From positions 310,001-374,000 of the forward strand of contig NZ_CP025794.1 in NCBI RefSeq assembly GCF_002906655.1: DNA of 64,000 nucleotides, written 5' to 3'. Under the pieces are notes generated by a model, which was not told the origin of the DNA, did no database searches, and saw only the letters and a program-made list of their open reading frames with translations. The DNA is from Vibrio hyugaensis. Lineage in GTDB: Bacteria; Pseudomonadota; Gammaproteobacteria; Enterobacterales; Vibrionaceae. The position numbers were made by a program, and so were the translations under genes. Each line of letters opens with the position of its first letter. Positions within the stretch are counted from its first letter, which is position 1. Below, piece by piece: positions 1 to 64,000 of this stretch.

Positions 1-461
1 CTCGTGTTACTGAGGTGGTTATCCACTTTAAACAGACACCACACCCAGTGTTTGGTCAAAACGCACCAGAGAACAAGCTGATTATTCGTATTCAGCCAGA
101 CGAAGGTATCCAAATGAGCTTTGGTCTGAAAGAGCCGGGCGCAGGCTTTAAAGCGAAGGAAGTGAAAATGAACTTCCACTACGCTGATCTGCAAGAAACC
201 CAAATGCTAACTGCTTATGAGCGTCTACTTCTTGATGCTCTAAACGGTGATGCAACGCTATTTGCTCGTAGCGATGCGGTTGAAGCGTGTTGGAAATACG
301 TGCAACCAATTCTAGATTTCAAGCAAGACCCACAAGCGCTATTCGGATACGCATGTGGTACATGGGGACCAAAAGAAGCGGACGACTTGCTACAACGAGC
401 TAACCGCGCATGGCGCTTCCCTTGTAAAAACCTAACAGATACGGACTACTGCGAACTATGA
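1..461 (+). CDS. zwf: Glucose-6-phosphate dehydrogenase, C-terminal fragment (5' end outside window)
   Basis: The frame is open from base 3 to the TGA at 459-461 and gives about 152 residues of the C-terminal domain of Zwf. The enzyme oxidises glucose 6-phosphate to 6-phosphogluconolactone with NADP+, the first step of the oxidative pentose phosphate pathway, in the cytoplasm. Family-typical text includes [13 protein letters not shown], the [12 protein letters not shown] stretch and the W-containing tail before the stop. The catalytic and NADP-binding N-terminal half lies upstream of the window. The stop overlaps the next start by four bases (ATGA), so zwf and pgl are almost certainly translationally coupled. 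The following genes pgl and gnd encode the next two steps of the same pathway, which confirms the call. Confidence 0.95.
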
Positions 462-1192
462 TCAACCATAAGATCTACCAAACAGCAGAGCAGGTAGTAG
501 AAAGCCTTGCTAACGACATGAAAGCGTTTAGCGAAATGGGCCGACCTGTTCACATCTCTCTTTCTGGCGGCAGCACACCTAAAATGCTGTTTAAGCTATT
601 GGCAACAGAAGCTTACGCGACGTCAATTCAGTGGCAAAACCTACACTTCTGGTGGGGTGATGAGCGCTGTGTTGCTCCTGATGATGCAGAAAGCAACTAC
701 GGTGAAGCGAATGCCCTTTTGTTCTCAAAACTAAGAGAATTTAGCCAAGTAAGCATTCCTGCTGAGAACATCCACCGCATTCGTGGTGAAGACGAGCCAG
801 AAGCTGAAGCACAGCGCTTTGCGAAAGAGATGGCAGAAGTGATTCCAACTGAAAATGGCACTCCTGTGTTTGATTGGATCTTACTTGGTGTTGGCGCAGA
901 CGGTCATACCGCATCGCTGTTCCCAGGTCAGACAAACTACGATGATGAGAACCTATCAGTATTGGCTTCTCATCCTGAGTCTGGTCAGATTCGCGTATCG
1001 AAAACGGCACGCGTACTAGAAGCAGCGAAGCGCATCAGTTACTTGGTACTTGGCGCTGGTAAAGCAGACATTATCGAAGAGATTAACAGCTCACCAGCAC
1101 GCGTACTTCCATATCCGGCAGCGAAGATCCAAGCGAAAGCAGGTCTGACGGAATGGTATTTAGATTTAGACGCAGCGGCAAAAATCGCTTAA
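458..1192 (+). CDS. pgl: 6-phosphogluconolactonase
   Basis: This 244-residue protein of the DevB/SOL type hydrolyses 6-phosphoglucono-1,5-lactone to 6-phosphogluconate. The sugar-phosphate binding motif SGGSTP lies at about residues 36-41. The [14 protein letters not shown] signature lies at about 144-157, with the catalytic histidine inside GADGH. The length is normal for the family. The ATG overlaps the zwf stop (ATGA), so no separate ribosome binding site is needed, and gnd follows after 40 bases. The three genes form one operon that converts glucose 6-phosphate to ribulose 5-phosphate while making NADPH. Confidence 0.95.
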
Positions 1193-1232
1193 TGCGGCCG
1201 TTGGTCGAATAAAAGACAATTGGAGAGAAACA

Positions 1233-2681
1233 ATGAAAGGTGATATCGGTGTAATCGGCCTTGCTGTAATGGGTCAAAACCTTATCCTAAACATGAATGA
1301 CCACGGCTTTAAAGTTGTGGCTCACAACCGTACTGCTGCTAAAGTAGACGAGTTCCTGGAAGGTCCAGCGAAAGGCACAAACATCATCGGTGCATACTCT
1401 CTAGAAGAACTAGTAGAGAAGCTAGAAACGCCACGTAAAGTGATGCTTATGGTTCGTGCAGGTGACGTTGTTGACACGTTCATTGACAACCTAATTCCGC
1501 TTCTAGACGAAGGCGACATCATCATCGACGGTGGTAACACTAACTACCCAGATACAAACCGTCGCGTAGCACATTGCCGTGAGAAAGGCATTCACTTCAT
1601 CGGTACTGGTGTATCTGGTGGTGAAGAAGGTGCACGTTTTGGTCCTTCAATCATGCCTGGCGGCGCTGCTGAAGCTTGGGAAGCGGTTAAGCCAATCTTC
1701 CAAGGTATCTCTGCAAAAACTGACGCTGGCGAACCATGTTGTGACTGGGTTGGTAACGACGGTGCTGGTCACTTCGTTAAGATGGTACACAACGGCATCG
1801 AATACGGCGACATGCAGCTTATCACTGAAGCTTACCAGTTCATGAAAGATGGTCTTGGTATGTCTGCTGACGAGATGCAAGCGGTATTTGCTGATTGGAA
1901 CAAGACTGAGCTAGATAGCTACCTTGTTGAGATCACTGCTGACATCCTTGGCTACAAAGATGAAGACGGTGAAGCTCTTGTAGAGAAGATCCTAGACACA
2001 GCAGGCCAAAAAGGTACTGGTAAATGGACTGGTATCAACGCACTAGACCTAGGTATTCCACTAACGCTTATCTCTGAGTCTGTATTCTCTCGTTGTCTAT
2101 CTGCACTGAAAGACCAACGTGTTGAAGCTGAGTCTCTATTCGGCAAGACAATCACTCCAGTTGAAGGTGATAAGCAAGAGTGGGTTGATGCACTACGTCA
2201 AGCGCTACTAGCATCTAAGATCATTTCTTACGCTCAAGGCTTCATGCTAATGCGCGAAGCGTCTAACGAGAATGGTTGGGACCTAAACTACGGTAACGTA
2301 GCTCTAATGTGGCGTGGTGGTTGTATCATCCGTTCTGCGTTCCTAGGCAACATCCGTGATGCGTACGAAGCGAACCCAGACATCGCATTCCTAGGTTCTG
2401 ATGAGTACTTCAAAAACATCCTACAAGGCAGCCTAGCAGCATGGCGTAAAGTAGCAGCGAAATCTCTAGAGTCTGGTATCCCAATGCCATGTACGATTTC
2501 AGCGCTATCTTTCCTAGACGGTTACACTACAGCTCGTCTACCTGCGAACCTGCTTCAAGCTCAACGTGACTACTTCGGTGCTCACACTTACGAGCGTATT
2601 GACCGTCCACGTGGTGAGTTCTTCCACACTAACTGGACTGGTACAGGTGGCGACACAGCGTCTACAACTTACGACGTTTAA
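1233..2681 (+). CDS. gnd: 6-phosphogluconate dehydrogenase, decarboxylating
   Basis: This 482-residue enzyme catalyses oxidative decarboxylation of 6-phosphogluconate to ribulose 5-phosphate with NADP+. The N-terminal Rossmann motif is GVIGLAVMGQNL (residues 6-17). The central catalytic block includes GHFVKMVHNGIEYGD (about 180-194), and the family signature ILDTAGQKGTGKWT lies at about 252-265. The C-terminal GGDTASTTYDV tail is typical of the bacterial long form. A GGAGA ribosome binding site precedes the ATG by about 7 bases. It is the last gene of the zwf-pgl-gnd operon and is followed closely by a strong intrinsic terminator. Codon use looks like that of a highly expressed gene. Confidence 0.97.
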   Translation: MKGDIGVIGLAVMGQNLILNMNDHGFKVVAHNRTAAKVDEFLEGPAKGTNIIGAYSLEELVEKLETPRKVMLMVRAGDVVDTFIDNLIPLLDEGDIIIDGGNTNYPDTNRRVAHCREKGIHFIGTGVSGGEEGARFGPSIMPGGAAEAWEAVKPIFQGISAKTDAGEPCCDWVGNDGAGHFVKMVHNGIEYGDMQLITEAYQFMKDGLGMSADEMQAVFADWNKTELDSYLVEITADILGYKDEDGEALVEKILDTAGQKGTGKWTGINALDLGIPLTLISESVFSRCLSALKDQRVEAESLFGKTITPVEGDKQEWVDALRQALLASKIISYAQGFMLMREASNENGWDLNYGNVALMWRGGCIIRSAFLGNIRDAYEANPDIAFLGSDEYFKNILQGSLAAWRKVAAKSLESGIPMPCTISALSFLDGYTTARLPANLLQAQRDYFGAHTYERIDRPRGEFFHTNWTGTGGDTASTTYDV

Positions 2682-2707
2682 TCCGCAGTCAGTAAACGGA
2701 TAAAAGC

Positions 2708-2736
2708 AAAAGGATGCCCAAGTGGCATCCTTTTTT
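2708..2736 (+). terminator. Intrinsic terminator of zwf-pgl-gnd
   Basis: An 11-bp perfect stem (AAAAGGATGCC / GGCATCCTTTT) with a 5-base loop runs into a T tract, 27 bases after the gnd stop. Confidence 0.92.
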
Positions 2737-2758
2737 CATTCTTACTCTATAGTAACTC

Positions 2759-2780
2759 AAAGAGCGCCTAAGCGCTCTTT
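2759..2780 (-). terminator. Probable terminator of the small membrane protein gene
   Basis: A GC-rich stem (AAAGAGCGC / GCGCTCTTT, 4-base loop) overlaps the stop codon of the minus-strand gene that ends at 2768. The minus-strand side continues into AAAGAGTTAC, so the U tract is weak in that direction, while the plus side reads TTTTCTTTT. It may therefore also back up gnd termination. Confidence 0.5.
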
Positions 2781-2974
2781 TCTTTTACATTGCCTTTTGG
2801 GTGATGGCCGAATCTGTCATTCAAGTAGAGCAATCCACTGACGAAAAGTGCCACAATGGAAACCGTAAAGAGGGCATACATACTTAATACCCAAGCGAAT
2901 GTGGCTGTCAGAAAGGCAATGAAGGAAAACATTCTGCTGAATGACATTACATGACCTAATTTTTTACTTTTCAT
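2768..2974 (-). CDS. Small two-helix membrane protein, function unknown
   Basis: I do not recognise a family. This 68-residue protein has a basic N-terminus (MKSKKLGHVMSFSR), then two hydrophobic stretches at about residues 15-31 and 33-51, and a charged tail with HHPKG and KEKS. That pattern fits a small inner-membrane protein with two closely spaced helices. A GGGAGG ribosome binding site sits 5 bases before the ATG, which supports real translation. It is convergent with gnd and divergent from the DUF1254 gene, so it is monocistronic. No function can be inferred from the neighbours. Confidence 0.7.
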   Translation of the reverse strand: MKSKKLGHVMSFSRMFSFIAFLTATFAWVLSMYALFTVSIVALFVSGLLYLNDRFGHHPKGNVKEKSA

Positions 2975-3245
2975 AACGCCTCCCAGAGCTTAGTGGGTAG
3001 AGCCAGAGTGTTTTCACTCCGCATTTGTATTGTCTCTTTTTTGCTCAGAATATACCCAAAAAGTAGGCTAAATATTTCTCAAAAAAGATTAAATATTGAC
3101 CTGGTAGACAGTTTTTAATAGCCAATTATTGTGAGTTTCATTGCATAGCGTTTTAGACAGCATTTTTGATTCTATTGAGCGTCAAAAATGATTTTTATCT
3201 TTGACTAAAGTAAATGCATCCCAACTGAAAACGCAGGAAACTCTT

Positions 3246-4766
3246 ATGTTAAAGACTCAACTTAAACGTGTCGCATTGATTACTAGCCTATTGGTTTCAT
3301 CATCAGTGATGGCAAGCACAGGCGCTTACAACACTGATATTCCATCAAGCATCATGACACCTGATAAGGTTGAAACCAGCATTGGTACTCTGAATTTCAA
3401 GGATGGCGTGCCAAGTCAACAAACCATGGATACGCTCTACAACAATCTAGATACCATGCGTGCAACAGAAGTGTTTATGAACGCGATTCCTATGGCCTCT
3501 ATGGAAGCGTTGAGAGTCGGGCATGAGAAGATGGGGCTAACCAGTTCAAATCAGGTGATGCTGTTTGATGATCTGATGGATTCAAACCCGCTATTTTTAA
3601 CGGGTAACACAGACACGGTTTACGCATCGGCGTTTCTTGATTTAGAGCGTGATGGTCCAACGGTTGTAGAAATTCCGCCGGGCATGGGGCCAACTACAGT
3701 CAATGATGCCTTCTTCCGTTTTGTGACCGATATGGGCGTTGTAGGTCCAGATAAAGGTCAGGGCGGTAAATACCTCATCTTGCCACCAAACTATGAGGGT
3801 CCAGTACCTGAGGGTTACCATGTTTCGCAATCGACAAGTTATACCAACTGGTTTATTGCGCGTGGCTTCCTGAAAGATGGTAAGACGGATGCCGCGGTGA
3901 ACTCATACCACACAGGTTTGAAGATTTACCCACTGGCGAAGAAGGGTGAACAGCCGAAGATGGAGTTTATCTCTGGTAGTGGTAAGTCTTTCAATACTAT
4001 CCATGCGAACGACGACCATTTCTATGATGAAATCAAAACGGTGATCGACAAAGAGCCGATTGAGTTCATCGACCCAGAAATGCGTGGTTTGATTGCGACT
4101 ATCGGTATTCAGAAGGGCAAACCATTTGCACCGGATGCTCGCATGCAAAAGATCCTTGAAGATGGTGCTGCGATTGGTAATGCAACGGCACGTGCACTGA
4201 TGTTCAACCCACGCACCGAGAATGCATATATTTGGAACGATCGTAACTGGAAGACCGCATTTATTGGCAATGATTATCAGTGGTTAATTGAAGAAGGTAA
4301 CGGTGGACGAAACCTAGATGCACGTACCTATTTCTTCTACATGGCAACGGTTAACACGCCTGCAATGGCATTGAAGATGGTTGGTAAAGGATCGAAATAC
4401 GCGATTGTCGATAAGTCTGCACAAGGCGAGTACTTTGATGGTGGAAAGAATTACAAACTGACGATTCCTGCCAATGTGCCTGCGAAGAACTTCTGGTCTG
4501 TGGTGGCTTACGATACGCAAACACGTTCGGAGCTCCAAACGAGCCAACCGTTCCCAAGTAAGAACGACAAACGTGATGAGATGATTGAGAACTCAGATGG
4601 CTCGATTGACTTGTACTTTGGCCCGAAAGCACCAAAAGGCAAAGAAGCAAACTGGATTCAAACCGTACCCAATAAAGGTTGGTTCACCATCTTGCGAGTA
4701 TATGGTCCACTAGAACCTTGGTACGACGGCACTTGGAAGCCAAGTGATATCACTGAGGTCAAATAA
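3246..4766 (+). CDS. Secreted DUF1254/DUF1214 domain protein
   Basis: A 506-residue exported protein. An upstream in-frame TTG at 3201 exists, but the ATG at 3246 has an AGGAA ribosome binding site and gives a clean signal peptide (MLKTQLKRVALITSLLVSSSVMA), so I chose it. The DUF1254 domain follows the signal peptide, roughly residues 50-180. The DUF1214 domain lies near the C-terminus, with NWIQTVPNKGWFTILR and YGPLEPWYDGTW as its recognisable end. The biochemical function of this periplasmic or outer-membrane-associated family is not established to my knowledge. The gene stands alone, with its own terminator and a divergent or convergent gene on each side. Confidence 0.88.
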   Translation: MLKTQLKRVALITSLLVSSSVMASTGAYNTDIPSSIMTPDKVETSIGTLNFKDGVPSQQTMDTLYNNLDTMRATEVFMNAIPMASMEALRVGHEKMGLTSSNQVMLFDDLMDSNPLFLTGNTDTVYASAFLDLERDGPTVVEIPPGMGPTTVNDAFFRFVTDMGVVGPDKGQGGKYLILPPNYEGPVPEGYHVSQSTSYTNWFIARGFLKDGKTDAAVNSYHTGLKIYPLAKKGEQPKMEFISGSGKSFNTIHANDDHFYDEIKTVIDKEPIEFIDPEMRGLIATIGIQKGKPFAPDARMQKILEDGAAIGNATARALMFNPRTENAYIWNDRNWKTAFIGNDYQWLIEEGNGGRNLDARTYFFYMATVNTPAMALKMVGKGSKYAIVDKSAQGEYFDGGKNYKLTIPANVPAKNFWSVVAYDTQTRSELQTSQPFPSKNDKRDEMIENSDGSIDLYFGPKAPKGKEANWIQTVPNKGWFTILRVYGPLEPWYDGTWKPSDITEVK

Positions 4767-4799
4767 GACAAGATCTTAGGTTCTACAAACTGAAGAAGG

Positions 4800-4829
4800 A
4801 AGCCGGCCTGTTTATTGGTCGGCTTTTTT
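4800..4829 (+). terminator. Intrinsic terminator after the DUF1254 gene
   Basis: Stem AGCCGGCC / GGTCGGCT (one G-T pair) with an 8-base loop and a run of six T, 34 bases after the stop. It lies between two convergent genes. Confidence 0.85.
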
Positions 4830-4865
4830 GTATTCGTTAACGATGTGGCAATTGAATTTAGTGGC

Positions 4866-5768
4866 TTAGCTAAGCGCTCGTTTAATAAAGGCTTCTACTT
4901 GAGCAATGATTGGATGTTGGTAGAAGGCACGATGGTACTGAATACCTACGTCAAACATCATAGGTTTGCCTTCTAACTTCAAAGGCAGTCGACGAATGCC
5001 CGTGGGCAGCTCTTGGTCATCGATATACATGCCAACAAATACATACGGGCTGACTTTGACGCAATCTAGCGCAGCACTCATGGAGGAGACAGTCAGTTTT
5101 TGTTCTAGATTCACGCCAGTTAACTTACGCATTCGCTCGTAATAAGCGCTCACATCGAGCGATCCCATTGAGACGCGCACAGTTTCAAGGTTCTCCATAT
5201 CGCTCAGCTCAATTTCTTGTTGTTGACTGAGTGGGTGTTGATCATTGACGTAAGCGAAAATCGGCACTGAGCTGACTTTGCGTTCTACCATCCTTTCATT
5301 GAGTTCATTCGGAAAACCACCAATACCAATGGCGACAGCACCACGTTTGGGGTTTTCTATGCTCTCAATCGACCAATCAATAAAGGCGATCTTAGGCTTT
5401 TGCTCTTCTGTTGTGAGGGCGGTGACCAAAGGAATCGTCAACATGGCAGAAAGAGGATTGATAATGCTGAATAGGTATTCGTTCGCATGCTGATTCGCAT
5501 TGTAGTTTTGTGCCAGTTGCGGTATCTGCTCAAGTTGTTCTAACGGCTCGCTTATGGCTTCACATAGCTGCTGGCAAAGGAGAGTGGGGGTGTAGAACCC
5601 TTTCTCCGCATTGAACAGTTCGTTATCAAATCGCTGGCGACATTCGGCGAGTTGCCGAGTAAAAGTCGCTTTGCTGATGTCGAGGGTGTGACACACTTTT
5701 GCCTGCGTTTTCTGCTGGCTGAGCAGATAAAGAAAGCGATACAAATTTAAATCAATGGTATTTTTCAC
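4866..5768 (-). CDS. LysR-family transcriptional regulator
   Basis: A 300-residue protein with a LysR architecture: an N-terminal winged helix-turn-helix (about residues 5-60, including LDISKATFTRQLAECRQRF) and a C-terminal periplasmic-binding-like effector domain (about 90-295). The N-terminus is somewhat divergent from the LysR consensus, so it is probably a Vibrio-specific subgroup. It is convergent with the DUF1254 gene and divergent from a probable small gene at 6111. LysR proteins often control a divergent neighbour, but the 340-base gap makes that uncertain. The effector is unknown. Confidence 0.85.
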   Translation of the reverse strand: MKNTIDLNLYRFLYLLSQQKTQAKVCHTLDISKATFTRQLAECRQRFDNELFNAEKGFYTPTLLCQQLCEAISEPLEQLEQIPQLAQNYNANQHANEYLFSIINPLSAMLTIPLVTALTTEEQKPKIAFIDWSIESIENPKRGAVAIGIGGFPNELNERMVERKVSSVPIFAYVNDQHPLSQQQEIELSDMENLETVRVSMGSLDVSAYYERMRKLTGVNLEQKLTVSSMSAALDCVKVSPYVFVGMYIDDQELPTGIRRLPLKLEGKPMMFDVGIQYHRAFYQHPIIAQVEAFIKRALS

Positions 5769-5960
5769 GAAGTAAGCGCCTCAAAGCATTGAGCTTTAAG
5801 TATCAACGCCTCTCATCCTCTGTTCCAATAAAATCTGCATCATTTTTTTCTTTTGTGACATAGAGTTAGCTCGTAAGGGTATGGTGTATCAATACTGATA
5901 TCGAAACTAAGATTACGTAAAAGATGAAAAGCAGTGTTAGGTAAGCCCTTGATCTCCTCC

Positions 5961-6014
5961 TATAATTAGCTTGCATATGGAGGATGTTTAGTAGACAAAC
6001 ATCCTCTATTTTTT
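5961..6014 (+). promoter_or_regulatory. Perfect -10 box followed immediately by a terminator-like hairpin
   Basis: This lies in the 342-base gap between the LysR gene and the small ORF at 6111. TATAAT is at 5961-5966, with only a weak -35 (TTAGGT) about 18 bases upstream. A 10-bp perfect stem (GAGGATGTTT at 5980-5989 / AAACATCCTC at 5997-6006) then runs into TATTTTTT. A transcript started here would meet the terminator almost at once. This suggests a leader or attenuator for the downstream small ORF, a short RNA, or the end of an unseen upstream transcript. Nothing else was recognised in the gap. Confidence 0.5.
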
Positions 6015-6110
6015 GAAACCTACAACAAGGAACCGGCATAAGTCGTTTTTGCTGGTGTTGTTTACATTTACCAAGAAGGTGATTTAACACTATTAATTGA
6101 GGTTCTTACG

Positions 6111-6248
6111 ATGACTCTTAACAAGTACTTTGTTTTCATTCCGGCAGATATGGATCAGGAAACGCACAAGGAACAGAAAGTGAACTCTGAAACGGAAACT
6201 CAACGTCAGGCATTAGTAAAACAGGCGCAGCAAGAAGGCGGACTGTAA
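6111..6248 (+). CDS. Probable 45-residue protein, function unknown
   Basis: ATG to TAA, 45 codons, starting MTLNKYFVFIPADMD and ending QQEGGL. A GAGG ribosome binding site lies 8 bases before the ATG. The protein is hydrophilic, with an acidic and glutamine-rich C-terminal half, no signal peptide and no membrane segment. It sits downstream of the hairpin at 5980-6014 and is followed by a strong terminator at 6304. A leader hairpin, ribosome binding site, ORF and terminator together make a coherent small transcription unit. I do not recognise a family. Confidence 0.5.
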   Translation: MTLNKYFVFIPADMDQETHKEQKVNSETETQRQALVKQAQQEGGL

Positions 6249-6303
6249 GGCTAGGTTTCAAAATAAGAAGAACATCCAGTGTTTGCTGGCTTCTCGGATC
6301 ATC

Positions 6304-6333
6304 GCGGCTTTCCCAGGAAAGCCGCTTTTATCT
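6304..6333 (+). terminator. Intrinsic terminator after the 45-residue ORF
   Basis: Perfect 10-bp stem GCGGCTTTCC / GGAAAGCCGC followed by TTTTATCTTT. The remaining stretch to the HD-GYP gene (about 6334-6698) holds no recognisable gene. An ORF through 6279-6539 crosses this hairpin and has no protein-like composition. Confidence 0.8.
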
Positions 6334-6606
6334 TTAAGAAGCAATATTCTATATCTCGATACCCCGTTCGTTTGATTGACATTATCCTTTTTAGTTTGTT
6401 GGGTTGGTCGACTCTATCCATCACAACCGCTTCGATATATTTGCCATGCTCACCTAGTAGTTTGAAGAACAGTCGTATTTTTTACGATTGCGACCGAATC
6501 ATCTCACTTACTACCGTTATTGTTTTTAGCTCCTACTAATCCGTGATGAATCTTTTTATTGCCTAAAAGCGATCTTTGCCCGTATGCGACGCAAGTCTCT
6601 GAATAA

Positions 6607-6632
6607 CATGTACTAGACTTGAAAAGTACATG
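6607..6632. promoter_or_regulatory. Inverted repeat upstream of the HD-GYP gene
   Basis: CATGTACT (6607-6614) and AGTACATG (6625-6632) form a perfect 8-bp inverted repeat with 18-base spacing between half-site centres, which is operator-like. It overlaps the upstream possible start at 6630 and lies 67 bases before the preferred GTG start at 6699. No T tract follows, so it is not a terminator. Confidence 0.4.
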
Positions 6633-6698
6633 CTTCAGGTTGCTTTGATAAAGCGAGTTGCTGAGTTTGTTGTTGAAGCCATCGGAGGGCGTTATAGC

Positions 6699-9600
6699 GT
6701 GAAGACTAAATCAGGTACTCCTCGTAAATTTTCGATTAAGTTCACCGTTGGCTGTCTCTTCATATCTGCTACGGCAGTAACGGCTTTGCTTGGGATCGGC
6801 ATGCAGTTCTATTTTGGTAAGCAGATGTCGGAAGAGCACATACTGACGCGCTTAACAATGACAGCCAAAGATGTCAGTAGTCATATTCATCAAATCGACG
6901 CCAGTGCGACAAGTAGTGCGAGTATATTGAGAAGCGTCGCTGACTTTAGTGATACTGAGTTTAGTGTCGATGAGATTCAACGAGTGTTCATTCAAACGCT
7001 TATTGATAACCCAGTTTTTTATAGTATCTATTTTGCGAATAATGATGAGAATTTTTTCCAAGTCATTAACTTAGAGTCTTCCTCCGGTGTTAGAGAAAAA
7101 ATTGATGCGACAGCGGATGAGCGTTGGGTAACTATCAGAATCACAGGGGATGGTGAAGCGCGAATTAGACAAACGTTTTATTACTCTGATGCACTTGAAA
7201 TTGTTCGTCAAACAGAACAGAAAAGTAACTTTTATCCATCCCGAAGGCCTTGGTTCGATAACGCTTCAAGAGCGAGCGTGTACAAGACCGACCCATACCT
7301 CTTCCAGCATTTGAAAATCACCGGGCAATCCTATTCAGTTCGAAGTAAAGGTGCCGTTATCGGTGTCGATACCGTGCTTTCCTCGTTAAATGAGGAAATC
7401 AGCGCAACCGAACTCGGTATGAGAAAAAATGATGGTGTAGAGTCATTCATTTTTAATAATCGAGGTGAGGTCATCGCTTCGAGCATCAACGTATTTCATG
7501 AAGTCGAGATTCCTGATTCGTTACCTTTGTCTCTTAATGAAGAACAAAAGGCGTTATTGAAGGGAAAAGAATTTGTGGTATCCAACCAAAATGATTGGGG
7601 GCCATACGATTACACCGAGAGTGGCGAGCCCGGGGGGTACGCCATCGATGTGTTAAAGCTCGTTGCAGAAAAAACGGGCATGATTTTAGAGTTCGTCAAT
7701 GGCTTTAGTTCAGAAGAGCTGGTCAAAAAATACCGCAAGAGAGAAATCGATATTCTTCAACCTGTTCTTGGTTCTCCAACTGAGTTAGGTGTTCAAAGCC
7801 TTCCGATATTTTCAGCTCAATTGGCGATAGCTGCGAAAATAGATAATCCTTTACCAACTTCATTGAGTGAGCTTTCCAACCAAACTGTAGGAGTAGTTGC
7901 AGGTTTTGGGATGAAACAGTGGTTAATCGAGCGTTATCCCACGTTAAATATCATTGAACAACCTAACCTAGATTTAGCAAAAAGAGCGCTACATATGGGG
8001 GACATACAGTATCTAGTCGATAGCTACTTGACCATGGCTGAAATGAAGAGACTGGTTAAAATAACCAATATCCACGTGACGAAACTAACCGAGTCACCAC
8101 TCGAATTTTCTCTGTTCATGAAAGCAGAAAATGGCGCATTGATGAAAATTCTCAATCAGGCGATAAATAGTATTACACCAGAACAGAAAGCAGCCTTGGA
8201 AAAGAAATGGTTTAAGCCTCATCAATGGCGAGGCAGTTTTGCGCCATATCCGGAGATCTATGAATTAGCTACTCAAAAAGACAAGCATGATATGATGAAC
8301 AAAGTAAACATCGAGGGTGAAAATCGGTTCCTTTATATCACTAAACTGCAGTCTACACGTGGAACGAGTGATTACTTTGCCGTCTTAGTTTCGGAGCAAG
8401 TAGTCACCGATGCCGTCACCAACCGATTGTCTAAATCTATTGCGTTTACTTCTGTTGTGATGGTTATTTTATTCCCTTTGGCGTGGAAGGTAGGAGCTCC
8501 TATAGTTCGTCCTATTTTGGATCTTCGAAAAGAAACCATTAAAATTAAAAACCGAGAGTTTGACCAACTAATAGCCGTCGAAACGCGCATTAAAGAAGTT
8601 TCTGATTTGTCTGATTCGGTCACTGAAATGACGCAAGAGATTCAGCATCACGAGCAACAGCAAGAAGAGTTTGTTGAAGCCTTTATTCGCCTTATCGCGC
8701 AAGCGATCGATGACAAGTCTCCTTATACTGCGGGGCACTGTAATCGTATTCCAGAAATTGGCTTGATGCTGGCAGAGGCCGTAGAGAAGTGCGACACCGG
8801 TAAGTTCAAAGACTTTAAATTCAACAATGACGATGAACGACGTGAATTCCGTATCGCGGCTTGGTTACATGATTGCGGTAAGATCACCACGCCAGAACAC
8901 ATCGTTGATAAAGGCACTAAACTGGAAGCCAACTACAACCGTATTAATGAAATTCGCACTCGCTTCGAGGTACTAAGACGAGACGCTGAGGTGGAAATGT
9001 GGAAGTCGATATCCACTGGTGAGCAGTCCAAAGAAGAAGCGCAAGCCAAGTTCGACCAACGAGTTGTGCAGTTGGACGAAGACTTCCGATTTGTGGCCAA
9101 CGCCAACGTGGGTGGCGAGTTCATGAGTGACGAGAAGATTGAGCGCATTAAACAAATCGCCCAGCAAACTTGGTTGCGCCACTATGATGATCATCTTGGT
9201 CTTTCTCCATTTGAAGAAATGATTAAGCCAAAATCTGACGTGACGCTGCCAGTGGTTGAAAACCTTTTAGCGGATAAGCCTGACCATATTATTGAACGCG
9301 TTCGCCCAATGGAATTTGCACCAGAACATGGCATTAAGGTGCAAGTGCCAGAACATCAATATAACTTGGGTGAAGTGTACAACCTGACCATTTCCCGCGG
9401 TACGTTAACACCAGAAGACCGCTTCAAAATTAACGAGCACATGATCAGTGGCATCAAAATGCTGGGTGCACTGCCATTCCCTCCGGAGTTAAGTAACGTG
9501 CCGCGTTATGCTTCGACTCACCATGAGACGTTAAAAGGCACTGGCTATCCGCGTCGCTTAAGTGCGGAAGATTTATCGACCCCAGAACGCATCTTGGTGA

Positions 9601-9842
9601 TTGCGGATATTTTTGAAGCGTTAACCGCAGGGGATCGACCTTACAAGAAAGCCAAGCCAGTAAGTGTTGCGGTCGACATCATGTACAAGATGGCACTGGA
9701 CGAGCATTTGGATATGGACTTGTTCTTGTTGTTCTTAGAAAGCGGTGTTTACCGTGACTATGCCAACAAGTTTATGCCAGCCGAACAGGTTGATGAGGTG
9801 GATATTGAGAAGTATCTGAAGTCGAAATCATCAGACGCGTAA
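6699..9842 (+). CDS. Membrane HD-GYP phosphodiesterase with periplasmic sensor domains
   Basis: A probable cyclic-di-GMP phosphodiesterase. I prefer the GTG at 6699 (1,047 residues) because GGAGGG lies 9 bases upstream; the ATG at 6630 has no clear ribosome binding site. Positions below count from 6630. First comes a membrane helix at about 37-58, then a periplasmic region resembling a Cache sensor (about 60-290). Next is a solute-binding protein family 3-like domain (about 310-530, with FVVSNQNDWGPYDYTE and GYAIDVLKLVAEKTG), then a second helix at about 600-625 and a HAMP-like linker. The HD-GYP domain has HDCGK at 747-751 and HHETLKGTGYP at 964-974. About 215 residues separate HD from HHE, far more than in the canonical domain, so there is an insertion. 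It ends convergent with the T6SS operon. Confidence 0.88.
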   Translation: MKTKSGTPRKFSIKFTVGCLFISATAVTALLGIGMQFYFGKQMSEEHILTRLTMTAKDVSSHIHQIDASATSSASILRSVADFSDTEFSVDEIQRVFIQTLIDNPVFYSIYFANNDENFFQVINLESSSGVREKIDATADERWVTIRITGDGEARIRQTFYYSDALEIVRQTEQKSNFYPSRRPWFDNASRASVYKTDPYLFQHLKITGQSYSVRSKGAVIGVDTVLSSLNEEISATELGMRKNDGVESFIFNNRGEVIASSINVFHEVEIPDSLPLSLNEEQKALLKGKEFVVSNQNDWGPYDYTESGEPGGYAIDVLKLVAEKTGMILEFVNGFSSEELVKKYRKREIDILQPVLGSPTELGVQSLPIFSAQLAIAAKIDNPLPTSLSELSNQTVGVVAGFGMKQWLIERYPTLNIIEQPNLDLAKRALHMGDIQYLVDSYLTMAEMKRLVKITNIHVTKLTESPLEFSLFMKAENGALMKILNQAINSITPEQKAALEKKWFKPHQWRGSFAPYPEIYELATQKDKHDMMNKVNIEGENRFLYITKLQSTRGTSDYFAVLVSEQVVTDAVTNRLSKSIAFTSVVMVILFPLAWKVGAPIVRPILDLRKETIKIKNREFDQLIAVETRIKEVSDLSDSVTEMTQEIQHHEQQQEEFVEAFIRLIAQAIDDKSPYTAGHCNRIPEIGLMLAEAVEKCDTGKFKDFKFNNDDERREFRIAAWLHDCGKITTPEHIVDKGTKLEANYNRINEIRTRFEVLRRDAEVEMWKSISTGEQSKEEAQAKFDQRVVQLDEDFRFVANANVGGEFMSDEKIERIKQIAQQTWLRHYDDHLGLSPFEEMIKPKSDVTLPVVENLLADKPDHIIERVRPMEFAPEHGIKVQVPEHQYNLGEVYNLTISRGTLTPEDRFKINEHMISGIKMLGALPFPPELSNVPRYASTHHETLKGTGYPRRLSAEDLSTPERILVIADIFEALTAGDRPYKKAKPVSVAVDIMYKMALDEHLDMDLFLLFLESGVYRDYANKFMPAEQVDEVDIEKYLKSKSSDA

Positions 9843-9868
9843 GCCAGAGAGCTTAGAGCGTTGAATTC

Positions 9869-10588
9869 CTAGAGCTTCAAAGAGTGGCGCATTCGTTGCC
9901 ACTCTTTTTGTATCAGAACTTGGTAGCGTGTTGGTAAATCAATGTTGCTTGGGGTAGGTAGCAGTTCTGCCGCTTGTTGTAGCGAGAGACCGGCAAAGGG
10001 ATGTTGATCGTGGCAGCTGAGCAAGGTCATTGCCAAGGCATAGAAATCATCGTTCTTACTTGCCTGACCGATACGCAGACAAGGGCGTGTCGCACTATAG
10101 GCTCGGCTAACGGTTGTATGTGAATGCTCTCGGTATTTAGCAGCAACTCGAATCACACTGCCAAAGTCGATAAGCCGAACTTGGCTATTTGGCGTCACGA
10201 TGACGTTATGTGGCTTGAAATCGCCATGCAGATATCCCGTTTTGTGTAGATTGAGCAAAGCGAATTCAAGCTTGCTTATTAAATCTTGAGGTAATAAATC
10301 AGGTTCTATCGCATTAAGTGTTTTGCCTTCCAGATATTGGCTCATTAACCAGTCGGCGTGGTTTTGCGAGCCGTAACCATGAAAGTTCGCCCAGTAATCC
10401 GACGCGTATTTGGATAGAAAGTCGGCTTCCGCCATCAAAGCCCGCTTCTCAGCTAAGCTGCGCGCTATCTTGATGACCACAGTGCCATAAAGTTTGTGCT
10501 CGCACTGAAACACGTTTTCGCTCAGAGGCGCTACATAAGTAACGCCACAGGCTCTAAACAGGGTTTGATTGGCGAACGTGTTCATCAC
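9869..10588 (-). CDS. T6SS-associated Ser/Thr protein kinase, PpkA-like
   Basis: A 239-residue single-domain kinase. The catalytic loop is HGDFKPHN (HGD in place of HRD, as in RIO and lipopolysaccharide kinases) and the metal-binding motif is LIDFGSV. An invariant-lysine region is visible near the N-terminus (YGTVVIKIARS). There is no extracellular sensor or membrane helix, unlike the large PpkA of Pseudomonas. The ATG lies at the end of tssM (1-base overlap), so it is the last gene of the T6SS operon. Kinases of this context phosphorylate the FHA protein to control assembly. An FHA protein is encoded upstream (17074-18012), but no PppA-type phosphatase gene is in the cluster. The substrate is inferred. 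Confidence 0.8.
   Translation of the reverse strand: MMNTFANQTLFRACGVTYVAPLSENVFQCEHKLYGTVVIKIARSLAEKRALMAEADFLSKYASDYWANFHGYGSQNHADWLMSQYLEGKTLNAIEPDLLPQDLISKLEFALLNLHKTGYLHGDFKPHNVIVTPNSQVRLIDFGSVIRVAAKYREHSHTTVSRAYSATRPCLRIGQASKNDDFYALAMTLLSCHDQHPFAGLSLQQAAELLPTPSNIDLPTRYQVLIQKEWQRMRHSLKL
9879..9909 (+). terminator. Terminator of the HD-GYP gene, inside the 3' end of the kinase gene
   Basis: Stem AAAGAGTGGC / GCCACTCTTT with a 9-base loop and T run, 36 bases after the HD-GYP stop. It lies within the last codons of the convergent kinase gene. On the minus strand it reads into AGCTCTAG without a T tract, so it mainly serves the plus strand. Confidence 0.8.
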
Positions 10589-13500
10589 TAAATGCTCGCC
10601 GGTAACACAAAGCCCGCAAAGAAATTTGGCACGAACGGATTGTTCTGACCTTGAGTTTTAATCGTTAAGCGAACCTTATCACCATTGTAATCAAACTCAA
10701 GCTGGGTACTTTGCGAAGAGGTTGAAGTGACGCGCGGTTCAATCAAGCGGAACCATGCCCAACTGCCTTTAAACTGCTCATTAGCAATCGGCGTTGCTTG
10801 TTTTTGCAGACGCACCGTTAGTGCATCTTGCGCGACAGAATCGCCTTTCCAGCTTTGTTGTGTCCACAGCATCGGACCGTGTTGATAGGTGAAAATCGGT
10901 TTTTCAGCACGAATGGAAAACTCAGTCAGTGCCGAGCTCATCTCTGTTGGTTTCATCTGGAATTGAATCGCGACGTTTTTCGGGTCAGCTAAAAACAGGG
11001 CAGAGCGAATGTCTTTGGCTTTGTCAAACATCAGCCAAATCGCAGGATCTAACGCAAAGCCAGTATTTGGCAGTAAGCCGGACATAAACGGCGCACGTTG
11101 CTCTGTCGAGAAGCCTTTCAACATGGTTTGATAGAAGGTGTCCAATGTGCCATCGGTTTTAAAGAAGGCAGCAACATCCGCTGCGCTTGCATCGCTGTTG
11201 GCACTTTTCTTAAACGGGTAGAAAGCCGCGATGGTGTTTTCATAAGGCTGGTAGACTTCGCTGTTCCACATACTATTAAGGTATTGGTGAGCTAAGTTCA
11301 TTACCAACTCATTGGTTTGTACTGTCACATAGTCAATCACTTCACCGGATAGCGGTGGTTGGGAATCGGTCAGTGACGCCAACTGTGCGACAGGGTTTTG
11401 CGCTTTTAAACCGGCTGATAGCGTTTCGTAAGCCACTTTGTCTGGCGTGTTGGATTTGTAGAACTGATCGAGCCATTTGGCCGTGTTCGCAAAACCTTCC
11501 AGAACGGAATCTATTGGTTTCTTACCCTGATCGTCTGGTGTCACTTGTTTATGGAAATCATTAAACGTCAGTGTGATTTGTCGAGCGGATTCCTTTTTCT
11601 CGTTGTCTTGCGCAGCATCGGCAATCTCTTCATCGGTTTTCTTCTTCGCATCTTTTGGCTCAGGTAGAAGAACCGAAGTGTAGTTGCTGATGGTGGTAAA
11701 CAGCTTAGACATTGGATTGTTTGAGGCATTGTTGAGCACGTTCAAGCTGGCATTTAACTGCTCAGAACCGGAAATGGTTTTCACCTCGATGCTGTTAATA
11801 AAATCGCGCCAGTAATTGATGTAATCGTTCTGGTACATGCGTTTCAAATCGTGGCTGATTCGGTGCATTTCTAGTGCACTTGGTGCTTGTCCTGCGATGC
11901 CTTCATAAGCGGATAACGCTTCGATAAGAAGAGGAGATTCCACCGAAAGATCCAGCTCGTTAAAGCCAGTCGGCGTGTACAAGTAAGGCACGAAATAACC
12001 AACGTAACCAGGTTTGAATTGGTATATTTGGTTGAAGTTGGAGCCAAGTTCTTTACGCACGTCGATGCGCTTCTCGTACGCATGATCATTCAAAATGTGT
12101 TGGTAGAGTAGCGTCTCTATGTTGGATTGATTGATGACTTGCTTCGCCAGCCCTTCAAGTTCTTGATTGGTAGTTATCGCCACCAAGTGCTGGTTAAACA
12201 CGTCGTCGAGCAACACTTTAAGCTGAGCGACGTTAGTTTTGTCTGCTTCGCCTTGATGCTCTAAGTTCGCCAAAAAGTAGCTCTTCAACTCTTCAATGTT
12301 GGTACGATTTTTATCAAACAACAGTCGATAGTCATTCAACAATTCGAGCGTTCTGGCTTGATCTTCTAAGTTCACATACACATACAAGTCGCTCTCAATG
12401 GTGTGCGCCATAGAAGGGATCAGCACTTGTTGCAGCTCTTTAGTGTAAGCCGCTTCAACTTCTGGTTTGATGGTCGCATTCGGTAGGAATGGCAATGTAT
12501 ACCAAGGTTCAGACTCCTGATATAGCGCGTAAATGCGATGCATGGTGTACAGGTTTGGAATGTTGCCCACCAAATCTTCTTTGCTGTATGGCTGTGCTGC
12601 GATCGCTTCTTTGTAACGCTCTAACATGCCATCGGCTTTGGCTTCACGATTGGTTTGATAATCGAAGTCGAGCTTGAGAATCGTCAGTGTACCAATCAAT
12701 AAACCGAGCCAAATTAGGGTGTAGGCGGTTTGGCTGAACCACAACCAATTCTCTTTATGGCGGTTAACCCCGACTAAAGTGTTTTCATTTAGCACGACAT
12801 GAGACATCAAATGCTGAGCAAACAAGGTTTGTTGAACGGGCATTTGTTGGTGCTGTTGATATTGCTCATTGCCGAGGGATTGATTGACGACATTTGCCAG
12901 TAAATCATGCTGTGCGAAATCACTGCCACTGTGGGTAAAGTAGAAGCCGCGGAAGTTGAGTCCATCTGTGTATTGGTCGCCTCGGTGCAAGCGTTGTAAG
13001 AAGTGCCACAAATCCTGTTTAAGTAGACCAAATTGGTATGGCGCCCCACAAATGGCATTACGGAAATCTTGGTTAAGCTGTGCTCCCAACGCGTTGCTCA
13101 TGTTCGAGATTAACTGACCAATGAGGTGGTCGTATTCGTCATTGAACCAATCGGCGTCTATGCCACCATGCTTTTGCACTGGGCTGGTGGCGCCGAATAC
13201 TTCATTGCGTCTCGCTTCATCAAACGCAGAAAAGAACTGACAGAAATCGCTTACTTGACCCATGTTGGTTAGGACATTGTAGACAGGTAAGTTCAAACCA
13301 AATGAACGATTGAATGCTTTGATTTGCGATTTCAATTGGTCAGCTTTTTGTGAAAGGGTTTCACTATTGCTGACTAACTGTTCAATTTCTGTGGTTAGCA
13401 ACAAGCCGTTAATTGCTTGTCTCGGGCGCCATTTATTGAGGCATTGGCACAGGGTTTTTAAGTAAAGCGGTTGCTGATCTTCGCCCATGCTGACGGAAAT

Positions 13501-13977
13501 CAGAATGGAGTGTTCACTGAGCCAAAACAGAATCGGAAACTCAATGTCGTTGCCAAAATCATCCACTTTATAAGCTTCGTAACCCATCTGCGTGATGATG
13601 CTTTTGTCTTTGCTTGGGTTATCACTGAGTAACAGGTAAATCGGCTGATCGTAACGGCTGGTTAAGCGCTTTTTACGTTTTTGTACGCCGAGCATTTTCT
13701 TGAAGTGGAAAGCGAGTAACCTGGATCGTTTGATGATTAGTGCACGTTCTTGGTCTTGCTCAAGACTCTTTTTCACCTTGCGATTGATTAACCAAAAGCA
13801 AAGCCCAGCAGACAGTAGTGCCACAATGGTTGTCGTGATGACTCCTGTCCATAAGAAATCAGGATACGCAACAAGCCAAGTCAGCAAGCCGCCCAAGATT
13901 GCCAGAAGCAGAAGGGTAACTGAGCTCCAAATGATTGCCTTTTTCCTGGTTGGTGTGTTTGGGTTGTCTTGCGTCAT
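10588..13977 (-). CDS. tssM: T6SS inner-membrane complex protein TssM (IcmF family)
   Basis: A 1,129-residue IcmF/VasK-type protein that with TssL and TssJ forms the envelope-spanning complex. Membrane helices lie at about residues 14-35, 41-65 and 416-438, followed by the large periplasmic part with IcmF-related and C-terminal beta domains. The cytoplasmic loop where many TssM proteins carry a GxxGxGKT Walker A reads YLLLSDNPSKDKSIITQ, so I see no nucleotide-binding P-loop. Its ATG overlaps the tssL stop (ATGA) and its end overlaps the kinase start, indicating a tightly coupled operon. Confidence 0.92.
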   Translation of the reverse strand: MTQDNPNTPTRKKAIIWSSVTLLLLAILGGLLTWLVAYPDFLWTGVITTTIVALLSAGLCFWLINRKVKKSLEQDQERALIIKRSRLLAFHFKKMLGVQKRKKRLTSRYDQPIYLLLSDNPSKDKSIITQMGYEAYKVDDFGNDIEFPILFWLSEHSILISVSMGEDQQPLYLKTLCQCLNKWRPRQAINGLLLTTEIEQLVSNSETLSQKADQLKSQIKAFNRSFGLNLPVYNVLTNMGQVSDFCQFFSAFDEARRNEVFGATSPVQKHGGIDADWFNDEYDHLIGQLISNMSNALGAQLNQDFRNAICGAPYQFGLLKQDLWHFLQRLHRGDQYTDGLNFRGFYFTHSGSDFAQHDLLANVVNQSLGNEQYQQHQQMPVQQTLFAQHLMSHVVLNENTLVGVNRHKENWLWFSQTAYTLIWLGLLIGTLTILKLDFDYQTNREAKADGMLERYKEAIAAQPYSKEDLVGNIPNLYTMHRIYALYQESEPWYTLPFLPNATIKPEVEAAYTKELQQVLIPSMAHTIESDLYVYVNLEDQARTLELLNDYRLLFDKNRTNIEELKSYFLANLEHQGEADKTNVAQLKVLLDDVFNQHLVAITTNQELEGLAKQVINQSNIETLLYQHILNDHAYEKRIDVRKELGSNFNQIYQFKPGYVGYFVPYLYTPTGFNELDLSVESPLLIEALSAYEGIAGQAPSALEMHRISHDLKRMYQNDYINYWRDFINSIEVKTISGSEQLNASLNVLNNASNNPMSKLFTTISNYTSVLLPEPKDAKKKTDEEIADAAQDNEKKESARQITLTFNDFHKQVTPDDQGKKPIDSVLEGFANTAKWLDQFYKSNTPDKVAYETLSAGLKAQNPVAQLASLTDSQPPLSGEVIDYVTVQTNELVMNLAHQYLNSMWNSEVYQPYENTIAAFYPFKKSANSDASAADVAAFFKTDGTLDTFYQTMLKGFSTEQRAPFMSGLLPNTGFALDPAIWLMFDKAKDIRSALFLADPKNVAIQFQMKPTEMSSALTEFSIRAEKPIFTYQHGPMLWTQQSWKGDSVAQDALTVRLQKQATPIANEQFKGSWAWFRLIEPRVTSTSSQSTQLEFDYNGDKVRLTIKTQGQNNPFVPNFFAGFVLPASI

Positions 13978-15227
13978 CGTGACTCAACCTCGCTTTGTTT
14001 GTTTTTGTTATGCACCACTAAGCCGTTGACGTTGGCATTCTCTCGATACCAGTTATTGATGGTTTTAGCTTGCTCTGAGTTATCACATCGAACGATGACG
14101 CGAACGTAGGAGTTGATGTTATCCGCGACGGGTTGATAGTTGGATGTCGGCAGTTGGGCGATAAATTTCTCGGCGTTTTTAAGATTGGAGAAGGTTGCAA
14201 GCTGCACCAGCCAATCAGTGTCTGCTGTAGGGCTCGTGATTAGAGCGCTCTTCGTCTCTGGCGTGGAAGTTTTCGCTTGTGGAGTCACGGCTTTTGGTTG
14301 GCTCGGCACTGGACGAGGTGGTTGAGTGGTATTTGCCGCGACTTTATTGCCTTTTAAATCGTCGTCAGTGCTGACATAAACGATGTCTTCTGCACGACCA
14401 GATTCAATATAGCGCTGGCTGTACTCACCAAGTTGGACAAAATCACGTGCCCGCTGTGGTTTGGTTTTGTTGTACCAGAAATAGGTCAGAGCAACGCTCA
14501 AACCAATGATAGTTAGGAAAAATAGTGTGGTGACAAGGTAACGTTTCTTGCGCGTTGGCTTACGTGTTTTAGGTACCGAAACCTTAGTATGGCAATAGAT
14601 TCCACCGGCTTGTCGGTACTGACTTAAAATCTGTTCTAGACGGTAGGTAAAACTCTTTAGCTGTTCGCTGCCCGTTTCACGGTACTGACCTTTAAAGCCG
14701 ATATTGAGAAACAGATAAACCACTTCTAATAAGTCGATCAGCTTGTGCGGTTGGCGCGCTGCTTTCTCTGCCACAGTAAAGAAAAGCTCACCGCCGTTGC
14801 GCATGCCAAACAGTTCACTGAGTAGGGTTTTGTTCTCCCATCCGCGTTTTTCACCCCAATCGGTGTAGACAATCAACTCATCCAAAACCACGGCATACAG
14901 GAAGCACAGCTTGTCGATCACGGCGACTGGGTAGGTCAGCTCTGCGCCTTTGGTTTTGATTTCATTGATGGAAGCCACCAGTTGATGCCTGAGCGTGGTG
15001 ATGTCTTCGGGCTCCGGCAAGGTGTTGATCTTGAGCGTCACTGCCAGTAACTCAGAACTGATGTTGATCAGCTGATTCTCGGCTTTGTCGAAATGATGTA
15101 AGAACCCTATGTTGGCTTGAGCAGCGTTGACCGAATACCACTTTACGTCTGGCATGTCGGTATCTTTATTCACGAAGTCGTTTTCGCTGCTGTCCCAAAC
15201 TAAGGTATCTTCATCCAAATAGTTCAT
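13974..15227 (-). CDS. tssL: T6SS inner-membrane protein TssL with C-terminal SPOR domain
   Basis: A 417-residue IcmH/DotU family protein. The cytoplasmic TssL domain occupies about residues 40-215 (AVVLDELIVYTDWGEKRGWENK is its core). A single membrane helix follows at about 228-250 (VTTLFFLTIIGLSVALTYF), then a proline- and lysine-rich linker and a SPOR-type domain at about 335-405 (WLVQLATFSNLKNAEKFI ... VRVIVRC). Extended TssL proteins commonly carry an OmpA-like peptidoglycan-binding domain. A SPOR domain, which binds denuded glycan strands, would be an alternative wall anchor. The gene sits between tssK (6-base gap) and tssM (4-base overlap). Confidence 0.92.
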   Translation of the reverse strand: MNYLDEDTLVWDSSENDFVNKDTDMPDVKWYSVNAAQANIGFLHHFDKAENQLINISSELLAVTLKINTLPEPEDITTLRHQLVASINEIKTKGAELTYPVAVIDKLCFLYAVVLDELIVYTDWGEKRGWENKTLLSELFGMRNGGELFFTVAEKAARQPHKLIDLLEVVYLFLNIGFKGQYRETGSEQLKSFTYRLEQILSQYRQAGGIYCHTKVSVPKTRKPTRKKRYLVTTLFFLTIIGLSVALTYFWYNKTKPQRARDFVQLGEYSQRYIESGRAEDIVYVSTDDDLKGNKVAANTTQPPRPVPSQPKAVTPQAKTSTPETKSALITSPTADTDWLVQLATFSNLKNAEKFIAQLPTSNYQPVADNINSYVRVIVRCDNSEQAKTINNWYRENANVNGLVVHNKNKQSEVESR

Positions 15228-15233
15228 AACTTA

Positions 15234-16565
15234 CTACCTCAGTGCGTACAGCATCACTTCTAGGTCGCCAACACGTGTATCGACGTGCAGCGCAAGTGCA
15301 TCGCGGTTTTCAATCATTTCTAACCAATTGCGGTCTAACGTATCCACTTCAAAATACGCTGTGCCTTGCATCGGTTTTAGCTCGCTTGGCGCAACAGGAA
15401 GCGGCGTCAGTTGCACGCCAGAAAGGGCATTACGCACGATCTCGACAATCTTGTTATTGCTGCTGAGTTTGGCAGCCGCAGGGAACAACTCGTTGAGCTC
15501 GGTGCTGCTGATATTGGAACGGACACTAAGAACAAATCGGCGATCGGACAGGTTGTGACCATCTTTCACCAAAGTGCGCAGCAAGCGGCGTCGTTCAAAT
15601 AATGAAGTGTCGAACGCAAACTCAATCACCGAGTCTTGTTGAACCAGCGTGAGCATATTGCGCAGATTCGAAAAAAGCGGGTTAAAGCAATCGTACAGGC
15701 GATGAAAATCCAACGGTTGGCAAGGCTCTGGAATCGCAGGTGTGGATGCCATGACTTGCGCTTCAAACTTGCGTAGCTCCAAATAAAGCTGATGAGTCTG
15801 AAACTTAGGGTTCGACAAAGATAAATCAAACCACGGAAGCCAAGTGTTGAGTGTTTGCAGCCATAGGTAATCCTGCATCATCGACTGTGGGCTCTTTTGC
15901 CCTTGTCCGGCTTGAATACGTTTGAGCAAGCTGGTGGCACGGTTGGAGGTGAGGGCGTGGATCTCTTTCAAACGCTCAACCAATAACTGTGATGCACCAT
16001 AATGCAAACACGCAGGAATAAAGGAGCGGTCAAGCATCACTTCGCCCGTTTCGCTGCATTCCAACACCTTGGCGAAAGGAATGAGGGTAAAGCCCGAAGT
16101 GTCTTCGCCTTCGAGTTTAATCGCTATATTTAGCTGCGCGACGTCCACCTCAACGCTGGCATTTTCAGAGGTTGAAGTATCAAACACATTGATGGTGCGC
16201 GTTAGATAGCGGCTTTGTTCCGATTCATCATTGGCGTAGTCATTATTGCCTTGAAGAGAAACAGGCAGTGCTAAGTAAGCCATTTTCTCAATCGTACCGT
16301 GCGGTACATCTCTGGCGACTTCGCGTTTCAGTTCGAAATGCGTGCCATCTGGGAACAACCCTGCGCTAGAAGAGACGGAAAGCTTACCAATTTTAAGAAG
16401 ATCATGATTGATCACCAAGTCGGTCACGCCGTAATAAGGGGCATAACCGGCAAGCGTTTCGACGTTTTGTCTGACGTAGTTTTGTGTGTATCTGTCTTGT
16501 TGTTGAAAGTGTTGTGGGGCAATGAACATGCCTTCTTGCCAAACGACTTTTTTATATGCGTCCAC
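15234..16565 (-). CDS. tssK: T6SS baseplate protein TssK
   Basis: A 443-residue protein of the ImpJ/VasE family, normal length. It begins KVVWQEGMFIAPQHFQQQDR, the hallmark N-terminus of TssK. TssK links the TssEFG baseplate wedges to the TssLM membrane complex. It lies 6 bases upstream of tssL and about 26 bases after tssJ, in the same operon. Confidence 0.95.
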   Translation of the reverse strand: MDAYKKVVWQEGMFIAPQHFQQQDRYTQNYVRQNVETLAGYAPYYGVTDLVINHDLLKIGKLSVSSSAGLFPDGTHFELKREVARDVPHGTIEKMAYLALPVSLQGNNDYANDESEQSRYLTRTINVFDTSTSENASVEVDVAQLNIAIKLEGEDTSGFTLIPFAKVLECSETGEVMLDRSFIPACLHYGASQLLVERLKEIHALTSNRATSLLKRIQAGQGQKSPQSMMQDYLWLQTLNTWLPWFDLSLSNPKFQTHQLYLELRKFEAQVMASTPAIPEPCQPLDFHRLYDCFNPLFSNLRNMLTLVQQDSVIEFAFDTSLFERRRLLRTLVKDGHNLSDRRFVLSVRSNISSTELNELFPAAAKLSSNNKIVEIVRNALSGVQLTPLPVAPSELKPMQGTAYFEVDTLDRNWLEMIENRDALALHVDTRVGDLEVMLYALR

Positions 16566-16591
16566 GTGATTTCCCTATCTACTGAATCGAG

Positions 16592-17074
16592 TTAAAAGAC
16601 ATCCCACCAAGGCGAATCTGGTGTTACGGTTTGCAATGCTGCTTTGTTACCGCTGATCTTTAACTGGATATATTGTTCTTCTTCCTGAGGCGTGGTTGTC
16701 ACTACCGTCGCCGTGCTCGCATCATATTCGGCAAACTCCACCAATACGCCGATGTACTGAGTGGTTTTGTTGATGTCTAAGGTTTGTTTGCTGTTGCTGT
16801 CTGGCATTACCACAGGCAGCACTTGCTTCGACACCAAGTTTGCGCCCAAAAGGCTTACGTCATCGTTGTACAAATCGATAAACGGCAATTGCTTAAACTG
16901 CTGGGCATCGGTCAGTTGATACAAGCGGACTACCACGGGATTGGTACTGTTGTTAGCACTTGGGTTAATCGTCTTCTCGGCGCTTACCGCCAATTGATAT
17001 TGCGTGACAACCGGTTTTGGGTCAGACGAACACCCCACCAAAGCAAGAGCGAGTAAACTAAGCCAAATCTTCAT
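16592..17074 (-). CDS. tssJ: T6SS outer-membrane lipoprotein TssJ
   Basis: A 160-residue lipoprotein. The signal peptide ends in the lipobox ALVGC with Cys15, followed by SSDPKP, so it should be lipidated and moved to the outer membrane. The body has the transthyretin-like TssJ fold pattern, including VVRLYQLTDAQQFKQLPFIDLY. It anchors the TssM periplasmic domain. Its start overlaps the end of the FHA gene at 17074. Confidence 0.93.
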   Translation of the reverse strand: MKIWLSLLALALVGCSSDPKPVVTQYQLAVSAEKTINPSANNSTNPVVVRLYQLTDAQQFKQLPFIDLYNDDVSLLGANLVSKQVLPVVMPDSNSKQTLDINKTTQYIGVLVEFAEYDASTATVVTTTPQEEEQYIQLKISGNKAALQTVTPDSPWWDVF

Positions 17075-18012
17075 CAGCTTTCCTCGCTTTGCTTTTGCAT
17101 GTTTTCCATAAACATCGCTTTGAATTGACGACGAAAATCACCGTTGTCTTGTCGATGTTGGAAGTGCTTGCGGTAGATTTTCCAATACTTCTTGTCTTTG
17201 CTACTGAACAGTCCACCAGACACAAATTCACTAAATTGATTCTCTAGTTGGTTTGGCGCGAATTCATTGAGGAACTGATCGAGCGTTTTGTCCAAGGCAT
17301 CAAACAAAGCATTATGTGCAAGTGGTGGGTTGCGAAGGTATTGCTGATTCTTCTCGGTAATCGTAATCAGCTTTTCGATGGAGGCTTCCAGCTCTGACGT
17401 TGGAAGATGGTCGCCCGGAAGATACTCAATCTCCGTAGAACGCTCCATTGCTTGCTGCTGTTTCGACACTTCATCCACTTCAACGTGATCCGTCAGTTCA
17501 TCATCATCGATGTCTTCAAACGGGTCGGAAGAGAACGGGTCATCGCTCATTACATTCTGGTGGGAGTAATGAACTTCCGATTTCACGGGTTCGACGATGT
17601 CACCTTCATCGAGAAAATCGACATTGTCTTCTAGTTGCAGGTCGAACTTGGTCGCAAAGAGGTCATCGGATTGCTCTTCGACAGGCGCTTTGCTCGACGT
17701 GAGTGTTGATACCAACATCGAATAGCTTTCGATCTTTAAAATGTCGCCATCGTTGAGTGGGTAATCTTTATCTCTCACCATGGCTTTATCGTTGAGGCGA
17801 GCCGGGTTCTTGCCGGTACTCTTCACCAAATAACCTGTTTCAGTGAGGCGAATTTGTCCATGAATACGCGAGATGCGTTTTGATTGATCGGGCAATGCCA
17901 CTTCACAAGAAGCAGAACGCCCAAACTGCCCGCCAGACTCGGGCAGATAGATGACTCTTGAAGTCACCACCTCTTCAGAGGGTACAGAAATCAAATGTAT
18001 GCTGATCGCCAC
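17074..18012 (-). CDS. T6SS FHA-domain protein (TagH-like)
   Basis: A 312-residue protein with an N-terminal forkhead-associated domain (about residues 20-100). Its phosphopeptide-binding signatures are visible: FGRSASCEVALPD, RISRIHGQI and NPARLND. The middle is acidic and low in complexity (about 110-200), with a helical C-terminal region at about 205-312. FHA proteins of T6SS clusters bind a phosphothreonine made by the T6SS kinase and trigger assembly. The kinase gene at the end of this operon fits that role. Which threonine is modified cannot be seen from the sequence. Confidence 0.88.
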   Translation of the reverse strand: MAISIHLISVPSEEVVTSRVIYLPESGGQFGRSASCEVALPDQSKRISRIHGQIRLTETGYLVKSTGKNPARLNDKAMVRDKDYPLNDGDILKIESYSMLVSTLTSSKAPVEEQSDDLFATKFDLQLEDNVDFLDEGDIVEPVKSEVHYSHQNVMSDDPFSSDPFEDIDDDELTDHVEVDEVSKQQQAMERSTEIEYLPGDHLPTSELEASIEKLITITEKNQQYLRNPPLAHNALFDALDKTLDQFLNEFAPNQLENQFSEFVSGGLFSSKDKKYWKIYRKHFQHRQDNGDFRRQFKAMFMENMQKQSEES

Positions 18013-18015
18013 TTG

Positions 18016-18822
18016 TTATCCCTCGCATTTTGCCAACGCTGTGTTGAAAGCGGTTAAGAAACCAGAATATTTGTCCAAAAAGCGGTTAGAGAAATACACG
18101 CCCATTGGTTTGGTTTCGAATACTTGAGAATAGAAGTAATCGCTTGGAAGAGAGGCTTGGCTTATTTCCGTGTGGAACACTCGTTCATCTTCCAGTGCGA
18201 CGTCAATTTCTCTTTGTTTTAAAAGCCTTAGTAAAACCTTAGCATCTCGTGGCTGCTTAACGACGTTGTATCCATTACGTTTCAGCCAAAACCATGTGCT
18301 TGAGCCAAATTCTGCCGAGAACTTAAGGTTCAACTTTGACAAATCATCAAGCTTAGGCTCTACACCGGGACCAAAATACCAACGCAAATTTTGCTCGGTA
18401 ATAGGAGCAGACAACGTTGCGTAGCTGTCGTGCTCTCTGGTTTTCGGCGAGACGAAAAAGCCGTGCTGTTGACCACTGTGTACGTGGAGCTGTGCGTCAG
18501 ACCATTCCGTCATGGTCAGTTGGTAAGGTTGTCCCATTTCGCCAAGCGCGCATTTGACGCGATTGAGCGCAAACCCATCCATGTTTTGATTCTGGTGAGT
18601 TTGGTATGGTGCCCATTTGTGGGTCGCAAGCAGTAATCGGTCGGGACCAATCCAAACTTGCGCCCATGCTTCAAACGAGAATAGGGCACCAAGCAAAATA
18701 AACAGCGATGAAACCAGCTTGGTTATTTTGCGGAAAAGACTCACCCCACAGCTGACCGCCGCCTCTTGAACAAGAATCGAGGTGGTGACGAGATGGGGTG
18801 AATGTACGCTTCTAAACATCAT
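18016..18822 (-). CDS. Periplasmic solute-binding-like protein inside the T6SS operon
   Basis: A family 3 solute-binding-like fold is suggested by LLATHKWAPYQTHQNQ near the mature N-terminus, a central hinge pattern and EIDVALEDERVFH. A signal peptide is visible (LFRKITKLVSSLFILLGAL, then an AWA cleavage site). The ORF from the ATG at 18822 puts about 26 residues before it, so a GTG start at 18744 (MSLFRK...) is plausible; neither start has a strong ribosome binding site. It begins 9 bases after the clpV stop and ends 3 bases before the FHA gene, so it is part of the operon. It is not one of the 13 core T6SS components, and its role here is unknown. Confidence 0.75.
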   Translation of the reverse strand: MMFRSVHSPHLVTTSILVQEAAVSCGVSLFRKITKLVSSLFILLGALFSFEAWAQVWIGPDRLLLATHKWAPYQTHQNQNMDGFALNRVKCALGEMGQPYQLTMTEWSDAQLHVHSGQQHGFFVSPKTREHDSYATLSAPITEQNLRWYFGPGVEPKLDDLSKLNLKFSAEFGSSTWFWLKRNGYNVVKQPRDAKVLLRLLKQREIDVALEDERVFHTEISQASLPSDYFYSQVFETKPMGVYFSNRFLDKYSGFLTAFNTALAKCEG

Positions 18823-18831
18823 GATTCGTTA

Positions 18832-21439
18832 CTACTGAATATCCAGTTCAAAGCCCTGTGGCGTCGACGCTGCGGTGACCGTCACTTGGCTAATCGGTTG
18901 TTGTGTGCTCAGGCGCGCGATGCACTCTTCTGCCAACTTCGGCATCAAAGAGCGGTTAATGATTTGCTCAACCGCGCGACCACCTGTCGTAGGGTCGGTG
19001 TTTTTGCTGACAACCAAATCCACAAAACCTGCATCCCACGTAAAGCTCGCTTGATACTGTTCTGCCAGTTTTTTTGCGAATGCGGTTTAGCGCGATTTCG
19101 GTGATCTTCGCCAACTCATCATCGTTGAGTGGGTAATAAGGCACGATGGTGGTACGTCCTAAGAATGCAGGTTTGAAGTAGCGTTGTAGATCGGGACGAA
19201 TCGCTTCAAGCAGTTCATCGTTGCTGATGCGTTCGGCGTTTTCATCACACACATCGCAAATCGCTTGGTCAGCTGCGTTAGAAGTCATGATGATTAAGGT
19301 GTTTTTGAAATCTACCGTGCGACCTTCGCTGTCTTTGATATGTCCTTTATCGAAGATTTGATAGAAGAGGTCATGTACGCCCGGATGTGCTTTTTCCATC
19401 TCATCCAAAAGCAAGACAGAGTAGGGATTGCGGCGAATCGCTTCGGTCAGTACACCACCTTCACCAAAGCCAACATAACCGGCAGGCGAACCAAGTAACA
19501 TTGAGATTTTGTGTTCTTCTTTAAACTCGGTCATGTTGATAACCGTGAGATCGTTGCTGCCTCCGTAAAGTTGCTCCGCGAGTGCCATGGCGGTTTCAGT
19601 CTTACCGACACCACTTGGACCACACATCAAGAACACACCGATTGGCTTGCGATTATCTGTTAAGCCAGCGCGTGAGATTCGAATCGCTTTTGCCAGTTCT
19701 TGCTTCGCCACGTTTTGACCGATAACGCGCTTATCTAGCTCTGATTCTAGTGACAATAGGCGAGCGATTTCATCACTCATCATGTTGCCGACGGGAATGC
19801 CTGTCCAACCGGAAATGACTTGAGCAATGGTCGCATCATCCACCATCGCATTAACTAACGGCTCTTCACCTTGAAGCTCACGTAATTGGTCGAAAAGGGC
19901 ATTCAACTGGTTTTGTTGAGCTTCGTCCGGCGCTTCACTTTCTGTGATGCTTTGTTGAAGCACTTTAATCTCATCAACCAATGTAATCTCTTGCTCCCAA
20001 CGCGTTTGGTAGGCAGCTAATTGAGATTGGTTAGTGGCGATTTCTTGCTTCAGTTCGGCAATTTCTTCTGCGCCAGTGCCGAACAAATCAAACTCTTTCT
20101 CTAAAGCTGACTGCTCGTTTTGCTGATAACGAATGGTTTGCTCTAACGCTTCAATCACTTCTGGTTTTGCGCCTTGAGTTAAAGCAATACGCGCACTGGC
20201 GGTATCGAGCAGGCTGATCGCTTTATCTGGCAATTGGCGAGAAGGTAAGTAGCGAATAGATAGGTTAACCGCCGCATCAATGGCGGATTCTGTAATAAAA
20301 GCGCCGTGGTGCTTTTGCAATGAAGCCGCAATGCCACGCAGCATTTGTTTGGCATCTTCCGCATTTGGCTCTTCTACAGTCACGACTTGGAAACGGCGAG
20401 TCAGAGCTGGATCTTTCTCAAAGTACTTTTTGTACTCTGCCCATGTTGTTGCGGCAATGGTTTTGAACTCACCACGCGCAAGAGCCGGTTTCAATAGGTT
20501 GGCAGCATCATTTTGTCCTGCTGCACCCCCAGCGCCGATAAGCGTATGTGCTTCATCAATAAATACAATGATTGGCACATCGCTGTTTTTCACTTCGTTG
20601 ATGACGTCTTTAAGGCGATTTTCAAATTCGCCTTTGACGCTTGCACCTGCTTGTAACAGCCCTAAATCAAGCGAATGGAGCTGAACGCCTTGCAGCGCAC
20701 TTGGTACTTCATCTGCTGCGATTCTCAGCGCTAAGCCTTCAACGACAGCGGTTTTACCCACGCCCGGCTCACCAACAAAAATAGGGTTGTTCTGGCGTTT
20801 ACGACAAAGAATATCGATGGCTTTTCTTACTTCAGAATTACGCCCAGAAATCGGGTCGATATTGCCTTCAATCGCTTGTTGAGTCAGGTTGATGGTGTAC
20901 TTGCTTAATGCGTCGTTCGCGCTTGCTGTGTTTGCTGCTGAACTTGCTTCACCTGTGCTTTTTTGCGTTGCTCGCTTAACTGGCGTTTTGTTGATTAAAC
21001 CTTGCAGGGACTCGGTCGACACGTTCTGTAGTGACTCGAGATTGTTGCTCGATACGCCCATGACGTTCTGTTGTAGCAGCGCTTGAACGAGATGCAAGCT
21101 GATGATTTCGCCATGACCATAGTTAACGGAGGCAATCATCCAAGCGTCTTTTAGAAGTTCAGTCAGTGCATGGCTGAGCGTTGGTTGGCTGTCTTGTACT
21201 TTTGGTAAGCTCTCGATGCGATTTGCTAGTTCACTGGCAAGTTGATCTTGGTTGATCTTCTGACTTTCAATCAGAGTTTTTAAGTGCATGTCTTGCTGAT
21301 TCAATAGCGTGAGCAGCCAATGTTCTGGCTCAATGGCAGCAACGCCTTGGTTCATAGCTGCACCCGCAGAAGCTTCCAATGCACGTTTTAATTCTGGCGA
21401 TAACTTGGCGACTAAATTTGTCAGCGTTACTTGTGTCAT
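18832..21439 (-). CDS. tssH: T6SS sheath-recycling ATPase TssH/ClpV, frameshifted near its 3' end
   Basis: A ClpV-type AAA+ ATPase that disassembles contracted TssBC sheath. It has an N-terminal Clp repeat domain (about residues 10-150) and a first AAA+ domain with FVGEPGVGKTAV and FIDEAHTLIG. A coiled middle region (about 415-530) and a second AAA+ domain with CGPSGVGKTETA follow. The frame is normal through RIRKK and then breaks at a run of seven A on the coding strand (plus-strand 19069-19075). The first frame stops at 18968 after about 28 unrelated residues. Removing one A restores the conserved end LAEQ..., which continues to the stop at 18832 (TGGRAVEQIINRSLMPKL). The result is either a homopolymer sequencing error or a real defect in the C-terminal subdomain of the second AAA+ domain. 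Confidence 0.9.
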
Positions 21440-21496
21440 AACCTTATCCTTGTCTTTTGCGCGATAACCTTCTTTGTCGTCGCGGTGTCCACCTAG

Positions 21497-22435
21497 CTAT
21501 TTCAGAAGAATCCGAATCCGCTCTGTAAGTTTACGTTCTGGGGCGAGGCAATCCACTTCACCCAATTTTGCGGCTTGATCTGGTTGAGCAGATAGCCTTG
21601 GTTTTTCGAGATACGCACGCTTAACGTTGAGATAAATAGAAATCGGCGTGGCGTCTCGTAAATAATGTTGAATGAGCTGGCGCATGTGGCTCGCCAACTG
21701 AGTATCTCTATGAATTTGATGCAGCTCTTTGCGGTTGGCAGGCTGGATACTCACCACCAAATGCTGGTTGTAAGTCATGCACGTTTTGCCAATGAGGAAA
21801 CCTTGCCCGATCCCGCTGTTGTAGTCGTCTTTCTGTCCCAAACGGGTAAGAGAACTTGCTGGTAACTGACGACGTTCATGGCTCTTAGTCGACACATCGA
21901 TTTGGTAAGGGAAGTAGTCGTTAAGGATCTGCTCTAACGTTTCTAAGTTACGATGCCCTTGAGCGAACAACAGTGAATACTGGAACAGCGCGCCGTGTTC
22001 GTGTTTCAGGTTCGCCAGTTGTTTGAGTAAATCGGTTTTTTCTTTCGCCAGCTCTTTCTGAACCAAGAGGTGAGGAGCGAGTTCTAGCTGCGCGGCAAGT
22101 TCAAAATGGCGTTGATTGAATACGTCTAAAAAGTCCTTCAGTGCATGATCATCGTTATGCAACGCAAACAACAATTCTTCATAGATGTAGTTGGGGATAA
22201 CCCCTTGTGCACCAGATAGTGCTTGCTGCGCAATGCGAACCTTGGCGCTGTGGTCACTGAACGAAAAGTATTGAATATCGTCGGCATCACCATGGGGCAT
22301 GGCTTCCGCTTTGAGCTCTAACTTCAGCTTGTGCCCAGACTGTTTTGCCATTTGCATCAGCAATCGCATTGCTTGAGCAAAGTCATACTCATGTGGGTTC
22401 GCTTTTAAATCGTTAATCAGTGACATCGACATCAT
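21497..22435 (-). CDS. tssG: T6SS baseplate protein TssG
   Basis: A 312-residue VasB/ImpH-type baseplate protein. The N-terminus AMRLLMQMAKQSGHK and the mid-section SGAQGVIPNYIYEELL (a variant of the usual GP..LP motif) are family-typical. TssG pairs with two TssF and one TssE to build the baseplate wedge. It follows tssF by 12 bases and precedes clpV by 57 bases. Confidence 0.92.
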   Translation of the reverse strand: MMSMSLINDLKANPHEYDFAQAMRLLMQMAKQSGHKLKLELKAEAMPHGDADDIQYFSFSDHSAKVRIAQQALSGAQGVIPNYIYEELLFALHNDDHALKDFLDVFNQRHFELAAQLELAPHLLVQKELAKEKTDLLKQLANLKHEHGALFQYSLLFAQGHRNLETLEQILNDYFPYQIDVSTKSHERRQLPASSLTRLGQKDDYNSGIGQGFLIGKTCMTYNQHLVVSIQPANRKELHQIHRDTQLASHMRQLIQHYLRDATPISIYLNVKRAYLEKPRLSAQPDQAAKLGEVDCLAPERKLTERIRILLK

Positions 22436-22447
22436 CTATCTTCCATG

Positions 22448-24199
22448 CTACATCGAGCGCTGGCTCCCGTGGATTTTTGGATAACGCCTCGCAATGCCAT
22501 CTTTGCCATAAAGACGAATTGTGAGCTGAATGTAGCGATCAAAACTACAGAACTGTTGGAAGAAGCGATTCAACACATCGGTGAAAGTCAGATAGTTACC
22601 AGAGGTATCGAGAGTGATTTCAATCTCTGTGCCCGGAGAGAAGACGTTCTTACCAAGAATACGCATCGATGAAACCTGCGAGCGCACTTTAACTGACTGA
22701 ATCATCTGAATTTCATCGCTTACTAACTGATTGCGGCTACACAATTGCAGCATTTGCTTAAGCTGTTGAGTAGGATCTTCAGAGTGCAGCAGAGACGAGA
22801 AGTTACTGTTCAGGAGCCCGATAAACTGCCAATGCATATTAGCGTCAGATTCACGTTCTATCGGAGCTGACGGTGGGTAGAGCGAATGAAAATCACCGGG
22901 TAAATCGATTGGCTCTAAACATGTCATCTCACCATTGATGGTGCATGCTTGTTTGCCATTGGTACAAAGAAGGCGAGTGCCATAGAGTTTGTTGAATTCG
23001 AGTTCTTGGTTGGCATTTAGGCTTATCGCCAATCGCAGTTCACCTGTGGAATCTTTTCGGCTTTGCCAGTAATCACAATGTGGGTCGCTTTGGTAACTGT
23101 CTTTAAACAGTGGCGTCAGCAGTTTTTGACCGCTCGACGTAATCTCAAACACATCCAAAATGTCGACCACTTGAATCTCATTATCGGTATGCGCATCGGC
23201 ATTAACAGGAATGGTAAGGCTGCGTTGGTCATAACTCGTTGGTTCGCCCGTCTGCTCGAAGAGGTTCACCGCAGGCACCACATTGAGCTTAAACACTTGG
23301 TTGTCGAAAAGACGGATAAACTCCATCGGTAAAGAGTGCATAAACAGGTTTAATACCACAGTGGAGCAATCATGTTGCTGACACGCTTCACCAAAGCCTT
23401 TAAGACGGAAGAACTGACGTTTCTCTTTGAAGAAGAAAAATTCGTTCATCAAATGGTAGCCAGAAAATTGATTGCCTTTTTGTGGCAGAAATTGAAACTG
23501 CTTATCGCTGATTCTGCTCTTGAGCTGATTGGCAGCTAAGACAGTGTGATTCTCACCATTGATGTCGGAAATCGATATTGCACGCGCTTCACTGAGCAGC
23601 AGTTCAACCAAGGAATCCGCATTGTTCTCGAAACCTTGAACGAAGAAGTCGAGATCTTCTAACGCTAATTGACTGAAATGCACATCATCATCGCCAGTAG
23701 ACAGAGTGAGCTGAATAACGGCGGTAGTTTGTTCACTGCCTTGTGGGCGATTGAAGTCAAAGGGCGCGCTGCTTGCCTTGGTGTCAATCAGTGCAAATGG
23801 TGTAGTTTTGAGTTCATCCGTTGTGGTGAACAAACATGTTTTGCCTTGAGACTCGGAAGAAAAGCGTGTGCCTTTGGGAAGCGTCGTGCTGTCGGTGGAA
23901 GGCGCGTCTGTGCTCATTTCTAGATACGCCACACTCGGTACCGTTTGAATGTAACTTGGGTAGAGTACGCCAAGTAATCCTTCGACAACTTCAGGGATTT
24001 GCTCAGATAGACGTTTTTCGACGTTGGCATTCAGTAGTGCCACACCATCCAATAAGCGAGCCAAACTTGGATCTTCGATTTGTCCCTGATGGATATTGAG
24101 GCGTTGTGCGTGTTCTGGATGTTCAGAACCAAATTGACCGAGGGCTCGACGGACAAAAGTCAGCTCTTGTTCGTAATAACGCAGTAGAGGATCACTCAT
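22448..24199 (-). CDS. tssF: T6SS baseplate protein TssF
   Basis: A 583-residue VasA/ImpG-type protein of normal length. The N-terminus DPLLRYYEQELTFVRRALGQF and the early motif PSLARLLDGVALLNANVEKR are strongly characteristic. The ATG lies 8 bases inside the end of tssE, so translation is coupled. It is a baseplate wedge component with TssE, TssG and TssK. Confidence 0.95.
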   Translation of the reverse strand: MSDPLLRYYEQELTFVRRALGQFGSEHPEHAQRLNIHQGQIEDPSLARLLDGVALLNANVEKRLSEQIPEVVEGLLGVLYPSYIQTVPSVAYLEMSTDAPSTDSTTLPKGTRFSSESQGKTCLFTTTDELKTTPFALIDTKASSAPFDFNRPQGSEQTTAVIQLTLSTGDDDVHFSQLALEDLDFFVQGFENNADSLVELLLSEARAISISDINGENHTVLAANQLKSRISDKQFQFLPQKGNQFSGYHLMNEFFFFKEKRQFFRLKGFGEACQQHDCSTVVLNLFMHSLPMEFIRLFDNQVFKLNVVPAVNLFEQTGEPTSYDQRSLTIPVNADAHTDNEIQVVDILDVFEITSSGQKLLTPLFKDSYQSDPHCDYWQSRKDSTGELRLAISLNANQELEFNKLYGTRLLCTNGKQACTINGEMTCLEPIDLPGDFHSLYPPSAPIERESDANMHWQFIGLLNSNFSSLLHSEDPTQQLKQMLQLCSRNQLVSDEIQMIQSVKVRSQVSSMRILGKNVFSPGTEIEITLDTSGNYLTFTDVLNRFFQQFCSFDRYIQLTIRLYGKDGIARRYPKIHGSQRSM

Positions 24200-24614
24200 A
24201 CAAATCCTCCTTCATGTTGGTGGTCATGTCGCTTAATGAAATCTTGGAATCAAAAATCAACTCTTTTTCGCCCTGTGCCGTTTTGGCTTTGGCGACAATA
24301 TTGAAAGCGATGGTGTTTTCTCCCGCTTTGCGCTCAACCAGTTCAACCATGACTTGGCTAAGGCGTGGCTCGAAATGTCGAATGTAGTTTTCTAGTTTGA
24401 GGGCTAATTGCTGGTGGTCGAGACTGGCACTCAACAGGTGCACATCCTCGATGCCAAAACGATAGTTAGAGCGCTGCACTTCGGTTAATCGATCATCAAT
24501 GCTCATCAGTGACGCTTCCGAATCAAACAGACGAGTGAGGTGATACTTGATGTCCTCGATATCATCTCGACGAGTCGTAGGGGCAGTTTGCACAAAGGTA
24601 CGCCAAAAACTCAT
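24192..24614 (-). CDS. tssE: T6SS baseplate protein TssE
   Basis: A 140-residue gp25-like protein. The N-terminal half has the conserved IKYHLTRLFDSEAS pattern. The C-terminal half contains IRHFEPRLSQVMVEL, corresponding to the EPR core that initiates sheath polymerisation in the phage gp25 family. It overlaps the preceding tssC-like gene by one base and tssF by 8 bases. Confidence 0.93.
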   Translation of the reverse strand: MSFWRTFVQTAPTTRRDDIEDIKYHLTRLFDSEASLMSIDDRLTEVQRSNYRFGIEDVHLLSASLDHQQLALKLENYIRHFEPRLSQVMVELVERKAGENTIAFNIVAKAKTAQGEKELIFDSKISLSDMTTNMKEDLYE

Positions 24615-26008
24615 TACGCCACCTCATCCAATTCTGTTGTCAGCACGACTTCGCCACTGAAATGGTCGTATTGATATTGCGGGACGATACGCAAAGTACA
24701 GACGAAATTGCCCGGATGATGGTCGGAATCGCACACGCTGATCTTTGCAAAACTTAATGGGTATTTTGATAGGGTTTCTTCGTTGGCGTACGCAACATTG
24801 CTAGAGAACTTTTCTATCCATTGAGAGAGGAACAACTCACACTCAGCAGCTGTTTTGAAGCTGCCAATCATCTCTCGCGCTTGTACTTTGAGATAATGCG
24901 CAATGCGGCAAGACATCAATGACGTTTGGATTTGAGTGAGAACTTTCTCGTTATCAGACTCGCTGTTGTGCCAAATCGAATTGTTACCATTGAAGTAGAA
25001 CTTGTCGCTCAAAGGACTCTTAGTAAGAGGGATAAAACCGCTGCGACTGTAGAAGGTCGACAGTTGTCCAAATAAAGTCACTTTGGTTTGTGGTTGAATC
25101 AGAAAATGGCTATCGCTTTGGCTTTGATTGACCACGGCACCTTGGTTGTTATCGTTCCAGCGAGATTTTAAGAAGCCAAACCAACTCACACGTTGATGTT
25201 CTCGCATAATGGTGGATACAAACGCAAAGCCCGCATTGCCCCAAAGTCCGTTTTGTTTCTCGTTGTAGATGAATCCCACTTTGGCGTTTTGATAACGTGT
25301 ACGCATGCACATTTCTGGCATCACTAAACCGACAAAACGCGCAGAGGACTTACTGCGTAAAGACTGCCACGATTGGTAATCAGGGCTGGCGAGGATCTTC
25401 TCGATTCGGTTGATGTCAGACAGCCAGTCTGCGCCGGATTCGACAAAGAAATCGCGATTCGGAGCAAATAGCATTGGACATAACGTGGCTTCACCCAAGC
25501 GGCTCAATAGTTCGACGGTGAATAAATCATCGTAGTCGGATTCGAAATCCATATCTGCCGCGATAGGTTGTGTGAACAGCAAGCAACCGAATGGATGTCC
25601 GCCTAAGGTGTTTAACTCTTGGTTGCCGATCTTGTTATACAGCTCAGACGTTTTGGTGCTGTAGGCTTGATTGACGTCGGAAGACACTTCTTCCCAACTC
25701 ATATTGAGCAGCTTGAGTTGAGTGCGTTGGTAATTAACGGGCAGGGTGGCTAAGCCTTGAAGCCCAAGCCAGTTGGTTTGCAGTGCCTCAAACTCTGGAT
25801 GATGCAATAACTCATCCATCTGTTTCGAGAGTTTATTGTCAATCTCTGCAATTAAGCGCGAAACATGAGTAATAAGCGCATCGGGATTGTCTAGCGCGGA
25901 GCGAGACACTTGAGACAGTAAAGAGAGCGCCTCTTGTAAAAAGTCGCTGTCTTTATCGTCTAGCTGTGTAAATTGGGTCTGCCAACCTGAGTGATAAATC
26001 TTACTCAT
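24614..26008 (-). CDS. Second TssC-like protein (TssC paralogue)
   Basis: A 464-residue divergent TssC-family protein. The ORF extends to 26074, but the ATG at 26008 has AAGGA at a good distance and gives MSKIYHSGWQTQF, so I chose it. Family features parallel those of the main TssC: IAEIDNKLSKQMDELLHHPEFEALQ near the start (seen in full up to the LQTNWLGLQGL block), LGGHPFGCLLF, and SCRIAHYLKVQAREM near the C-terminus. It lacks the C-terminal sheath segment as well conserved as in TssC. Some T6SS clusters carry a second TssC-like gene, and its role in sheath or baseplate assembly is not settled. It sits between tssC (68-base gap) and tssE. Confidence 0.85.
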   Translation of the reverse strand: MSKIYHSGWQTQFTQLDDKDSDFLQEALSLLSQVSRSALDNPDALITHVSRLIAEIDNKLSKQMDELLHHPEFEALQTNWLGLQGLATLPVNYQRTQLKLLNMSWEEVSSDVNQAYSTKTSELYNKIGNQELNTLGGHPFGCLLFTQPIAADMDFESDYDDLFTVELLSRLGEATLCPMLFAPNRDFFVESGADWLSDINRIEKILASPDYQSWQSLRSKSSARFVGLVMPEMCMRTRYQNAKVGFIYNEKQNGLWGNAGFAFVSTIMREHQRVSWFGFLKSRWNDNNQGAVVNQSQSDSHFLIQPQTKVTLFGQLSTFYSRSGFIPLTKSPLSDKFYFNGNNSIWHNSESDNEKVLTQIQTSLMSCRIAHYLKVQAREMIGSFKTAAECELFLSQWIEKFSSNVAYANEETLSKYPLSFAKISVCDSDHHPGNFVCTLRIVPQYQYDHFSGEVVLTTELDEVA

Positions 26009-26076
26009 ACTATCCTTGTGACCTAAATCGAATTGGCTCGGTCGAAGCATCCTACTTCGACCAAGCTTTATCATGC

Positions 26077-27555
26077 TTAACCTGGGATCTTCGCTACCAT
26101 GCGAACCGACGTAGTCAGTTCTTCAAGTTGTAGCCAAGGTCTTAGGTGAGCAACGGCTGAATACGCGCCCGGTTTACCCGGTTGTTCAACCACTTCAATG
26201 CGAGACTCTGCCAATGGCGTTTTCGCTCGTTGATCGTTACCAATTGCACCTGCGTTGGTGTATTGATCGATCCATAGTTGAAGTTCGCGTTGAATGTCTG
26301 GCGCTTCTAGGTTTGAACCTAACTTGTCGCGACCCATGACTTTCAAGTAGTGAGCGATGCGACCACTTGCCATGATGTAAGGAAGACGTGCTGAAATGGC
26401 TGCGTTTGCTGTTGCATCTGGATCTGTGTACGTTTTCGGTTGCTGTGTTGTTTGACCACCGATGAACACGCCGTAGTTTGAGTTCTTGTAGTGAACCAGT
26501 GGCAAGAAGCCTAGGTCACTTAACTCTTTCTCGCGTTCGTCGGTTAGGTTCACTTCTGTTGGACATTGCTGAACCAAGTCGCCAGCTTCGGTCTTGTACG
26601 TTAGGTTTGGTAGGTTTTCTACTTTACCTCCGTTATCCAGACCGCGAATCGCTGTACACCAACCGTACGCAGTGAACGCTTGCGTCATTTTCAGACCCAA
26701 CTCGTAAGCCGCATTTGACCAAACCAACTCATCGTTGCTAGATGGATTCGGATTGCCATCTTGGTCAGTGTTTAACTCTTCGTAGCTAAACAGTTTGGTG
26801 CCAAGACCTTTCTCACCGTAAGGAAGGCGAGCGAGTGTACGAGGTAGTGTTAGAGTTACGTAGCGCGCGTCGTCACTTTCACGGAACGAGTTCCATGCAG
26901 CATAAGCCGGAGAATCAAAACCAGCCGCAACAGGTTTGCCTTCTTCAAAGGTTGTGAAGTCATTGAACTCAAACATTTCTGCGTTTGCTGCGGCAATGAA
27001 CGGAGCGTGACACGCAGCGGCTACTTCACCCATGTAGCGTAGTAGGGCGACGTCTTCATCTTTTGCGCTGAACTCGTAGTCACCGATGAAGGTACCGTAT
27101 GGTTCACCACCTGCTGTGCCGTATTCGCCTTGGTATACCGCGTTAAACAGTGGGCTACGGTCGATGGCTGGCGCATCTTCAAATTGATCAAGCAGCTCGT
27201 CTTTGGTGTAGTCGACCATTTTGATTTTCAGTGAACGCCCTAGGTCGCTCTCTTTAACCAGTTTTTGCAGACCACGCCATGAGCCTTCTAGTTTTTGGAA
27301 GTCATTTTCTTGCATGACTTTCGATAGCTGTTTAGAAAGCTTTTTATCGATCTCTACGATGGCGTTTTCAATCGTTTTGGTGACGTTCTTGTCCCATGTT
27401 ACCGTGCCGCTTAGCGCTTGCTCTGCTAATACTGAGAACAGTTCTTTTGTTGTATCCGCTGGCGTTTTTGTGGTCGCTTCGATTGCACGATCCAGAAAGC
27501 TCAACGAAGCTTCAGCCGCTTCTGCTTGTGGTTGGTTTTCAACTTCCGTCGTCAT
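26077..27555 (-). CDS. tssC: T6SS contractile sheath large subunit TssC (VipB)
   Basis: A 492-residue sheath protein. Visible landmarks are IVEIDKKLSKQLSKVMQ, LEGSWRGLQKLV, GGEPYGTFIGDYEF and SGRIAHYLKVMGRDK, all typical of VipB/TssC. It polymerises with TssB into the contractile sheath around the Hcp tube. Its ATG overlaps the tssB stop by one base (TAATG), which fits the equimolar production needed for the heterodimer. Confidence 0.96.
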   Translation of the reverse strand: MTTEVENQPQAEAAEASLSFLDRAIEATTKTPADTTKELFSVLAEQALSGTVTWDKNVTKTIENAIVEIDKKLSKQLSKVMQENDFQKLEGSWRGLQKLVKESDLGRSLKIKMVDYTKDELLDQFEDAPAIDRSPLFNAVYQGEYGTAGGEPYGTFIGDYEFSAKDEDVALLRYMGEVAAACHAPFIAAANAEMFEFNDFTTFEEGKPVAAGFDSPAYAAWNSFRESDDARYVTLTLPRTLARLPYGEKGLGTKLFSYEELNTDQDGNPNPSSNDELVWSNAAYELGLKMTQAFTAYGWCTAIRGLDNGGKVENLPNLTYKTEAGDLVQQCPTEVNLTDEREKELSDLGFLPLVHYKNSNYGVFIGGQTTQQPKTYTDPDATANAAISARLPYIMASGRIAHYLKVMGRDKLGSNLEAPDIQRELQLWIDQYTNAGAIGNDQRAKTPLAESRIEVVEQPGKPGAYSAVAHLRPWLQLEELTTSVRMVAKIPG

Positions 27556-28058
27556 TATTCTGCTCCTTCTTTCTGGATGCCTAGCTCATCGGAAAGGGCG
27601 TTGATAGTGTCTGCACTTTGCAGAACTTCCTTGAGTAGCTTCTCTAGATCACGAGAACGGTCCGCTTTTGAAAGCAGTACTTTGAGTTGGTTACGAGTCT
27701 CAACAAGTTTCTTAAGCGGTTCAACTTGCTCAACGATTGCTTCAGGCTCGAAATCTTTCATTGATGAGAATTTCAGACTCGCTTCGATTTGGCTGTCGTC
27801 ATCAACCAAAACGTTGTCCACTTTGAGTGAAAGCTCTGGACCAACGCGCTTCATCACGGTATCGAAGTTGTCTTTGTCGACGTTGTAGAAGGTACGATCT
27901 TCCACGTTTTCTTTGTCTTGTCTGTGACCCGAGTAATCACCCACAACTCCCACTACAAAAGGGAGTTCTTTGGTTTCTACTGCGCCATTCGTCTCGACAT
28001 CGTAAGTAATACTTACACGGTTTTTGCTAACTCGCTTGTGCTGGGAGTTCAGTGCCAT
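27555..28058 (-). CDS. tssB: T6SS contractile sheath small subunit TssB (VipA)
   Basis: A 167-residue protein of normal length. The N-terminus HKRVSKNRVSITYDVETNG and the ELPFVVGVVGDYSGH segment are characteristic. The C-terminal helix (about 120-160) is the part that usually contacts ClpV and TssC. The ribosome binding site AAGGAGAT precedes the ATG by 7 bases. It lies 20 bases after hcp and is coupled to tssC. Confidence 0.96.
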   Translation of the reverse strand: MALNSQHKRVSKNRVSITYDVETNGAVETKELPFVVGVVGDYSGHRQDKENVEDRTFYNVDKDNFDTVMKRVGPELSLKVDNVLVDDDSQIEASLKFSSMKDFEPEAIVEQVEPLKKLVETRNQLKVLLSKADRSRDLEKLLKEVLQSADTINALSDELGIQKEGAE

Positions 28059-28078
28059 AATGGTATCTCCTTATTCCA

Positions 28079-28600
28079 TTAAGAAGCTGTCGAAGTAACT
28101 TTCGCTGTCGTCGCGTCAAAGCCCACTTCAGGACCTTTCTCGATTTTGCCGCCTTCGCCTTCGATGTAGTACGCTTTCGAAATCTCGGTGTAAGTGAGGC
28201 TAAACGATTCATTTGGTAGGTGACCATCAGACGCGCCCATGTTGTAGCTCGACATACGTGCTGCGCTTAGTGTCAGGATTAGGTATGGATCCGCGCCAGA
28301 GCCTTCACGGTTTGGTTTGGTCATGACGATTTCGATGGTTTTACCTTCACCGCCCGGAGCATAAAGGAAAGTGGTTAGGTAAGGGGTCGCGCCATCACAA
28401 CCTCGAGTGATGTTCACTTCACCTAGCGCGACCATGCCTTGGTCTGCGTTGTTCGCATTACCGACGTCGATGCCAACGCCACGAACGGCACTCCAGTTCA
28501 CTGTATCAATAGCAAAAAATCCATCCTTGCCACCGATCTTATCTACCGTTGCAGCACCTTTTGGGGTAGTGCCATCGATTCTCATGTAAATAGAAGCCAT
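28079..28600 (-). CDS. hcp: T6SS inner tube protein Hcp (TssD)
   Basis: A 173-residue Hcp-family protein that stacks as hexameric rings to form the expelled tube and carries small effectors. It begins MASIYMRIDGTTPKGAAT and contains FSLTYTEISKAYYIE near the C-terminus, both typical of the family. An AGGAGAA ribosome binding site precedes the start, suggesting high expression. It lies between tssA and tssB rather than with vgrG. Confidence 0.96.
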   Translation of the reverse strand: MASIYMRIDGTTPKGAATVDKIGGKDGFFAIDTVNWSAVRGVGIDVGNANNADQGMVALGEVNITRGCDGATPYLTTFLYAPGGEGKTIEIVMTKPNREGSGADPYLILTLSAARMSSYNMGASDGHLPNESFSLTYTEISKAYYIEGEGGKIEKGPEVGFDATTAKVTSTAS

Positions 28601-28633
28601 TTAGTTCTCCTTTGCTTTTTAGCATTATTTGCT

Positions 28634-30079
28634 TCACCACTCGAAATCGGTAATACCGCTCGACGATTGAGTAGTTTTTACTTCTGGTTGGTTGGTTGTA
28701 TTAGGAGTGTCGCTTTGCTCTGACGTTGTTGGTTCTTTTGACGTTGCACTTTGAGACTCCTCATTAGAGGGCGTTTGAACCTCAGGCGCTGGCACGGTTG
28801 GAACCGACTCTGGCGCTGGTTGTGGTTCAGGAATTGTCTTAAGAATGGTTTGTTCTAAGTTGTCCATTCCAGTGAGTTGATTGATATGGGCCAGCACTTG
28901 GTTGTTGCCGCCCGTCATCTCTTGCAGTAGTTCAGGCAAACTTAGGTAGCCCCAACGAATCGCTCGCTCAAGTAAGAACGGCACTGGGCTATGTGGTTCG
29001 GTTTGTTTGAAGTAGTCAGCTAACTTTCTAAGTTCATGAAAGGCATGATCGCGATTTTGAATCTGGCCTGCGATATTCATCGTAGTTGGTGCCGCTGGCT
29101 GGTGTGTTTCATTTGAAGGAATCGGCTCTAGCAACGGCGTCGTAATTTGTTCTGTTTCTGGCTCTGATGAGGCTGGTGCTGCTTTTACATCTTCATTTGC
29201 CTGATTGGTTGTTTCAGGAGAGTTTGCCTCGACGGGGGGAGCCTGAGCTTCTTCAGAAATCAATCTAAATTGATCATCCAGCGGCCATTTAGAAAACTTG
29301 TTTTCAGTGAGATGACGAATCGCGTTAATCAGTTCGGCGATGTTTTCTTTAATGAATTTGAAACTTACTGGCGTGGCATTAACTGGTTGGCACTGCTGAG
29401 CGATGGCTTGTTCTATGGCATCAAGATTTTGATAGGTTTGTGCCAAATCCATTAAGGTGTCTTGCGTGTCAGCGTTGAATAGGTTTTGCGCTTTAGTTTT
29501 GATTTCGCCAAGCGAACCGTTGCGCTCTGCGCGTAGGTAATCGCCAAAGGTGACATCGTCAATCAAGCCAATCAACTGCAAAGGCATATACAGGGCAGTG
29601 GTATCTTGAGTTTCGCCGACAAGTTGTAGCAGAGGTTTCATCCGGAACTCAGCGCGCTCTCTTGCGATGCCGGACTCTTCTGCGCTTTTTAGTTTGTCTT
29701 CAGGAAGGAACGGATTGAGTGAGTCCCAAAACTGCTCCACAGTGCTTAAAAGAACTTGCGTTGCGTCGGCAAGATTTCGATAGGGTGAGTCGGTGAACAA
29801 CTGGCTAGTGATATACCAACCCAGCAACTCCAAGTCTTTGCTTGACTGGGTGAGGGCATGGTAGGTAGCGGTTCGCAGTTGTACCCAGTTCTCATCGTTG
29901 CTCTCAAGCAACGCTTGATCACCAGACGCGTCAGGAGTTTCAACCAACTGGCGAAATGACGACTGCGCCGCATTGTAATTGTTTCTCAGTGCTCGATAAG
30001 CACTTCTATCAAGCTTTAGATAGACGCCACTTGGCGACCCATTTGTGATAGGAGCCAAAAGACTATCAACATCAACCAT
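28634..30079 (-). CDS. tssA: T6SS assembly cap protein TssA
   Basis: A 481-residue protein with an ImpA-type N-terminal domain (about residues 5-130, with SSKDLELLGWYIT and FWDSLNPFLPED). A low-complexity linker rich in Pro, Glu and Thr (about 265-310) leads to a C-terminal conserved region (RDHAFHELRKLADYFK ... PVPFLLERAIRWGYLSLPELL). A second low-complexity tail rich in Pro, Ser and Thr ends the protein. The start at 30079 (MVDVDSLL) is preferred over the in-frame TTG at 30085 because GGA lies 6 bases before it. TssA coordinates tube and sheath assembly. It follows a 200-base gap after the PAAR gene, so a promoter for the structural genes may lie there, though none was recognised. Confidence 0.92.
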   Translation of the reverse strand: MVDVDSLLAPITNGSPSGVYLKLDRSAYRALRNNYNAAQSSFRQLVETPDASGDQALLESNDENWVQLRTATYHALTQSSKDLELLGWYITSQLFTDSPYRNLADATQVLLSTVEQFWDSLNPFLPEDKLKSAEESGIARERAEFRMKPLLQLVGETQDTTALYMPLQLIGLIDDVTFGDYLRAERNGSLGEIKTKAQNLFNADTQDTLMDLAQTYQNLDAIEQAIAQQCQPVNATPVSFKFIKENIAELINAIRHLTENKFSKWPLDDQFRLISEEAQAPPVEANSPETTNQANEDVKAAPASSEPETEQITTPLLEPIPSNETHQPAAPTTMNIAGQIQNRDHAFHELRKLADYFKQTEPHSPVPFLLERAIRWGYLSLPELLQEMTGGNNQVLAHINQLTGMDNLEQTILKTIPEPQPAPESVPTVPAPEVQTPSNEESQSATSKEPTTSEQSDTPNTTNQPEVKTTQSSSGITDFEW

Positions 30080-30268
30080 ATTCAATCCGTGAATTATTGT
30101 TTTATTAAGTCAGGGGTGGTTTATTCGCCTGAGTTCATAGTTTGTAAGTTTGAGTCTAGGAGAGATTTCTAAATTAGTTGATGTAAATTAAACATTTAAT
30201 AAAAACTAAGAGGTTGATCCAAAAAATTGGTCGGAGGAATGCATCTATCAATATAATATCCTGATTTA

Positions 30269-30291
30269 TATAGGGGTTTTATCCCCCTATA
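30269..30291 (-). other. Hairpin at the end of the PAAR gene
   Basis: TATAGGGG / CCCCTATA stem with a 7-base loop overlaps the PAAR stop codon (30279-30281). On the minus strand it is followed by TAAATC with no T tract, so it may be an mRNA-stabilising or pausing hairpin rather than a full terminator. The rest of the 30080-30278 gap is AT-rich with no recognised element. Confidence 0.4.
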
Positions 30292-30581
30292 AGGACTGTG
30301 GGCATGCCAGCAACGATGCTACCGCCATGTGAAGTGGTATCGCCCATCCGAGCGGCAGGCTTATTGCTTAATAGCACGGTCGTGCTTCCCATCGCGATAG
30401 AATCTGGAGTTCCAACGCACACGCAAACGTCACTCACTGTTGCGGCAGGTAAGCTACCTATCAACACAGTAGGTGCCCCAGGACCAGTGACTGGACCACC
30501 CACATGAGGAATTGGCGGCGTTGCAGGTGTCTGCATTGGACATACATGCATGTCAGTGATACGAGCTGCAGGTAATGTCAT
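30279..30581 (-). CDS. T6SS spike-tip PAAR protein
   Basis: A 100-residue stand-alone PAAR-repeat protein. It begins LPAARITDMHVCPM, carries two further repeat blocks (VLIGSLPAATVSDVCVC and LSNKPAARMGDTTSHGGSI) and ends in PTVLIGG. Cys and His residues are placed to bind the zinc at the cone tip. It caps the VgrG trimer. There is no C-terminal toxin extension, so it is a structural PAAR rather than an evolved effector. It overlaps the preceding gene by 4 bases. Confidence 0.95.
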   Translation of the reverse strand: MTLPAARITDMHVCPMQTPATPPIPHVGGPVTGPGAPTVLIGSLPAATVSDVCVCVGTPDSIAMGSTTVLLSNKPAARMGDTTSHGGSIVAGMPTVLIGG

Positions 30582-31186
30582 CGTGCTTCTCCTTGCACTG
30601 CAGTTTGTGATTGGCTATCTGGGGTGCCTTGACCGCCTGCAGCGATATCCAAAGCCATTGCGATTGCGGCTTGATAGTAAGGTTTAGTTTTGTCCCATTC
30701 AGGAAGGGCAGCTGCGTGATTTATCGCACCTGCAGTCGCTTTGGCATACAAAAATGGATCAGGCATAACGGGTGGAATATCTGGTGCAACGATGCTGCCA
30801 GAACCATTCCAAAATACTGCTTGAGCAAGCCAAGATGGCCCACAATTCAGTTCCAATCGATGAGATAGATGTTCGGCTTTGCGGCGCAATTCTTCGGAGG
30901 GTGAACGCACCCAAGCCATGCAAGTTTCGACACTCTGCTTTTGAAGTGGTGACCATTCTTGATTACGTTGATTTAAACACAGTGCTCCCCACCAGATGGC
31001 TTCACGGACGGGCAGAGCGTGCGTCAAAAACTGCACGAGATCGTTGTAGAGCTCTTTGTCTCTAAGTGATTGAATTGCATCGCTGATGCTGGTTTCTTCG
31101 TCGAGCAGTGCCTTTGCTTCGTTGCTAGCTTTAAATCTCGGTAGTATTTGCCCAGCCGTTTGGTATGGAATCTTCTTATATTTCAT
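30578..31186 (-). CDS. VgrG-PAAR linked protein, DUF6931-like, function unknown
   Basis: A 202-residue cytoplasmic-looking protein. The text PVREAIWWGALCLNQR and GPSWLAQAVFWNGSGSIVAP resembles a family (DUF6931 by my recollection) found in T6SS vgrG clusters. There is no signal peptide or membrane helix. The start overlaps the end of vgrG and the end overlaps PAAR, so it is translationally coupled to both. This position is typical of an adaptor that loads an effector or PAAR onto VgrG, but no adaptor family such as DUF4123 or DUF1795 is recognisable. The family assignment is from memory and the role is inferred. Confidence 0.65.
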   Translation of the reverse strand: MKYKKIPYQTAGQILPRFKASNEAKALLDEETSISDAIQSLRDKELYNDLVQFLTHALPVREAIWWGALCLNQRNQEWSPLQKQSVETCMAWVRSPSEELRRKAEHLSHRLELNCGPSWLAQAVFWNGSGSIVAPDIPPVMPDPFLYAKATAGAINHAAALPEWDKTKPYYQAAIAMALDIAAGGQGTPDSQSQTAVQGEAR

Positions 31187-33168
31187 TAGTTAACCTTTAC
31201 AATTGCGCCTTTCACTTCACCCATTACGCCGCCATCAAATGTCGCTTTGAGACCCGATTTAAACTCCGCACTCAAAGAGCCTTCAGCAGAAAGCGTGGTG
31301 TCCGCTTTGATGGAAATACTCAAGCCAGAAATGCTGTTTGAACTGGTTGCTTCAAGCGCCGTCGTGGTGCCTGAAACCTTGTTGGCTGAAGTGGCTTTGC
31401 TGGTGACGTTGGTCCCTTCCAAATTCAGCGCGCTGCTGGCTTTGACGTCGATATTGGTTGCTTCAATGGCAATGGATGATGAGGACAGGGTTATTTTGCT
31501 TGAGCCAACTTTGAGCTCGATAGAATCGTCAGCTTCAATCGAAATCGACTTGGCTTTTTCGCTTAATGCTTTGGTTACGCTCAGCGAGTAGTTGTCTTCT
31601 GTCGACACTGATACCGATTTGGTAACTGTCTGGCTTAGTTCACCCTTGATGGTTTCGGTTTGGTTGTTTTCAACTTCTTGTGTCAGGTCTTTGGCTGCAT
31701 GAAGGTAAAGCAGTTCATTGTCTTTTTTGTCATCGAAGTAGAGCTCATTGCTTTCACCAGAAAGCTGAGTTTTGATGCCTGACTTTGTTGTGTTGGCTTC
31801 TGCGTATGGCGGGGCATTTTTGCTGTTGTAAACGCTGCCTGTGATGATTGGTCTATCTGGATCGCCATCGATGAAAGAGACCAGAACCTCTTGCCCGACT
31901 CGTGGCACAAACTGAGCACCGTAACCACTTCCCGCAAGCATTTGTGCGACGCGAACATAACAACTGGTTTTGTCGCCACTTGCGTCTGTATCCCATTGGA
32001 ATTGAATACGCACGCGACCTTGTTCGTCCTGATTAATACCACCCGCGGTTGAGCCAGCAACGACTGCGCTTTGCAAGCCCTGAACGACTTGTTTTGAGCG
32101 AGGTTGAGGGTAGTGAGGGGTATCTTTTGGGATCACTTTCAGTCTGGTGCTGCTCTGTGCACTTTCAGTGTATTCCACTTCCATACTAATGACCGAAAAG
32201 TCACCAAGTTGATCTTTGTCTAGATGGCTTGAGAGCGAGAAGTAAGTACCGAGCTCGAAGAGATCATGTTTTGCGCTGGCAATGACACTTTGGTAATCCT
32301 GCTCGACATACTCGATTCGACGCTTGGCAAGATTACTAGAGAGATCCGTCATGTCACCGCTGATGCCTAAAGTCGGGTAACGCGTGTTGGCAAGTTTAGT
32401 GTTGTTGGCAATGGTATTGCTGGAGGTTTTACTGCCGCTGGTGATGAGTTTCGTCTGCGAATAATCGTAGCTTGAAAGCTCAACACTCGCGCCATGAAAA
32501 GCAACGGTAGGGCACCAATCTTCAAGCAAAGGAAGTGATCCTGTCGGCGTTTCCTTCATATCAAATTTCGCTGTGCTGGCTTTATCAAATGGGGTTTGAG
32601 CATCTTGCAAAATCATGGTGTGTGAACCACTCGCATGCTCGAAATAATAATGAACACCTTCCTCAGCGAGCAGGTGAGAAACGAAGTCAAAATCCGATTC
32701 GTTATATTGCAAACAATATTCACGCTTGGTCGAAGGCATGCTGGATATTTTATAGTTTCCTTTGAAACCAGCGTTATCGAAAATATCACTGACAATTTCT
32801 TGTGTGGATTGATTTTGATAAACCCGGAAAGAATGTGTGTGTTTTAATAACCAAAACCAAGGTTTAAGCGTTATTTCGTATTGGTGATTCTGCAAATTAG
32901 AATCCATTCCTAAATGTTGGATCAATGTCACAACTCCATTGTAGGAACGATTGAGTGTATTGCTGCCAGATTCGTTGAAATAACGGTTTATTGTAAGAAA
33001 CTGACCTAGTTGATCTTGCATGTCAAAGCCACTGGATACCAGCATTGCTTTGATTTCAAAGGGCTCCGATAAGGCTTGCTTTATTGTTGCATTGCTTATG
33101 ATATGTTCTTGATTACTTGAATCTTTTGCAGACATCAAGCTAGCCGAACTGCTGTATTTATCAGCCAT
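31186..33168 (-). CDS. vgrG: T6SS spike protein VgrG (TssI)
   Basis: A 660-residue protein. The N-terminal gp27-like domain includes EYCLQYNESDFDFVSHLLAEEG. The gp5-like OB fold at about residues 378-450 includes DEQGRVRIQFQWDTD and FIDGDPDRPIITG. A repetitive Ser/Thr-rich beta-helix needle (about 500-650) ends in GEVKGAIVKVN. There is no extra C-terminal catalytic domain, so it is a structural VgrG. A ribosome binding site AAGGA lies before the ATG. It is the first gene of the minus-strand T6SS cluster. Confidence 0.96.
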   Translation of the reverse strand: MADKYSSSASLMSAKDSSNQEHIISNATIKQALSEPFEIKAMLVSSGFDMQDQLGQFLTINRYFNESGSNTLNRSYNGVVTLIQHLGMDSNLQNHQYEITLKPWFWLLKHTHSFRVYQNQSTQEIVSDIFDNAGFKGNYKISSMPSTKREYCLQYNESDFDFVSHLLAEEGVHYYFEHASGSHTMILQDAQTPFDKASTAKFDMKETPTGSLPLLEDWCPTVAFHGASVELSSYDYSQTKLITSGSKTSSNTIANNTKLANTRYPTLGISGDMTDLSSNLAKRRIEYVEQDYQSVIASAKHDLFELGTYFSLSSHLDKDQLGDFSVISMEVEYTESAQSSTRLKVIPKDTPHYPQPRSKQVVQGLQSAVVAGSTAGGINQDEQGRVRIQFQWDTDASGDKTSCYVRVAQMLAGSGYGAQFVPRVGQEVLVSFIDGDPDRPIITGSVYNSKNAPPYAEANTTKSGIKTQLSGESNELYFDDKKDNELLYLHAAKDLTQEVENNQTETIKGELSQTVTKSVSVSTEDNYSLSVTKALSEKAKSISIEADDSIELKVGSSKITLSSSSIAIEATNIDVKASSALNLEGTNVTSKATSANKVSGTTTALEATSSNSISGLSISIKADTTLSAEGSLSAEFKSGLKATFDGGVMGEVKGAIVKVN

Positions 33169-33302
33169 TGCATATCCTTGTGCTTTAACTTTTCAATAAT
33201 AAAAATTTGAAATATAAATACTATTATTAATCAAATTACTCAAAAAATAGCAGTATTAGATCTTATTCGCTATTCGATTTATTAAAAGAAAAGGAGTTCT
33301 TT

Positions 33303-33626
33303 ATGGCGAGCCAAAATGCAAAAACGATGGCGAAATAATTTTTGCAAAATGTAGAAAAGGACAGTAAGTCATATCACAAAAGTTGGGCGAGAAAATTCGG
33401 TAATAAATACCAATCTGCCAAGAACTGGATAAAACGTGACAAGAAAATGGTCGCGATGAATATTGCACAAAACCTACCGCAACTGGAAGAAGCGTTTGAC
33501 CAGATCCGTCGTAGTTACGGCAACATCAATTCGCTCAAACAACTGCAAGATATGATGTTAGAGAGAAACCTCGTTGAATCCGGTTTGTTGGGTGAAAAAG
33601 ACTTAACCTACAAGTTGGTCAACTAG
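33303..33626 (+). pseudogene. Small gene divergent from vgrG, cut by an in-frame stop
   Basis: A perfect ribosome binding site (AAGGAG, 7 bases before ATG) starts MASQNAKTMAK, then TAA at 33336-33338. The same frame then continues for 95 codons from 33339 to the stop at 33624-33626 (LQNVEKDSKSYHKSWARKF ... GEKDLTYKLVN). With the stop read through, the product would be about 107 residues: basic, helical, no signal peptide. The downstream part has no credible start of its own; TTG at 33342 lacks a ribosome binding site. It is divergent from vgrG across a 134-base AT-rich gap and has its own terminator. I do not recognise the family. A nonsense mutation or sequencing error is the simplest reading. 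Confidence 0.65.
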
Positions 33627-33663
33627 ACAGATCTGACCGCTAGTTACCAAATTGAACCTAAAT

Positions 33664-33693
33664 AGGGAGCGATTGTGCTCCCTAACTCTTTTT
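33664..33693 (+). terminator. Terminator after the interrupted small gene
   Basis: Stem AGGGAGC (33664-33670) / GCTCCCT (33677-33683), 6-base loop, followed by AACTCTTTTT. Confidence 0.8.
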
Positions 33694-33717
33694 ACTTACT
33701 GAATTTATTGGGTTTTT

Positions 33718-33729
33718 ATTGTCGACAAT
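33718..33729. promoter_or_regulatory. Operator copy 1 of the prp operon (ATTGTCGACAAT)
   Basis: A perfect 12-bp palindrome, the most distal of four copies upstream of prpR. GntR/FadR-type regulators bind short palindromes of this kind, so PrpR is the likely ligand. Its centre is 84 bases from that of copy 2, about eight helical turns, which would suit looping. Confidence 0.7.
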
Positions 33730-33800
33730 TTCAGCTTGCTCTTATCGAATTGAATACTTTTCCACTCATAAATCACTCAATAACACTATACCTTAGTCTA

Positions 33801-33814
33801 AATTGTCGACAATT
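33801..33814. promoter_or_regulatory. Operator copy 2 of the prp operon
   Basis: AATTGTCGACAATT, a perfect 14-bp palindrome and the longest of the four copies. Its centre is 19 bases from copy 3. Confidence 0.75.
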
Positions 33815-33820
33815 TGCTTG

Positions 33821-33832
33821 ATTGTCGACAAT
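33821..33832. promoter_or_regulatory. Operator copy 3 of the prp operon
   Basis: ATTGTCGACAAT, identical to copy 1. Confidence 0.75.
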
Positions 33833-33863
33833 CTGATCGTCTATTTTATATTCAGGTTAACAA

Positions 33864-33875
33864 ATTGTTGACACT
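33864..33875. promoter_or_regulatory. Degenerate operator copy 4 of the prp operon
   Basis: ATTGTTGACACT differs from the other copies at three positions. It lies 29 bases before the prpR ATG and includes a TTGACA hexamer, so binding here could overlap a promoter. No matching -10 was seen at 17 bases. Confidence 0.45.
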
Positions 33876-33903
33876 TTGATTTCTAAATACGAGTGCCTTG
33901 AAT

Positions 33904-34620
33904 ATGAATACAGAATTGAAAACTCGTCATAAAGTGATTGTCTCTGAGAAGGAGCACACTAAATCTGAATCGCTGACTGAATCGTTAGTGGAAGCGATCG
34001 TAAGTGGTGAAATTGAACCGGGAAGTAAAATCTCAGAGCCTGAATTAGCCAAGAAATATCAAGTGAGTAGAGGCCCTTTGCGTGAAGCCATGATGCGTCT
34101 TGAAGGGCTTGGCTTGATTGAGCGCATTCCGCACGTTGGTGCTCGTGTTATTACTTTCTCTCCAGAAAAACTTATCGAATTGTATTCAGTCCGCGAAGCG
34201 TTAGAAGGCATGGCAGCAAGGCTCGCGGCTCGCTATATCACTCAAGAAGAGTTACTGAGTTTGGAAATGCTATTGTCGACACATTCCAAACATATTGACG
34301 AAGTTGAAGGCTCGTCTTATTTCCACCAGCATGGTGACTTCGACTTCCATTATCGAATCATTCAAGCGAGCCGAAACAGCAAGCTTATCTCTCTGCTTTG
34401 CGACGAGCTGTATCACTTGCTACGCATGTATCGTTACCAATCGCCACGTGCGCAATCTCGTCCTAATGAAGCACTCAACGAACACAAATTCATTCTGCAA
34501 GCGATTCGCAACCGTGATGAAGAGCTGGCAGAAATGCTGATGAGAAGGCATATCTCAGGCAGCCGAAAACTCATCGAATTACAGATCCTACATTCTGAAA
34601 GTAGAGATATACCCAAGTGA
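33904..34620 (+). CDS. GntR-family regulator of the prp operon
   Basis: A 238-residue FadR/FCD-type GntR regulator. The winged helix lies at about residues 25-90 (SESLTESLVEAIVSGEIEPG and YQVSRGPLREAMMRLEGLGLIERIPHVGARV). The helical FCD effector domain (about 97-225) has metal-binding-type residues such as the His in YFHQHGDFDFHYRI. The ATG at 33904 is chosen over an in-frame TTG at 33898. It is the first gene of the propionate operon, where Vibrio carries a GntR regulator rather than the sigma-54 PrpR of enterobacteria. It probably senses a methylcitrate-cycle intermediate and binds the palindromes upstream of itself. The last codons and the stop are provided by an inserted repeat element (34608-34869). 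Confidence 0.88.
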   Translation: MNTELKTRHKVIVSEKEHTKSESLTESLVEAIVSGEIEPGSKISEPELAKKYQVSRGPLREAMMRLEGLGLIERIPHVGARVITFSPEKLIELYSVREALEGMAARLAARYITQEELLSLEMLLSTHSKHIDEVEGSSYFHQHGDFDFHYRIIQASRNSKLISLLCDELYHLLRMYRYQSPRAQSRPNEALNEHKFILQAIRNRDEELAEMLMRRHISGSRKLIELQILHSESRDIPK

Positions 34621-34869
34621 CTTCAAGATGCAGGATTCAGAACGAGTCACTGACTCAAGTTCAAGGAAAACGAAGCAGCGTAAGATCTATTTCCAAGTCG
34701 TTTGACGAAGAAATTGTTTCAGTGACTCGTTCCCGAAGGGCGAATTGCCTTGGCTCGCATACTTTGTTAACGATTTTTGATTTAGAGCTACTAGATCTTC
34801 AAATCGTTGCCGCGTCTGCAAACCAAGTCACTTTCGCTGAACCATGCATCTCGAGGTTACTTGGGTATA
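34608..34869. mobile_element. Miniature inverted-repeat element 1 (262 bp) between prpR and prpB
   Basis: The ends are imperfect inverted repeats of about 25 bases: TATACCCAAGTGACTTCAAG at the left, and the right end reads TATACCCAAGTAACCTCGAG when complemented. Inside is a second perfect 14-bp inverted pair, GAACGAGTCACTGA (34640-34653) / TCAGTGACTCGTTC (34719-34732). GAGA flanks both ends (34604-34607 and 34870-34873), a candidate 4-bp target duplication. It has no transposase. An ORF across it (34617-34883) is not protein-like. Confidence 0.8.
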
Positions 34870-34895
34870 GAGAACAAGACTAGAAGGAAATTGTC

Positions 34896-35792
34896 ATGAG
34901 CTTATCTCCGGGGGCGAAGTTCAGACTCGCCATTGAGCAAAACAACCCGCTGCAGATCGTCGGCACCATTAACCCATACTGCGCCATGATGGCGAAAAAC
35001 TTGGGTCACCAAGCTATCTATTTGTCGGGTGGCGGCATCGCCAACGCATCTTACGGTTTGCCAGATCTTGGCATTACGACACTGAACGATGTTTTGGTGG
35101 ATGTAGACCGCATCACCAACGCGTGTGATTTGCCGTTATTGGTTGATATCGATACTGGCTTTGGCGGTGCATTTAATATTGCTCGCACCATTAAAGCGAT
35201 GGAAAAAGCAGGTGCGGCGGCAGTACACATGGAAGACCAAGTGGCGCAGAAGCGTTGTGGCCATCGTCCAAATAAAGCGATTGTTAGCCAACAAGAAATG
35301 GTCGACCGAGTGAAAGCAGCGGTGGATGCACGTAATGACGAAAGCTTTGTCATTATGGCTCGTACCGATGCGTTAGCGGTGGAAGGCATGGACAGTGCAA
35401 TTGAACGAGCGATTGCGTGTGTGGAAGCAGGCGCAGACATGATCTTCCCAGAGGCGATGAATCAGCTAGACCAATATCAACAGTTTTCGACAGCGCTTGA
35501 AGACGCGACAGGGAAGCACGTTCCGATTCTTGCCAACATTACTGAGTTTGGGCAAACGCCACTTTACGGCTGTGAAGAGTTAGCCCAATCCAAAGTAGAC
35601 ATGGTTTTGTACCCATTGAGCGCATTCCGTGCGATGAACAAAGCTGCCGAGATGGTTTACAAACACTTGCTAGAAGTTGGTAACCAAGAAGCGCTGCTTG
35701 ATTCAATGCAGACACGAAAAGAGCTGTATGAGCACCTCAATTACCACGACTACGAGAATAAGTTAGATAAGCTGTTCTCGGAGGATAAATAG
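34896..35792 (+). CDS. prpB: 2-methylisocitrate lyase
   Basis: A 298-residue enzyme of the isocitrate lyase/PEP mutase superfamily. It splits 2-methylisocitrate into pyruvate and succinate, the last step of the methylcitrate cycle. The catalytic loop is KRCGH at residues 119-123, with Cys121 the general acid. The metal-binding region includes DIDTGFGG. The start is [15 protein letters not shown] with AAGGA 7 bases upstream. It is separated from prpR by repeat element 1 and from prpC by repeat element 2. Confidence 0.96.
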
Positions 35793-35867
35793 GCTCAAAT
35801 AGCGACCAACCAGGTCAACGAAGAAACAAACGGAAGCCCAAGAAAAGATAGATAAACGGAATATTAA

Positions 35868-36130
35868 TACTCAAGTAACCTCAAGTTACGCGGTTCAGCG
35901 AGAGTTGTTTGGTTTGTAGGCGCGGCACTGATTTTAAGATCTAGTGACCTACATCTAAAACCAGTAACAAAGACTACGAGCCAAACAAACTCGCCCGTTG
36001 GGAGCCTGTCACTGACTCCACTTCATCGGCAAGTAACTTGGAAATAGCTGGCTATTACACGGCGTTACTTTACTCGAATTGAAGCCAGTGACAAGGCTCT
36101 GAATTCGATAACTTGAGGTCACTTGAGTAT
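35868..36130. mobile_element. Miniature inverted-repeat element 2 (about 263 bp) between prpB and prpC
   Basis: The ends are inverted repeats: TACTCAAGTAACCTCAAGTTA at the left, and the right end complemented reads TACTCAAGTGACCTCAAG followed by TTA, one mismatch in 21. Length and end sequence match element 1 (shared core CAAGTRACYTC), but the interiors differ. An inner stem pairs GCGAGAGTTGTTTGG with the region GCCAAACAAACTCGC. The flanks of the 35793-36207 gap hold no gene. A further 8-bp inverted pair (GTCTGATT / AATCAGAC, 36152-36191) precedes the prpC ribosome binding site. Confidence 0.8.
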
Positions 36131-36207
36131 CCACCAATAACGTGAAAATTGTCTGATTCAAAAGAGCCCATAAAGAGAGCTAAATCAGACAGAAAAGGAG
36201 TTCAACA

Positions 36208-37350
36208 ATGCCTCATTCTGTAGAAAAGAAAGCTGAGATAGGTGGCGCAGGTCTACGCGGTCAAAGCGCTGGAAGCACAGCTTTATGTACTGTCGGTAAA
36301 ACGGGGACGGGTCTAACGTATCGTGGTTACGATATTACGGACTTAGCAAATCATGCTCAATTTGAAGAAGTGGCGCATTTGCTGTTACGCGGTCACTTAC
36401 CTAATCAACAAGAGCTAGACGCCTACAAGACACATCTATTGAGCCTGCGTGGCTTACCAGCGGAGCTTAAGCAAGCGTTAGAGCTGATTCCTGCTGATGC
36501 ACATCCGATGGATGTCATGCGCACAGGTTGCTCTATGCTAGGTAACTTAGAGCAAGAAATGGACTTTGAGCAACAGCTGCATGCTACTGAGCGAATGCTG
36601 GCGCTTTTTCCTGCCATCATCTGTTACTGGTATCGATTCAGCCACGATGGCGTGCGAATCAAAACGCACGATAACAGCGAAGACTGCATTGGCGGCTACT
36701 TCCTAAAACTGCTTACCGATAAAGCACCAAGTGAAACGCACAAAAAGGTGATGCACTGTTCTTTGATTCTTTATGCAGAGCATGAGTTTAATGCCTCAAC
36801 ATTTGCGGCGCGTGTGTGTGCTTCTACGCTTTCTGATCTTCATTCTTGTATCACAGCTGCTATCGGCACGCTGCGAGGTCCACTTCATGGCGGTGCAAAC
36901 GAAGCGGCGATGGAGATGATTCAAGATTGGCAAACGCCAGATGAGGCAGAAGCCAATATTCTGCAAATGCTAGAGAACAAAGACAAAATCATGGGCTTTG
37001 GTCATGCGATCTACCGCGAAAGTGACCCTCGCAATGCGCTGATCAAGCGTTGGTCAGAAGCGTTATCGAAAGAGGTGGGGGGGACACATCTTTACGCTGT
37101 CTCTGAGCGTGTGGAATCCGTCATGAAGCGCGAGAAAGGTCTGTTTTGTAATGCCGACTTTTTCCATGCTTCGGCTTACCACTTCATGGATATTCCAACC
37201 AAATTGTTTACACCAATCTTTGTGATGAGCCGACTGACAGGTTGGGCGGCGCATGTGTATGAACAACGTGCGAACAACCGAATCATTCGCCCAAGTGCGG
37301 ATTATACCGGACCGGATCATCAAGACTGGGTGCCAATCGAACAACGCTAG
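36208..37350 (+). CDS. prpC: 2-methylcitrate synthase
   Basis: A 380-residue type II citrate synthase-like enzyme that condenses propionyl-CoA with oxaloacetate. Landmarks are TGLTYRGYDITDLA near the N-terminus, GPLHGGANEAAMEMI with a catalytic His, and MGFGHAIYRESDPR with the second catalytic His. A strong AAGGAG ribosome binding site lies 7 bases upstream. Context (prpB, acnD, prpF, prpE) separates it from housekeeping citrate synthase. Confidence 0.96.
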   Translation: MPHSVEKKAEIGGAGLRGQSAGSTALCTVGKTGTGLTYRGYDITDLANHAQFEEVAHLLLRGHLPNQQELDAYKTHLLSLRGLPAELKQALELIPADAHPMDVMRTGCSMLGNLEQEMDFEQQLHATERMLALFPAIICYWYRFSHDGVRIKTHDNSEDCIGGYFLKLLTDKAPSETHKKVMHCSLILYAEHEFNASTFAARVCASTLSDLHSCITAAIGTLRGPLHGGANEAAMEMIQDWQTPDEAEANILQMLENKDKIMGFGHAIYRESDPRNALIKRWSEALSKEVGGTHLYAVSERVESVMKREKGLFCNADFFHASAYHFMDIPTKLFTPIFVMSRLTGWAAHVYEQRANNRIIRPSADYTGPDHQDWVPIEQR

Positions 37351-37355
37351 CGCGT

Positions 37356-37402
37356 GACGCCTCTTTGTGGGTTCCGCCTTGATGGCATTCACAAGGGGCG
37401 TC
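37356..37402 (+). repeat. Long imperfect hairpin between prpC and acnD
   Basis: GACGCCTCTTTGTG (37356-37369) pairs with CACAAGGGGCGTC (37390-37402), with one bulge and a 20-base loop, directly after the prpC stop. A short TCTTTC follows. This is more likely an mRNA-stabilising or attenuating structure inside the operon than a full terminator. Confidence 0.5.
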
Positions 37403-37482
37403 TCTTTCACCGCGAATCCATTTCAAAAACAGTATCGCGGTGCGTTCAGGCACAAGATGTACACTAAAGCGGAAGCAAGCCC

Positions 37483-40104
37483 ATGAGCATCACCACAAAT
37501 ATAAATACTCAATATCGTAAGCCGCTCCCGGGAACTCAACTCGATTATTTTGATACCCGAGAAGCGGTCAACGATATTTCTCCTAGAGCCTATGAAAAGC
37601 TCCCATACACCTCACGCGTTTTAGCAGAGCAGTTGGTTCGTCGCTGCGATCCAAGTACGCTCACTGATAGCTTAAAACAGTTGATTGAACGCAAGCGTGA
37701 CCTTGATTTTCCTTGGTATCCGGCGCGCGTGGTTTGCCATGACATCCTTGGACAAACCGCATTAGTCGACCTCGCTGGTCTGCGTGATGCGATTGCCGAA
37801 CAAGGCGGTGACCCAGCGAAAGTAAACCCGGTGGTTGAAACGCAATTGATCGTTGACCATTCACTGGCGGTTGAACACGCAGGCTTTGACCCAGACGCGT
37901 TTGAGAAAAATCGTGCGATAGAAGAGCGTAGAAACGAAGACCGATTCCATTTTATTGAATGGTGTAAAACGGCGTTTGAGAACGTCAGCGTCATTCCTGC
38001 GGGTAACGGCATCATGCACCAAATTAACTTGGAGAAGATGTCTCCGGTTGTGCAAGCCAAGCAAGGCATTGCTTACCCAGATACCTGTGTCGGCACGGAC
38101 AGTCACACACCTCACGTTGATTCTCTTGGCGTTATTGCGATTGGGGTCGGCGGTTTGGAGGCGGAGACGGTTATGCTTGGTCGCCCGTCGATGATGCGTC
38201 TGCCAGACATTGTTGGTGTGAAGCTTACTGGTAAGCGTCAACCGGGTATTACTGCCACCGATATCGTGTTGGCAATTACCGAGTTTCTGCGAAATGAACG
38301 CGTGGTTTCATCTTATCTCGAATTCTTTGGTGAAGGGGCGCGAGACCTAACCATTGGCGACCGCGCGACCATCTCAAACATGACGCCAGAATATGGTGCA
38401 ACCGCTGGGATGTTCTACATTGATGAGCAGACCATTAATTACCTCAAACTGACGGGGCGCGATGATCAACAGGTCGACTTGGTCGAGAAGTACGCCAAGC
38501 AAACAGGTCTATGGGCAGATGATTTAGACACTGCTGTTTACGAACGCGTACTTGAGTTCGATTTGTCCAAAGTCGGCCGCAATCTCGCTGGTCCATCTAA
38601 TCCCCATCGTCGTTTACCTACCTCAGAACTTGCTGAGCGTGGTGTTTCTGGCGAATGGCAAGAGAAAGAAGGCGAACTTCCAGATGGCGCGGTGATCATC
38701 GCGGCGATTACTTCTTGTACCAACACCAGTAACCCAAGAAATGTTGTCGCAGCGGGTCTGGTCGCTAAGAAAGCGAATGAGCTTGGGTTGGTGCGCAAAC
38801 CTTGGGTGAAGTCTTCATTTGCACCGGGTTCTAAAGTGGCTCGACTCTACCTTGAAGAATCTGGCTTACTCCCTGAACTAGAAAAGCTTGGTTTTGGTAT
38901 CGTGGCTTATGCGTGTACAACCTGTAACGGTATGAGTGGTGCACTTGACCCGAAAATCCAACAAGAAATCATCGACCGAGATCTGTATTCAACGGCGGTA
39001 CTTTCTGGGAATCGCAACTTTGATGGTCGAATTCATCCTTATGCAAAACAAGCATTCTTAGCATCGCCACCTTTGGTCGTTGCTTACGCGTTAGCCGGTA
39101 CGATTCGTTTTGATATCGAACGTGACTCTTTAGGAACAGACAAAGACGGCAAGCCGGTTTATCTCAACGACTTGTGGCCAACGGATGAAGAAATTGATGC
39201 TGTGGTGGGTGAGTACGTTAAGCCTGAGCAATTTAATCAAGTCTACATTCAAATGTTCAAACTGAATGATGAGGCTCGTAACCCAAATCCGCTCTACGAT
39301 TGGCGCCCGATGAGTACGTATATCCGAAGACCTCCTTACTGGAAAAAAGAGGGGCAAAAAGAGGGGGATGGCGCTTTGGCGGGTGAGCGAACTCTGTCTT
39401 CAATGCGTCCTCTCGCCGTTCTAGGCGATAACATTACTACCGACCATTTGTCGCCATCGAACGCAATTTTGGCAAGCAGCGCCGCAGGTGAGTACCTTGC
39501 GAGGATGGGCGTGCCAGAAGAAGACTTTAACTCATACGCGACTCACCGAGGCGATCACTTAACGGCGCAGCGCGCCACTTTTGCTAACCCGAAACTGTTC
39601 AACGAAATGGTCAAGGAAAATGGCGAAGTAGTGCAAGGATCGCTGGCGAGAGTCGAACCTGAAGGCAAAGTGACACGCATGTGGGAAGCGATTGAGACTT
39701 ACATGAATCGCAAGCAGCCGCTTATCGTGGTCGCAGGTGCGGATTATGGCCAAGGTTCGTCGCGAGATTGGGCGGCGAAAGGCGTTCGCTTGGCGGGTGT
39801 AGAAGCCATTGTCGCAGAAGGTTTTGAGCGTATTCACCGTACCAACTTAGTTGGGATGGGCGTACTTCCTCTGCAATTTAAAGAAGGCGTGAACCGAAAT
39901 ACGCTCGAATTAGATGGCACTGAGCTTTATGACGTTATCGGCGATATCACTCCAGGTGCTGATTTGGCGTTGGTGATTACTCGTGCAAATGGCGACAAGG
40001 TTGATGTGCCGGTGACTTGTCGACTCGATACCGAAGATGAAGTTCACGTGTACAAAGCGGGCGGTGTGTTACAGCGCTTTGCTCAAGATTTCCTCTCGCA
40101 ATAG
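37483..40104 (+). CDS. acnD: Fe/S-dependent 2-methylcitrate dehydratase AcnD
   Basis: An 873-residue aconitase-family enzyme that dehydrates 2-methylcitrate to 2-methylaconitate. The 4Fe-4S ligands are visible in AAITSCTNTSNP and in YACTTCNGMSG. The C-terminal swivel domain has ADYGQGSSRDWAAKG. The AcnD form makes an isomer of 2-methylaconitate that needs PrpF, and prpF follows by 23 bases, which confirms AcnD rather than housekeeping AcnA. Confidence 0.96.
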   Translation: MSITTNINTQYRKPLPGTQLDYFDTREAVNDISPRAYEKLPYTSRVLAEQLVRRCDPSTLTDSLKQLIERKRDLDFPWYPARVVCHDILGQTALVDLAGLRDAIAEQGGDPAKVNPVVETQLIVDHSLAVEHAGFDPDAFEKNRAIEERRNEDRFHFIEWCKTAFENVSVIPAGNGIMHQINLEKMSPVVQAKQGIAYPDTCVGTDSHTPHVDSLGVIAIGVGGLEAETVMLGRPSMMRLPDIVGVKLTGKRQPGITATDIVLAITEFLRNERVVSSYLEFFGEGARDLTIGDRATISNMTPEYGATAGMFYIDEQTINYLKLTGRDDQQVDLVEKYAKQTGLWADDLDTAVYERVLEFDLSKVGRNLAGPSNPHRRLPTSELAERGVSGEWQEKEGELPDGAVIIAAITSCTNTSNPRNVVAAGLVAKKANELGLVRKPWVKSSFAPGSKVARLYLEESGLLPELEKLGFGIVAYACTTCNGMSGALDPKIQQEIIDRDLYSTAVLSGNRNFDGRIHPYAKQAFLASPPLVVAYALAGTIRFDIERDSLGTDKDGKPVYLNDLWPTDEEIDAVVGEYVKPEQFNQVYIQMFKLNDEARNPNPLYDWRPMSTYIRRPPYWKKEGQKEGDGALAGERTLSSMRPLAVLGDNITTDHLSPSNAILASSAAGEYLARMGVPEEDFNSYATHRGDHLTAQRATFANPKLFNEMVKENGEVVQGSLARVEPEGKVTRMWEAIETYMNRKQPLIVVAGADYGQGSSRDWAAKGVRLAGVEAIVAEGFERIHRTNLVGMGVLPLQFKEGVNRNTLELDGTELYDVIGDITPGADLALVITRANGDKVDVPVTCRLDTEDEVHVYKAGGVLQRFAQDFLSQ

Positions 40105-40127
40105 ATAGCGCAATAACGGAGCAAGAT

Positions 40128-41315
40128 ATGGATAGCAAGATGCAAAGCCAAATCAAAGTCCCGGCGACTTACATGCGCGGCGGTACGAGCAAAGGTGTGT
40201 TCTTCAACCTTGAAGACTTGCCACAAACAGCGCAAGTTGCAGGCGAGGCAAGAGACAAACTGCTACTTCGTGTGATTGGTAGCCCAGACCCGTATGCCAA
40301 ACAAATTGATGGCATGGGCGGCGCGACTTCCAGCACCAGTAAAACCGTGATTGTGTCGCGCAGTCAGCGAGCCGATCACGACGTTGATTACCTGTTCGGG
40401 CAAGTATCGATAGATAAGCCGTTTGTCGATTGGAGTGGTAACTGTGGCAACCTTTCTGCTGCAGTCGGTCCCTTTGCCATTCATGCAGGGGTGATCGACG
40501 AAGATCGTATTCCTCAAAACGGCATCGTTACCGTACGTGTATGGCAAGTAAATATTGGCAAAACCATATTGATTCATGTGCCAATCGTAAATGGTTTCGT
40601 TCAAGAAACAGGCGAGTTTGAGCTTGATGGTGTGACGTTCCCAGCGGCAGAAATCCAAGTTGATTTTGTCGACCCTGCTGATGGCGAAGGCAGCATGTTT
40701 CCAACCGGCAATCTAGTAGATGATTTGGTCGTGCCGGATGTTGGGACGTTCAACGCCACCTTCATCAACGCAGGCATACCGACGATCTTCATAGATGCAG
40801 AAGCGCTGGGTTACCAAGGCACCGAGCTTCAAGATGACATCAATAACGATGAATCTGCGCTTGCAAGGTTCGAGTCTATTCGTGCTCATGGCGCGTTAAA
40901 AATGGGGCTTATTGATTCGCTCGAAGAGGCTCAAACAACTCAACACACGCCTAAGATTGCGTTTGTTTCCCAGCCTAAATCCTATTTATCGTCGAGTGGT
41001 AAAGCCGTAGATGCAGGTGAGGTCGATATTCTCGTCCGAGCTTTATCTATGGGCAAACTTCACCACGCTATGATGGGAACCGCAGCGGTCGCTATTGCCT
41101 CGGCGGCATGCGTTCCGGGTACTCTAGTCAATTTGGCGGCTGGTGGCGGAGAGAAAGAATCAGTGACGTTTGGGCATCCATCAGGAACGCTTAAGGTGGG
41201 GGCAAAAGCCAAACAAACAGAACAAGGTTGGGTGGTTGAGAAGGCCATCATGAGCCGCAGCGCGAGAATACTGATGGAGGGCTATGTGCGTGTTCCCTCC
41301 AATGTCTTTGAATAG
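40128..41315 (+). CDS. prpF: 2-methylaconitate cis-trans isomerase PrpF
   Basis: A 395-residue protein of the diaminopimelate-epimerase-like fold. It converts the AcnD product to the cis isomer used by the next hydratase. It begins with the family motif PATYMRGGTSKGVFF and contains the WSGNCGNLSAAVGPFA active-site loop with Cys. It is coupled to acnD (23-base gap). The gap to prpE contains repeat element 3. Confidence 0.96.
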   Translation: MDSKMQSQIKVPATYMRGGTSKGVFFNLEDLPQTAQVAGEARDKLLLRVIGSPDPYAKQIDGMGGATSSTSKTVIVSRSQRADHDVDYLFGQVSIDKPFVDWSGNCGNLSAAVGPFAIHAGVIDEDRIPQNGIVTVRVWQVNIGKTILIHVPIVNGFVQETGEFELDGVTFPAAEIQVDFVDPADGEGSMFPTGNLVDDLVVPDVGTFNATFINAGIPTIFIDAEALGYQGTELQDDINNDESALARFESIRAHGALKMGLIDSLEEAQTTQHTPKIAFVSQPKSYLSSSGKAVDAGEVDILVRALSMGKLHHAMMGTAAVAIASAACVPGTLVNLAAGGGEKESVTFGHPSGTLKVGAKAKQTEQGWVVEKAIMSRSARILMEGYVRVPSNVFE

Positions 41316-41336
41316 CACAATTGCATGGTAGAAATA

Positions 41337-41522
41337 CTTATACCAACCACATCAATTATTTGATCATTCTTGCTTGTTAAAACCGCTGATAACTTCGTTA
41401 AACCTATTTCTTAGTTAAAGAAGGTGTAGGTAGAACAACTAGCTAGCTGCAATCTTTGCCTTGTTCTAAGCGGTTTTACCTACGCAATCTTCTGAACATC
41501 TAATTAATGCGATTGGTATTAA
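41337..41522. mobile_element. Miniature inverted-repeat element 3 (about 186 bp) between prpF and prpE
   Basis: The left end (from 41339) is TATACCAACCACATCAATTA. The right end complemented reads AATACCAATCGCATTAATTA, 16 of 20 positions shared. Inner arms AAAACCGCT and AGCGGTTTT are also inverted. The end sequence TACCAATCGCATTAAT is a Vibrio intergenic repeat type that I recall as common, and it differs from elements 1 and 2. No coding capacity. Confidence 0.75.
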
Positions 41523-41555
41523 AAAGCAATGTCAGGACATACTGGAGGAAGCAAT

Positions 41556-43436
41556 ATGTCTGCATATCAAAAAGAATACCTTTGGGCACAAAATGAACCG
41601 GAAAACTTTTGGCGTGCTCAAGCTGAAAACATCGATTGGTTTGAAGCGCCAAACACCATCTTACAAGCTGACGAACATGGGATTGAACGTTGGTTTCCTG
41701 ACGGCGTATTGAACACGTCATGGCTCGCGTTGGATTACCATTGTGAGCAAGGGAGAGGCGATAAAACCGCCCTGATTTATGATTCGCCAGTGACGGGGCA
41801 AAAACAAACTTACAGCTATCAAGCTTTGCGTGACCAAGTGGCAAAGATCGCGGGTATGCTTTCCAACCAAGGTGTAACTAAAGGCGATCGTGTGGTCATC
41901 TACATGCCTATGATCCCAGAAGCGGCAATGGCGATGTTAGCGTGTGCTCGATTGGGCGCGATTCATTCGGTGGTGTTTGGCGGTTTTGCTCCGAATGAGC
42001 TTGCCGTTCGAATTGAAGACGCGGAACCCAAAGTCATCATGACGGCGTCTTGTGGCATCGAAATCAATAAGGTGATCCCGTACAAACCCATGGTTGATAA
42101 AGCCATTATGGACAGTCGTTGGAAGCCAGAGAAAGTTATTGTTCTTCAGCGCCCGCAGTGCGAAGTGGAGCTTAATCTTGAGCGTGAATTAGATTGGCAG
42201 CAAGAATACGCGCAAGCTTTGCCTCATGCGTGTGTCCCTGTGCTAGCGACAGATCCTCTTTATATTCTGTATACCTCTGGCACAACAGGGAAACCAAAAG
42301 GTGTGGTGCGTGACAATGGTGGTCATGCCGTGGCGATGAAATATTCGATGACGTCGATTTATAACATTCCCCAAGATGGCGTGTTCTGGGCTGCATCGGA
42401 TGTAGGGTGGGTCGTTGGTCACTCTTATATTGTGTACGCGCCGCTTATTCATGGCTGTACAACAATTCTATTCGAAGGCAAACCGGTGAGAACTCCAGAC
42501 CCAGGTGCATTCTGGCGTGTTTGTGATGAATACAAAGTGGACGTGCTTTTCTCCGCGCCAACCGCTTTCCGTGCAATTAAGAAAGAAGACCCAGAAGGCG
42601 AGTTCATTAAGCAATACGACTTGTCCAACCTCGACTCAATCTTTATGGCAGGCGAACGCCTTGACCCACCAACGCTAGAATGGGTCGAAAGCAAAGCAGA
42701 TAAGCCGGTCATTGACCACTGGTGGCAAACAGAGACTGGATGGGCGATCGCGGGCAATCCGACCGGTATCGAGATGATGCCAATTAAAGCGGGGTCTGCT
42801 ACTAAGCCGATACCTGGTTATCAGGTCGAAATTCTAAACGAAATAGGCATGCCAGTAGGCGCAAATCAGCAAGGTTTTGTGGCTTTGAAGCGCCCATTAC
42901 CACCAAGCTGTCTACCGACTGTCTGGCGCAACCATGATCGCTTTGAAACAGGTTATCTAAGTCAATTTCCGGGTTACTACGTATCGGGAGATGGCGGTTA
43001 CCTAGATGAAGAGGGTTACCTGTTTATCATGGGTCGTATTGATGACGTAATTAACGTCGCAGGTCACCGTCTGTCTACCGGCGAGATGGAAGAAATCGTT
43101 GGTGGTCACCCAGCGATTGCAGAATGCGCGGTAGTTGGTATCCACGATGAGTTAAAGGGGCAGCTACCACTTGGGTTCGTGGTTCTTAAAGATGGTGTGA
43201 AGATTGATGATCTAACGCTAGAAGGTGAGTTGGTGGGTAAAGTGCGCAACGAGATTGGCGCAGTAGCGTGCTTTAAACATGCGCTGGTTGTTGACCGTTT
43301 GCCAAAGACCCGCTCAGGTAAAATTTTGCGAAGAACCATTCGTCAAATAGCCGATGGCGAGCAATACGTGGTGCCATCAACCATTGATGACCCTTCCAGT
43401 CTAGGCGAAATCGAACGAGTGCTTAAGCGCGGCTAG
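41556..43436 (+). CDS. prpE: Propionate--CoA ligase
   Basis: A 626-residue acyl-CoA synthetase of the ANL superfamily that activates propionate to propionyl-CoA via propionyl-AMP. The P-loop is YTSGTTGKPKGVVRD and the adenylation motif is GDGGYLDEEGYLFIMGR. The catalytic lysine lies in KTRSGKILRR near the C-terminus and is a likely acetylation site. The start at 41556 is preferred over 41529 because GGAGGAAG lies just before it and the first nine codons of the longer form overlap that site. Operon position makes propionate more likely than acetate as substrate. Confidence 0.93.
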   Translation: MSAYQKEYLWAQNEPENFWRAQAENIDWFEAPNTILQADEHGIERWFPDGVLNTSWLALDYHCEQGRGDKTALIYDSPVTGQKQTYSYQALRDQVAKIAGMLSNQGVTKGDRVVIYMPMIPEAAMAMLACARLGAIHSVVFGGFAPNELAVRIEDAEPKVIMTASCGIEINKVIPYKPMVDKAIMDSRWKPEKVIVLQRPQCEVELNLERELDWQQEYAQALPHACVPVLATDPLYILYTSGTTGKPKGVVRDNGGHAVAMKYSMTSIYNIPQDGVFWAASDVGWVVGHSYIVYAPLIHGCTTILFEGKPVRTPDPGAFWRVCDEYKVDVLFSAPTAFRAIKKEDPEGEFIKQYDLSNLDSIFMAGERLDPPTLEWVESKADKPVIDHWWQTETGWAIAGNPTGIEMMPIKAGSATKPIPGYQVEILNEIGMPVGANQQGFVALKRPLPPSCLPTVWRNHDRFETGYLSQFPGYYVSGDGGYLDEEGYLFIMGRIDDVINVAGHRLSTGEMEEIVGGHPAIAECAVVGIHDELKGQLPLGFVVLKDGVKIDDLTLEGELVGKVRNEIGAVACFKHALVVDRLPKTRSGKILRRTIRQIADGEQYVVPSTIDDPSSLGEIERVLKRG

Positions 43437-43497
43437 TTAAGTACGATCTTAATTAAGTGCGCCCTTAGGTTACCTAGGAGCAAGCACAAACACTAGA

Positions 43498-43526
43498 GCC
43501 TCTTGCTTTGTTGGCAAGAGGCTTTT
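43498..43526 (+). terminator. Terminator of the prp operon
   Basis: Perfect 9-bp stem GCCTCTTGC / GCAAGAGGC with a 7-base loop and four T, about 60 bases after the prpE stop. Confidence 0.85.
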
Positions 43527-43596
43527 GCATTCCTGCTTGCCTAAATGCATGTTTAAACACACACTATATGGATTCCTGTTTTTGGCTTCTTTTCCT

Positions 43597-44079
43597 ATGT
43601 CTACTTTTGTAATCAAACCAGCGCTTTTTGATGATCTTGAACAACTCAATGATTTGATGTTCGAGCTGCATGATGAGCACCATATCCAATCCCCAGAGCT
43701 GTTTAAAACCGCAGAAGAAATCGAACAAGAAAAGAGCATTGCTCGTTATCTCGATAATCCTGAATGTTTGGTGTATGTCGCTAGAGTAGAGGATGAGATC
43801 ATCGGCTTTGTGTCAGGGCACTTCTGCGAGCTTATTTCTACGGTTAGTAAGCCAGTCATGATGGGAAGCGTTGATGAGCTCTACGTTTTACCCAAGTATC
43901 GCAAGCAAGGTACCGCAAAGGCTTTGATTGAAAAGATAGAGGCGACATTCGTTGATTACGGAGTGAAACAGATGTTTGTTGAGGTTTGGGACTTCAATCA
44001 AACCGCGATTGCTCTCTATGAGAACCAAGGTTTTGGGCATCATATTCATTGGTTAAGAAAGTCGTTGTCTGAACGTTAA
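43597..44079 (+). CDS. GNAT-family N-acetyltransferase
   Basis: A 160-residue acetyl-CoA-dependent acyltransferase. The acetyl-CoA-binding motif A is DELYVLPKYRKQGTAKALIEKIE, with motif B NQTAIALYENQGFGHH. I chose the ATG at 43597 (MSTFVIKPALFDDL), because the GNAT fold begins there and the longer frame back to 43525 runs into the prp terminator. There is no clear ribosome binding site. Its substrate is unknown. Position after prpE invites the idea of a protein acetyltransferase acting on PrpE, but it is separated by a terminator and its size fits small-molecule enzymes equally well. Confidence 0.85.
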   Translation: MSTFVIKPALFDDLEQLNDLMFELHDEHHIQSPELFKTAEEIEQEKSIARYLDNPECLVYVARVEDEIIGFVSGHFCELISTVSKPVMMGSVDELYVLPKYRKQGTAKALIEKIEATFVDYGVKQMFVEVWDFNQTAIALYENQGFGHHIHWLRKSLSER

Positions 44080-44279
44080 TTAATGCGTAGCTAAGACGGT
44101 AACTTAGTGACTTATGTAATCTGATGATGCAAAAGTTGAGTCTAGTAGTCAGTATTTGCTATTAGTCTCGTCGCAATGTTCGGCGACTCATTCTCATCCA
44201 AATTGGTGATGTTGTTTTTGTTTGCTTGTTTTGTAAGTGGCACATGAATAGTGCCTCATAAAACAAGAGGAAAATAACA

Positions 44280-45833
44280 TTGAATCTATCAAAAACCTTA
44301 CTTGCAACGGCGTTATTGCCAATGTTGGCAAGTGCAGATCAAGTCACGCAGACACAAAACAATGAAATTCAGCCGGATATCGTGGGTGGTATCACGGCAA
44401 ACCCCAATGACTGGAAATTTTATACGCAGATAGTCAGCCGCAATGGTAATCGTTCTTTTTGCGGGGCGAGTTATATTGGGGATGGTTTCGTACTTACTGC
44501 TGCTCACTGTGTTGACGGTGACACACCAAATCAAATAGCGGTAAAAATTGGTGGTGTGATTTATAACGGCACTGATGGTGTACGCTCTAACGTTAGCCAG
44601 ATCTATATTCATCCTTCTTATAATGCTTCTACGCTTTCAAATGACATAGCATTGCTTAAGCTCACTTCGATCCCTCAAGGTGTCGCGAAAGTGGATATCG
44701 CAGCAGGCAGTGTCTCGCAATATGCAGGCGTAGGTGATTGGTTAACCGTTGCCGGCCTGGGCCGAACTTCGGAGGGGGGCAGTTCGCCAATCGCTCTGCA
44801 AGAAGTGGATGTTCCTCTGGTCTCTGATGCGACTTGTCGACAAGCTGGCGGTAATTACACCACGGTTGGCTCAGTATCATTCTGTGCGGGTGTGCCGCAA
44901 GGTGGCATTGACTCTTGTCAAGGAGATAGCGGGGGTCCCATCGTCGTTAATAATAACGGTCTCGTCACTCAGCTAGGTATCGTCAGTTGGGGTATAGGTT
45001 GTGCCCGACCGGGTAAGTACGGTGTGTATAGCGACATTGCGGCGTTGCGCAGTTTTGTTGATGGCGTCGTAGGTACGACAACGCCTCCGACAGATAATGT
45101 TTCTGTTGGTTACACCGCAAATCAGACTTTGATTTCTTTTAAAGTGGGCGAGCTGAAGCAACACAGTTTCAGTATTCAAAATCTCGGTAATGTTGCGTTT
45201 ACTGTAGAAAATGTGGGGCTTCAAAGTTCTGGCGTCACGAAATCTGCGATGATCACCAGAGACCAATGTGCACAATCGACGCTCAATGTAGGAAGTTCGT
45301 GTCGTGTCGATGTGGAATTTGGTGCGTTTCAAGCCGGTGATGCGAGAGTCGCTTTGGCTTTTGGCATTGATAAAACCAGTACTACATACCAAGCAATGGC
45401 TACAGCTTCCGCCACTAGCACAACGACACCGCCATCAGGTAGTTGTGAAAGTGAATGGCAAGCGAGTGGCGTATACAACACGGGTGAAACTGTTTCTTGG
45501 GCTGGTCAATTATGGCAAGCGCAATGGTGGACTCAAGGCGATAACCCTTCCGACTCGGGTCCTTGGGGAGTGTGGCAGTCAATTGGCAGCTCAGATTGTT
45601 CTGGGACTAATCCTCCTGTAGAGCCACCGACAGAGCCAACACCACCAACGCCGCCATCTTCAGGTGATGCTTACCAAGCGGGTACGAATTATTCTGCAGG
45701 GGACGTGGTGACGAATAACGGTGCAAGTTACCAATGTAAGCCTTGGCCAAACAGTTTTTGGTGTGGTTCGATTCCGAGTGCATATGAGCCGGGTGTGGGA
45801 TCAGCTTGGACAGATGCATGGTTAAAGCTGTAA
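44280..45833 (+). CDS. Secreted trypsin-like serine protease with two chitin-binding-like modules
   Basis: A 517-residue exported protein. The start is TTG at 44280 with AAGAGG 10 bases upstream. The signal peptide is LSKTLLATALLPMLASA. The S1 protease domain (about residues 34-265) begins at IVGG and has the full triad: His in LTAAHC, Asp in NDIALLKL, Ser in GDSGGP. A beta domain follows (about 275-375, SFKVGELKQHSFSIQNLG). Then come two small aromatic-rich carbohydrate-binding modules of the chitinase type (about 390-440, WQASGVYNTGETVSWAGQLW; and 462-515, YQAGTNYSAGDVVTNNGASY) joined by a Pro/Thr linker. Resemblance to the Vibrio Ves proteases suggests type II secretion; chitin targeting is inferred. 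Confidence 0.9.
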   Translation: MNLSKTLLATALLPMLASADQVTQTQNNEIQPDIVGGITANPNDWKFYTQIVSRNGNRSFCGASYIGDGFVLTAAHCVDGDTPNQIAVKIGGVIYNGTDGVRSNVSQIYIHPSYNASTLSNDIALLKLTSIPQGVAKVDIAAGSVSQYAGVGDWLTVAGLGRTSEGGSSPIALQEVDVPLVSDATCRQAGGNYTTVGSVSFCAGVPQGGIDSCQGDSGGPIVVNNNGLVTQLGIVSWGIGCARPGKYGVYSDIAALRSFVDGVVGTTTPPTDNVSVGYTANQTLISFKVGELKQHSFSIQNLGNVAFTVENVGLQSSGVTKSAMITRDQCAQSTLNVGSSCRVDVEFGAFQAGDARVALAFGIDKTSTTYQAMATASATSTTTPPSGSCESEWQASGVYNTGETVSWAGQLWQAQWWTQGDNPSDSGPWGVWQSIGSSDCSGTNPPVEPPTEPTPPTPPSSGDAYQAGTNYSAGDVVTNNGASYQCKPWPNSFWCGSIPSAYEPGVGSAWTDAWLKL

Positions 45834-45850
45834 AAGCATAAGTGAACCAT

Positions 45851-45890
45851 AAAGAGAGTTTATTTGTTATCGACAATAAGCTCTCTTTCT
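45851..45890 (+). terminator. Terminator after the protease gene
   Basis: Stem AAAGAGAG / CTCTCTTT extended inward by TTATTTGT / ACAATAA, followed by CTTGTTTC. The rest of the 307-base gap to 46141 is AT-rich, and I recognise no element in it. Confidence 0.75.
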
Positions 45891-46140
45891 TGTTTCAATT
45901 CTGAGAAGGCGTAAAATCCACGTAAATTCCTCTGACGTTAACTTAATATAACTGGCAAAATCGCTGCCAATATTTCGAGTTATGTCTGATTTTTGTCAGA
46001 ACTATTTTGAAGAGTGTCGCAAAGCGTTTTTTGACATGTGTGCTAAATGTACAACTGGTTACTTAATTTATGTCGAAAAATATTGGTAATCCTGCCATCA
46101 TAGCTAGGTGATTCTTCTTTTTTGTTAAAGGTCGTATTTT

Positions 46141-47580
46141 GTGCTGAGACAGCTGTTTTTTCTCATCCTGTATTCCATTTCTTTGTTTGTATCTCCTACA
46201 TCTGCCGCGAATCCTCTTCCTGAAGACGTAAAAGGGGCGCTTTGTATTGTCCGCGCAGATGACAAACTGGTTTTAATCCATGAAATATTAACCAATAAGA
46301 TTTCTCTCCCTGGCGGTACTGTTATTGAAGGTGAGTCACCAAAACTCGCTGCGCAAAGAGAAACTTGGGAAGAAACCGGCCTAGTTGTCACCGTCGGCGA
46401 GGAGCTAGGTAGAACGGATACAGCAGTATTCTATGACTGTGTCTCTGATTCAGAAGTAATTGCGTTTTCTATGACCAACACTTTAGATGGCAACGAGCTT
46501 CCAATTTGGTTTGCGCCGCATTATGGCGTAGAAGTCGCCTCTGCAATGATTGCAAACCCGAGCAACATGTCTGCTTCTCTTTACCGTTATCCTGCGCAAT
46601 GGAAAGAGGTGGCTGAATTTTATTCGCGAGCGACAAATCAATCAGTCGTCTATGTTGACCAATTGATAGACTCCGCACCGGGTTTTCGTCAACTTGAGCT
46701 TTCTTGGATGGTTGATCTACAAAGCTGGATCGCGTCATTTTCGTCAGCAAGCCGTGAAACAACCTGTGAAGTTGCAAAATTGGTAACGGGCATCAGCAAT
46801 CCAACGTTTCTGCTGTTTTTGTTCCCGTTTGTCATGATGAAGTTTGATAGCCGTTTCGTGTACCGTCTATTTTTCTCAATCACTGCGACTTCTCTGATGG
46901 TATTGGTTGCGCAACAGGGGTTCTCGCTACCAAGGCCGCACGTTTATATGCCGATCACAGAGTTAACGCATAGCTTTGGCTTTAGTTTCCCAAGCTTGCC
47001 GATCGCGATTTGGTTCTGTGTGATGACCTTCTTATTCCAAAGAACGAAGAGTTTTGGATTAAATCGAGTCACTTTGTTGACGGGCTTGGTCACTTTAACT
47101 GTAATGTTCTGCAAGTTCTTCTTAGGGACTGCGTTTATTCTGGATATGTCTGTTGGTGCGTTGCTGGGCGTTCTAGTGGCATGGCATGTTTTGCGTTTGG
47201 AAGATAATCCAGAAATAGATGTCGATAGACTGCTCACCTCGAAAGGGGTTTGGTTCACCATGACAGCAATTACGGCGGTGATCTCTGTTATCTGGCCATT
47301 GCCTGTGTTCACCAGTTGGTTAGCGATTTTAATTACAGCGTCTGCACTGGTTATGACATTTAAAGAGTCGGATATTCGATTTGAGCGCCAGCAGATGTTG
47401 TTTGTTATTTTGGCCTTGTTGTTGGTTGACCAACTCTATCTCTACTTGGGAACAACGGTTTCGTTCAGTGGGTTCTGGTCTCTGGTCTTTAATACGTTCC
47501 ATTACCCGTTGCTAATGCTGACTTTTATTACGCTAGCTAGAAAACTGACGTGTGGAAAGCGTGCGAAACAGAGCGCTTAG
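46141..47580 (+). CDS. Exported NUDIX domain fused to a degenerate PAP2-like membrane domain
   Basis: A 479-residue protein starting at GTG with AAAGG upstream. An N-terminal signal sequence or helix (about residues 3-22) is followed by a NUDIX hydrolase domain. Its box GTVIEGESPKLAAQRETWEE continues TGL and matches Gx5Ex7REUxEExGU completely. The C-terminal half has about six hydrophobic helices arranged like a PAP2 phosphatase, but the three catalytic motifs are altered. KxxxxxxRP reads Q-QGFSLP-RP (Lys lost), PSGH reads PSLP, and the SRxxxxxHxxxD region reads GTAFILDMSVG (Arg and His lost). The NUDIX part is probably active, and its location outside the cytoplasm depends on the signal being used. 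Substrate unknown. Confidence 0.82.
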   Translation: MLRQLFFLILYSISLFVSPTSAANPLPEDVKGALCIVRADDKLVLIHEILTNKISLPGGTVIEGESPKLAAQRETWEETGLVVTVGEELGRTDTAVFYDCVSDSEVIAFSMTNTLDGNELPIWFAPHYGVEVASAMIANPSNMSASLYRYPAQWKEVAEFYSRATNQSVVYVDQLIDSAPGFRQLELSWMVDLQSWIASFSSASRETTCEVAKLVTGISNPTFLLFLFPFVMMKFDSRFVYRLFFSITATSLMVLVAQQGFSLPRPHVYMPITELTHSFGFSFPSLPIAIWFCVMTFLFQRTKSFGLNRVTLLTGLVTLTVMFCKFFLGTAFILDMSVGALLGVLVAWHVLRLEDNPEIDVDRLLTSKGVWFTMTAITAVISVIWPLPVFTSWLAILITASALVMTFKESDIRFERQQMLFVILALLLVDQLYLYLGTTVSFSGFWSLVFNTFHYPLLMLTFITLARKLTCGKRAKQSA

Positions 47581-47596
47581 CTAGAAAATGGATAAC

Positions 47597-47627
47597 AAAA
47601 AGCCTCGCTCAAATGCGAGGCTTTTTT
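47597..47627. terminator. Bidirectional intrinsic terminator
   Basis: Stem AGCCTCGC / GCGAGGCT with 5 A before and 6 T after, so it works on both strands between convergent genes. Confidence 0.9.
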
Positions 47628-47653
47628 ACATCAATTCAGTTCGACTCAGAGGA

Positions 47654-48463
47654 TTACGCGTTAAGCACAAATTTCTCGATCGATTTAGCTACACCGTGAT
47701 CGTCGTTGCTGACTGTGATGTAGTCTGCGATTTGTTTGGTTTCTTCCATCGCGTTCGCCATTGCGATACCAAGACCTGCGTATTCAAGCATGTGGTGGTC
47801 GTTTTCGGCATCGCCCATACAAATCACTTCTTCAGCTTTGATGCCTAAGTATTCTGCGATTGCCGAAACACCGACGCCTTTGTTGCTTGAAGGATTCAAA
47901 AACTCTAAGAAGAAAGGCGCACTTTGTACAACTGTAAACTCTTGTTTTAGCTCTGCTGGTAGGGCTGAGATAACTTCAGTTAGTTTACTTGGCTCCGCAA
48001 CCATCATTGCTTTAATGATCGCATGATCATCTTCTAGCGCATCAAAGTTCATCTCAGTGACTGCTACGCCATTGATTTTTGCTTCGATGTCAGTGTAAGG
48101 GTTGTTTTCTACTGTGATCAGACCATGTTCTTGGCTGAATGCGTGAACATAAGCGCCAAGCTCGCGTGCTTTACGTGCAATTTTCTTCGCAGCTTTGCCA
48201 TCAATGATCTGCTGGTGGATGATTTCATTGGTGCCAATGTTTTTCACCATAGAGCCGTTGTAGTACAAAACAAAGTCTTTGTCAGAGTTGATGTTTAACT
48301 CGTCTAGCTTGTCTTGCATTCCCTCAAGAGGGCGGCCAGAAGCAAGGACAACGGTAACACCCGCTTCACGTGCTTTTGCAATGGCTTGCTTGTTCTCTTC
48401 AGAAATTACTTTGTCGCTGTTTAGCAACGTGCCGTCCATGTCTAGGGCGATCAGCTTGTACAT
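47654..48463 (-). CDS. Cof-type HAD-IIB sugar phosphatase, YidA-like
   Basis: A 269-residue cytoplasmic phosphatase. HAD motif I is LIALDMDGTL (nucleophile Asp8, Asp10), motif II is VVLASGRP, and motif IV is CMGDAENDHHML. The type IIB cap lies between about residues 85 and 190. Closest resemblance is to YidA, which hydrolyses a range of sugar phosphates. The true substrate is not predictable. Divergent from queE. Confidence 0.9.
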   Translation of the reverse strand: MYKLIALDMDGTLLNSDKVISEENKQAIAKAREAGVTVVLASGRPLEGMQDKLDELNINSDKDFVLYYNGSMVKNIGTNEIIHQQIIDGKAAKKIARKARELGAYVHAFSQEHGLITVENNPYTDIEAKINGVAVTEMNFDALEDDHAIIKAMMVAEPSKLTEVISALPAELKQEFTVVQSAPFFLEFLNPSSNKGVGVSAIAEYLGIKAEEVICMGDAENDHHMLEYAGLGIAMANAMEETKQIADYITVSNDDHGVAKSIEKFVLNA

Positions 48464-48598
48464 CTTTACTTACCTTAAAAAATGGGGAACCTGCGTATGA
48501 AACTACAAAACCACCTATTTTAACAATTTATTTTTGGTTTAAATTGACCTGAGTGCGCCTCTCCATTAAGGTCTTCGCCTCGAAGTATAATGAGTTGA

Positions 48599-49279
48599 GT
48601 GAGTTCTACGTTGTATAAGCTAAATGAGATGTTTGAAACCATCCAAGGGGAAGGGGTTTTCACTGGTGTGCCGGCGGTTTTTGTGCGTTTGCAAGTATGT
48701 CCGGTTGGGTGTTCTTGGTGCGATACGAAACAGACTTGGTACGCAGAAGAAGAAGACCAGCGCCAGATCGGTGATATCTTGGTGAAAACAGAAGATTCTC
48801 CAACGTGGTGTTTCGCCTCGGCAGAAGACATCGTAGCTGAATACAAAAAGCAGGGCTTCAATGCGAAGCATATTGTGATTACTGGTGGAGAACCATGCAT
48901 TTATGATTTACGTGCGTTGACGGCTGCATTTGAAGAAATGGGTTGCCAATGCCAAATCGAAACCAGTGGTACTTCAGAGGTCGTGACTTCAGAAAGCACA
49001 TGGGTGACAGTGTCACCTAAAGTCGCAATGAAAGGGAAGCTACCAGTACTCAAAAGTGCATTAGAACGCGCAAATGAGATCAAACATCCGGTTGGCACCC
49101 AAAAAGACATCGATCAGCTTGATGCATTGTTGGCCTCTGCAGAAATCGCTGAGAAGACAGTAATCGCACTTCAGCCTATCAGTCAGAAGCCTCGCGCTAC
49201 ACAACTGTGTATTGATACCTGTGTTGCTCGCAACTGGCGTTTGTCGGTTCAAACTCATAAATACCTAAGTATTGCTTAA
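48599..49279 (+). CDS. queE: 7-carboxy-7-deazaguanine synthase
   Basis: A 226-residue radical SAM enzyme of queuosine precursor synthesis that contracts carboxy-tetrahydropterin to 7-carboxy-7-deazaguanine. The cluster motif is CPVGCSWC (CxxxCxxC), preceded by the substrate-binding [12 protein letters not shown]. The GGEP motif is in ITGGEPCI. The start is GTG at 48599. It is followed by queC after 14 bases. No preQ1 riboswitch was recognised in the 135-base upstream gap. Confidence 0.95.
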
Positions 49280-49293
49280 GCTCGGAGAGAAAG

Positions 49294-49992
49294 ATGAAAA
49301 AAGCAGTCGTTGTTTTCAGTGGTGGACAGGACTCTACAACATGTCTGGTTCAAGCATTAAAAGAGTTTGACGAAGTACATGCCATCACATTCGATTACGG
49401 TCAGCGTCATAAGCTGGAGATTGAAGTGGCTGAGAAAGTTGCAAAAGATCTTGGCGTCGCTGCACACAAAGTGATGGATGTTGGCTTACTGAATGAACTG
49501 GCCATTAGCTCTCTGACGCGTGACGACATTCCAGTTTCTCATGAACTTCAAGAAAACGGTTTGCCGAACTCATTCGTTCCTGGCCGCAACATTTTGTTCC
49601 TAACGCTTGCTGGCATCTACGCTTACCAAATTGGCGCAGAAACCGTCATTACGGGTGTTTGTGAAACAGATTTTAGTGGCTATCCAGATTGTCGTGATGA
49701 TTTTGTGAAAGCGATGAACAGTGCCTTGGTTAAGGGTATGGATCGTCAGTTTGAAATCAAAACTCCGCTAATGTGGTTGAACAAAGCAGAAACGTGGGCA
49801 CTGGCTGATCAATATGATGCGCTGCAACTAGTTCGTGAAAACACGCTAACGTGTTACAACGGCATCATCGGTGATGGTTGTGGTGATTGCCCGTCTTGCG
49901 ACCTGCGCAAAGCGGGCTTAGATGACTATCTGAACAACAAAGACGCCGTTATGCAGTCGTTGATTCAAAAGCAGAAGACGGAAGGTCAATAG
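49294..49992 (+). CDS. queC: 7-cyano-7-deazaguanine synthase
   Basis: A 232-residue ATP-dependent enzyme that turns the carboxylate made by QueE into the nitrile preQ0. The PP-loop is [13 protein letters not shown] near the N-terminus. The C-terminal zinc site is [18 protein letters not shown] precedes the ATG. Its 3' end overlaps the convergent GGDEF gene by 44 bases. Confidence 0.96.
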
Positions 49993-51916
49993 GCTCGTTG
50001 TAAGCATCAATCATAGCGTCGTGCCCACTTTGCTTCGCTTGATATAAAGCTTGGTCTAGTATCGAATACAGCTCATCAAAGTTCGTTAATGGTTTTGATG
50101 TAGACAAATAGGCCAAGCTTGCAGTTACACTCAGTACCTCAGCATTTTCAGTTTTGATCTGCTTATCAGATATCGTTTTGTGAAGGCTCTGAACACGAAA
50201 TGGCACGTCTATCTCATCAACATTCTTCAGAAGTAAAATAAACTCCTCTCCACCTAGTCGACCAAGGTATTCCCCTTTGTTTAACTTTGCTCTAACCGCT
50301 TTACACACATGCTTTAGTACAAGATCGCCAGTAGGATGGCCATAGTGATCGTTGATGGATTTAAAGTTATCAAGGTCAATGAGTGCTAACACATAACGCA
50401 TATCTTCTGGAGCTTTAACGGTTTGTGCCCGTATTCTCTCAATAATCGTACTTCGATTGAGTGAATCAGTCAGACGATCTAATTTTGATTTCATGTATGT
50501 TTTACGTTGAATGAACAATGCGACGAATAACAATGTCAGTAAGCAGAAAAGAACGAAGTTATACGCCCTTTTTTGTTTCGCAAGCTTTTCGACTTCAAGT
50601 AACTTTAGGTTACGCTCATTATTCATTTTCGTTAGTTGCAACTCGTACTCATATTCATTTTTCGTTAAGTCTAGAGCTTCAATGGCTTTGACGTTGTTTG
50701 CATCGCGGTTCGCAAGTTCTAGCGTAGCGTAATCTTGATAGTGGGACAGGGCGGCCAAATAGTTGCCTTGCTCACGATAAGTTTGTGAAAGTAGAAGCTG
50801 TGCCTTGGCTTGCAATGCGGAGTTCGAATTATCTGATGCGAGCTCAAGAGCTGCGACACCATGTTCAAGAGCATTCGCCAACATTTTATTTTTAAAGTAA
50901 GCAAACCCTGCCGCCAAATGACTCTCCGTTTCTAAGCGCTTGTTTTCATACCGTTTACCCAGCTCTAGTGCGTTCTTTATATAGGGTACGGCACTTTCCA
51001 GGTTTCCTGATTCGACATAAGCAGAACCAAGGCCAAGATAGGTCAGACCTCGACCATATGGGTAATCCAACTCTTTTAAAATGGTTAGCGCGTTTTTGTA
51101 GTGACTGATTGCCTTGTCGTAGTCTTTCGATTTGTTATACATAGATGCAAGACTGTGCTCGACTTGAGCAACTTCAAGTGGTGTCGCTTCAAGTTGGCGA
51201 GCCAGCAAAGCTTGAATAAGGTATTGCTCGGCTTGCTCGTACTGTCCAAGTTCGCTCAGCAAGTTACCTACATCATTGTAAACACCTGAAGGATCGCTTT
51301 GAGCCGGCATTTTGCTTAGCAAGCGGCGATAAAGATCTAAAGCAACGTCGTATTCACCACGATAGTCGAAGTTATTAGCAATAACACGTAACGCTAGGTC
51401 ACTAGGGAATCTCTCAGGATGCTCGATCGTTAAATGATTATTCAGAGAAGAGCAGAAAAAGTTCGCTTTGTGATACTGGCCTTGTTGATTCAAGGTGTAG
51501 CATAGCTGATAGTTCATTAGGGCTTTGCTTTCCACATCGTTATATTGTTTTGTGCTTTGTAGTAATGCGGTGAAAAGATTAACGGACTCATCATAGTTAC
51601 CCAGTTTGCGTTCCTTTAGCGCAAGGATGTATTGAGATTCCAACTTAGCAAAACGATTATTTAAAATTTGACTACTGCCAAAGTAGGGTTGATCGATGTT
51701 TGCCATGTATTCATAGATGAGCCCGCTCACATATAGCTTTTCACTGTTGGAACTTGCTGTGTGATAGCGGTCTTGAAGCATACTCAATGCCGATTCGACA
51801 TTTGTTTTAACAGTAGATTGATAGACAGCATGCCATTGAGTGATGCTTTGAGTGTCACTTGCGTTTGCTTGACTGCCTAATAATAGTGACGCAAGCAAAG
51901 AGAGCAGCGTACGCAT
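49949..51916 (-). CDS. Tetratricopeptide-repeat diguanylate cyclase
   Basis: A 655-residue membrane protein. An N-terminal signal peptide ([18 protein letters not shown]) leads to a periplasmic region of TPR-like helical repeats (about residues 30-410, for example [35 protein letters not shown]). A coiled segment and one membrane helix follow (about 452-471, [17 protein letters not shown]), then a GGDEF domain (about 490-635). The active site reads [12 protein letters not shown], the functional GGEEF variant. No RxxD inhibitory site is seen five residues upstream. It should make cyclic-di-GMP in response to a periplasmic signal or partner. It lies close to a LapA-like adhesin system. It runs through the end of queC on the other strand. 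Confidence 0.9.
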
Positions 51917-52077
51917 AGTGATGTAACCTTATGTTCTTTTTTATATAGTTTGTTCGGTATGATATACCAATTGGAGTTGAGCCATTGTGACAAAACACGA
52001 AGGGTATAGGTAATGAAATGAAGAAAACTATGCGCTCGGTCGAGCTTTACATCGAAAAGGTAATTTAAAAGAGAGAG

Positions 52078-52104
52078 AAGACCCCAGCAAGGCGCTGAGG
52101 TCTT
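52078..52104 (-). terminator. Terminator of the DUF2750 gene
   Basis: On the minus strand AAGACCTCAGC pairs with GCTGGGGTCTT (one G-T pair) and continues into CTCTCTCTTTT. Confidence 0.8.
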
Positions 52105-52110
52105 TAGGAA

Positions 52111-52464
52111 TTAGCTTAGGTATAGCTTAGCTAGATCTTGAGGTTCAAGCTCTTTACCTTCTAGTTGTGCATTCCAGTTAGCACCAACAAGAACGCCATC
52201 TTCAGCAAGAGTTAGAAGCCAATCTTCAACAAAGATATCTAGAGGAATCTCTAGTACTTCGAAATCTGCCCATTCTTCAACGTTGTGTGCTTCTGCGTCT
52301 TCTTTCGCAGACCAAAAAGGCATGACTTCGCTGTTTTCGAATTCAGTTGAATCGCAAGATAACCAACCTTCTTCATTGCGTAGACCCCAAACTAGCTGGT
52401 TTTCTTTTGTTTCAGCAACAAAAAGATCAAGGTTTGCTTGGATATCTGTTGTAAGTTTGCTCAT
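52111..52464 (-). CDS. DUF2750 domain protein
   Basis: A 117-residue acidic cytoplasmic protein. The family pattern FVAETKENQLVWGLRNEEGW and the aromatic- and acid-rich end (WLLTLAEDGVLVGANWN) are recognisable. Function is unknown. Single gene with its own terminator; it lies between the GGDEF gene and the ompA-tolC pair. Confidence 0.85.
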   Translation of the reverse strand: MSKLTTDIQANLDLFVAETKENQLVWGLRNEEGWLSCDSTEFENSEVMPFWSAKEDAEAHNVEEWADFEVLEIPLDIFVEDWLLTLAEDGVLVGANWNAQLEGKELEPQDLAKLYLS

Positions 52465-52546
52465 TTCAAAACTCTCATTGTTATGACGCGGCTAGATTAA
52501 CATTAAAGTGTCGATTCCTAAAGCATAATACGGTTTAGCAAGCTTG

Positions 52547-52574
52547 AAAAAACAAAAGGAGCCGAAGCTCCTTT
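52547..52574 (-). terminator. Terminator of the tolC-ompA operon
   Basis: On the minus strand AAAGGAGC - TTCG - GCTCCTTT, a UUCG tetraloop stem, followed by TGTTTTTT. It lies just after the ompA-like stop at 52576. Confidence 0.92.
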
Positions 52575-52575
52575 A

Positions 52576-53190
52576 TCAGGTTTTTGGAAGAGTAGTAAAT
52601 ATGGTCCACTCTTTCTTTATCTCGCCTTTATAGCCCACGACATAAGCCGTTACACGTCTGTTAAGTGCATGGCTGACTTCGTCTGTGCCTTCTGTTGCCA
52701 AATTAGTGTCGCCGAAGCCCACGATTCGGACTCGATTGGAATCAACTCCATAACGCAATAGTGCTTCGCGGACATTATTTGCACGTCGTTTTGAAAGGTC
52801 CAAGTTATGGGAAGACCCACCAACTTTACTTGCGTACCCTTGCAGTTCGATCGAGGTTGAAGGGTACTCCTTCAGGAAGTCTGAAAGCTCACGTATTTGA
52901 CGACGGAATACGGGGTTTATCTCGTCTGAATCGTTAGCAAATAGAACTCGTACTTGCATTTTTTCGGATGCTTTGATGTATTCGCCACAACCGTCATTGT
53001 CGATTTCAGATGTTGCTGGGGTGCCTGGGCATAAGTCACGAGCATTAATCACGCCATCATTGTCATCATCTTGCAGGTCTGCAATTTGCTGAGCGTCAGG
53101 AGTTGGCATGTAATCATATTCATCATTGGCTGATACAGAGTTGGCAAAAGCCAGAAAACCCAAGGTAAGCAGAATCTTAGTTAGTTTCAT
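52576..53190 (-). CDS. OmpA-family peptidoglycan-associated protein of the adhesin exporter locus
   Basis: A 204-residue exported protein with signal peptide KLTKILLTLGFLAFANSVSA. A short calcium-binding thrombospondin type 3-like segment (DDDNDGVINARDLCPGTP) comes next. The OmpA C-terminal domain (about residues 75-190) has ELQGYASKVGG and LDLSKRRANNVREAL, the peptidoglycan-binding core. It starts 3 bases after the TolC-like gene. In Shewanella and Pseudomonas LapA-type loci an OmpA-like gene sits beside the TolC-like gene in the same way, so a role in stabilising the exporter or adhesin at the cell surface is likely. Confidence 0.88.
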   Translation of the reverse strand: MKLTKILLTLGFLAFANSVSANDEYDYMPTPDAQQIADLQDDDNDGVINARDLCPGTPATSEIDNDGCGEYIKASEKMQVRVLFANDSDEINPVFRRQIRELSDFLKEYPSTSIELQGYASKVGGSSHNLDLSKRRANNVREALLRYGVDSNRVRIVGFGDTNLATEGTDEVSHALNRRVTAYVVGYKGEIKKEWTIFTTLPKT

Positions 53191-53193
53191 GGT

Positions 53194-54504
53194 TTAGTAC
53201 TCCACCTTTTGATTCCACTCGGTCGGAACGTCAACTCGCAGTGCATTTAGTAGTTGGCCTGTAGCGTTCATCACGCGATATTTGGCGTACTGTTCCGCGT
53301 ATTTAGCATCCAAATAGTCTTTTCGAGCTTCGAACAATTCGTTTTCGGTATTAAGCAAGTCCAGAAGGGTGCGTTTACCGATGCGGTATTGTTTCTCGTA
53401 CGCAATGACGGTTTTAGAAGCTGAATCAACATGGTCGGATAAGAATTCTTTTTGCTGTAATGTGAGGTCGAGTGCACTCCATGAGAGCCTTAATCCTTCT
53501 TCAACGTTTCGATAAGCGCGCTCACGTAAGTCTTTTGCTTTATTGAGTTGGTAAGCAAAACTCTCGGCATTTGCCGCATCACTGCCACCGTTAAAGAGGT
53601 TGTAGCGCATTCTTAGCATTGCTGTCGTTTCATCGCCACGTCCTTCAATACCTCCTGCGTCATCACGCCACGTTTGGGCTGCTTCAACGGATAGAGTCGG
53701 GTAGTAGTTACCTTTTGATTGCTTGTATTGGAACTTTGCAGAATCCACATCAGCAGTTGAGATCTTAATTACTGGATGAGAATCGAATGCCAAATCTACA
53801 GCGTCATCTACCGTATATGGGATAAAATTTTGATCGGCTCGTGGAAAAGTGAGTCCCTGCGGAGTTTGGCCGACTAAACGAGTGAACATTGTGTGGCTAT
53901 CAAACAGGTTGTTTTGCGCAGCTGCTAAATTACCGTGAGCTTTTGCCAGACGAGCTTCAACTTGCGTTAAGTCGGCTGTCGACCCAATACCAGAATCCAC
54001 GCGTTTTTTAATGTCTTGATAGATTTTTTTGTGCACTTTCAAATTATTTTCAGAAAGTGTCAGGATTTCATAAGCCTTCACCGCATCCAAGTACACTTTT
54101 GTGACTTCCAGCGCTTTATCTTGGGCGTCTGCAAGTAGTTGGTAACGCACCGACTCTGCATCAGCAGCCGTTCGATCAATATCGTTTAACGTTGCGGAAC
54201 CATCCCATATGAGCTGGGTAAGAGTTACAGTCGCTTCTTTACGGGTTAAGTCCGTTGATTCTCGGCCCGCCTCAGCAGGATCAATACCTTCGTATCCAAT
54301 ACCGGCATCAAGATCGACAGAGGGAAGATAAGCGCCACTCGAGGCTTCATTCACATACTGCTTACTTACGAATTCATTAAACGCACTTTTAATGTCTGGG
54401 TTTGTTTTAAGCGTATTTTCAACCGCTTGCTCTAGTGTTTGCCCTAAAGCAGGGCTAGCGGCGAGCACACCCAAGCAAAAGGCGTTGGCACGAGTCCACT
54501 TCAC
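53194..54504 (-). CDS. TolC-family outer-membrane exporter (AggA/LapE-like)
   Basis: A 436-residue outer-membrane efflux protein. Signal peptide ends near SPALGQ. The two OEP repeats are visible (about residues 20-210 and 230-420). Motifs include LLADAQDKALEVTKVYLDAV, TLLDLLNTENELFEARKDYLDAKY and a second-repeat YNLFNGG. Length and tail fit the type I secretion family that exports giant adhesins. It is divergent from the adhesin gene at 54908. The matching ABC transporter and membrane fusion protein genes are not in this window and may follow the adhesin. Confidence 0.9.
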   Translation of the reverse strand: MKWTRANAFCLGVLAASPALGQTLEQAVENTLKTNPDIKSAFNEFVSKQYVNEASSGAYLPSVDLDAGIGYEGIDPAEAGRESTDLTRKEATVTLTQLIWDGSATLNDIDRTAADAESVRYQLLADAQDKALEVTKVYLDAVKAYEILTLSENNLKVHKKIYQDIKKRVDSGIGSTADLTQVEARLAKAHGNLAAAQNNLFDSHTMFTRLVGQTPQGLTFPRADQNFIPYTVDDAVDLAFDSHPVIKISTADVDSAKFQYKQSKGNYYPTLSVEAAQTWRDDAGGIEGRGDETTAMLRMRYNLFNGGSDAANAESFAYQLNKAKDLRERAYRNVEEGLRLSWSALDLTLQQKEFLSDHVDSASKTVIAYEKQYRIGKRTLLDLLNTENELFEARKDYLDAKYAEQYAKYRVMNATGQLLNALRVDVPTEWNQKVEY

Positions 54505-54567
54505 TGTGATTCTCCTAGATTGTGTATTGTTTGGGGTGAGAAATCGTTCTTATAAATAGCGACACCC

Positions 54568-54597
54568 CTATGTGCGTCAATAATTTAACGCACATAG
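54568..54597. promoter_or_regulatory. Perfect inverted repeat in the tolC-adhesin divergent region
   Basis: CTATGTGCGT (54568-54577) and ACGCACATAG (54588-54597) are a perfect 10-bp inverted pair with a 10-base AT-rich spacer. It lies 64-93 bases before the tolC-like ATG, where a regulator could act on either promoter. No T tract follows. Elsewhere in the 403-base gap there is a weak promoter-like pair (TTACGT, 17 bases, TATAAC near 54850) and nothing else recognised. Confidence 0.5.
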
Positions 54598-54907
54598 CTA
54601 TTAATAATCAACTATGGAACTAGTTGCTATACTTATTAATGTGTAAGTAAATCTCCAATTACCGTATGGTGACTCATTTGTATTTTGAATAAAGATCATG
54701 TTTCCAGTGTCTTTTTTCGTATGGATGCCTATTAAAAGGTGACGGTAATCGTGATTTATCGCAAAGCACATCCTTCTGAGTAATATGTGACTTAGAAGTT
54801 GTAATTTAGTATTAACGCACTGTTATTACGTGATGTATTCGGGCAATATATAACGAATAAGTATCAATGGTCAAAATGTTGACAGTAATTTTAGGTCAGA
54901 GGTTTAT

Positions 54908-57900
54908 ATGGATCGTACAGCCTTAGTTTCACTTGGCGGGCAATTAGTTGTAATAGGTTTGGATGGGCAATTGAGAACACTTGCCGAAAACGAACAGCCG
55001 TCACCTGGTGAGTTGATTGTTTCTAGAGCTGAAGCTGAGTCAGAAAGGCTTCAGGTATTAGTTGCAAAGCCAGAAGGGGAGCAAGACGTTTCTGACGATG
55101 TTGCTCAAATTATTGACGCTCTTCAAGACGGTCAAGACCCGACGTTATTGGCTGAAGAGTTTGCTCCTGCTGCTGGGCAAAGCAATGGCTCTAGTTTACA
55201 AACCAGTGGTACGGTAGAACGTACTGCGGCTGAGCTGCTAGCGGACACAGATTTTGAAACCACCGGATTGGCTGCGTTAGGCTTCTCTGAAACGCAAAAC
55301 CTGTCTTTAGCTGAGCTCTACCTTAATAATATCCGTCCTGATGTAACCTTACCTGCAGTCACGCCAGTGGCTCCTGTCGCGGAAGACGACAACATTCAAA
55401 CCGACGAAGATGTTCCCGCAACTATTGATGTACTGGCTAATGATACTGACCAGGATAGTGATAGCTTAACGATTGAATCTGCCACCGTGCCTGAAGATCA
55501 AGGTACGGTCGAAGTCGTTGATGGTGAACTCATTTTTACCCCTGCTAAAGATTTTAATGGTGATGCTACGGTCACTTATGTCGTTACGGATGGGGAAATG
55601 ACGGATGAAGCGTCTGTTACGATTACAGTTAACCCTGTCAATGATACTCCAATAGCCGTGGATGACTTTGCGACTACTGATGAAGACACTGCCGTCACCA
55701 TAGACGTTCTTGCGAACGACAGCGATCCAGATGACAACCAACTGACAATTACAAACGCGTCTGTGCCAGCCGAGCAAGGTTCGGTTGAGATCGTAGATGG
55801 TAAGCTTGTGTTTACTCCTGCTGAAAACTTCAATGGTGACGCGACTATCAGTTACACCGTGTCAGACGGTGAGTTAACTGATAATGCGGAGGTTTCGGTA
55901 ACGGTAAATCCAATCAACGATGCGCCCAAAACAGAAAACACCATTGCTGACCAAGTTCTACAAGAAGATTTTGCTGAATACACAATCAACTTAAATGACG
56001 CGTTCAGTGATGTTGATAATGCAGATAGCGATCTGACGTTTAGCGCTTCTGGGAGCAGCAATATCCAAGTGTCGATTGTTGATGGTATCGCGACCATCAC
56101 ACCAACGGCGGATTGGAATGGTTCAGAGGTACTCACGTTTACCGCGAACGATCCGAGTGGTTTAGAAGTCAGCCAGACGGTTGATTTCACAGTTACTGCC
56201 GTTGCAGACATTGTGTCAGATAAAGCTGATATTGTTGAAGATACCGCGACAACATTGAACGTTCTGCAAAATGATGACTTTGAAGGTCAATCACCAGTTG
56301 TCACAGTAGAAGCGGGCAATGAGCCTGCGAATGGCAGTGTGACCGTTAATCAAAACGGCACGATTACTTATACGCCGAATACGGATTACAACGGTCCAGA
56401 TGAGTTTACCTACACAGTTACTTCTGGCGGTGTGACTGAAACCACAACTGTCACGCTAAACGTTACACCTGTTAACGACAAGCCAGTGGTGGAAAACACC
56501 ATTGCTGACCAAGTTCTACCGGAAGATTTTACTGAATACACCATTAACTTAAATGACGCATTTAGCGATGTCGACAACGCAGACAGCGAATTGACGTTTG
56601 CCGTTTCTGGTAACAGCAATATTCAAGTTTCGATTGTTGATGGCATCGCAACCATCACTCCAACAGCTGACTGGAATGGTTCAGAAGAGTTGACGTTTAC
56701 CGCGACAGACCCAAGTGGTGAAACAGTAAGCCAAGTTGTCGACTTCACAGTTATAGCTGTGGCAGATATTGTGTCTGACAGCGCGAATATTGTTGAAGAC
56801 ACACCAACAGTTTTGGATGTGTTGGACAACGATAGCTTTGAAGGTCTATCACCAGTTGTATCAGTCGAGACAGGCAATGGCCCAGCAAATGGCAGTGTGG
56901 TTGTTAACGATGACGGAACAATCACTTACACACCAGACCAAGATTACAACGGTGCTGACGAGTTCACTTACACAGTAACCTCTGGTGGTGTGACTGAAAC
57001 GACAACAGTCACTCTGAACGTAACGCCAGCCAACGACAAGCCAGTGGTGGAAAATACCATTGCAGCCCAAGTTCTACCGGAAGATTTTGCTGAATACACC
57101 ATCAACTTGAATGACGCATTCAGCGATGTTGATAACGCAGACAGCGAGCTGACGTTCAGTGTTTCGGGTAACAGCAATATTCAAGTATCGATTGTCGATG
57201 GTATTGCGACGATTACACCAACAGCAGACTGGAACGGTTCTGAAGAGTTAACGTTTACCGCGACAGATCCTGATGGTGAAAGCGTTAGCCAGACTGTTGA
57301 TTTCACGGTTAACGCCGTTGCCGATATTGTCGTTGACAGTACAGACATCGTTGAAGATACGCCAACCGTTTTGAACGTGTTGGGCAACGACAGCTTCGAA
57401 GGCCAATCACCAGTTGTATCAGTCGAGACAGGCAATGGTCCAGCAAATGGCAGTGTGGTTGTTAACGCTGATGGCACCATTACTTACACGCCTAATCAAG
57501 ATTACAACGGTTTAGACGAGTTCACTTACACTGTCACTTCTGGCGGTGTGACTGAAACCACAACTGTCACGCTAAACGTTACACCTGTTAACGACAAGCC
57601 AGTGGTGGAAAACACCATTGCTGACCAAGTTTTACCAGAAGATTTTGCTGAATACACCATTAACTTGAATGATGCATTTAGCGATGTTGATAACGCAGAC
57701 AGCGAGCTGACGTTTAGCGCTTCTGGTAACAGCAATATCCAAGTTTCGATTGTCGATGGTATCGCAACCATTACACCAACAGCAGACTGGAATGGTTCTG
57801 AAGAGCTAACGTTTACCGCGACAGATCCAGACGGAGAAACAGTAAGCCAGACGGTTGACTTCACGGTTAACGCCGTTGCCGATATCGTTTCGGATAGCGC

Positions 57901-60900
57901 GAATATTGTTGAAGACACACCAACAATTTTGGATGTGTTGGGCAACGACAGCTTTGAAGGTCAATCACCAGTTGTATCAGTCGAATCTGGAAATGGTCCT
58001 GCAAATGGCAGCGTAGTTGTGAATAACGACGGCACGATTACTTACACGCCGAACCAAGATTACAACGGGCCAGATGAGTTCACCTACACGGTAACCTCTG
58101 GCGGTGTCACTGAAACTACAACAGTATCTCTAAACGTAACACCTGTTAACGACAAGCCACTTAACGAAGACTTTGATCATAGCGCTGATGAACTTATTAC
58201 TAACGTAATTTTTGATACCGATGATAAGCCTTTGAACCAAGGTTCAGAAAGCGATCATATTTCTGACGTTGAGGATGACTTAAATGGTGATGATCTTCAG
58301 ATCCGAATAACAGAGCTACCTACATCTGGCACCTTGTATTTCACAGATGAAAATGGCGATCTTCAAGAAATTACGTCGGCCGATGGCTCGTTGTACAACA
58401 AAGACAGCATCTACTATGAAGCGGATAATGTTGGGTTCTTGCTTGGTATTAAAGACAGACCTAATTCTCCAAATGGAGAAGAGTCAACGACGGATTTCTA
58501 CAACTGGGGTTTAAGTGCAGACGGTGGGGAGTCACACAGTCGAACCGAATATCTAGTAAATGGAGCGTCTATTGATATCTCCTCTGATAGTGGTGTGCTA
58601 GCTCAATACAATCGAGAAGTTTCACATATTGGCCATGGTATTGCTGATAACGATGGCCAAGGCATTCAGCGCGGCGAAACCATCAGCATTGATTTGTCTG
58701 AGAACCCTGTCGGCAGCGTGAATCTTGGTCTGGATGGTCTAGGAGGTTTGTTTGAGCACGGCGACAACAATGCTGCTCTTATCACGGTGACATACCTTGA
58801 TGCTAACGGCACAGAGCAAACTCAAGTTATTGAGTTCTTGAAGCCAGAAGGCAACAACATGCTATTCCAGGAGACCAGTATTGGCTTCGGTAAGGATTAC
58901 CCTCTACCTGAAGGGGCGGTAATTACTCAATTAGACTTCTCGACAAAAACATCTGGGAATTGGGAGTTGCGTTATGTAGAGGGCTTCCCACCTGAAGATA
59001 GTTTTGATTACGTTGTAGTTGATTCTGGTAACGCTGAAAGTGACCCTGCAACGGTTACAATTGCCAATCAGGTTCTAGACGGCAACGTGTCGGAAAACGG
59101 TCCGGATCTATCTTTAACAGGGAACACTGTTACAGAAGGAGAAGACGTTACGTTTTCTGTGGTACTGGATGAGGCGACAGAAACGGCGGTTAAGTATCCA
59201 ATAACTACATTGGCTCCAGGCTCATCGGCAGATGACTCGGACGTCAACCTTTCTAATGCAACCTACACGAATGGTGTTGTTTTTGCAGGGGGCTACCTGA
59301 TTGTTCCTGCCGGTGTTAGTAGCTTCGAAATCATTGTGCCGACGATTGATGATCTTGTTGTTGAAAATGACGAGACGATGAAAGTTGAAATCGGTAGCGA
59401 GTCGGGCTCATCAACAATCGTAGACAATGATAGTACGTCACTTTCAGTGAGTAATGCTGGCGACGTGAGTGAAGGTTCTGACGCAGTATTCACGGTGTCG
59501 CTGTCTAACGAAGTTCAAAGTCCTGTTGTCGTCAATCTAAGTCCGAAGACAGATGGCAACTACACCGCTGAAGATGAAGATCTTGGTAACATGACGGTGA
59601 CGTATATTGATGGAGAAGGCCAAGAGCAGACTCTGGATGTTAGTCCAGGTGGAGACGTTACTATTCCTGCCGGAGTTACTGATATCACGGTAACAATAAC
59701 AACGACACAAGACGATGTTTACGAAGGTGCAGAGTCTTTTGGCTTGGTTGTGACTGAATCTGGCGGTATTACCTCAAACGGCGTGGCGAGTGGTGAGGCA
59801 GTGATAAAGGATGATGGCTCAGCTGTCGGTCCAACAACGCCTGATAACGATAAGCCGCTGCTATCTATCAGCGGTGGTGGTGATATTAATGAAGGAGAAG
59901 AAGCAATATTTGTTGTTTCTTTGTCTAATCAAACAGAGTCACCAGTCGTTATCAATTTGGCCACGAGCACGAGTGGCGCATATACAGCAGAAAACTCTGA
60001 CATTAAAGATTTTGTCGTAACCTACAAAGACAGTGAAGGAGAAACGAAATCACTAACCGTTTCAGAAGATGGTAATGTCACTATTCCTGCAGGTATTACT
60101 GCAATCGAAGTATCTGTTCCTACAACTCAGGATGATGTTTACGAAGGCTCTGAGAGCTTTGGTTTAGTCGCGACGGAGTCTGCTGGCATCACTTCAAATG
60201 GTTCTGCCGTTGGTCAAGCGAACATAAAAGATGACGGCTCTGTTGTGGGGCCGACAACACCAGACAACGACAAGCCTACGCTAACCGTAGATGGTGGCGG
60301 GAATGTCGATGAAGGTGAAAATGCAGTCTTTACGGTTTCGTTATCAAGTCAAACTGAAAGTGCTGTTGTTGTTAACCTATCGGTAGAGACGGACGGAAAC
60401 TATTCAGCAGAGGATAATGACCTTGGCGATTTAGTTGTGACTTATGTAGACACTAATGGCCAAACACAATCATTGAATGTTGATGGAAATGGGAATGTAA
60501 CAATACCTGCGGGAATCCAGGATATCACGGTTACTGTGCCGACTAACGAAGATCATATCTACGAGGGCAATGAAACGTTTGGCCTCACTGTGACAGAAAG
60601 TAGTGGGGTGACAACTAATGGTCAAGCGACTGGCCAAGCAACAATTTTAGACGCAGAAAGTGCACCAAAAGTAAGTATTGTCGCCGACCAAGATAGCGTA
60701 AACGAAGGTCAAACCGCGGGCTTTACTGTGAGCTTGGACCAAGTCACTGATGAGAAAGTAACGGTTGAGTTCGAATACTCTGGCACTGCTCAAGATGGCT
60801 CTGACTTTACTGGTGTTGCAAGCATTGAAGTACCGGCAGGCCAGTCTTCTGTTGACCTAGACATCACTACGCTTACTGATGGCACTTACGAAGGTGCAGA

Positions 60901-63900
60901 GTCATTTACTGTCACCATTAAAGATGTGGAAGGTGCAGACGCAACCGCTTCTACAAACAACAGTGCGAGCGTGACTATCAATGACGCTCAGCAAGCACCG
61001 AAAGTCAGCATTGTTGCTGACACAGGCTCTACCTCTGAAGGTGGTGATGCGAACTTTACTGTAAGTATCGACCAGAAAGCGGATGAGGATGTCGTGGTGA
61101 CATTCACGATTGGTGGTGACGTTGATAGTGATGATTACACCGCGCCAAACACTTACACCGTGACTATTCCTGCAGGCCAAACTTCAGTAGCCCTTGATAT
61201 TGAGACGTTGGATGACGGTATCTATGAAGGCGCTGAAGATCTGACAGTGACGCTAACTGAAACGAGTGGTGCAGACTCTTCGTTGAATACGGCTTCTAAA
61301 GAGGCATCTGTTTCTATCGCAGACGCTCAGCACGCGCCGGAGTTTATTTCTGATGGTGATCTTCCTGGTGATGCAGTAAACAATGATATTTATGACTTTG
61401 GCACCGTAAATGAAAACAGTGTTAGTGGCACTGTTGTGGGTACGCTTGTTGCTGAAGATCTAGATAACGATGAACTTACTTACAGCTTTGCTGATGGAAC
61501 AACAACGAACGGTCTATTTAATATCGACCCATCGACGGGTGAGGTTTCACTCAACAAGACTATTGATGATGTTGATTTAGGCGACTATACACTGCAGGTG
61601 AAGGTTGCCGATGGTACGGGTGGCGTAGACACTGCAGAGGTTAATGTTTCACTTGTAAACGTTAATGATGCACCAGAAGCTTCGCCTTCGTCAGTCACCA
61701 CTCTAGAAGATTCCCAAGTTACTCTGGATTGGGCATCATTTGGTGTCACGGATGCTGACTCAGAAACATCGACGCTGTCTGTCCAAATTACATCGCTTCC
61801 TAGCGACGGTGCACTTGAGTACAAAGGTGAGCAAGGAAATTGGCAGGCGGTTCAAACAGACCAAGTACTGAGTAAATCGCAGTTTGATGCCGATGGTGTA
61901 CGTTTCACTCCAGAGGTAAACGCATCAGGCGATGATAGCTTTACTGGTAATGGGGTTGGCAATCAAGAAGGGAGCTATGCACAAATTGGTTTTAAACCAA
62001 CGGATGGGGAAGATAAGGGCCAAGAATCTGTGTTGACGATTGATGTCACTCCAGATGCCGATGCGCCGAATTTAGCGACGGTAACGCCGGGATTGTCATT
62101 GCCTCAACAAGAATTTCATGTGACTTCTTGGAACAACATTTTGGTTGGTTCAGACAATGGGCAAGGAGTAACAGGACAAGTCTTGATTGATACGATCGAT
62201 GCTTTAGATTCAACCAATGGAAGCCAATCGACAATCACAAATGTTCAAGATTCATCATCTTATGCGACATCATCTGATGAAGCCGTATTGGTTACAGCGT
62301 TGGTCTACCTAGAAGCAGGGACTAGTTATGACTTTGTAGGCAGAGCAGATGATAGTTTAGCAATTAAGATTGGTGGAACACTTGTAGATGAAGCTCGCTG
62401 GGGTAATGGTAGCGGCGACATTAAAGGTAGCGAGTTCGTACCTTCTGTTTCAGGCTTCTACCCGATTGAGATCTACCATCATAATCAGAGTGGGCAAGGA
62501 AACTTTAATGTTGATGTGTCGATTAATGGCCAAGCACCTGTCGATTTAAGTAACAGCAATCTGTATGTCGTTAGTGACGAAAACGCACTGGACGCAACGG
62601 ATGTTCGTACCTCGGTTTTACAAGAAGCTGACGGAGTACAATTCTACGAGACTTATCAAGTTAATGAAGGGCCTCAAGATACTGCCATTCCACTATCTGA
62701 AATCCGCGCTAGTTTGAACGATACGGATGGTTCTGAATCACTGAAAGTGACTTTGGAAGGAATACCCGTTGGTGCTGTTCTTACTGATGGTAGCAGCACG
62801 ATTACTGTGGCGACGATTGATGAAGTTCTTGATGTTACTGGCTGGTCTCTGGATTCTCTAGCTATTACGCCACCATTAGGTTCACATGATGATTTCACTA
62901 TAGCTATTAAAGCGACCAGTACTGAAGTTTCAAATGGGGATACTGAAGAATCACATGCAACGATTAATGTGGTTGTCCATGAAAACTTAGCGACAAACAC
63001 TGGCAGTGATGTGGGTGTGACAAATGAAGATAATGCGCTACAGGGTAACGTATTGTTGAATGATACCGATGGCGACAACGTTTTATTAGTCGATCATATT
63101 ACCGTTAACAACACAAACTATGCCGTTGGTGAAACTGTATCATTGGATAGTGGCTCATTAGTGGTAAACCAAGATGGTAGCTACACGTTCGAACCAGTTG
63201 AGCATTGGTCTGGCGATGTTCCTTCTATTACATACACCACCAATACCGGCGCAACAGAGAGCTTAGATATTGATGTTGTCGCAGTAGCAGACGCACCAAA
63301 GGTTAAGATTTCAGTTGGTGATTTTTCCAAGACAGATGCTGTTGATTCGAATCATGGCTTGGCAACTTCAGCAACAAGCAACACAAAAGTACAGAATGCT
63401 TCTATCGCGGGCGCACTAGGTTTGGATGGCGTTGTTCAAGCCGATAACCCTGTAGCAAACGTAATGCTTGGCGACAACAATGACCTAACGGATACCGATA
63501 GTTTATTTGTTGGCACAGACTACAACGATACCTTTTATGGTGGCGGGGGTAATGATGTCTTTGTCGGTGGAGGACAAAACGATTCTTTCTATGGCGATGA
63601 TGCGTCTACTAACACAGAGCACGATGGTACCGATACGGTTTATCTCACTGGTAACTTCAGTGATTACGAGTTTACGTTCAAGAATAACCATGGTGGTGAT
63701 GTTCCATATTGGATCTTCTTGGATAAGCGCTCGATAGATTCGGTGAATGACAACACTGGGCAAGAAGACCGAGGCGATCACCTGTATGAAATCGAACGAG
63801 TTGTTTTTGCTGATAAGGTTGTTGAACTCAATCCTGACGGCACGTACCAAGTACTGCAAGATCGTTTGATTCCAGTCGATATCGATGTTGATTTAGTGGA

Positions 63901-64000
63901 TCGTGATAGTAGCGAAACATTGAGCCAAACGGTTTTGGTTGAAGGTTTACCATCAGGCGTTGAGCTGCATATCAACGGCCAAGTTCTGACACCAGAGGTT
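54908..64000 (+). CDS. Giant LapA-like type I secreted adhesin, 3' end outside window
   Basis: One frame is open from the ATG at 54908 (AGAGG 5 bases upstream) to the window end, over 3,030 codons. Approximate residue order: retention module 1-130 (MDRTALVSLGGQLVVIG) with PAAG at 87-90, a LapG-type cleavage site; two 92-residue tandem-95/cadherin-like repeats (158-340); four 186-residue repeats (340-1083); a unique region (1084-1500); three 140-residue repeats (1509-1918); two Calx-beta-like 111-residue repeats (1919-2140); a cadherin-like module (about 2145-2260); a PA14-like module (about 2440-2560); and an RTX-like segment GTDYNDTFYGGGGNDVFVGG near 2868. The protein is very acidic with many Asp-rich calcium-binding motifs. 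It should thread through the TolC-like pore and stay attached until LapG cuts it. The C-terminal secretion signal is outside the window. Confidence 0.92.
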   Translation, partial: MDRTALVSLGGQLVVIGLDGQLRTLAENEQPSPGELIVSRAEAESERLQVLVAKPEGEQDVSDDVAQIIDALQDGQDPTLLAEEFAPAAGQSNGSSLQTSGTVERTAAELLADTDFETTGLAALGFSETQNLSLAELYLNNIRPDVTLPAVTPVAPVAEDDNIQTDEDVPATIDVLANDTDQDSDSLTIESATVPEDQGTVEVVDGELIFTPAKDFNGDATVTYVVTDGEMTDEASVTITVNPVNDTPIAVDDFATTDEDTAVTIDVLANDSDPDDNQLTITNASVPAEQGSVEIVDGKLVFTPAENFNGDATISYTVSDGELTDNAEVSVTVNPINDAPKTENTIADQVLQEDFAEYTINLNDAFSDVDNADSDLTFSASGSSNIQVSIVDGIATITPTADWNGSEVLTFTANDPSGLEVSQTVDFTVTAVADIVSDKADIVEDTATTLNVLQNDDFEGQSPVVTVEAGNEPANGSVTVNQNGTITYTPNTDYNGPDEFTYTVTSGGVTETTTVTLNVTPVNDKPVVENTIADQVLPEDFTEYTINLNDAFSDVDNADSELTFAVSGNSNIQVSIVDGIATITPTADWNGSEELTFTATDPSGETVSQVVDFTVIAVADIVSDSANIVEDTPTVLDVLDNDSFEGLSPVVSVETGNGPANGSVVVNDDGTITYTPDQDYNGADEFTYTVTSGGVTETTTVTLNVTPANDKPVVENTIAAQVLPEDFAEYTINLNDAFSDVDNADSELTFSVSGNSNIQVSIVDGIATITPTADWNGSEELTFTATDPDGESVSQTVDFTVNAVADIVVDSTDIVEDTPTVLNVLGNDSFEGQSPVVSVETGNGPANGSVVVNADGTITYTPNQDYNGLDEFTYTVTSGGVTETTTVTLNVTPVNDKPVVENTIADQVLPEDFAEYTINLNDAFSDVDNADSELTFSASGNSNIQVSIVDGIATITPTADWNGSEELTFTATDPDGETVSQTVDFTVNAVADIVSDSANIVEDTPTILDVLGNDSFEGQSPVVSVESGNGPANGSVVVNNDGTITYTPNQDYNGPDEFTYTVTSGGVTETTTVSLNVTPVNDKPLNEDFDHSADELITNVIFDTDDKPLNQGSESDHISDVEDDLNGDDLQIRITELPTSGTLYFTDENGDLQEITSADGSLYNKDSIYYEADNVGFLLGIKDRPNSPNGEESTTDFYNWGLSADGGESHSRTEYLVNGASIDISSDSGVLAQYNREVSHIGHGIADNDGQGIQRGETISIDLSENPVGSVNLGLDGLGGLFEHGDNNAALITVTYLDANGTEQTQVIEFLKPEGNNMLFQETSIGFGKDYPLPEGAVITQLDFSTKTSGNWELRYVEGFPPEDSFDYVVVDSGNAESDPATVTIANQVLDGNVSENGPDLSLTGNTVTEGEDVTFSVVLDEATETAVKYPITTLAPGSSADDSDVNLSNATYTNGVVFAGGYLIVPAGVSSFEIIVPTIDDLVVENDETMKVEIGSESGSSTIVDNDSTSLSVSNAGDVSEGSDAVFTVSLSNEVQSPVVVNLSPKTDGNYTAEDEDLGNMTVTYIDGEGQEQTLDVSPGGDVTIPAGVTDITVTITTTQDDVYEGAESFGLVVTESGGITSNGVASGEAVIKDDGSAVGPTTPDNDKPLLSISGGGDINEGEEAIFVVSLSNQTESPVVINLATSTSGAYTAENSDIKDFVVTYKDSEGETKSLTVSEDGNVTIPAGITAIEVSVPTTQDDVYEGSESFGLVATESAGITSNGSAVGQANIKDDGSVVGPTTPDNDKPTLTVDGGGNVDEGENAVFTVSLSSQTESAVVVNLSVETDGNYSAEDNDLGDLVVTYVDTNGQTQSLNVDGNGNVTIPAGIQDITVTVPTNEDHIYEGNETFGLTVTESSGVTTNGQATGQATILDAESAPKVSIVADQDSVNEGQTAGFTVSLDQVTDEKVTVEFEYSGTAQDGSDFTGVASIEVPAGQSSVDLDITTLTDGTYEGAESFTVTIKDVEGADATASTNNSASVTINDAQQAPKVSIVADTGSTSEGGDANFTVSIDQKADEDVVVTFTIGGDVDSDDYTAPNTYTVTIPAGQTSVALDIETLDDGIYEGAEDLTVTLTETSGADSSLNTASKEASVSIADAQHAPEFISDGDLPGDAVNNDIYDFGTVNENSVSGTVVGTLVAEDLDNDELTYSFADGTTTNGLFNIDPSTGEVSLNKTIDDVDLGDYTLQVKVADGTGGVDTAEVNVSLVNVNDAPEASPSSVTTLEDSQVTLDWASFGVTDADSETSTLSVQITSLPSDGALEYKGEQGNWQAVQTDQVLSKSQFDADGVRFTPEVNASGDDSFTGNGVGNQEGSYAQIGFKPTDGEDKGQESVLTIDVTPDADAPNLATVTPGLSLPQQEFHVTSWNNILVGSDNGQGVTGQVLIDTIDALDSTNGSQSTITNVQDSSSYATSSDEAVLVTALVYLEAGTSYDFVGRADDSLAIKIGGTLVDEARWGNGSGDIKGSEFVPSVSGFYPIEIYHHNQSGQGNFNVDVSINGQAPVDLSNSNLYVVSDENALDATDVRTSVLQEADGVQFYETYQVNEGPQDTAIPLSEIRASLNDTDGSESLKVTLEGIPVGAVLTDGSSTITVATIDEVLDVTGWSLDSLAITPPLGSHDDFTIAIKATSTEVSNGDTEESHATINVVVHENLATNTGSDVGVTNEDNALQGNVLLNDTDGDNVLLVDHITVNNTNYAVGETVSLDSGSLVVNQDGSYTFEPVEHWSGDVPSITYTTNTGATESLDIDVVAVADAPKVKISVGDFSKTDAVDSNHGLATSATSNTKVQNASIAGALGLDGVVQADNPVANVMLGDNNDLTDTDSLFVGTDYNDTFYGGGGNDVFVGGGQNDSFYGDDASTNTEHDGTDTVYLTGNFSDYEFTFKNNHGGDVPYWIFLDKRSIDSVNDNTGQEDRGDHLYEIERVVFADKVVELNPDGTYQVLQDRLIPVDIDVDLVDRDSSETLSQTVLVEGLPSGVELHINGQVLTPEV
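55166..55177 (+). other. Candidate LapG cleavage site (PAAG) in the adhesin
   Basis: Codons for Pro87-Ala88-Ala89-Gly90, in the context EEFAPAAGQSNGSS, followed by the retention-module segment SGTVERTAAELLADTDFETTGL. LapG-family periplasmic proteases cut between the two alanines of (T/A/P)AAG at this place in LapA-type adhesins. LapG and LapD are not in the window. Confidence 0.75.
55379..55930 (+). repeat. Two 276-bp tandem-95/cadherin-like coding repeats
   Basis: Units start at 55379 and 55655. Shared protein text includes TIDVLANDxD and FTPAxxFNGDATxxYxVxDGE. They are diverged at the DNA level. Confidence 0.85.
55925..58156 (+). repeat. Four tandem 558-bp coding repeats in the adhesin
   Basis: Unit starts are 55925, 56483, 57041 and 57599, exactly 558 bases (186 codons) apart. 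Each unit holds two subdomains, one with NLNDAFSDVDNADS and TADWNGSE and one with NGTITYTPNxDYNG and VTSGGVTETTTV. Units 2 to 4 are close to identical over long stretches; unit 1 differs more. Exact period and high identity point to recent duplication or gene conversion. Confidence 0.92.
59431..60660 (+). repeat. Three tandem 420-bp coding repeats in the adhesin
   Basis: Units start at 59431, 59851 and 60271 (140 codons each). Shared text: VSLSNQTESPVV, VTIPAGxTxIxV, DDVYEGxESFGL, and a PTTPDNDKP joint between units. The fold resembles Calx-beta. Confidence 0.88.
60662..61327 (+). repeat. Two 333-bp Calx-beta-like coding repeats
   Basis: Units begin APKVSIVAD at 60662 and 60995, 333 bases (111 codons) apart, with shared VPAGQSSVDLDI-type and DGxYEGAE text. 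Calx-beta domains bind calcium. Confidence 0.8.

Follow-up and report, generated by a model that had tools for sequence, protein, structure and literature searches.

Which parts of a giant adhesin select the surface to be bound is an open question, and natural tip alleles on an otherwise near-identical protein, as met in an adhesin of Vibrio hyugaensis and its relatives, make it testable. We analysed a window of 64,000 nucleotides (G000:C1:310001-374000) from a genome of two contigs and 5.61 Mb. The adhesin gene, ADH1, starts with the ATG at 54908 and stays open on the forward strand to the end of the window (54908..64000), which holds 3,031 of its 3,618 codons; the original prediction had described it as a frame of more than 3,030 codons for a LapA-like adhesin. 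Extended in the genome, the frame meets no early stop and closes with the stop codon at L002:15762-15764, 1,764 bases beyond the window, to give a protein of 3,618 aa with RTX repeats near its C-terminus. A plausible ribosome-binding site, AGAGG, lies at 54898-54902, five bases 5' of the ATG. The protein has no cysteine and contains 18% acidic and 2.7% basic residues, a composition usual for adhesins of this kind.

From the N-terminus ADH1 consists of a retention-like module (residues 1-142), extenders (about 160-1084), a split Ig-like domain with an insert (1085-1395), Calx-beta and LapA-domain repeats (about 1400-2140), a cadherin domain (2166-2248), a PA14-type domain (2395-2560), an Ig-like region with Big_11 (2561-2850), an RTX-split unit (2851-3115), a vWFA domain with an insertion (3125-3395), and RTX repeats with the C-terminus (3396-3618). 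We read ADH1 as a Lap/FrhA-type RTX adhesin, secreted by a type I system and released by LapG/LapD, with four probable binding units and a tip that appears to be exchanged, and we assign this explanation as a whole a probability of about 0.8. ADH1 itself is a further example of an adhesin kind already known; what it adds is a candidate binding domain midway along the protein and evidence for exchange of the tip.

The first 142 residues (54908..55333, forward strand) are 51% identical to the N-terminus of a second adhesin, ADH2, and 37-90% identical to 23 other rows of the N-terminal alignment. The NCBIfam model retention_LapA scored 35.4 bits, below its cut-off of 50, and matched over model positions 76-144 only. 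No Pfam family was found for residues 1-142, the structure model of the module was poor (pLDDT 56.7), and a PDB sequence search with it returned a chance-like best E of 0.22. Judged by the alignment, the Vibrio N-termini including that of ADH1 form a clear family. The PAAG motif at residues 87-90 (55166..55177, forward strand) occurs once in ADH1, exactly where the original prediction had placed it, with LapG cleavage predicted between Ala88 and Ala89. Among 30 Vibrio N-termini A89, Ser95, Ser96 and Arg105 are invariant and A88 and G90 are kept in at least 90%; one row of the N-terminal alignment, L100, lacks the motif. In the structure model PAAG sits in a stretch (residues 85-118) with pLDDT below 50.

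The genes of the predicted switch lie on the other contig, which is presumably chromosome II. There lapC, lapG, lapD and lapB are adjacent, in that order and on one strand (C2:179,618-185,861; L015:9618-15861). The original prediction had proposed to look for LapB and LapC after ADH1; neighbourhood and profile search put them on this contig, and ADH1 is instead followed by a second ompA-tolC/adhesin cassette. LapG exceeded the Peptidase_C93 cut-off and matched the solved LapG 4u65 at 6.1e-45, with the regions of the Cys, His and Asp residues, whose roles in LapG are known, aligned. The LapD domain matched at 1.2e-42, LapC is of the HlyD type by Pfam, and LapB reached 969.5 bits (cut-off 693.1), the sole match of 79 above the cut-off of the LssB model. 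The frames of lapG and lapD, both of which were to be sought in the genome, contain no stops. Two outcomes that the original prediction had named as speaking against it, a missing LapG homologue and an early stop, were thus not seen, and its assignment to the Lap type is supported by PAAG, the C-terminal RTX repeats, and the presence of LapG and LapD.

The closest known layout is that of V. cholerae FrhA (VC1620), which stands beside VC1621, with the lap genes on chromosome II, and is cut by LapG at PAAG in a Ca-dependent manner (PMC6890996). ADH1 is likewise a large PAAG adhesin beside a LapE/TolC-like gene with lapG, lapD, lapB and lapC on the presumed second chromosome, and FrhA also carries a sugar-binding domain with a split domain (PMC6890996, PMC10865825). 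Compared by description, FrhA differs from ADH1, whose cassette is doubled in tandem and whose tip has an RTX-split unit and a vWFA domain as in AhLap. LapA of Pseudomonas fluorescens shares LapG/LapD control and type I secretion; its lap genes stand close together (PMC6890996), whereas the ADH1 system is split over contigs, and the ADH1 N-terminus stays under the retention_LapA cut-off. A third giant frame of the genome (C2:854397, 6,222 codons) exceeds that cut-off with 163 bits; by reading, no TolC-like ORF was seen near it among ORFs of at least 180 aa from about 6 kb before to 5 kb after. Genome searches found three frames with an N-terminus of the ADH1 kind.

By analogy with these systems, LapB-LapC and the neighbouring TolC-like channel, which probably serve ADH1, would carry it out with the C-terminus leading; its N-terminal module, folding in the periplasm, would plug the channel and leave the protein hanging outside as a long shaft stiffened by Ca. 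When c-di-GMP is low, LapD would free LapG, and a cut at Ala88-Ala89, proposed from the cleavage of FrhA at PAAG by the V. cholerae enzyme, would release ADH1. Alternatively, a variant N-terminal module might hold ADH1 permanently, or the protein might be lost immediately and serve as a matrix protein, with PAAG as a relic; the partial retention_LapA match below cut-off and the poor module model fit such an idea. The conservation at and around PAAG in the 30 Vibrio N-termini, the uninterrupted lapG and lapD frames, and the cutting of FrhA (PMC6890996) argue against it, and we consider a non-releasable ADH1 improbable.

Divergent from ADH1 lies a gene for a TolC/LapE-like outer membrane channel (TolC1, 53194..54504, reverse strand; OEP family, 1.4e-58), whose nearest relatives among the matches listed are from Vibrio jasicida (98%) and V. 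owensii (94%). Just downstream of it is a gene read as OmpA-like (OmpA1, 52576..53190, reverse strand). The locus also holds a TPR-GGDEF gene (49949..51916, reverse strand; domain names likewise by reading), a possible local source of c-di-GMP. In the intergenic region 54505-54907 a sigma-54-like site was considered and rejected: with as many as 2 mismatches allowed, the pattern hit the window 49 times, where 41.1 hits were expected, and none of these fell in that region. Directly after ADH1 the set is repeated, with OmpA2 (L002:15843-16466, reverse strand), TolC2 (L002:16468-17826, reverse strand; 83% to TolC1), and ADH2 (L002:18160 to L003:4684; 2,174 aa), which has its own PAAG at 94-97. 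The Calx-type repeats of ADH1 and ADH2 are about 30% identical and the C-terminal part is weaker, at 24%; a motif search found no GGxGxD in ADH2.

Among 80 Vibrio loci found with TolC1, in which L025/L033 and L027/L032 overlap and many stop at contig ends, an OmpA homologue followed TolC in all 80, and 69 had a divergent retention-type N-terminus within 1.5 kb. The end of another adhesin followed OmpA in four of them (V. rotiferianus, V. diabolicus, V. owensii and V. jasicida). A TolC match was present in 33 of 41 genomes searched whole, and two whole copies at most 15 kb apart occurred only in G000 and G003 (G014, where a single gene is in two pieces, was not counted). A tandem cassette with a channel gene per adhesin raises the question of whether a dedicated TolC is required for each retention module.

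The shaft is built from several repeat families. Tandem-95/Big_9 extenders occupy 55385..58159 (forward strand; Pfam matches, outer limits by reading) and include four units of about 186 residues that share 83-94% of their residues and 78-86% of their bases. Recent homogenisation of these units was rejected, as 154-174 of 185-186 residues but just 434-480 of 555-558 bases are identical; Tandem Repeats Finder reported no array within 54000-64000. Calx-beta/LapA-domain extenders follow at 59105..61327 (forward strand, residues 1400-2140; outer limits by reading), with three Calx-beta and two LapA-domain stretches, and then the cadherin domain at 61403..61651 (forward strand; Pfam). The modular repeats of the original prediction were thus recovered in the window part of ADH1 as tandem-95 (12 stretches), Big_9 (11 stretches), Calx-beta, cadherin, LapA domain, Big_11, and one RTX nonapeptide match. 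Pfam matches to EspA_EspE, RNase_PH_C and CLP1_N were regarded as chance matches to repeats.

Between the two extender blocks lies a split Ig-like domain (58160..59092, forward strand) whose insert (about 58427-58996, residues 1174-1363) resembles a carbohydrate module. This fourth likely ligand-binding unit, at 58160-59092, had been overlooked earlier. The domain matched no Pfam family and no PDB sequence, and a profile search of the PDB with its alignment, which includes a distant copy at 29% (L031:5681-6499), was also negative. Foldseek gave nothing convincing, its top hit being to a flagellar sheath protein at E 9.8e-4. The best structural match, drawn from a re-examination of the Foldseek list in which other folds are possible, was 9q5u, a putative CBM with a split domain from Aeromonas salmonicida, at 6% identity. 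We propose the middle domain as a candidate proximal ligand-binding unit of carbohydrate-module-like type.

It could instead be merely another spacer that binds no ligand, as might be suspected from its position between extender blocks and away from the tip, the missing sequence match to a solved binder, and the weak Foldseek result. Several observations point the other way. The domain interrupts an Ig-like frame that is split around it, and its best structural match is to a putative CBM with a split domain. Twelve frames with both ends closed (lengths taken stop to stop) contain it, and in 11 of them it lies 125-142 residues from the end; in short adhesins in which it adjoins the C-terminal end neither the PA14 nor the vWFA query matched. 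It is kept at 82-100% in all of the best 120 of 2,162 homologues, a set selected by this very region. A pure spacer is therefore the less likely explanation, though one to be taken seriously, and we retain the middle domain as a candidate binding unit.

Three further units form the tip. The PA14-type domain (62090..62587, forward strand, residues 2395-2560; limits by reading) matched solved structures in phmmer, namely the PA14 of MhLap (6m8m, E 1.6e-7) and that of MpIBP (6x7j, E 0.0025). Since no Pfam family, PA14 included, matched this piece at E up to 0.1, the assignment rests on the PDB sequence matches. In the printed ADH1/MhPA14 alignment, from which the residues were mapped, Asp2481-Asp2482 (62348-62353) fall opposite Asp136-Asp137, the D-cis-D pair of MhPA14, and Gln2527 opposite Gln182, while Asn2526 stands in for Asp181; Asp136, Asp137 and Gln182 touch calcium or sugar in MhPA14. 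The PA14 domain of ADH1 is a probable Ca-dependent sugar binder on these grounds. The Ig-like region behind it (62588..63457, forward strand, residues 2561-2850; Pfam and tail comparison) includes Big_11 and is the probable site of the second half of the PA14 split domain.

The RTX-in-split-domain unit starts at 63458 and continues past the window (63458..64000, forward strand; residues 2851-3115 in full). In a PDB sequence search residues 2860-3123 matched 9cse_A (E 2.1e-12) and residues 3122-3391 matched 9das_A (E 4.4e-27). GGxGxD motifs, one within the window (residue 2878) and three past its end, flank the vWFA domain on both sides, and the C-terminal RTX part matched HemolysinCabind (4.7e-13) and Peptidase_M10_C (1.1e-7) in Pfam; a C-terminal secretion signal is presumably present. 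The order in the original prediction, with PA14 ahead of RTX, is supported by the phmmer matches and the downstream motifs. Its likeness to ice- and diatom-binding adhesins holds for the PA14 type, which is common to ADH1 and MpIBP of Marinomonas primoryensis; an ice-binding domain like that of MpIBP is not among the matches listed for ADH1 residues 2851-3618, and the nearest kin are instead FrhA for the layout and AhLap for the tip.

In AhLap of Aeromonas hydrophila (5,047 aa) the tip units come in the same order as in ADH1: a lectin-like carbohydrate module, a split domain that houses an RTX roll (9CSE), and a vWFA domain that carries an insertion and emerges from the C-terminal RTX (9DAS), the last two being ligand-binding units with the lectin-like module ahead of both (PMC12077191). 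ADH1 differs in its extra carbohydrate-module-like split unit midway; the sequence comparison with AhLap covered the RTX-split and vWFA units, and the carbohydrate module was likened by description. Binding by ADH1 would probably be spread over four units, the middle domain and, at the tip, PA14, RTX-split, and vWFA with its insertion. The authors of the AhLap work state that the effect of the vWFA insertion on binding specificity is not known.

We compared the DNA of the locus in detail with three species by identity at fourfold-degenerate sites, residues 336-1084 of ADH1 being left out. Against V. owensii DY05 the housekeeping neighbours HAD, QueE and QueC gave 0.90, 0.91 and 0.93. TPR-GGDEF gave 0.40, OmpA1 0.27, TolC1 0.42, the ADH1 N-terminus 0.42 and residues 143-335 0.40, so that the synonymous divergence of the TPR-GGDEF gene is as high as in the cassette; this block is broken by a short gene at 52111-52464 with 0.86. 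Identity then rose to 0.89 for residues 1085-1395, 0.88 for the Calx-beta part and 0.84 for residues 2141-2394, and fell again for the successive parts from PA14 to the end of ADH1 (0.41, 0.37, 0.38, 0.49, 0.21, 0.17 and 0.35), OmpA2 (0.36), TolC2 (0.41) and the ADH2 N-terminus (0.53). It recovered in the ADH2 middle (0.76), vWFA (0.89) and end (0.88), with 0.78 for the gene beyond. From residue 1085 onward the best single breakpoint of ADH1 lies near residue 2340, with 575 of 638 sites identical before it (0.90) and 179 of 473 after it (0.38; the Fisher p of 4e-79 is nominal, given linkage among the sites and a breakpoint that was itself selected).

The pattern was less clean against V. jasicida (HAD 0.63, QueE 0.81, QueC 0.83, Calx-beta part 0.80, tip 0.21-0.56), where TolC2 and the ADH2 N-terminus reached 0.94-0.95, and most parts were diverged in V. 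diabolicus. In pairwise comparison of eight genomes TolC1, OmpA1 and TPR-GGDEF were mostly at least as distant as HAD, QueE and QueC; this contrast was strong for closer pairs only, and the retention module was sometimes unremarkable.

At its synonymous sites ADH1 is a mosaic, with the shaft at housekeeping background and the tip as outlier, and recombination is the probable cause. An ordinary frhA-locus adhesin whose tip and cassette diverged by faster mutation and selection, with no exchange, would fit the protein comparison, in which tip amino acids are 80-94% alike to those of V. owensii outside the vWFA insertion (0.55). The drop near residue 2340, however, is at fourfold-degenerate sites, which are hardly under protein selection, and it occurs while HAD, QueE and QueC keep their high identity; we think divergence of this kind has little probability. 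The contrast between middle and tip would be equally sharp had the shaft moved, that is, had a recent transfer among V. owensii-like species affected the ADH1 middle and left the tip with its true, older divergence. Because the shaft (0.84-0.89) is close to its housekeeping neighbours (0.90-0.93) against V. owensii, it represents the background and the tip the outlier; against V. jasicida, too, the Calx-beta part is close to QueE and QueC, though not to HAD. A transferred shaft is accordingly quite unlikely, and exchange of the tip remains the preferred reading.

Tip composition was counted at the protein level in the best 120 of 2,162 homologues, found and ranked by the middle domain (cluster representatives, species labels as deposited). 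PA14, RTX-split and vWFA were all matched in 35 rows (25 complete), RTX-split and vWFA without PA14 in 65 (30 complete), and none of the three in 20 (14 complete); in incomplete rows missing units may reflect sequences ending early. In 52 of the 65 rows without PA14, of V. parahaemolyticus type, the identity of vWFA to its ADH1 counterpart is only about 50%. By reading of tails, the second class (P0042) joins the ADH1 2390 region directly to the 2797 region and lacks a unit of about 400 residues, whereas in the third class an Ig half 43% identical to ADH1 2586-2690 is preceded by a different domain, probably of beta type, that replaces PA14.

Most of the 26 rows P0038-P0063 bear a V. campbellii label (P0043 and P0057 are given as Vibrio sp., and P0049 is unlabelled), and the set divides into 13 rows of the second class and 13 of the third. 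Across the two classes their N-termini are 97.1-100% identical (110 pairs from 10 and 11 rows) and residues 1085-1395 are 97.8-100% identical (169 pairs). In the last 1,000 residues, three of three pairs examined had a single clear common segment, the last 175 residues (77-79%), one pair having an additional weak match of 26%. That half of these rows match none of PA14, RTX-split and vWFA despite such N-termini also argues against faster mutation and selection as the source of tip diversity. The literature search, for which subscription journals were mostly out of reach, found no account of tip exchange in these adhesins, and the words 'recombination' and 'swap' do not occur in the available part of PMC12077191.

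Variation also exists on a finer scale. Where vWFA is well kept, its insertion (residues 3251-3345) falls into two groups with no rows between them: one of 30 rows at 45-60% (vWFA first half 73-86%, last 88-94%) and one of 18 rows at 80-100% (first half 87-100%, last 88-100%); the 52 rows with diverged vWFA had no match. The variable units, namely the tip, the PA14 unit and the vWFA insertion, are those expected to vary if they recognise ligands, and parts that vary against a constant rest are the best candidates for recognition sites. In the Harveyi clade, to which we assign the host Vibrio by its nearest listed TolC relatives, the shaft, carbohydrate module and LapG switch would be conserved and inherited with the genome, while the tip would be exchanged by recombination as a cassette that includes the neighbouring OmpA-TolC pair and the retention module that follows. 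Exchange would act on three scales, the whole tip, the presence or absence of the PA14 unit, and the two allele groups of the vWFA insertion, and would make up a polymorphic recognition system for surfaces or hosts. We give this broader proposal an even chance; if true, its logic would be comparable to that of phage tail fibres. Rows labelled V. owensii occur in both insertion groups, with P0011 and P0036 in the high one. In the compared domains P0015, P0026 and P0028 show 97-100% identity to ADH1, apart from one P0015 domain at 88%, and they are probably from the same species as the ADH1 host.

Three homologues almost identical to ADH1, the Lap/FrhA-type RTX adhesin, differ from it in length: P0015, P0026 and P0028 comprise 4,404, 4,215 and 3,770 residues, respectively, vs. 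3,618 in ADH1. The number of extender repeats may vary among close strains, or repeats may have been collapsed in the assemblies.

The TPR-GGDEF gene beside the ADH1 cassette (window positions 49949-51916) shows a synonymous identity of 0.40 to V. owensii, a divergence as high as that of the adhesin cassette, yet the QueC gene, which overlaps its end, reaches 0.93. The TPR-GGDEF gene is possibly a local c-di-GMP source travelling with the cassette. Immediately behind ADH1 lies the second ompA-tolC/adhesin cassette (L002:15843-20000 and L003:1-4684). Its adhesin, ADH2, carries Calx-type repeats with six DDDRP linkers (assigned by reading), a middle domain and a vWFA-like domain; no GGxGxD motif was found in ADH2.

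Vibrio sp. AND4 has two TolC-OmpA pairs one after the other (L029:7891-11926), separated by a gap too small for an adhesin, and no retention-type N-terminus was matched within this locus. The arrangement would fit a loss of the ADH1 gene.

A third LapA-type frame of 6,222 codons is located on contig C2 of the source genome (L022 ∼6397 to L023:5032, corresponding to G000:C2:854397-873032). Ahead of it lies an ABC uptake gene set, iron-siderophore-type by reading, and no TolC gene was seen adjoining the frame. The lap genes on C2 are adjoined by a 2,502-residue protein read as YD-repeat/RHS-like (L015:324-7832).

Lap-type frames in L094, L096, L083, L089 and L076 span just 829-958 codons, measured stop to stop. 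They combine the retention-type N-terminus, the carbohydrate-module-like middle domain and a short C-terminus, and possibly represent a minimal adhesin.
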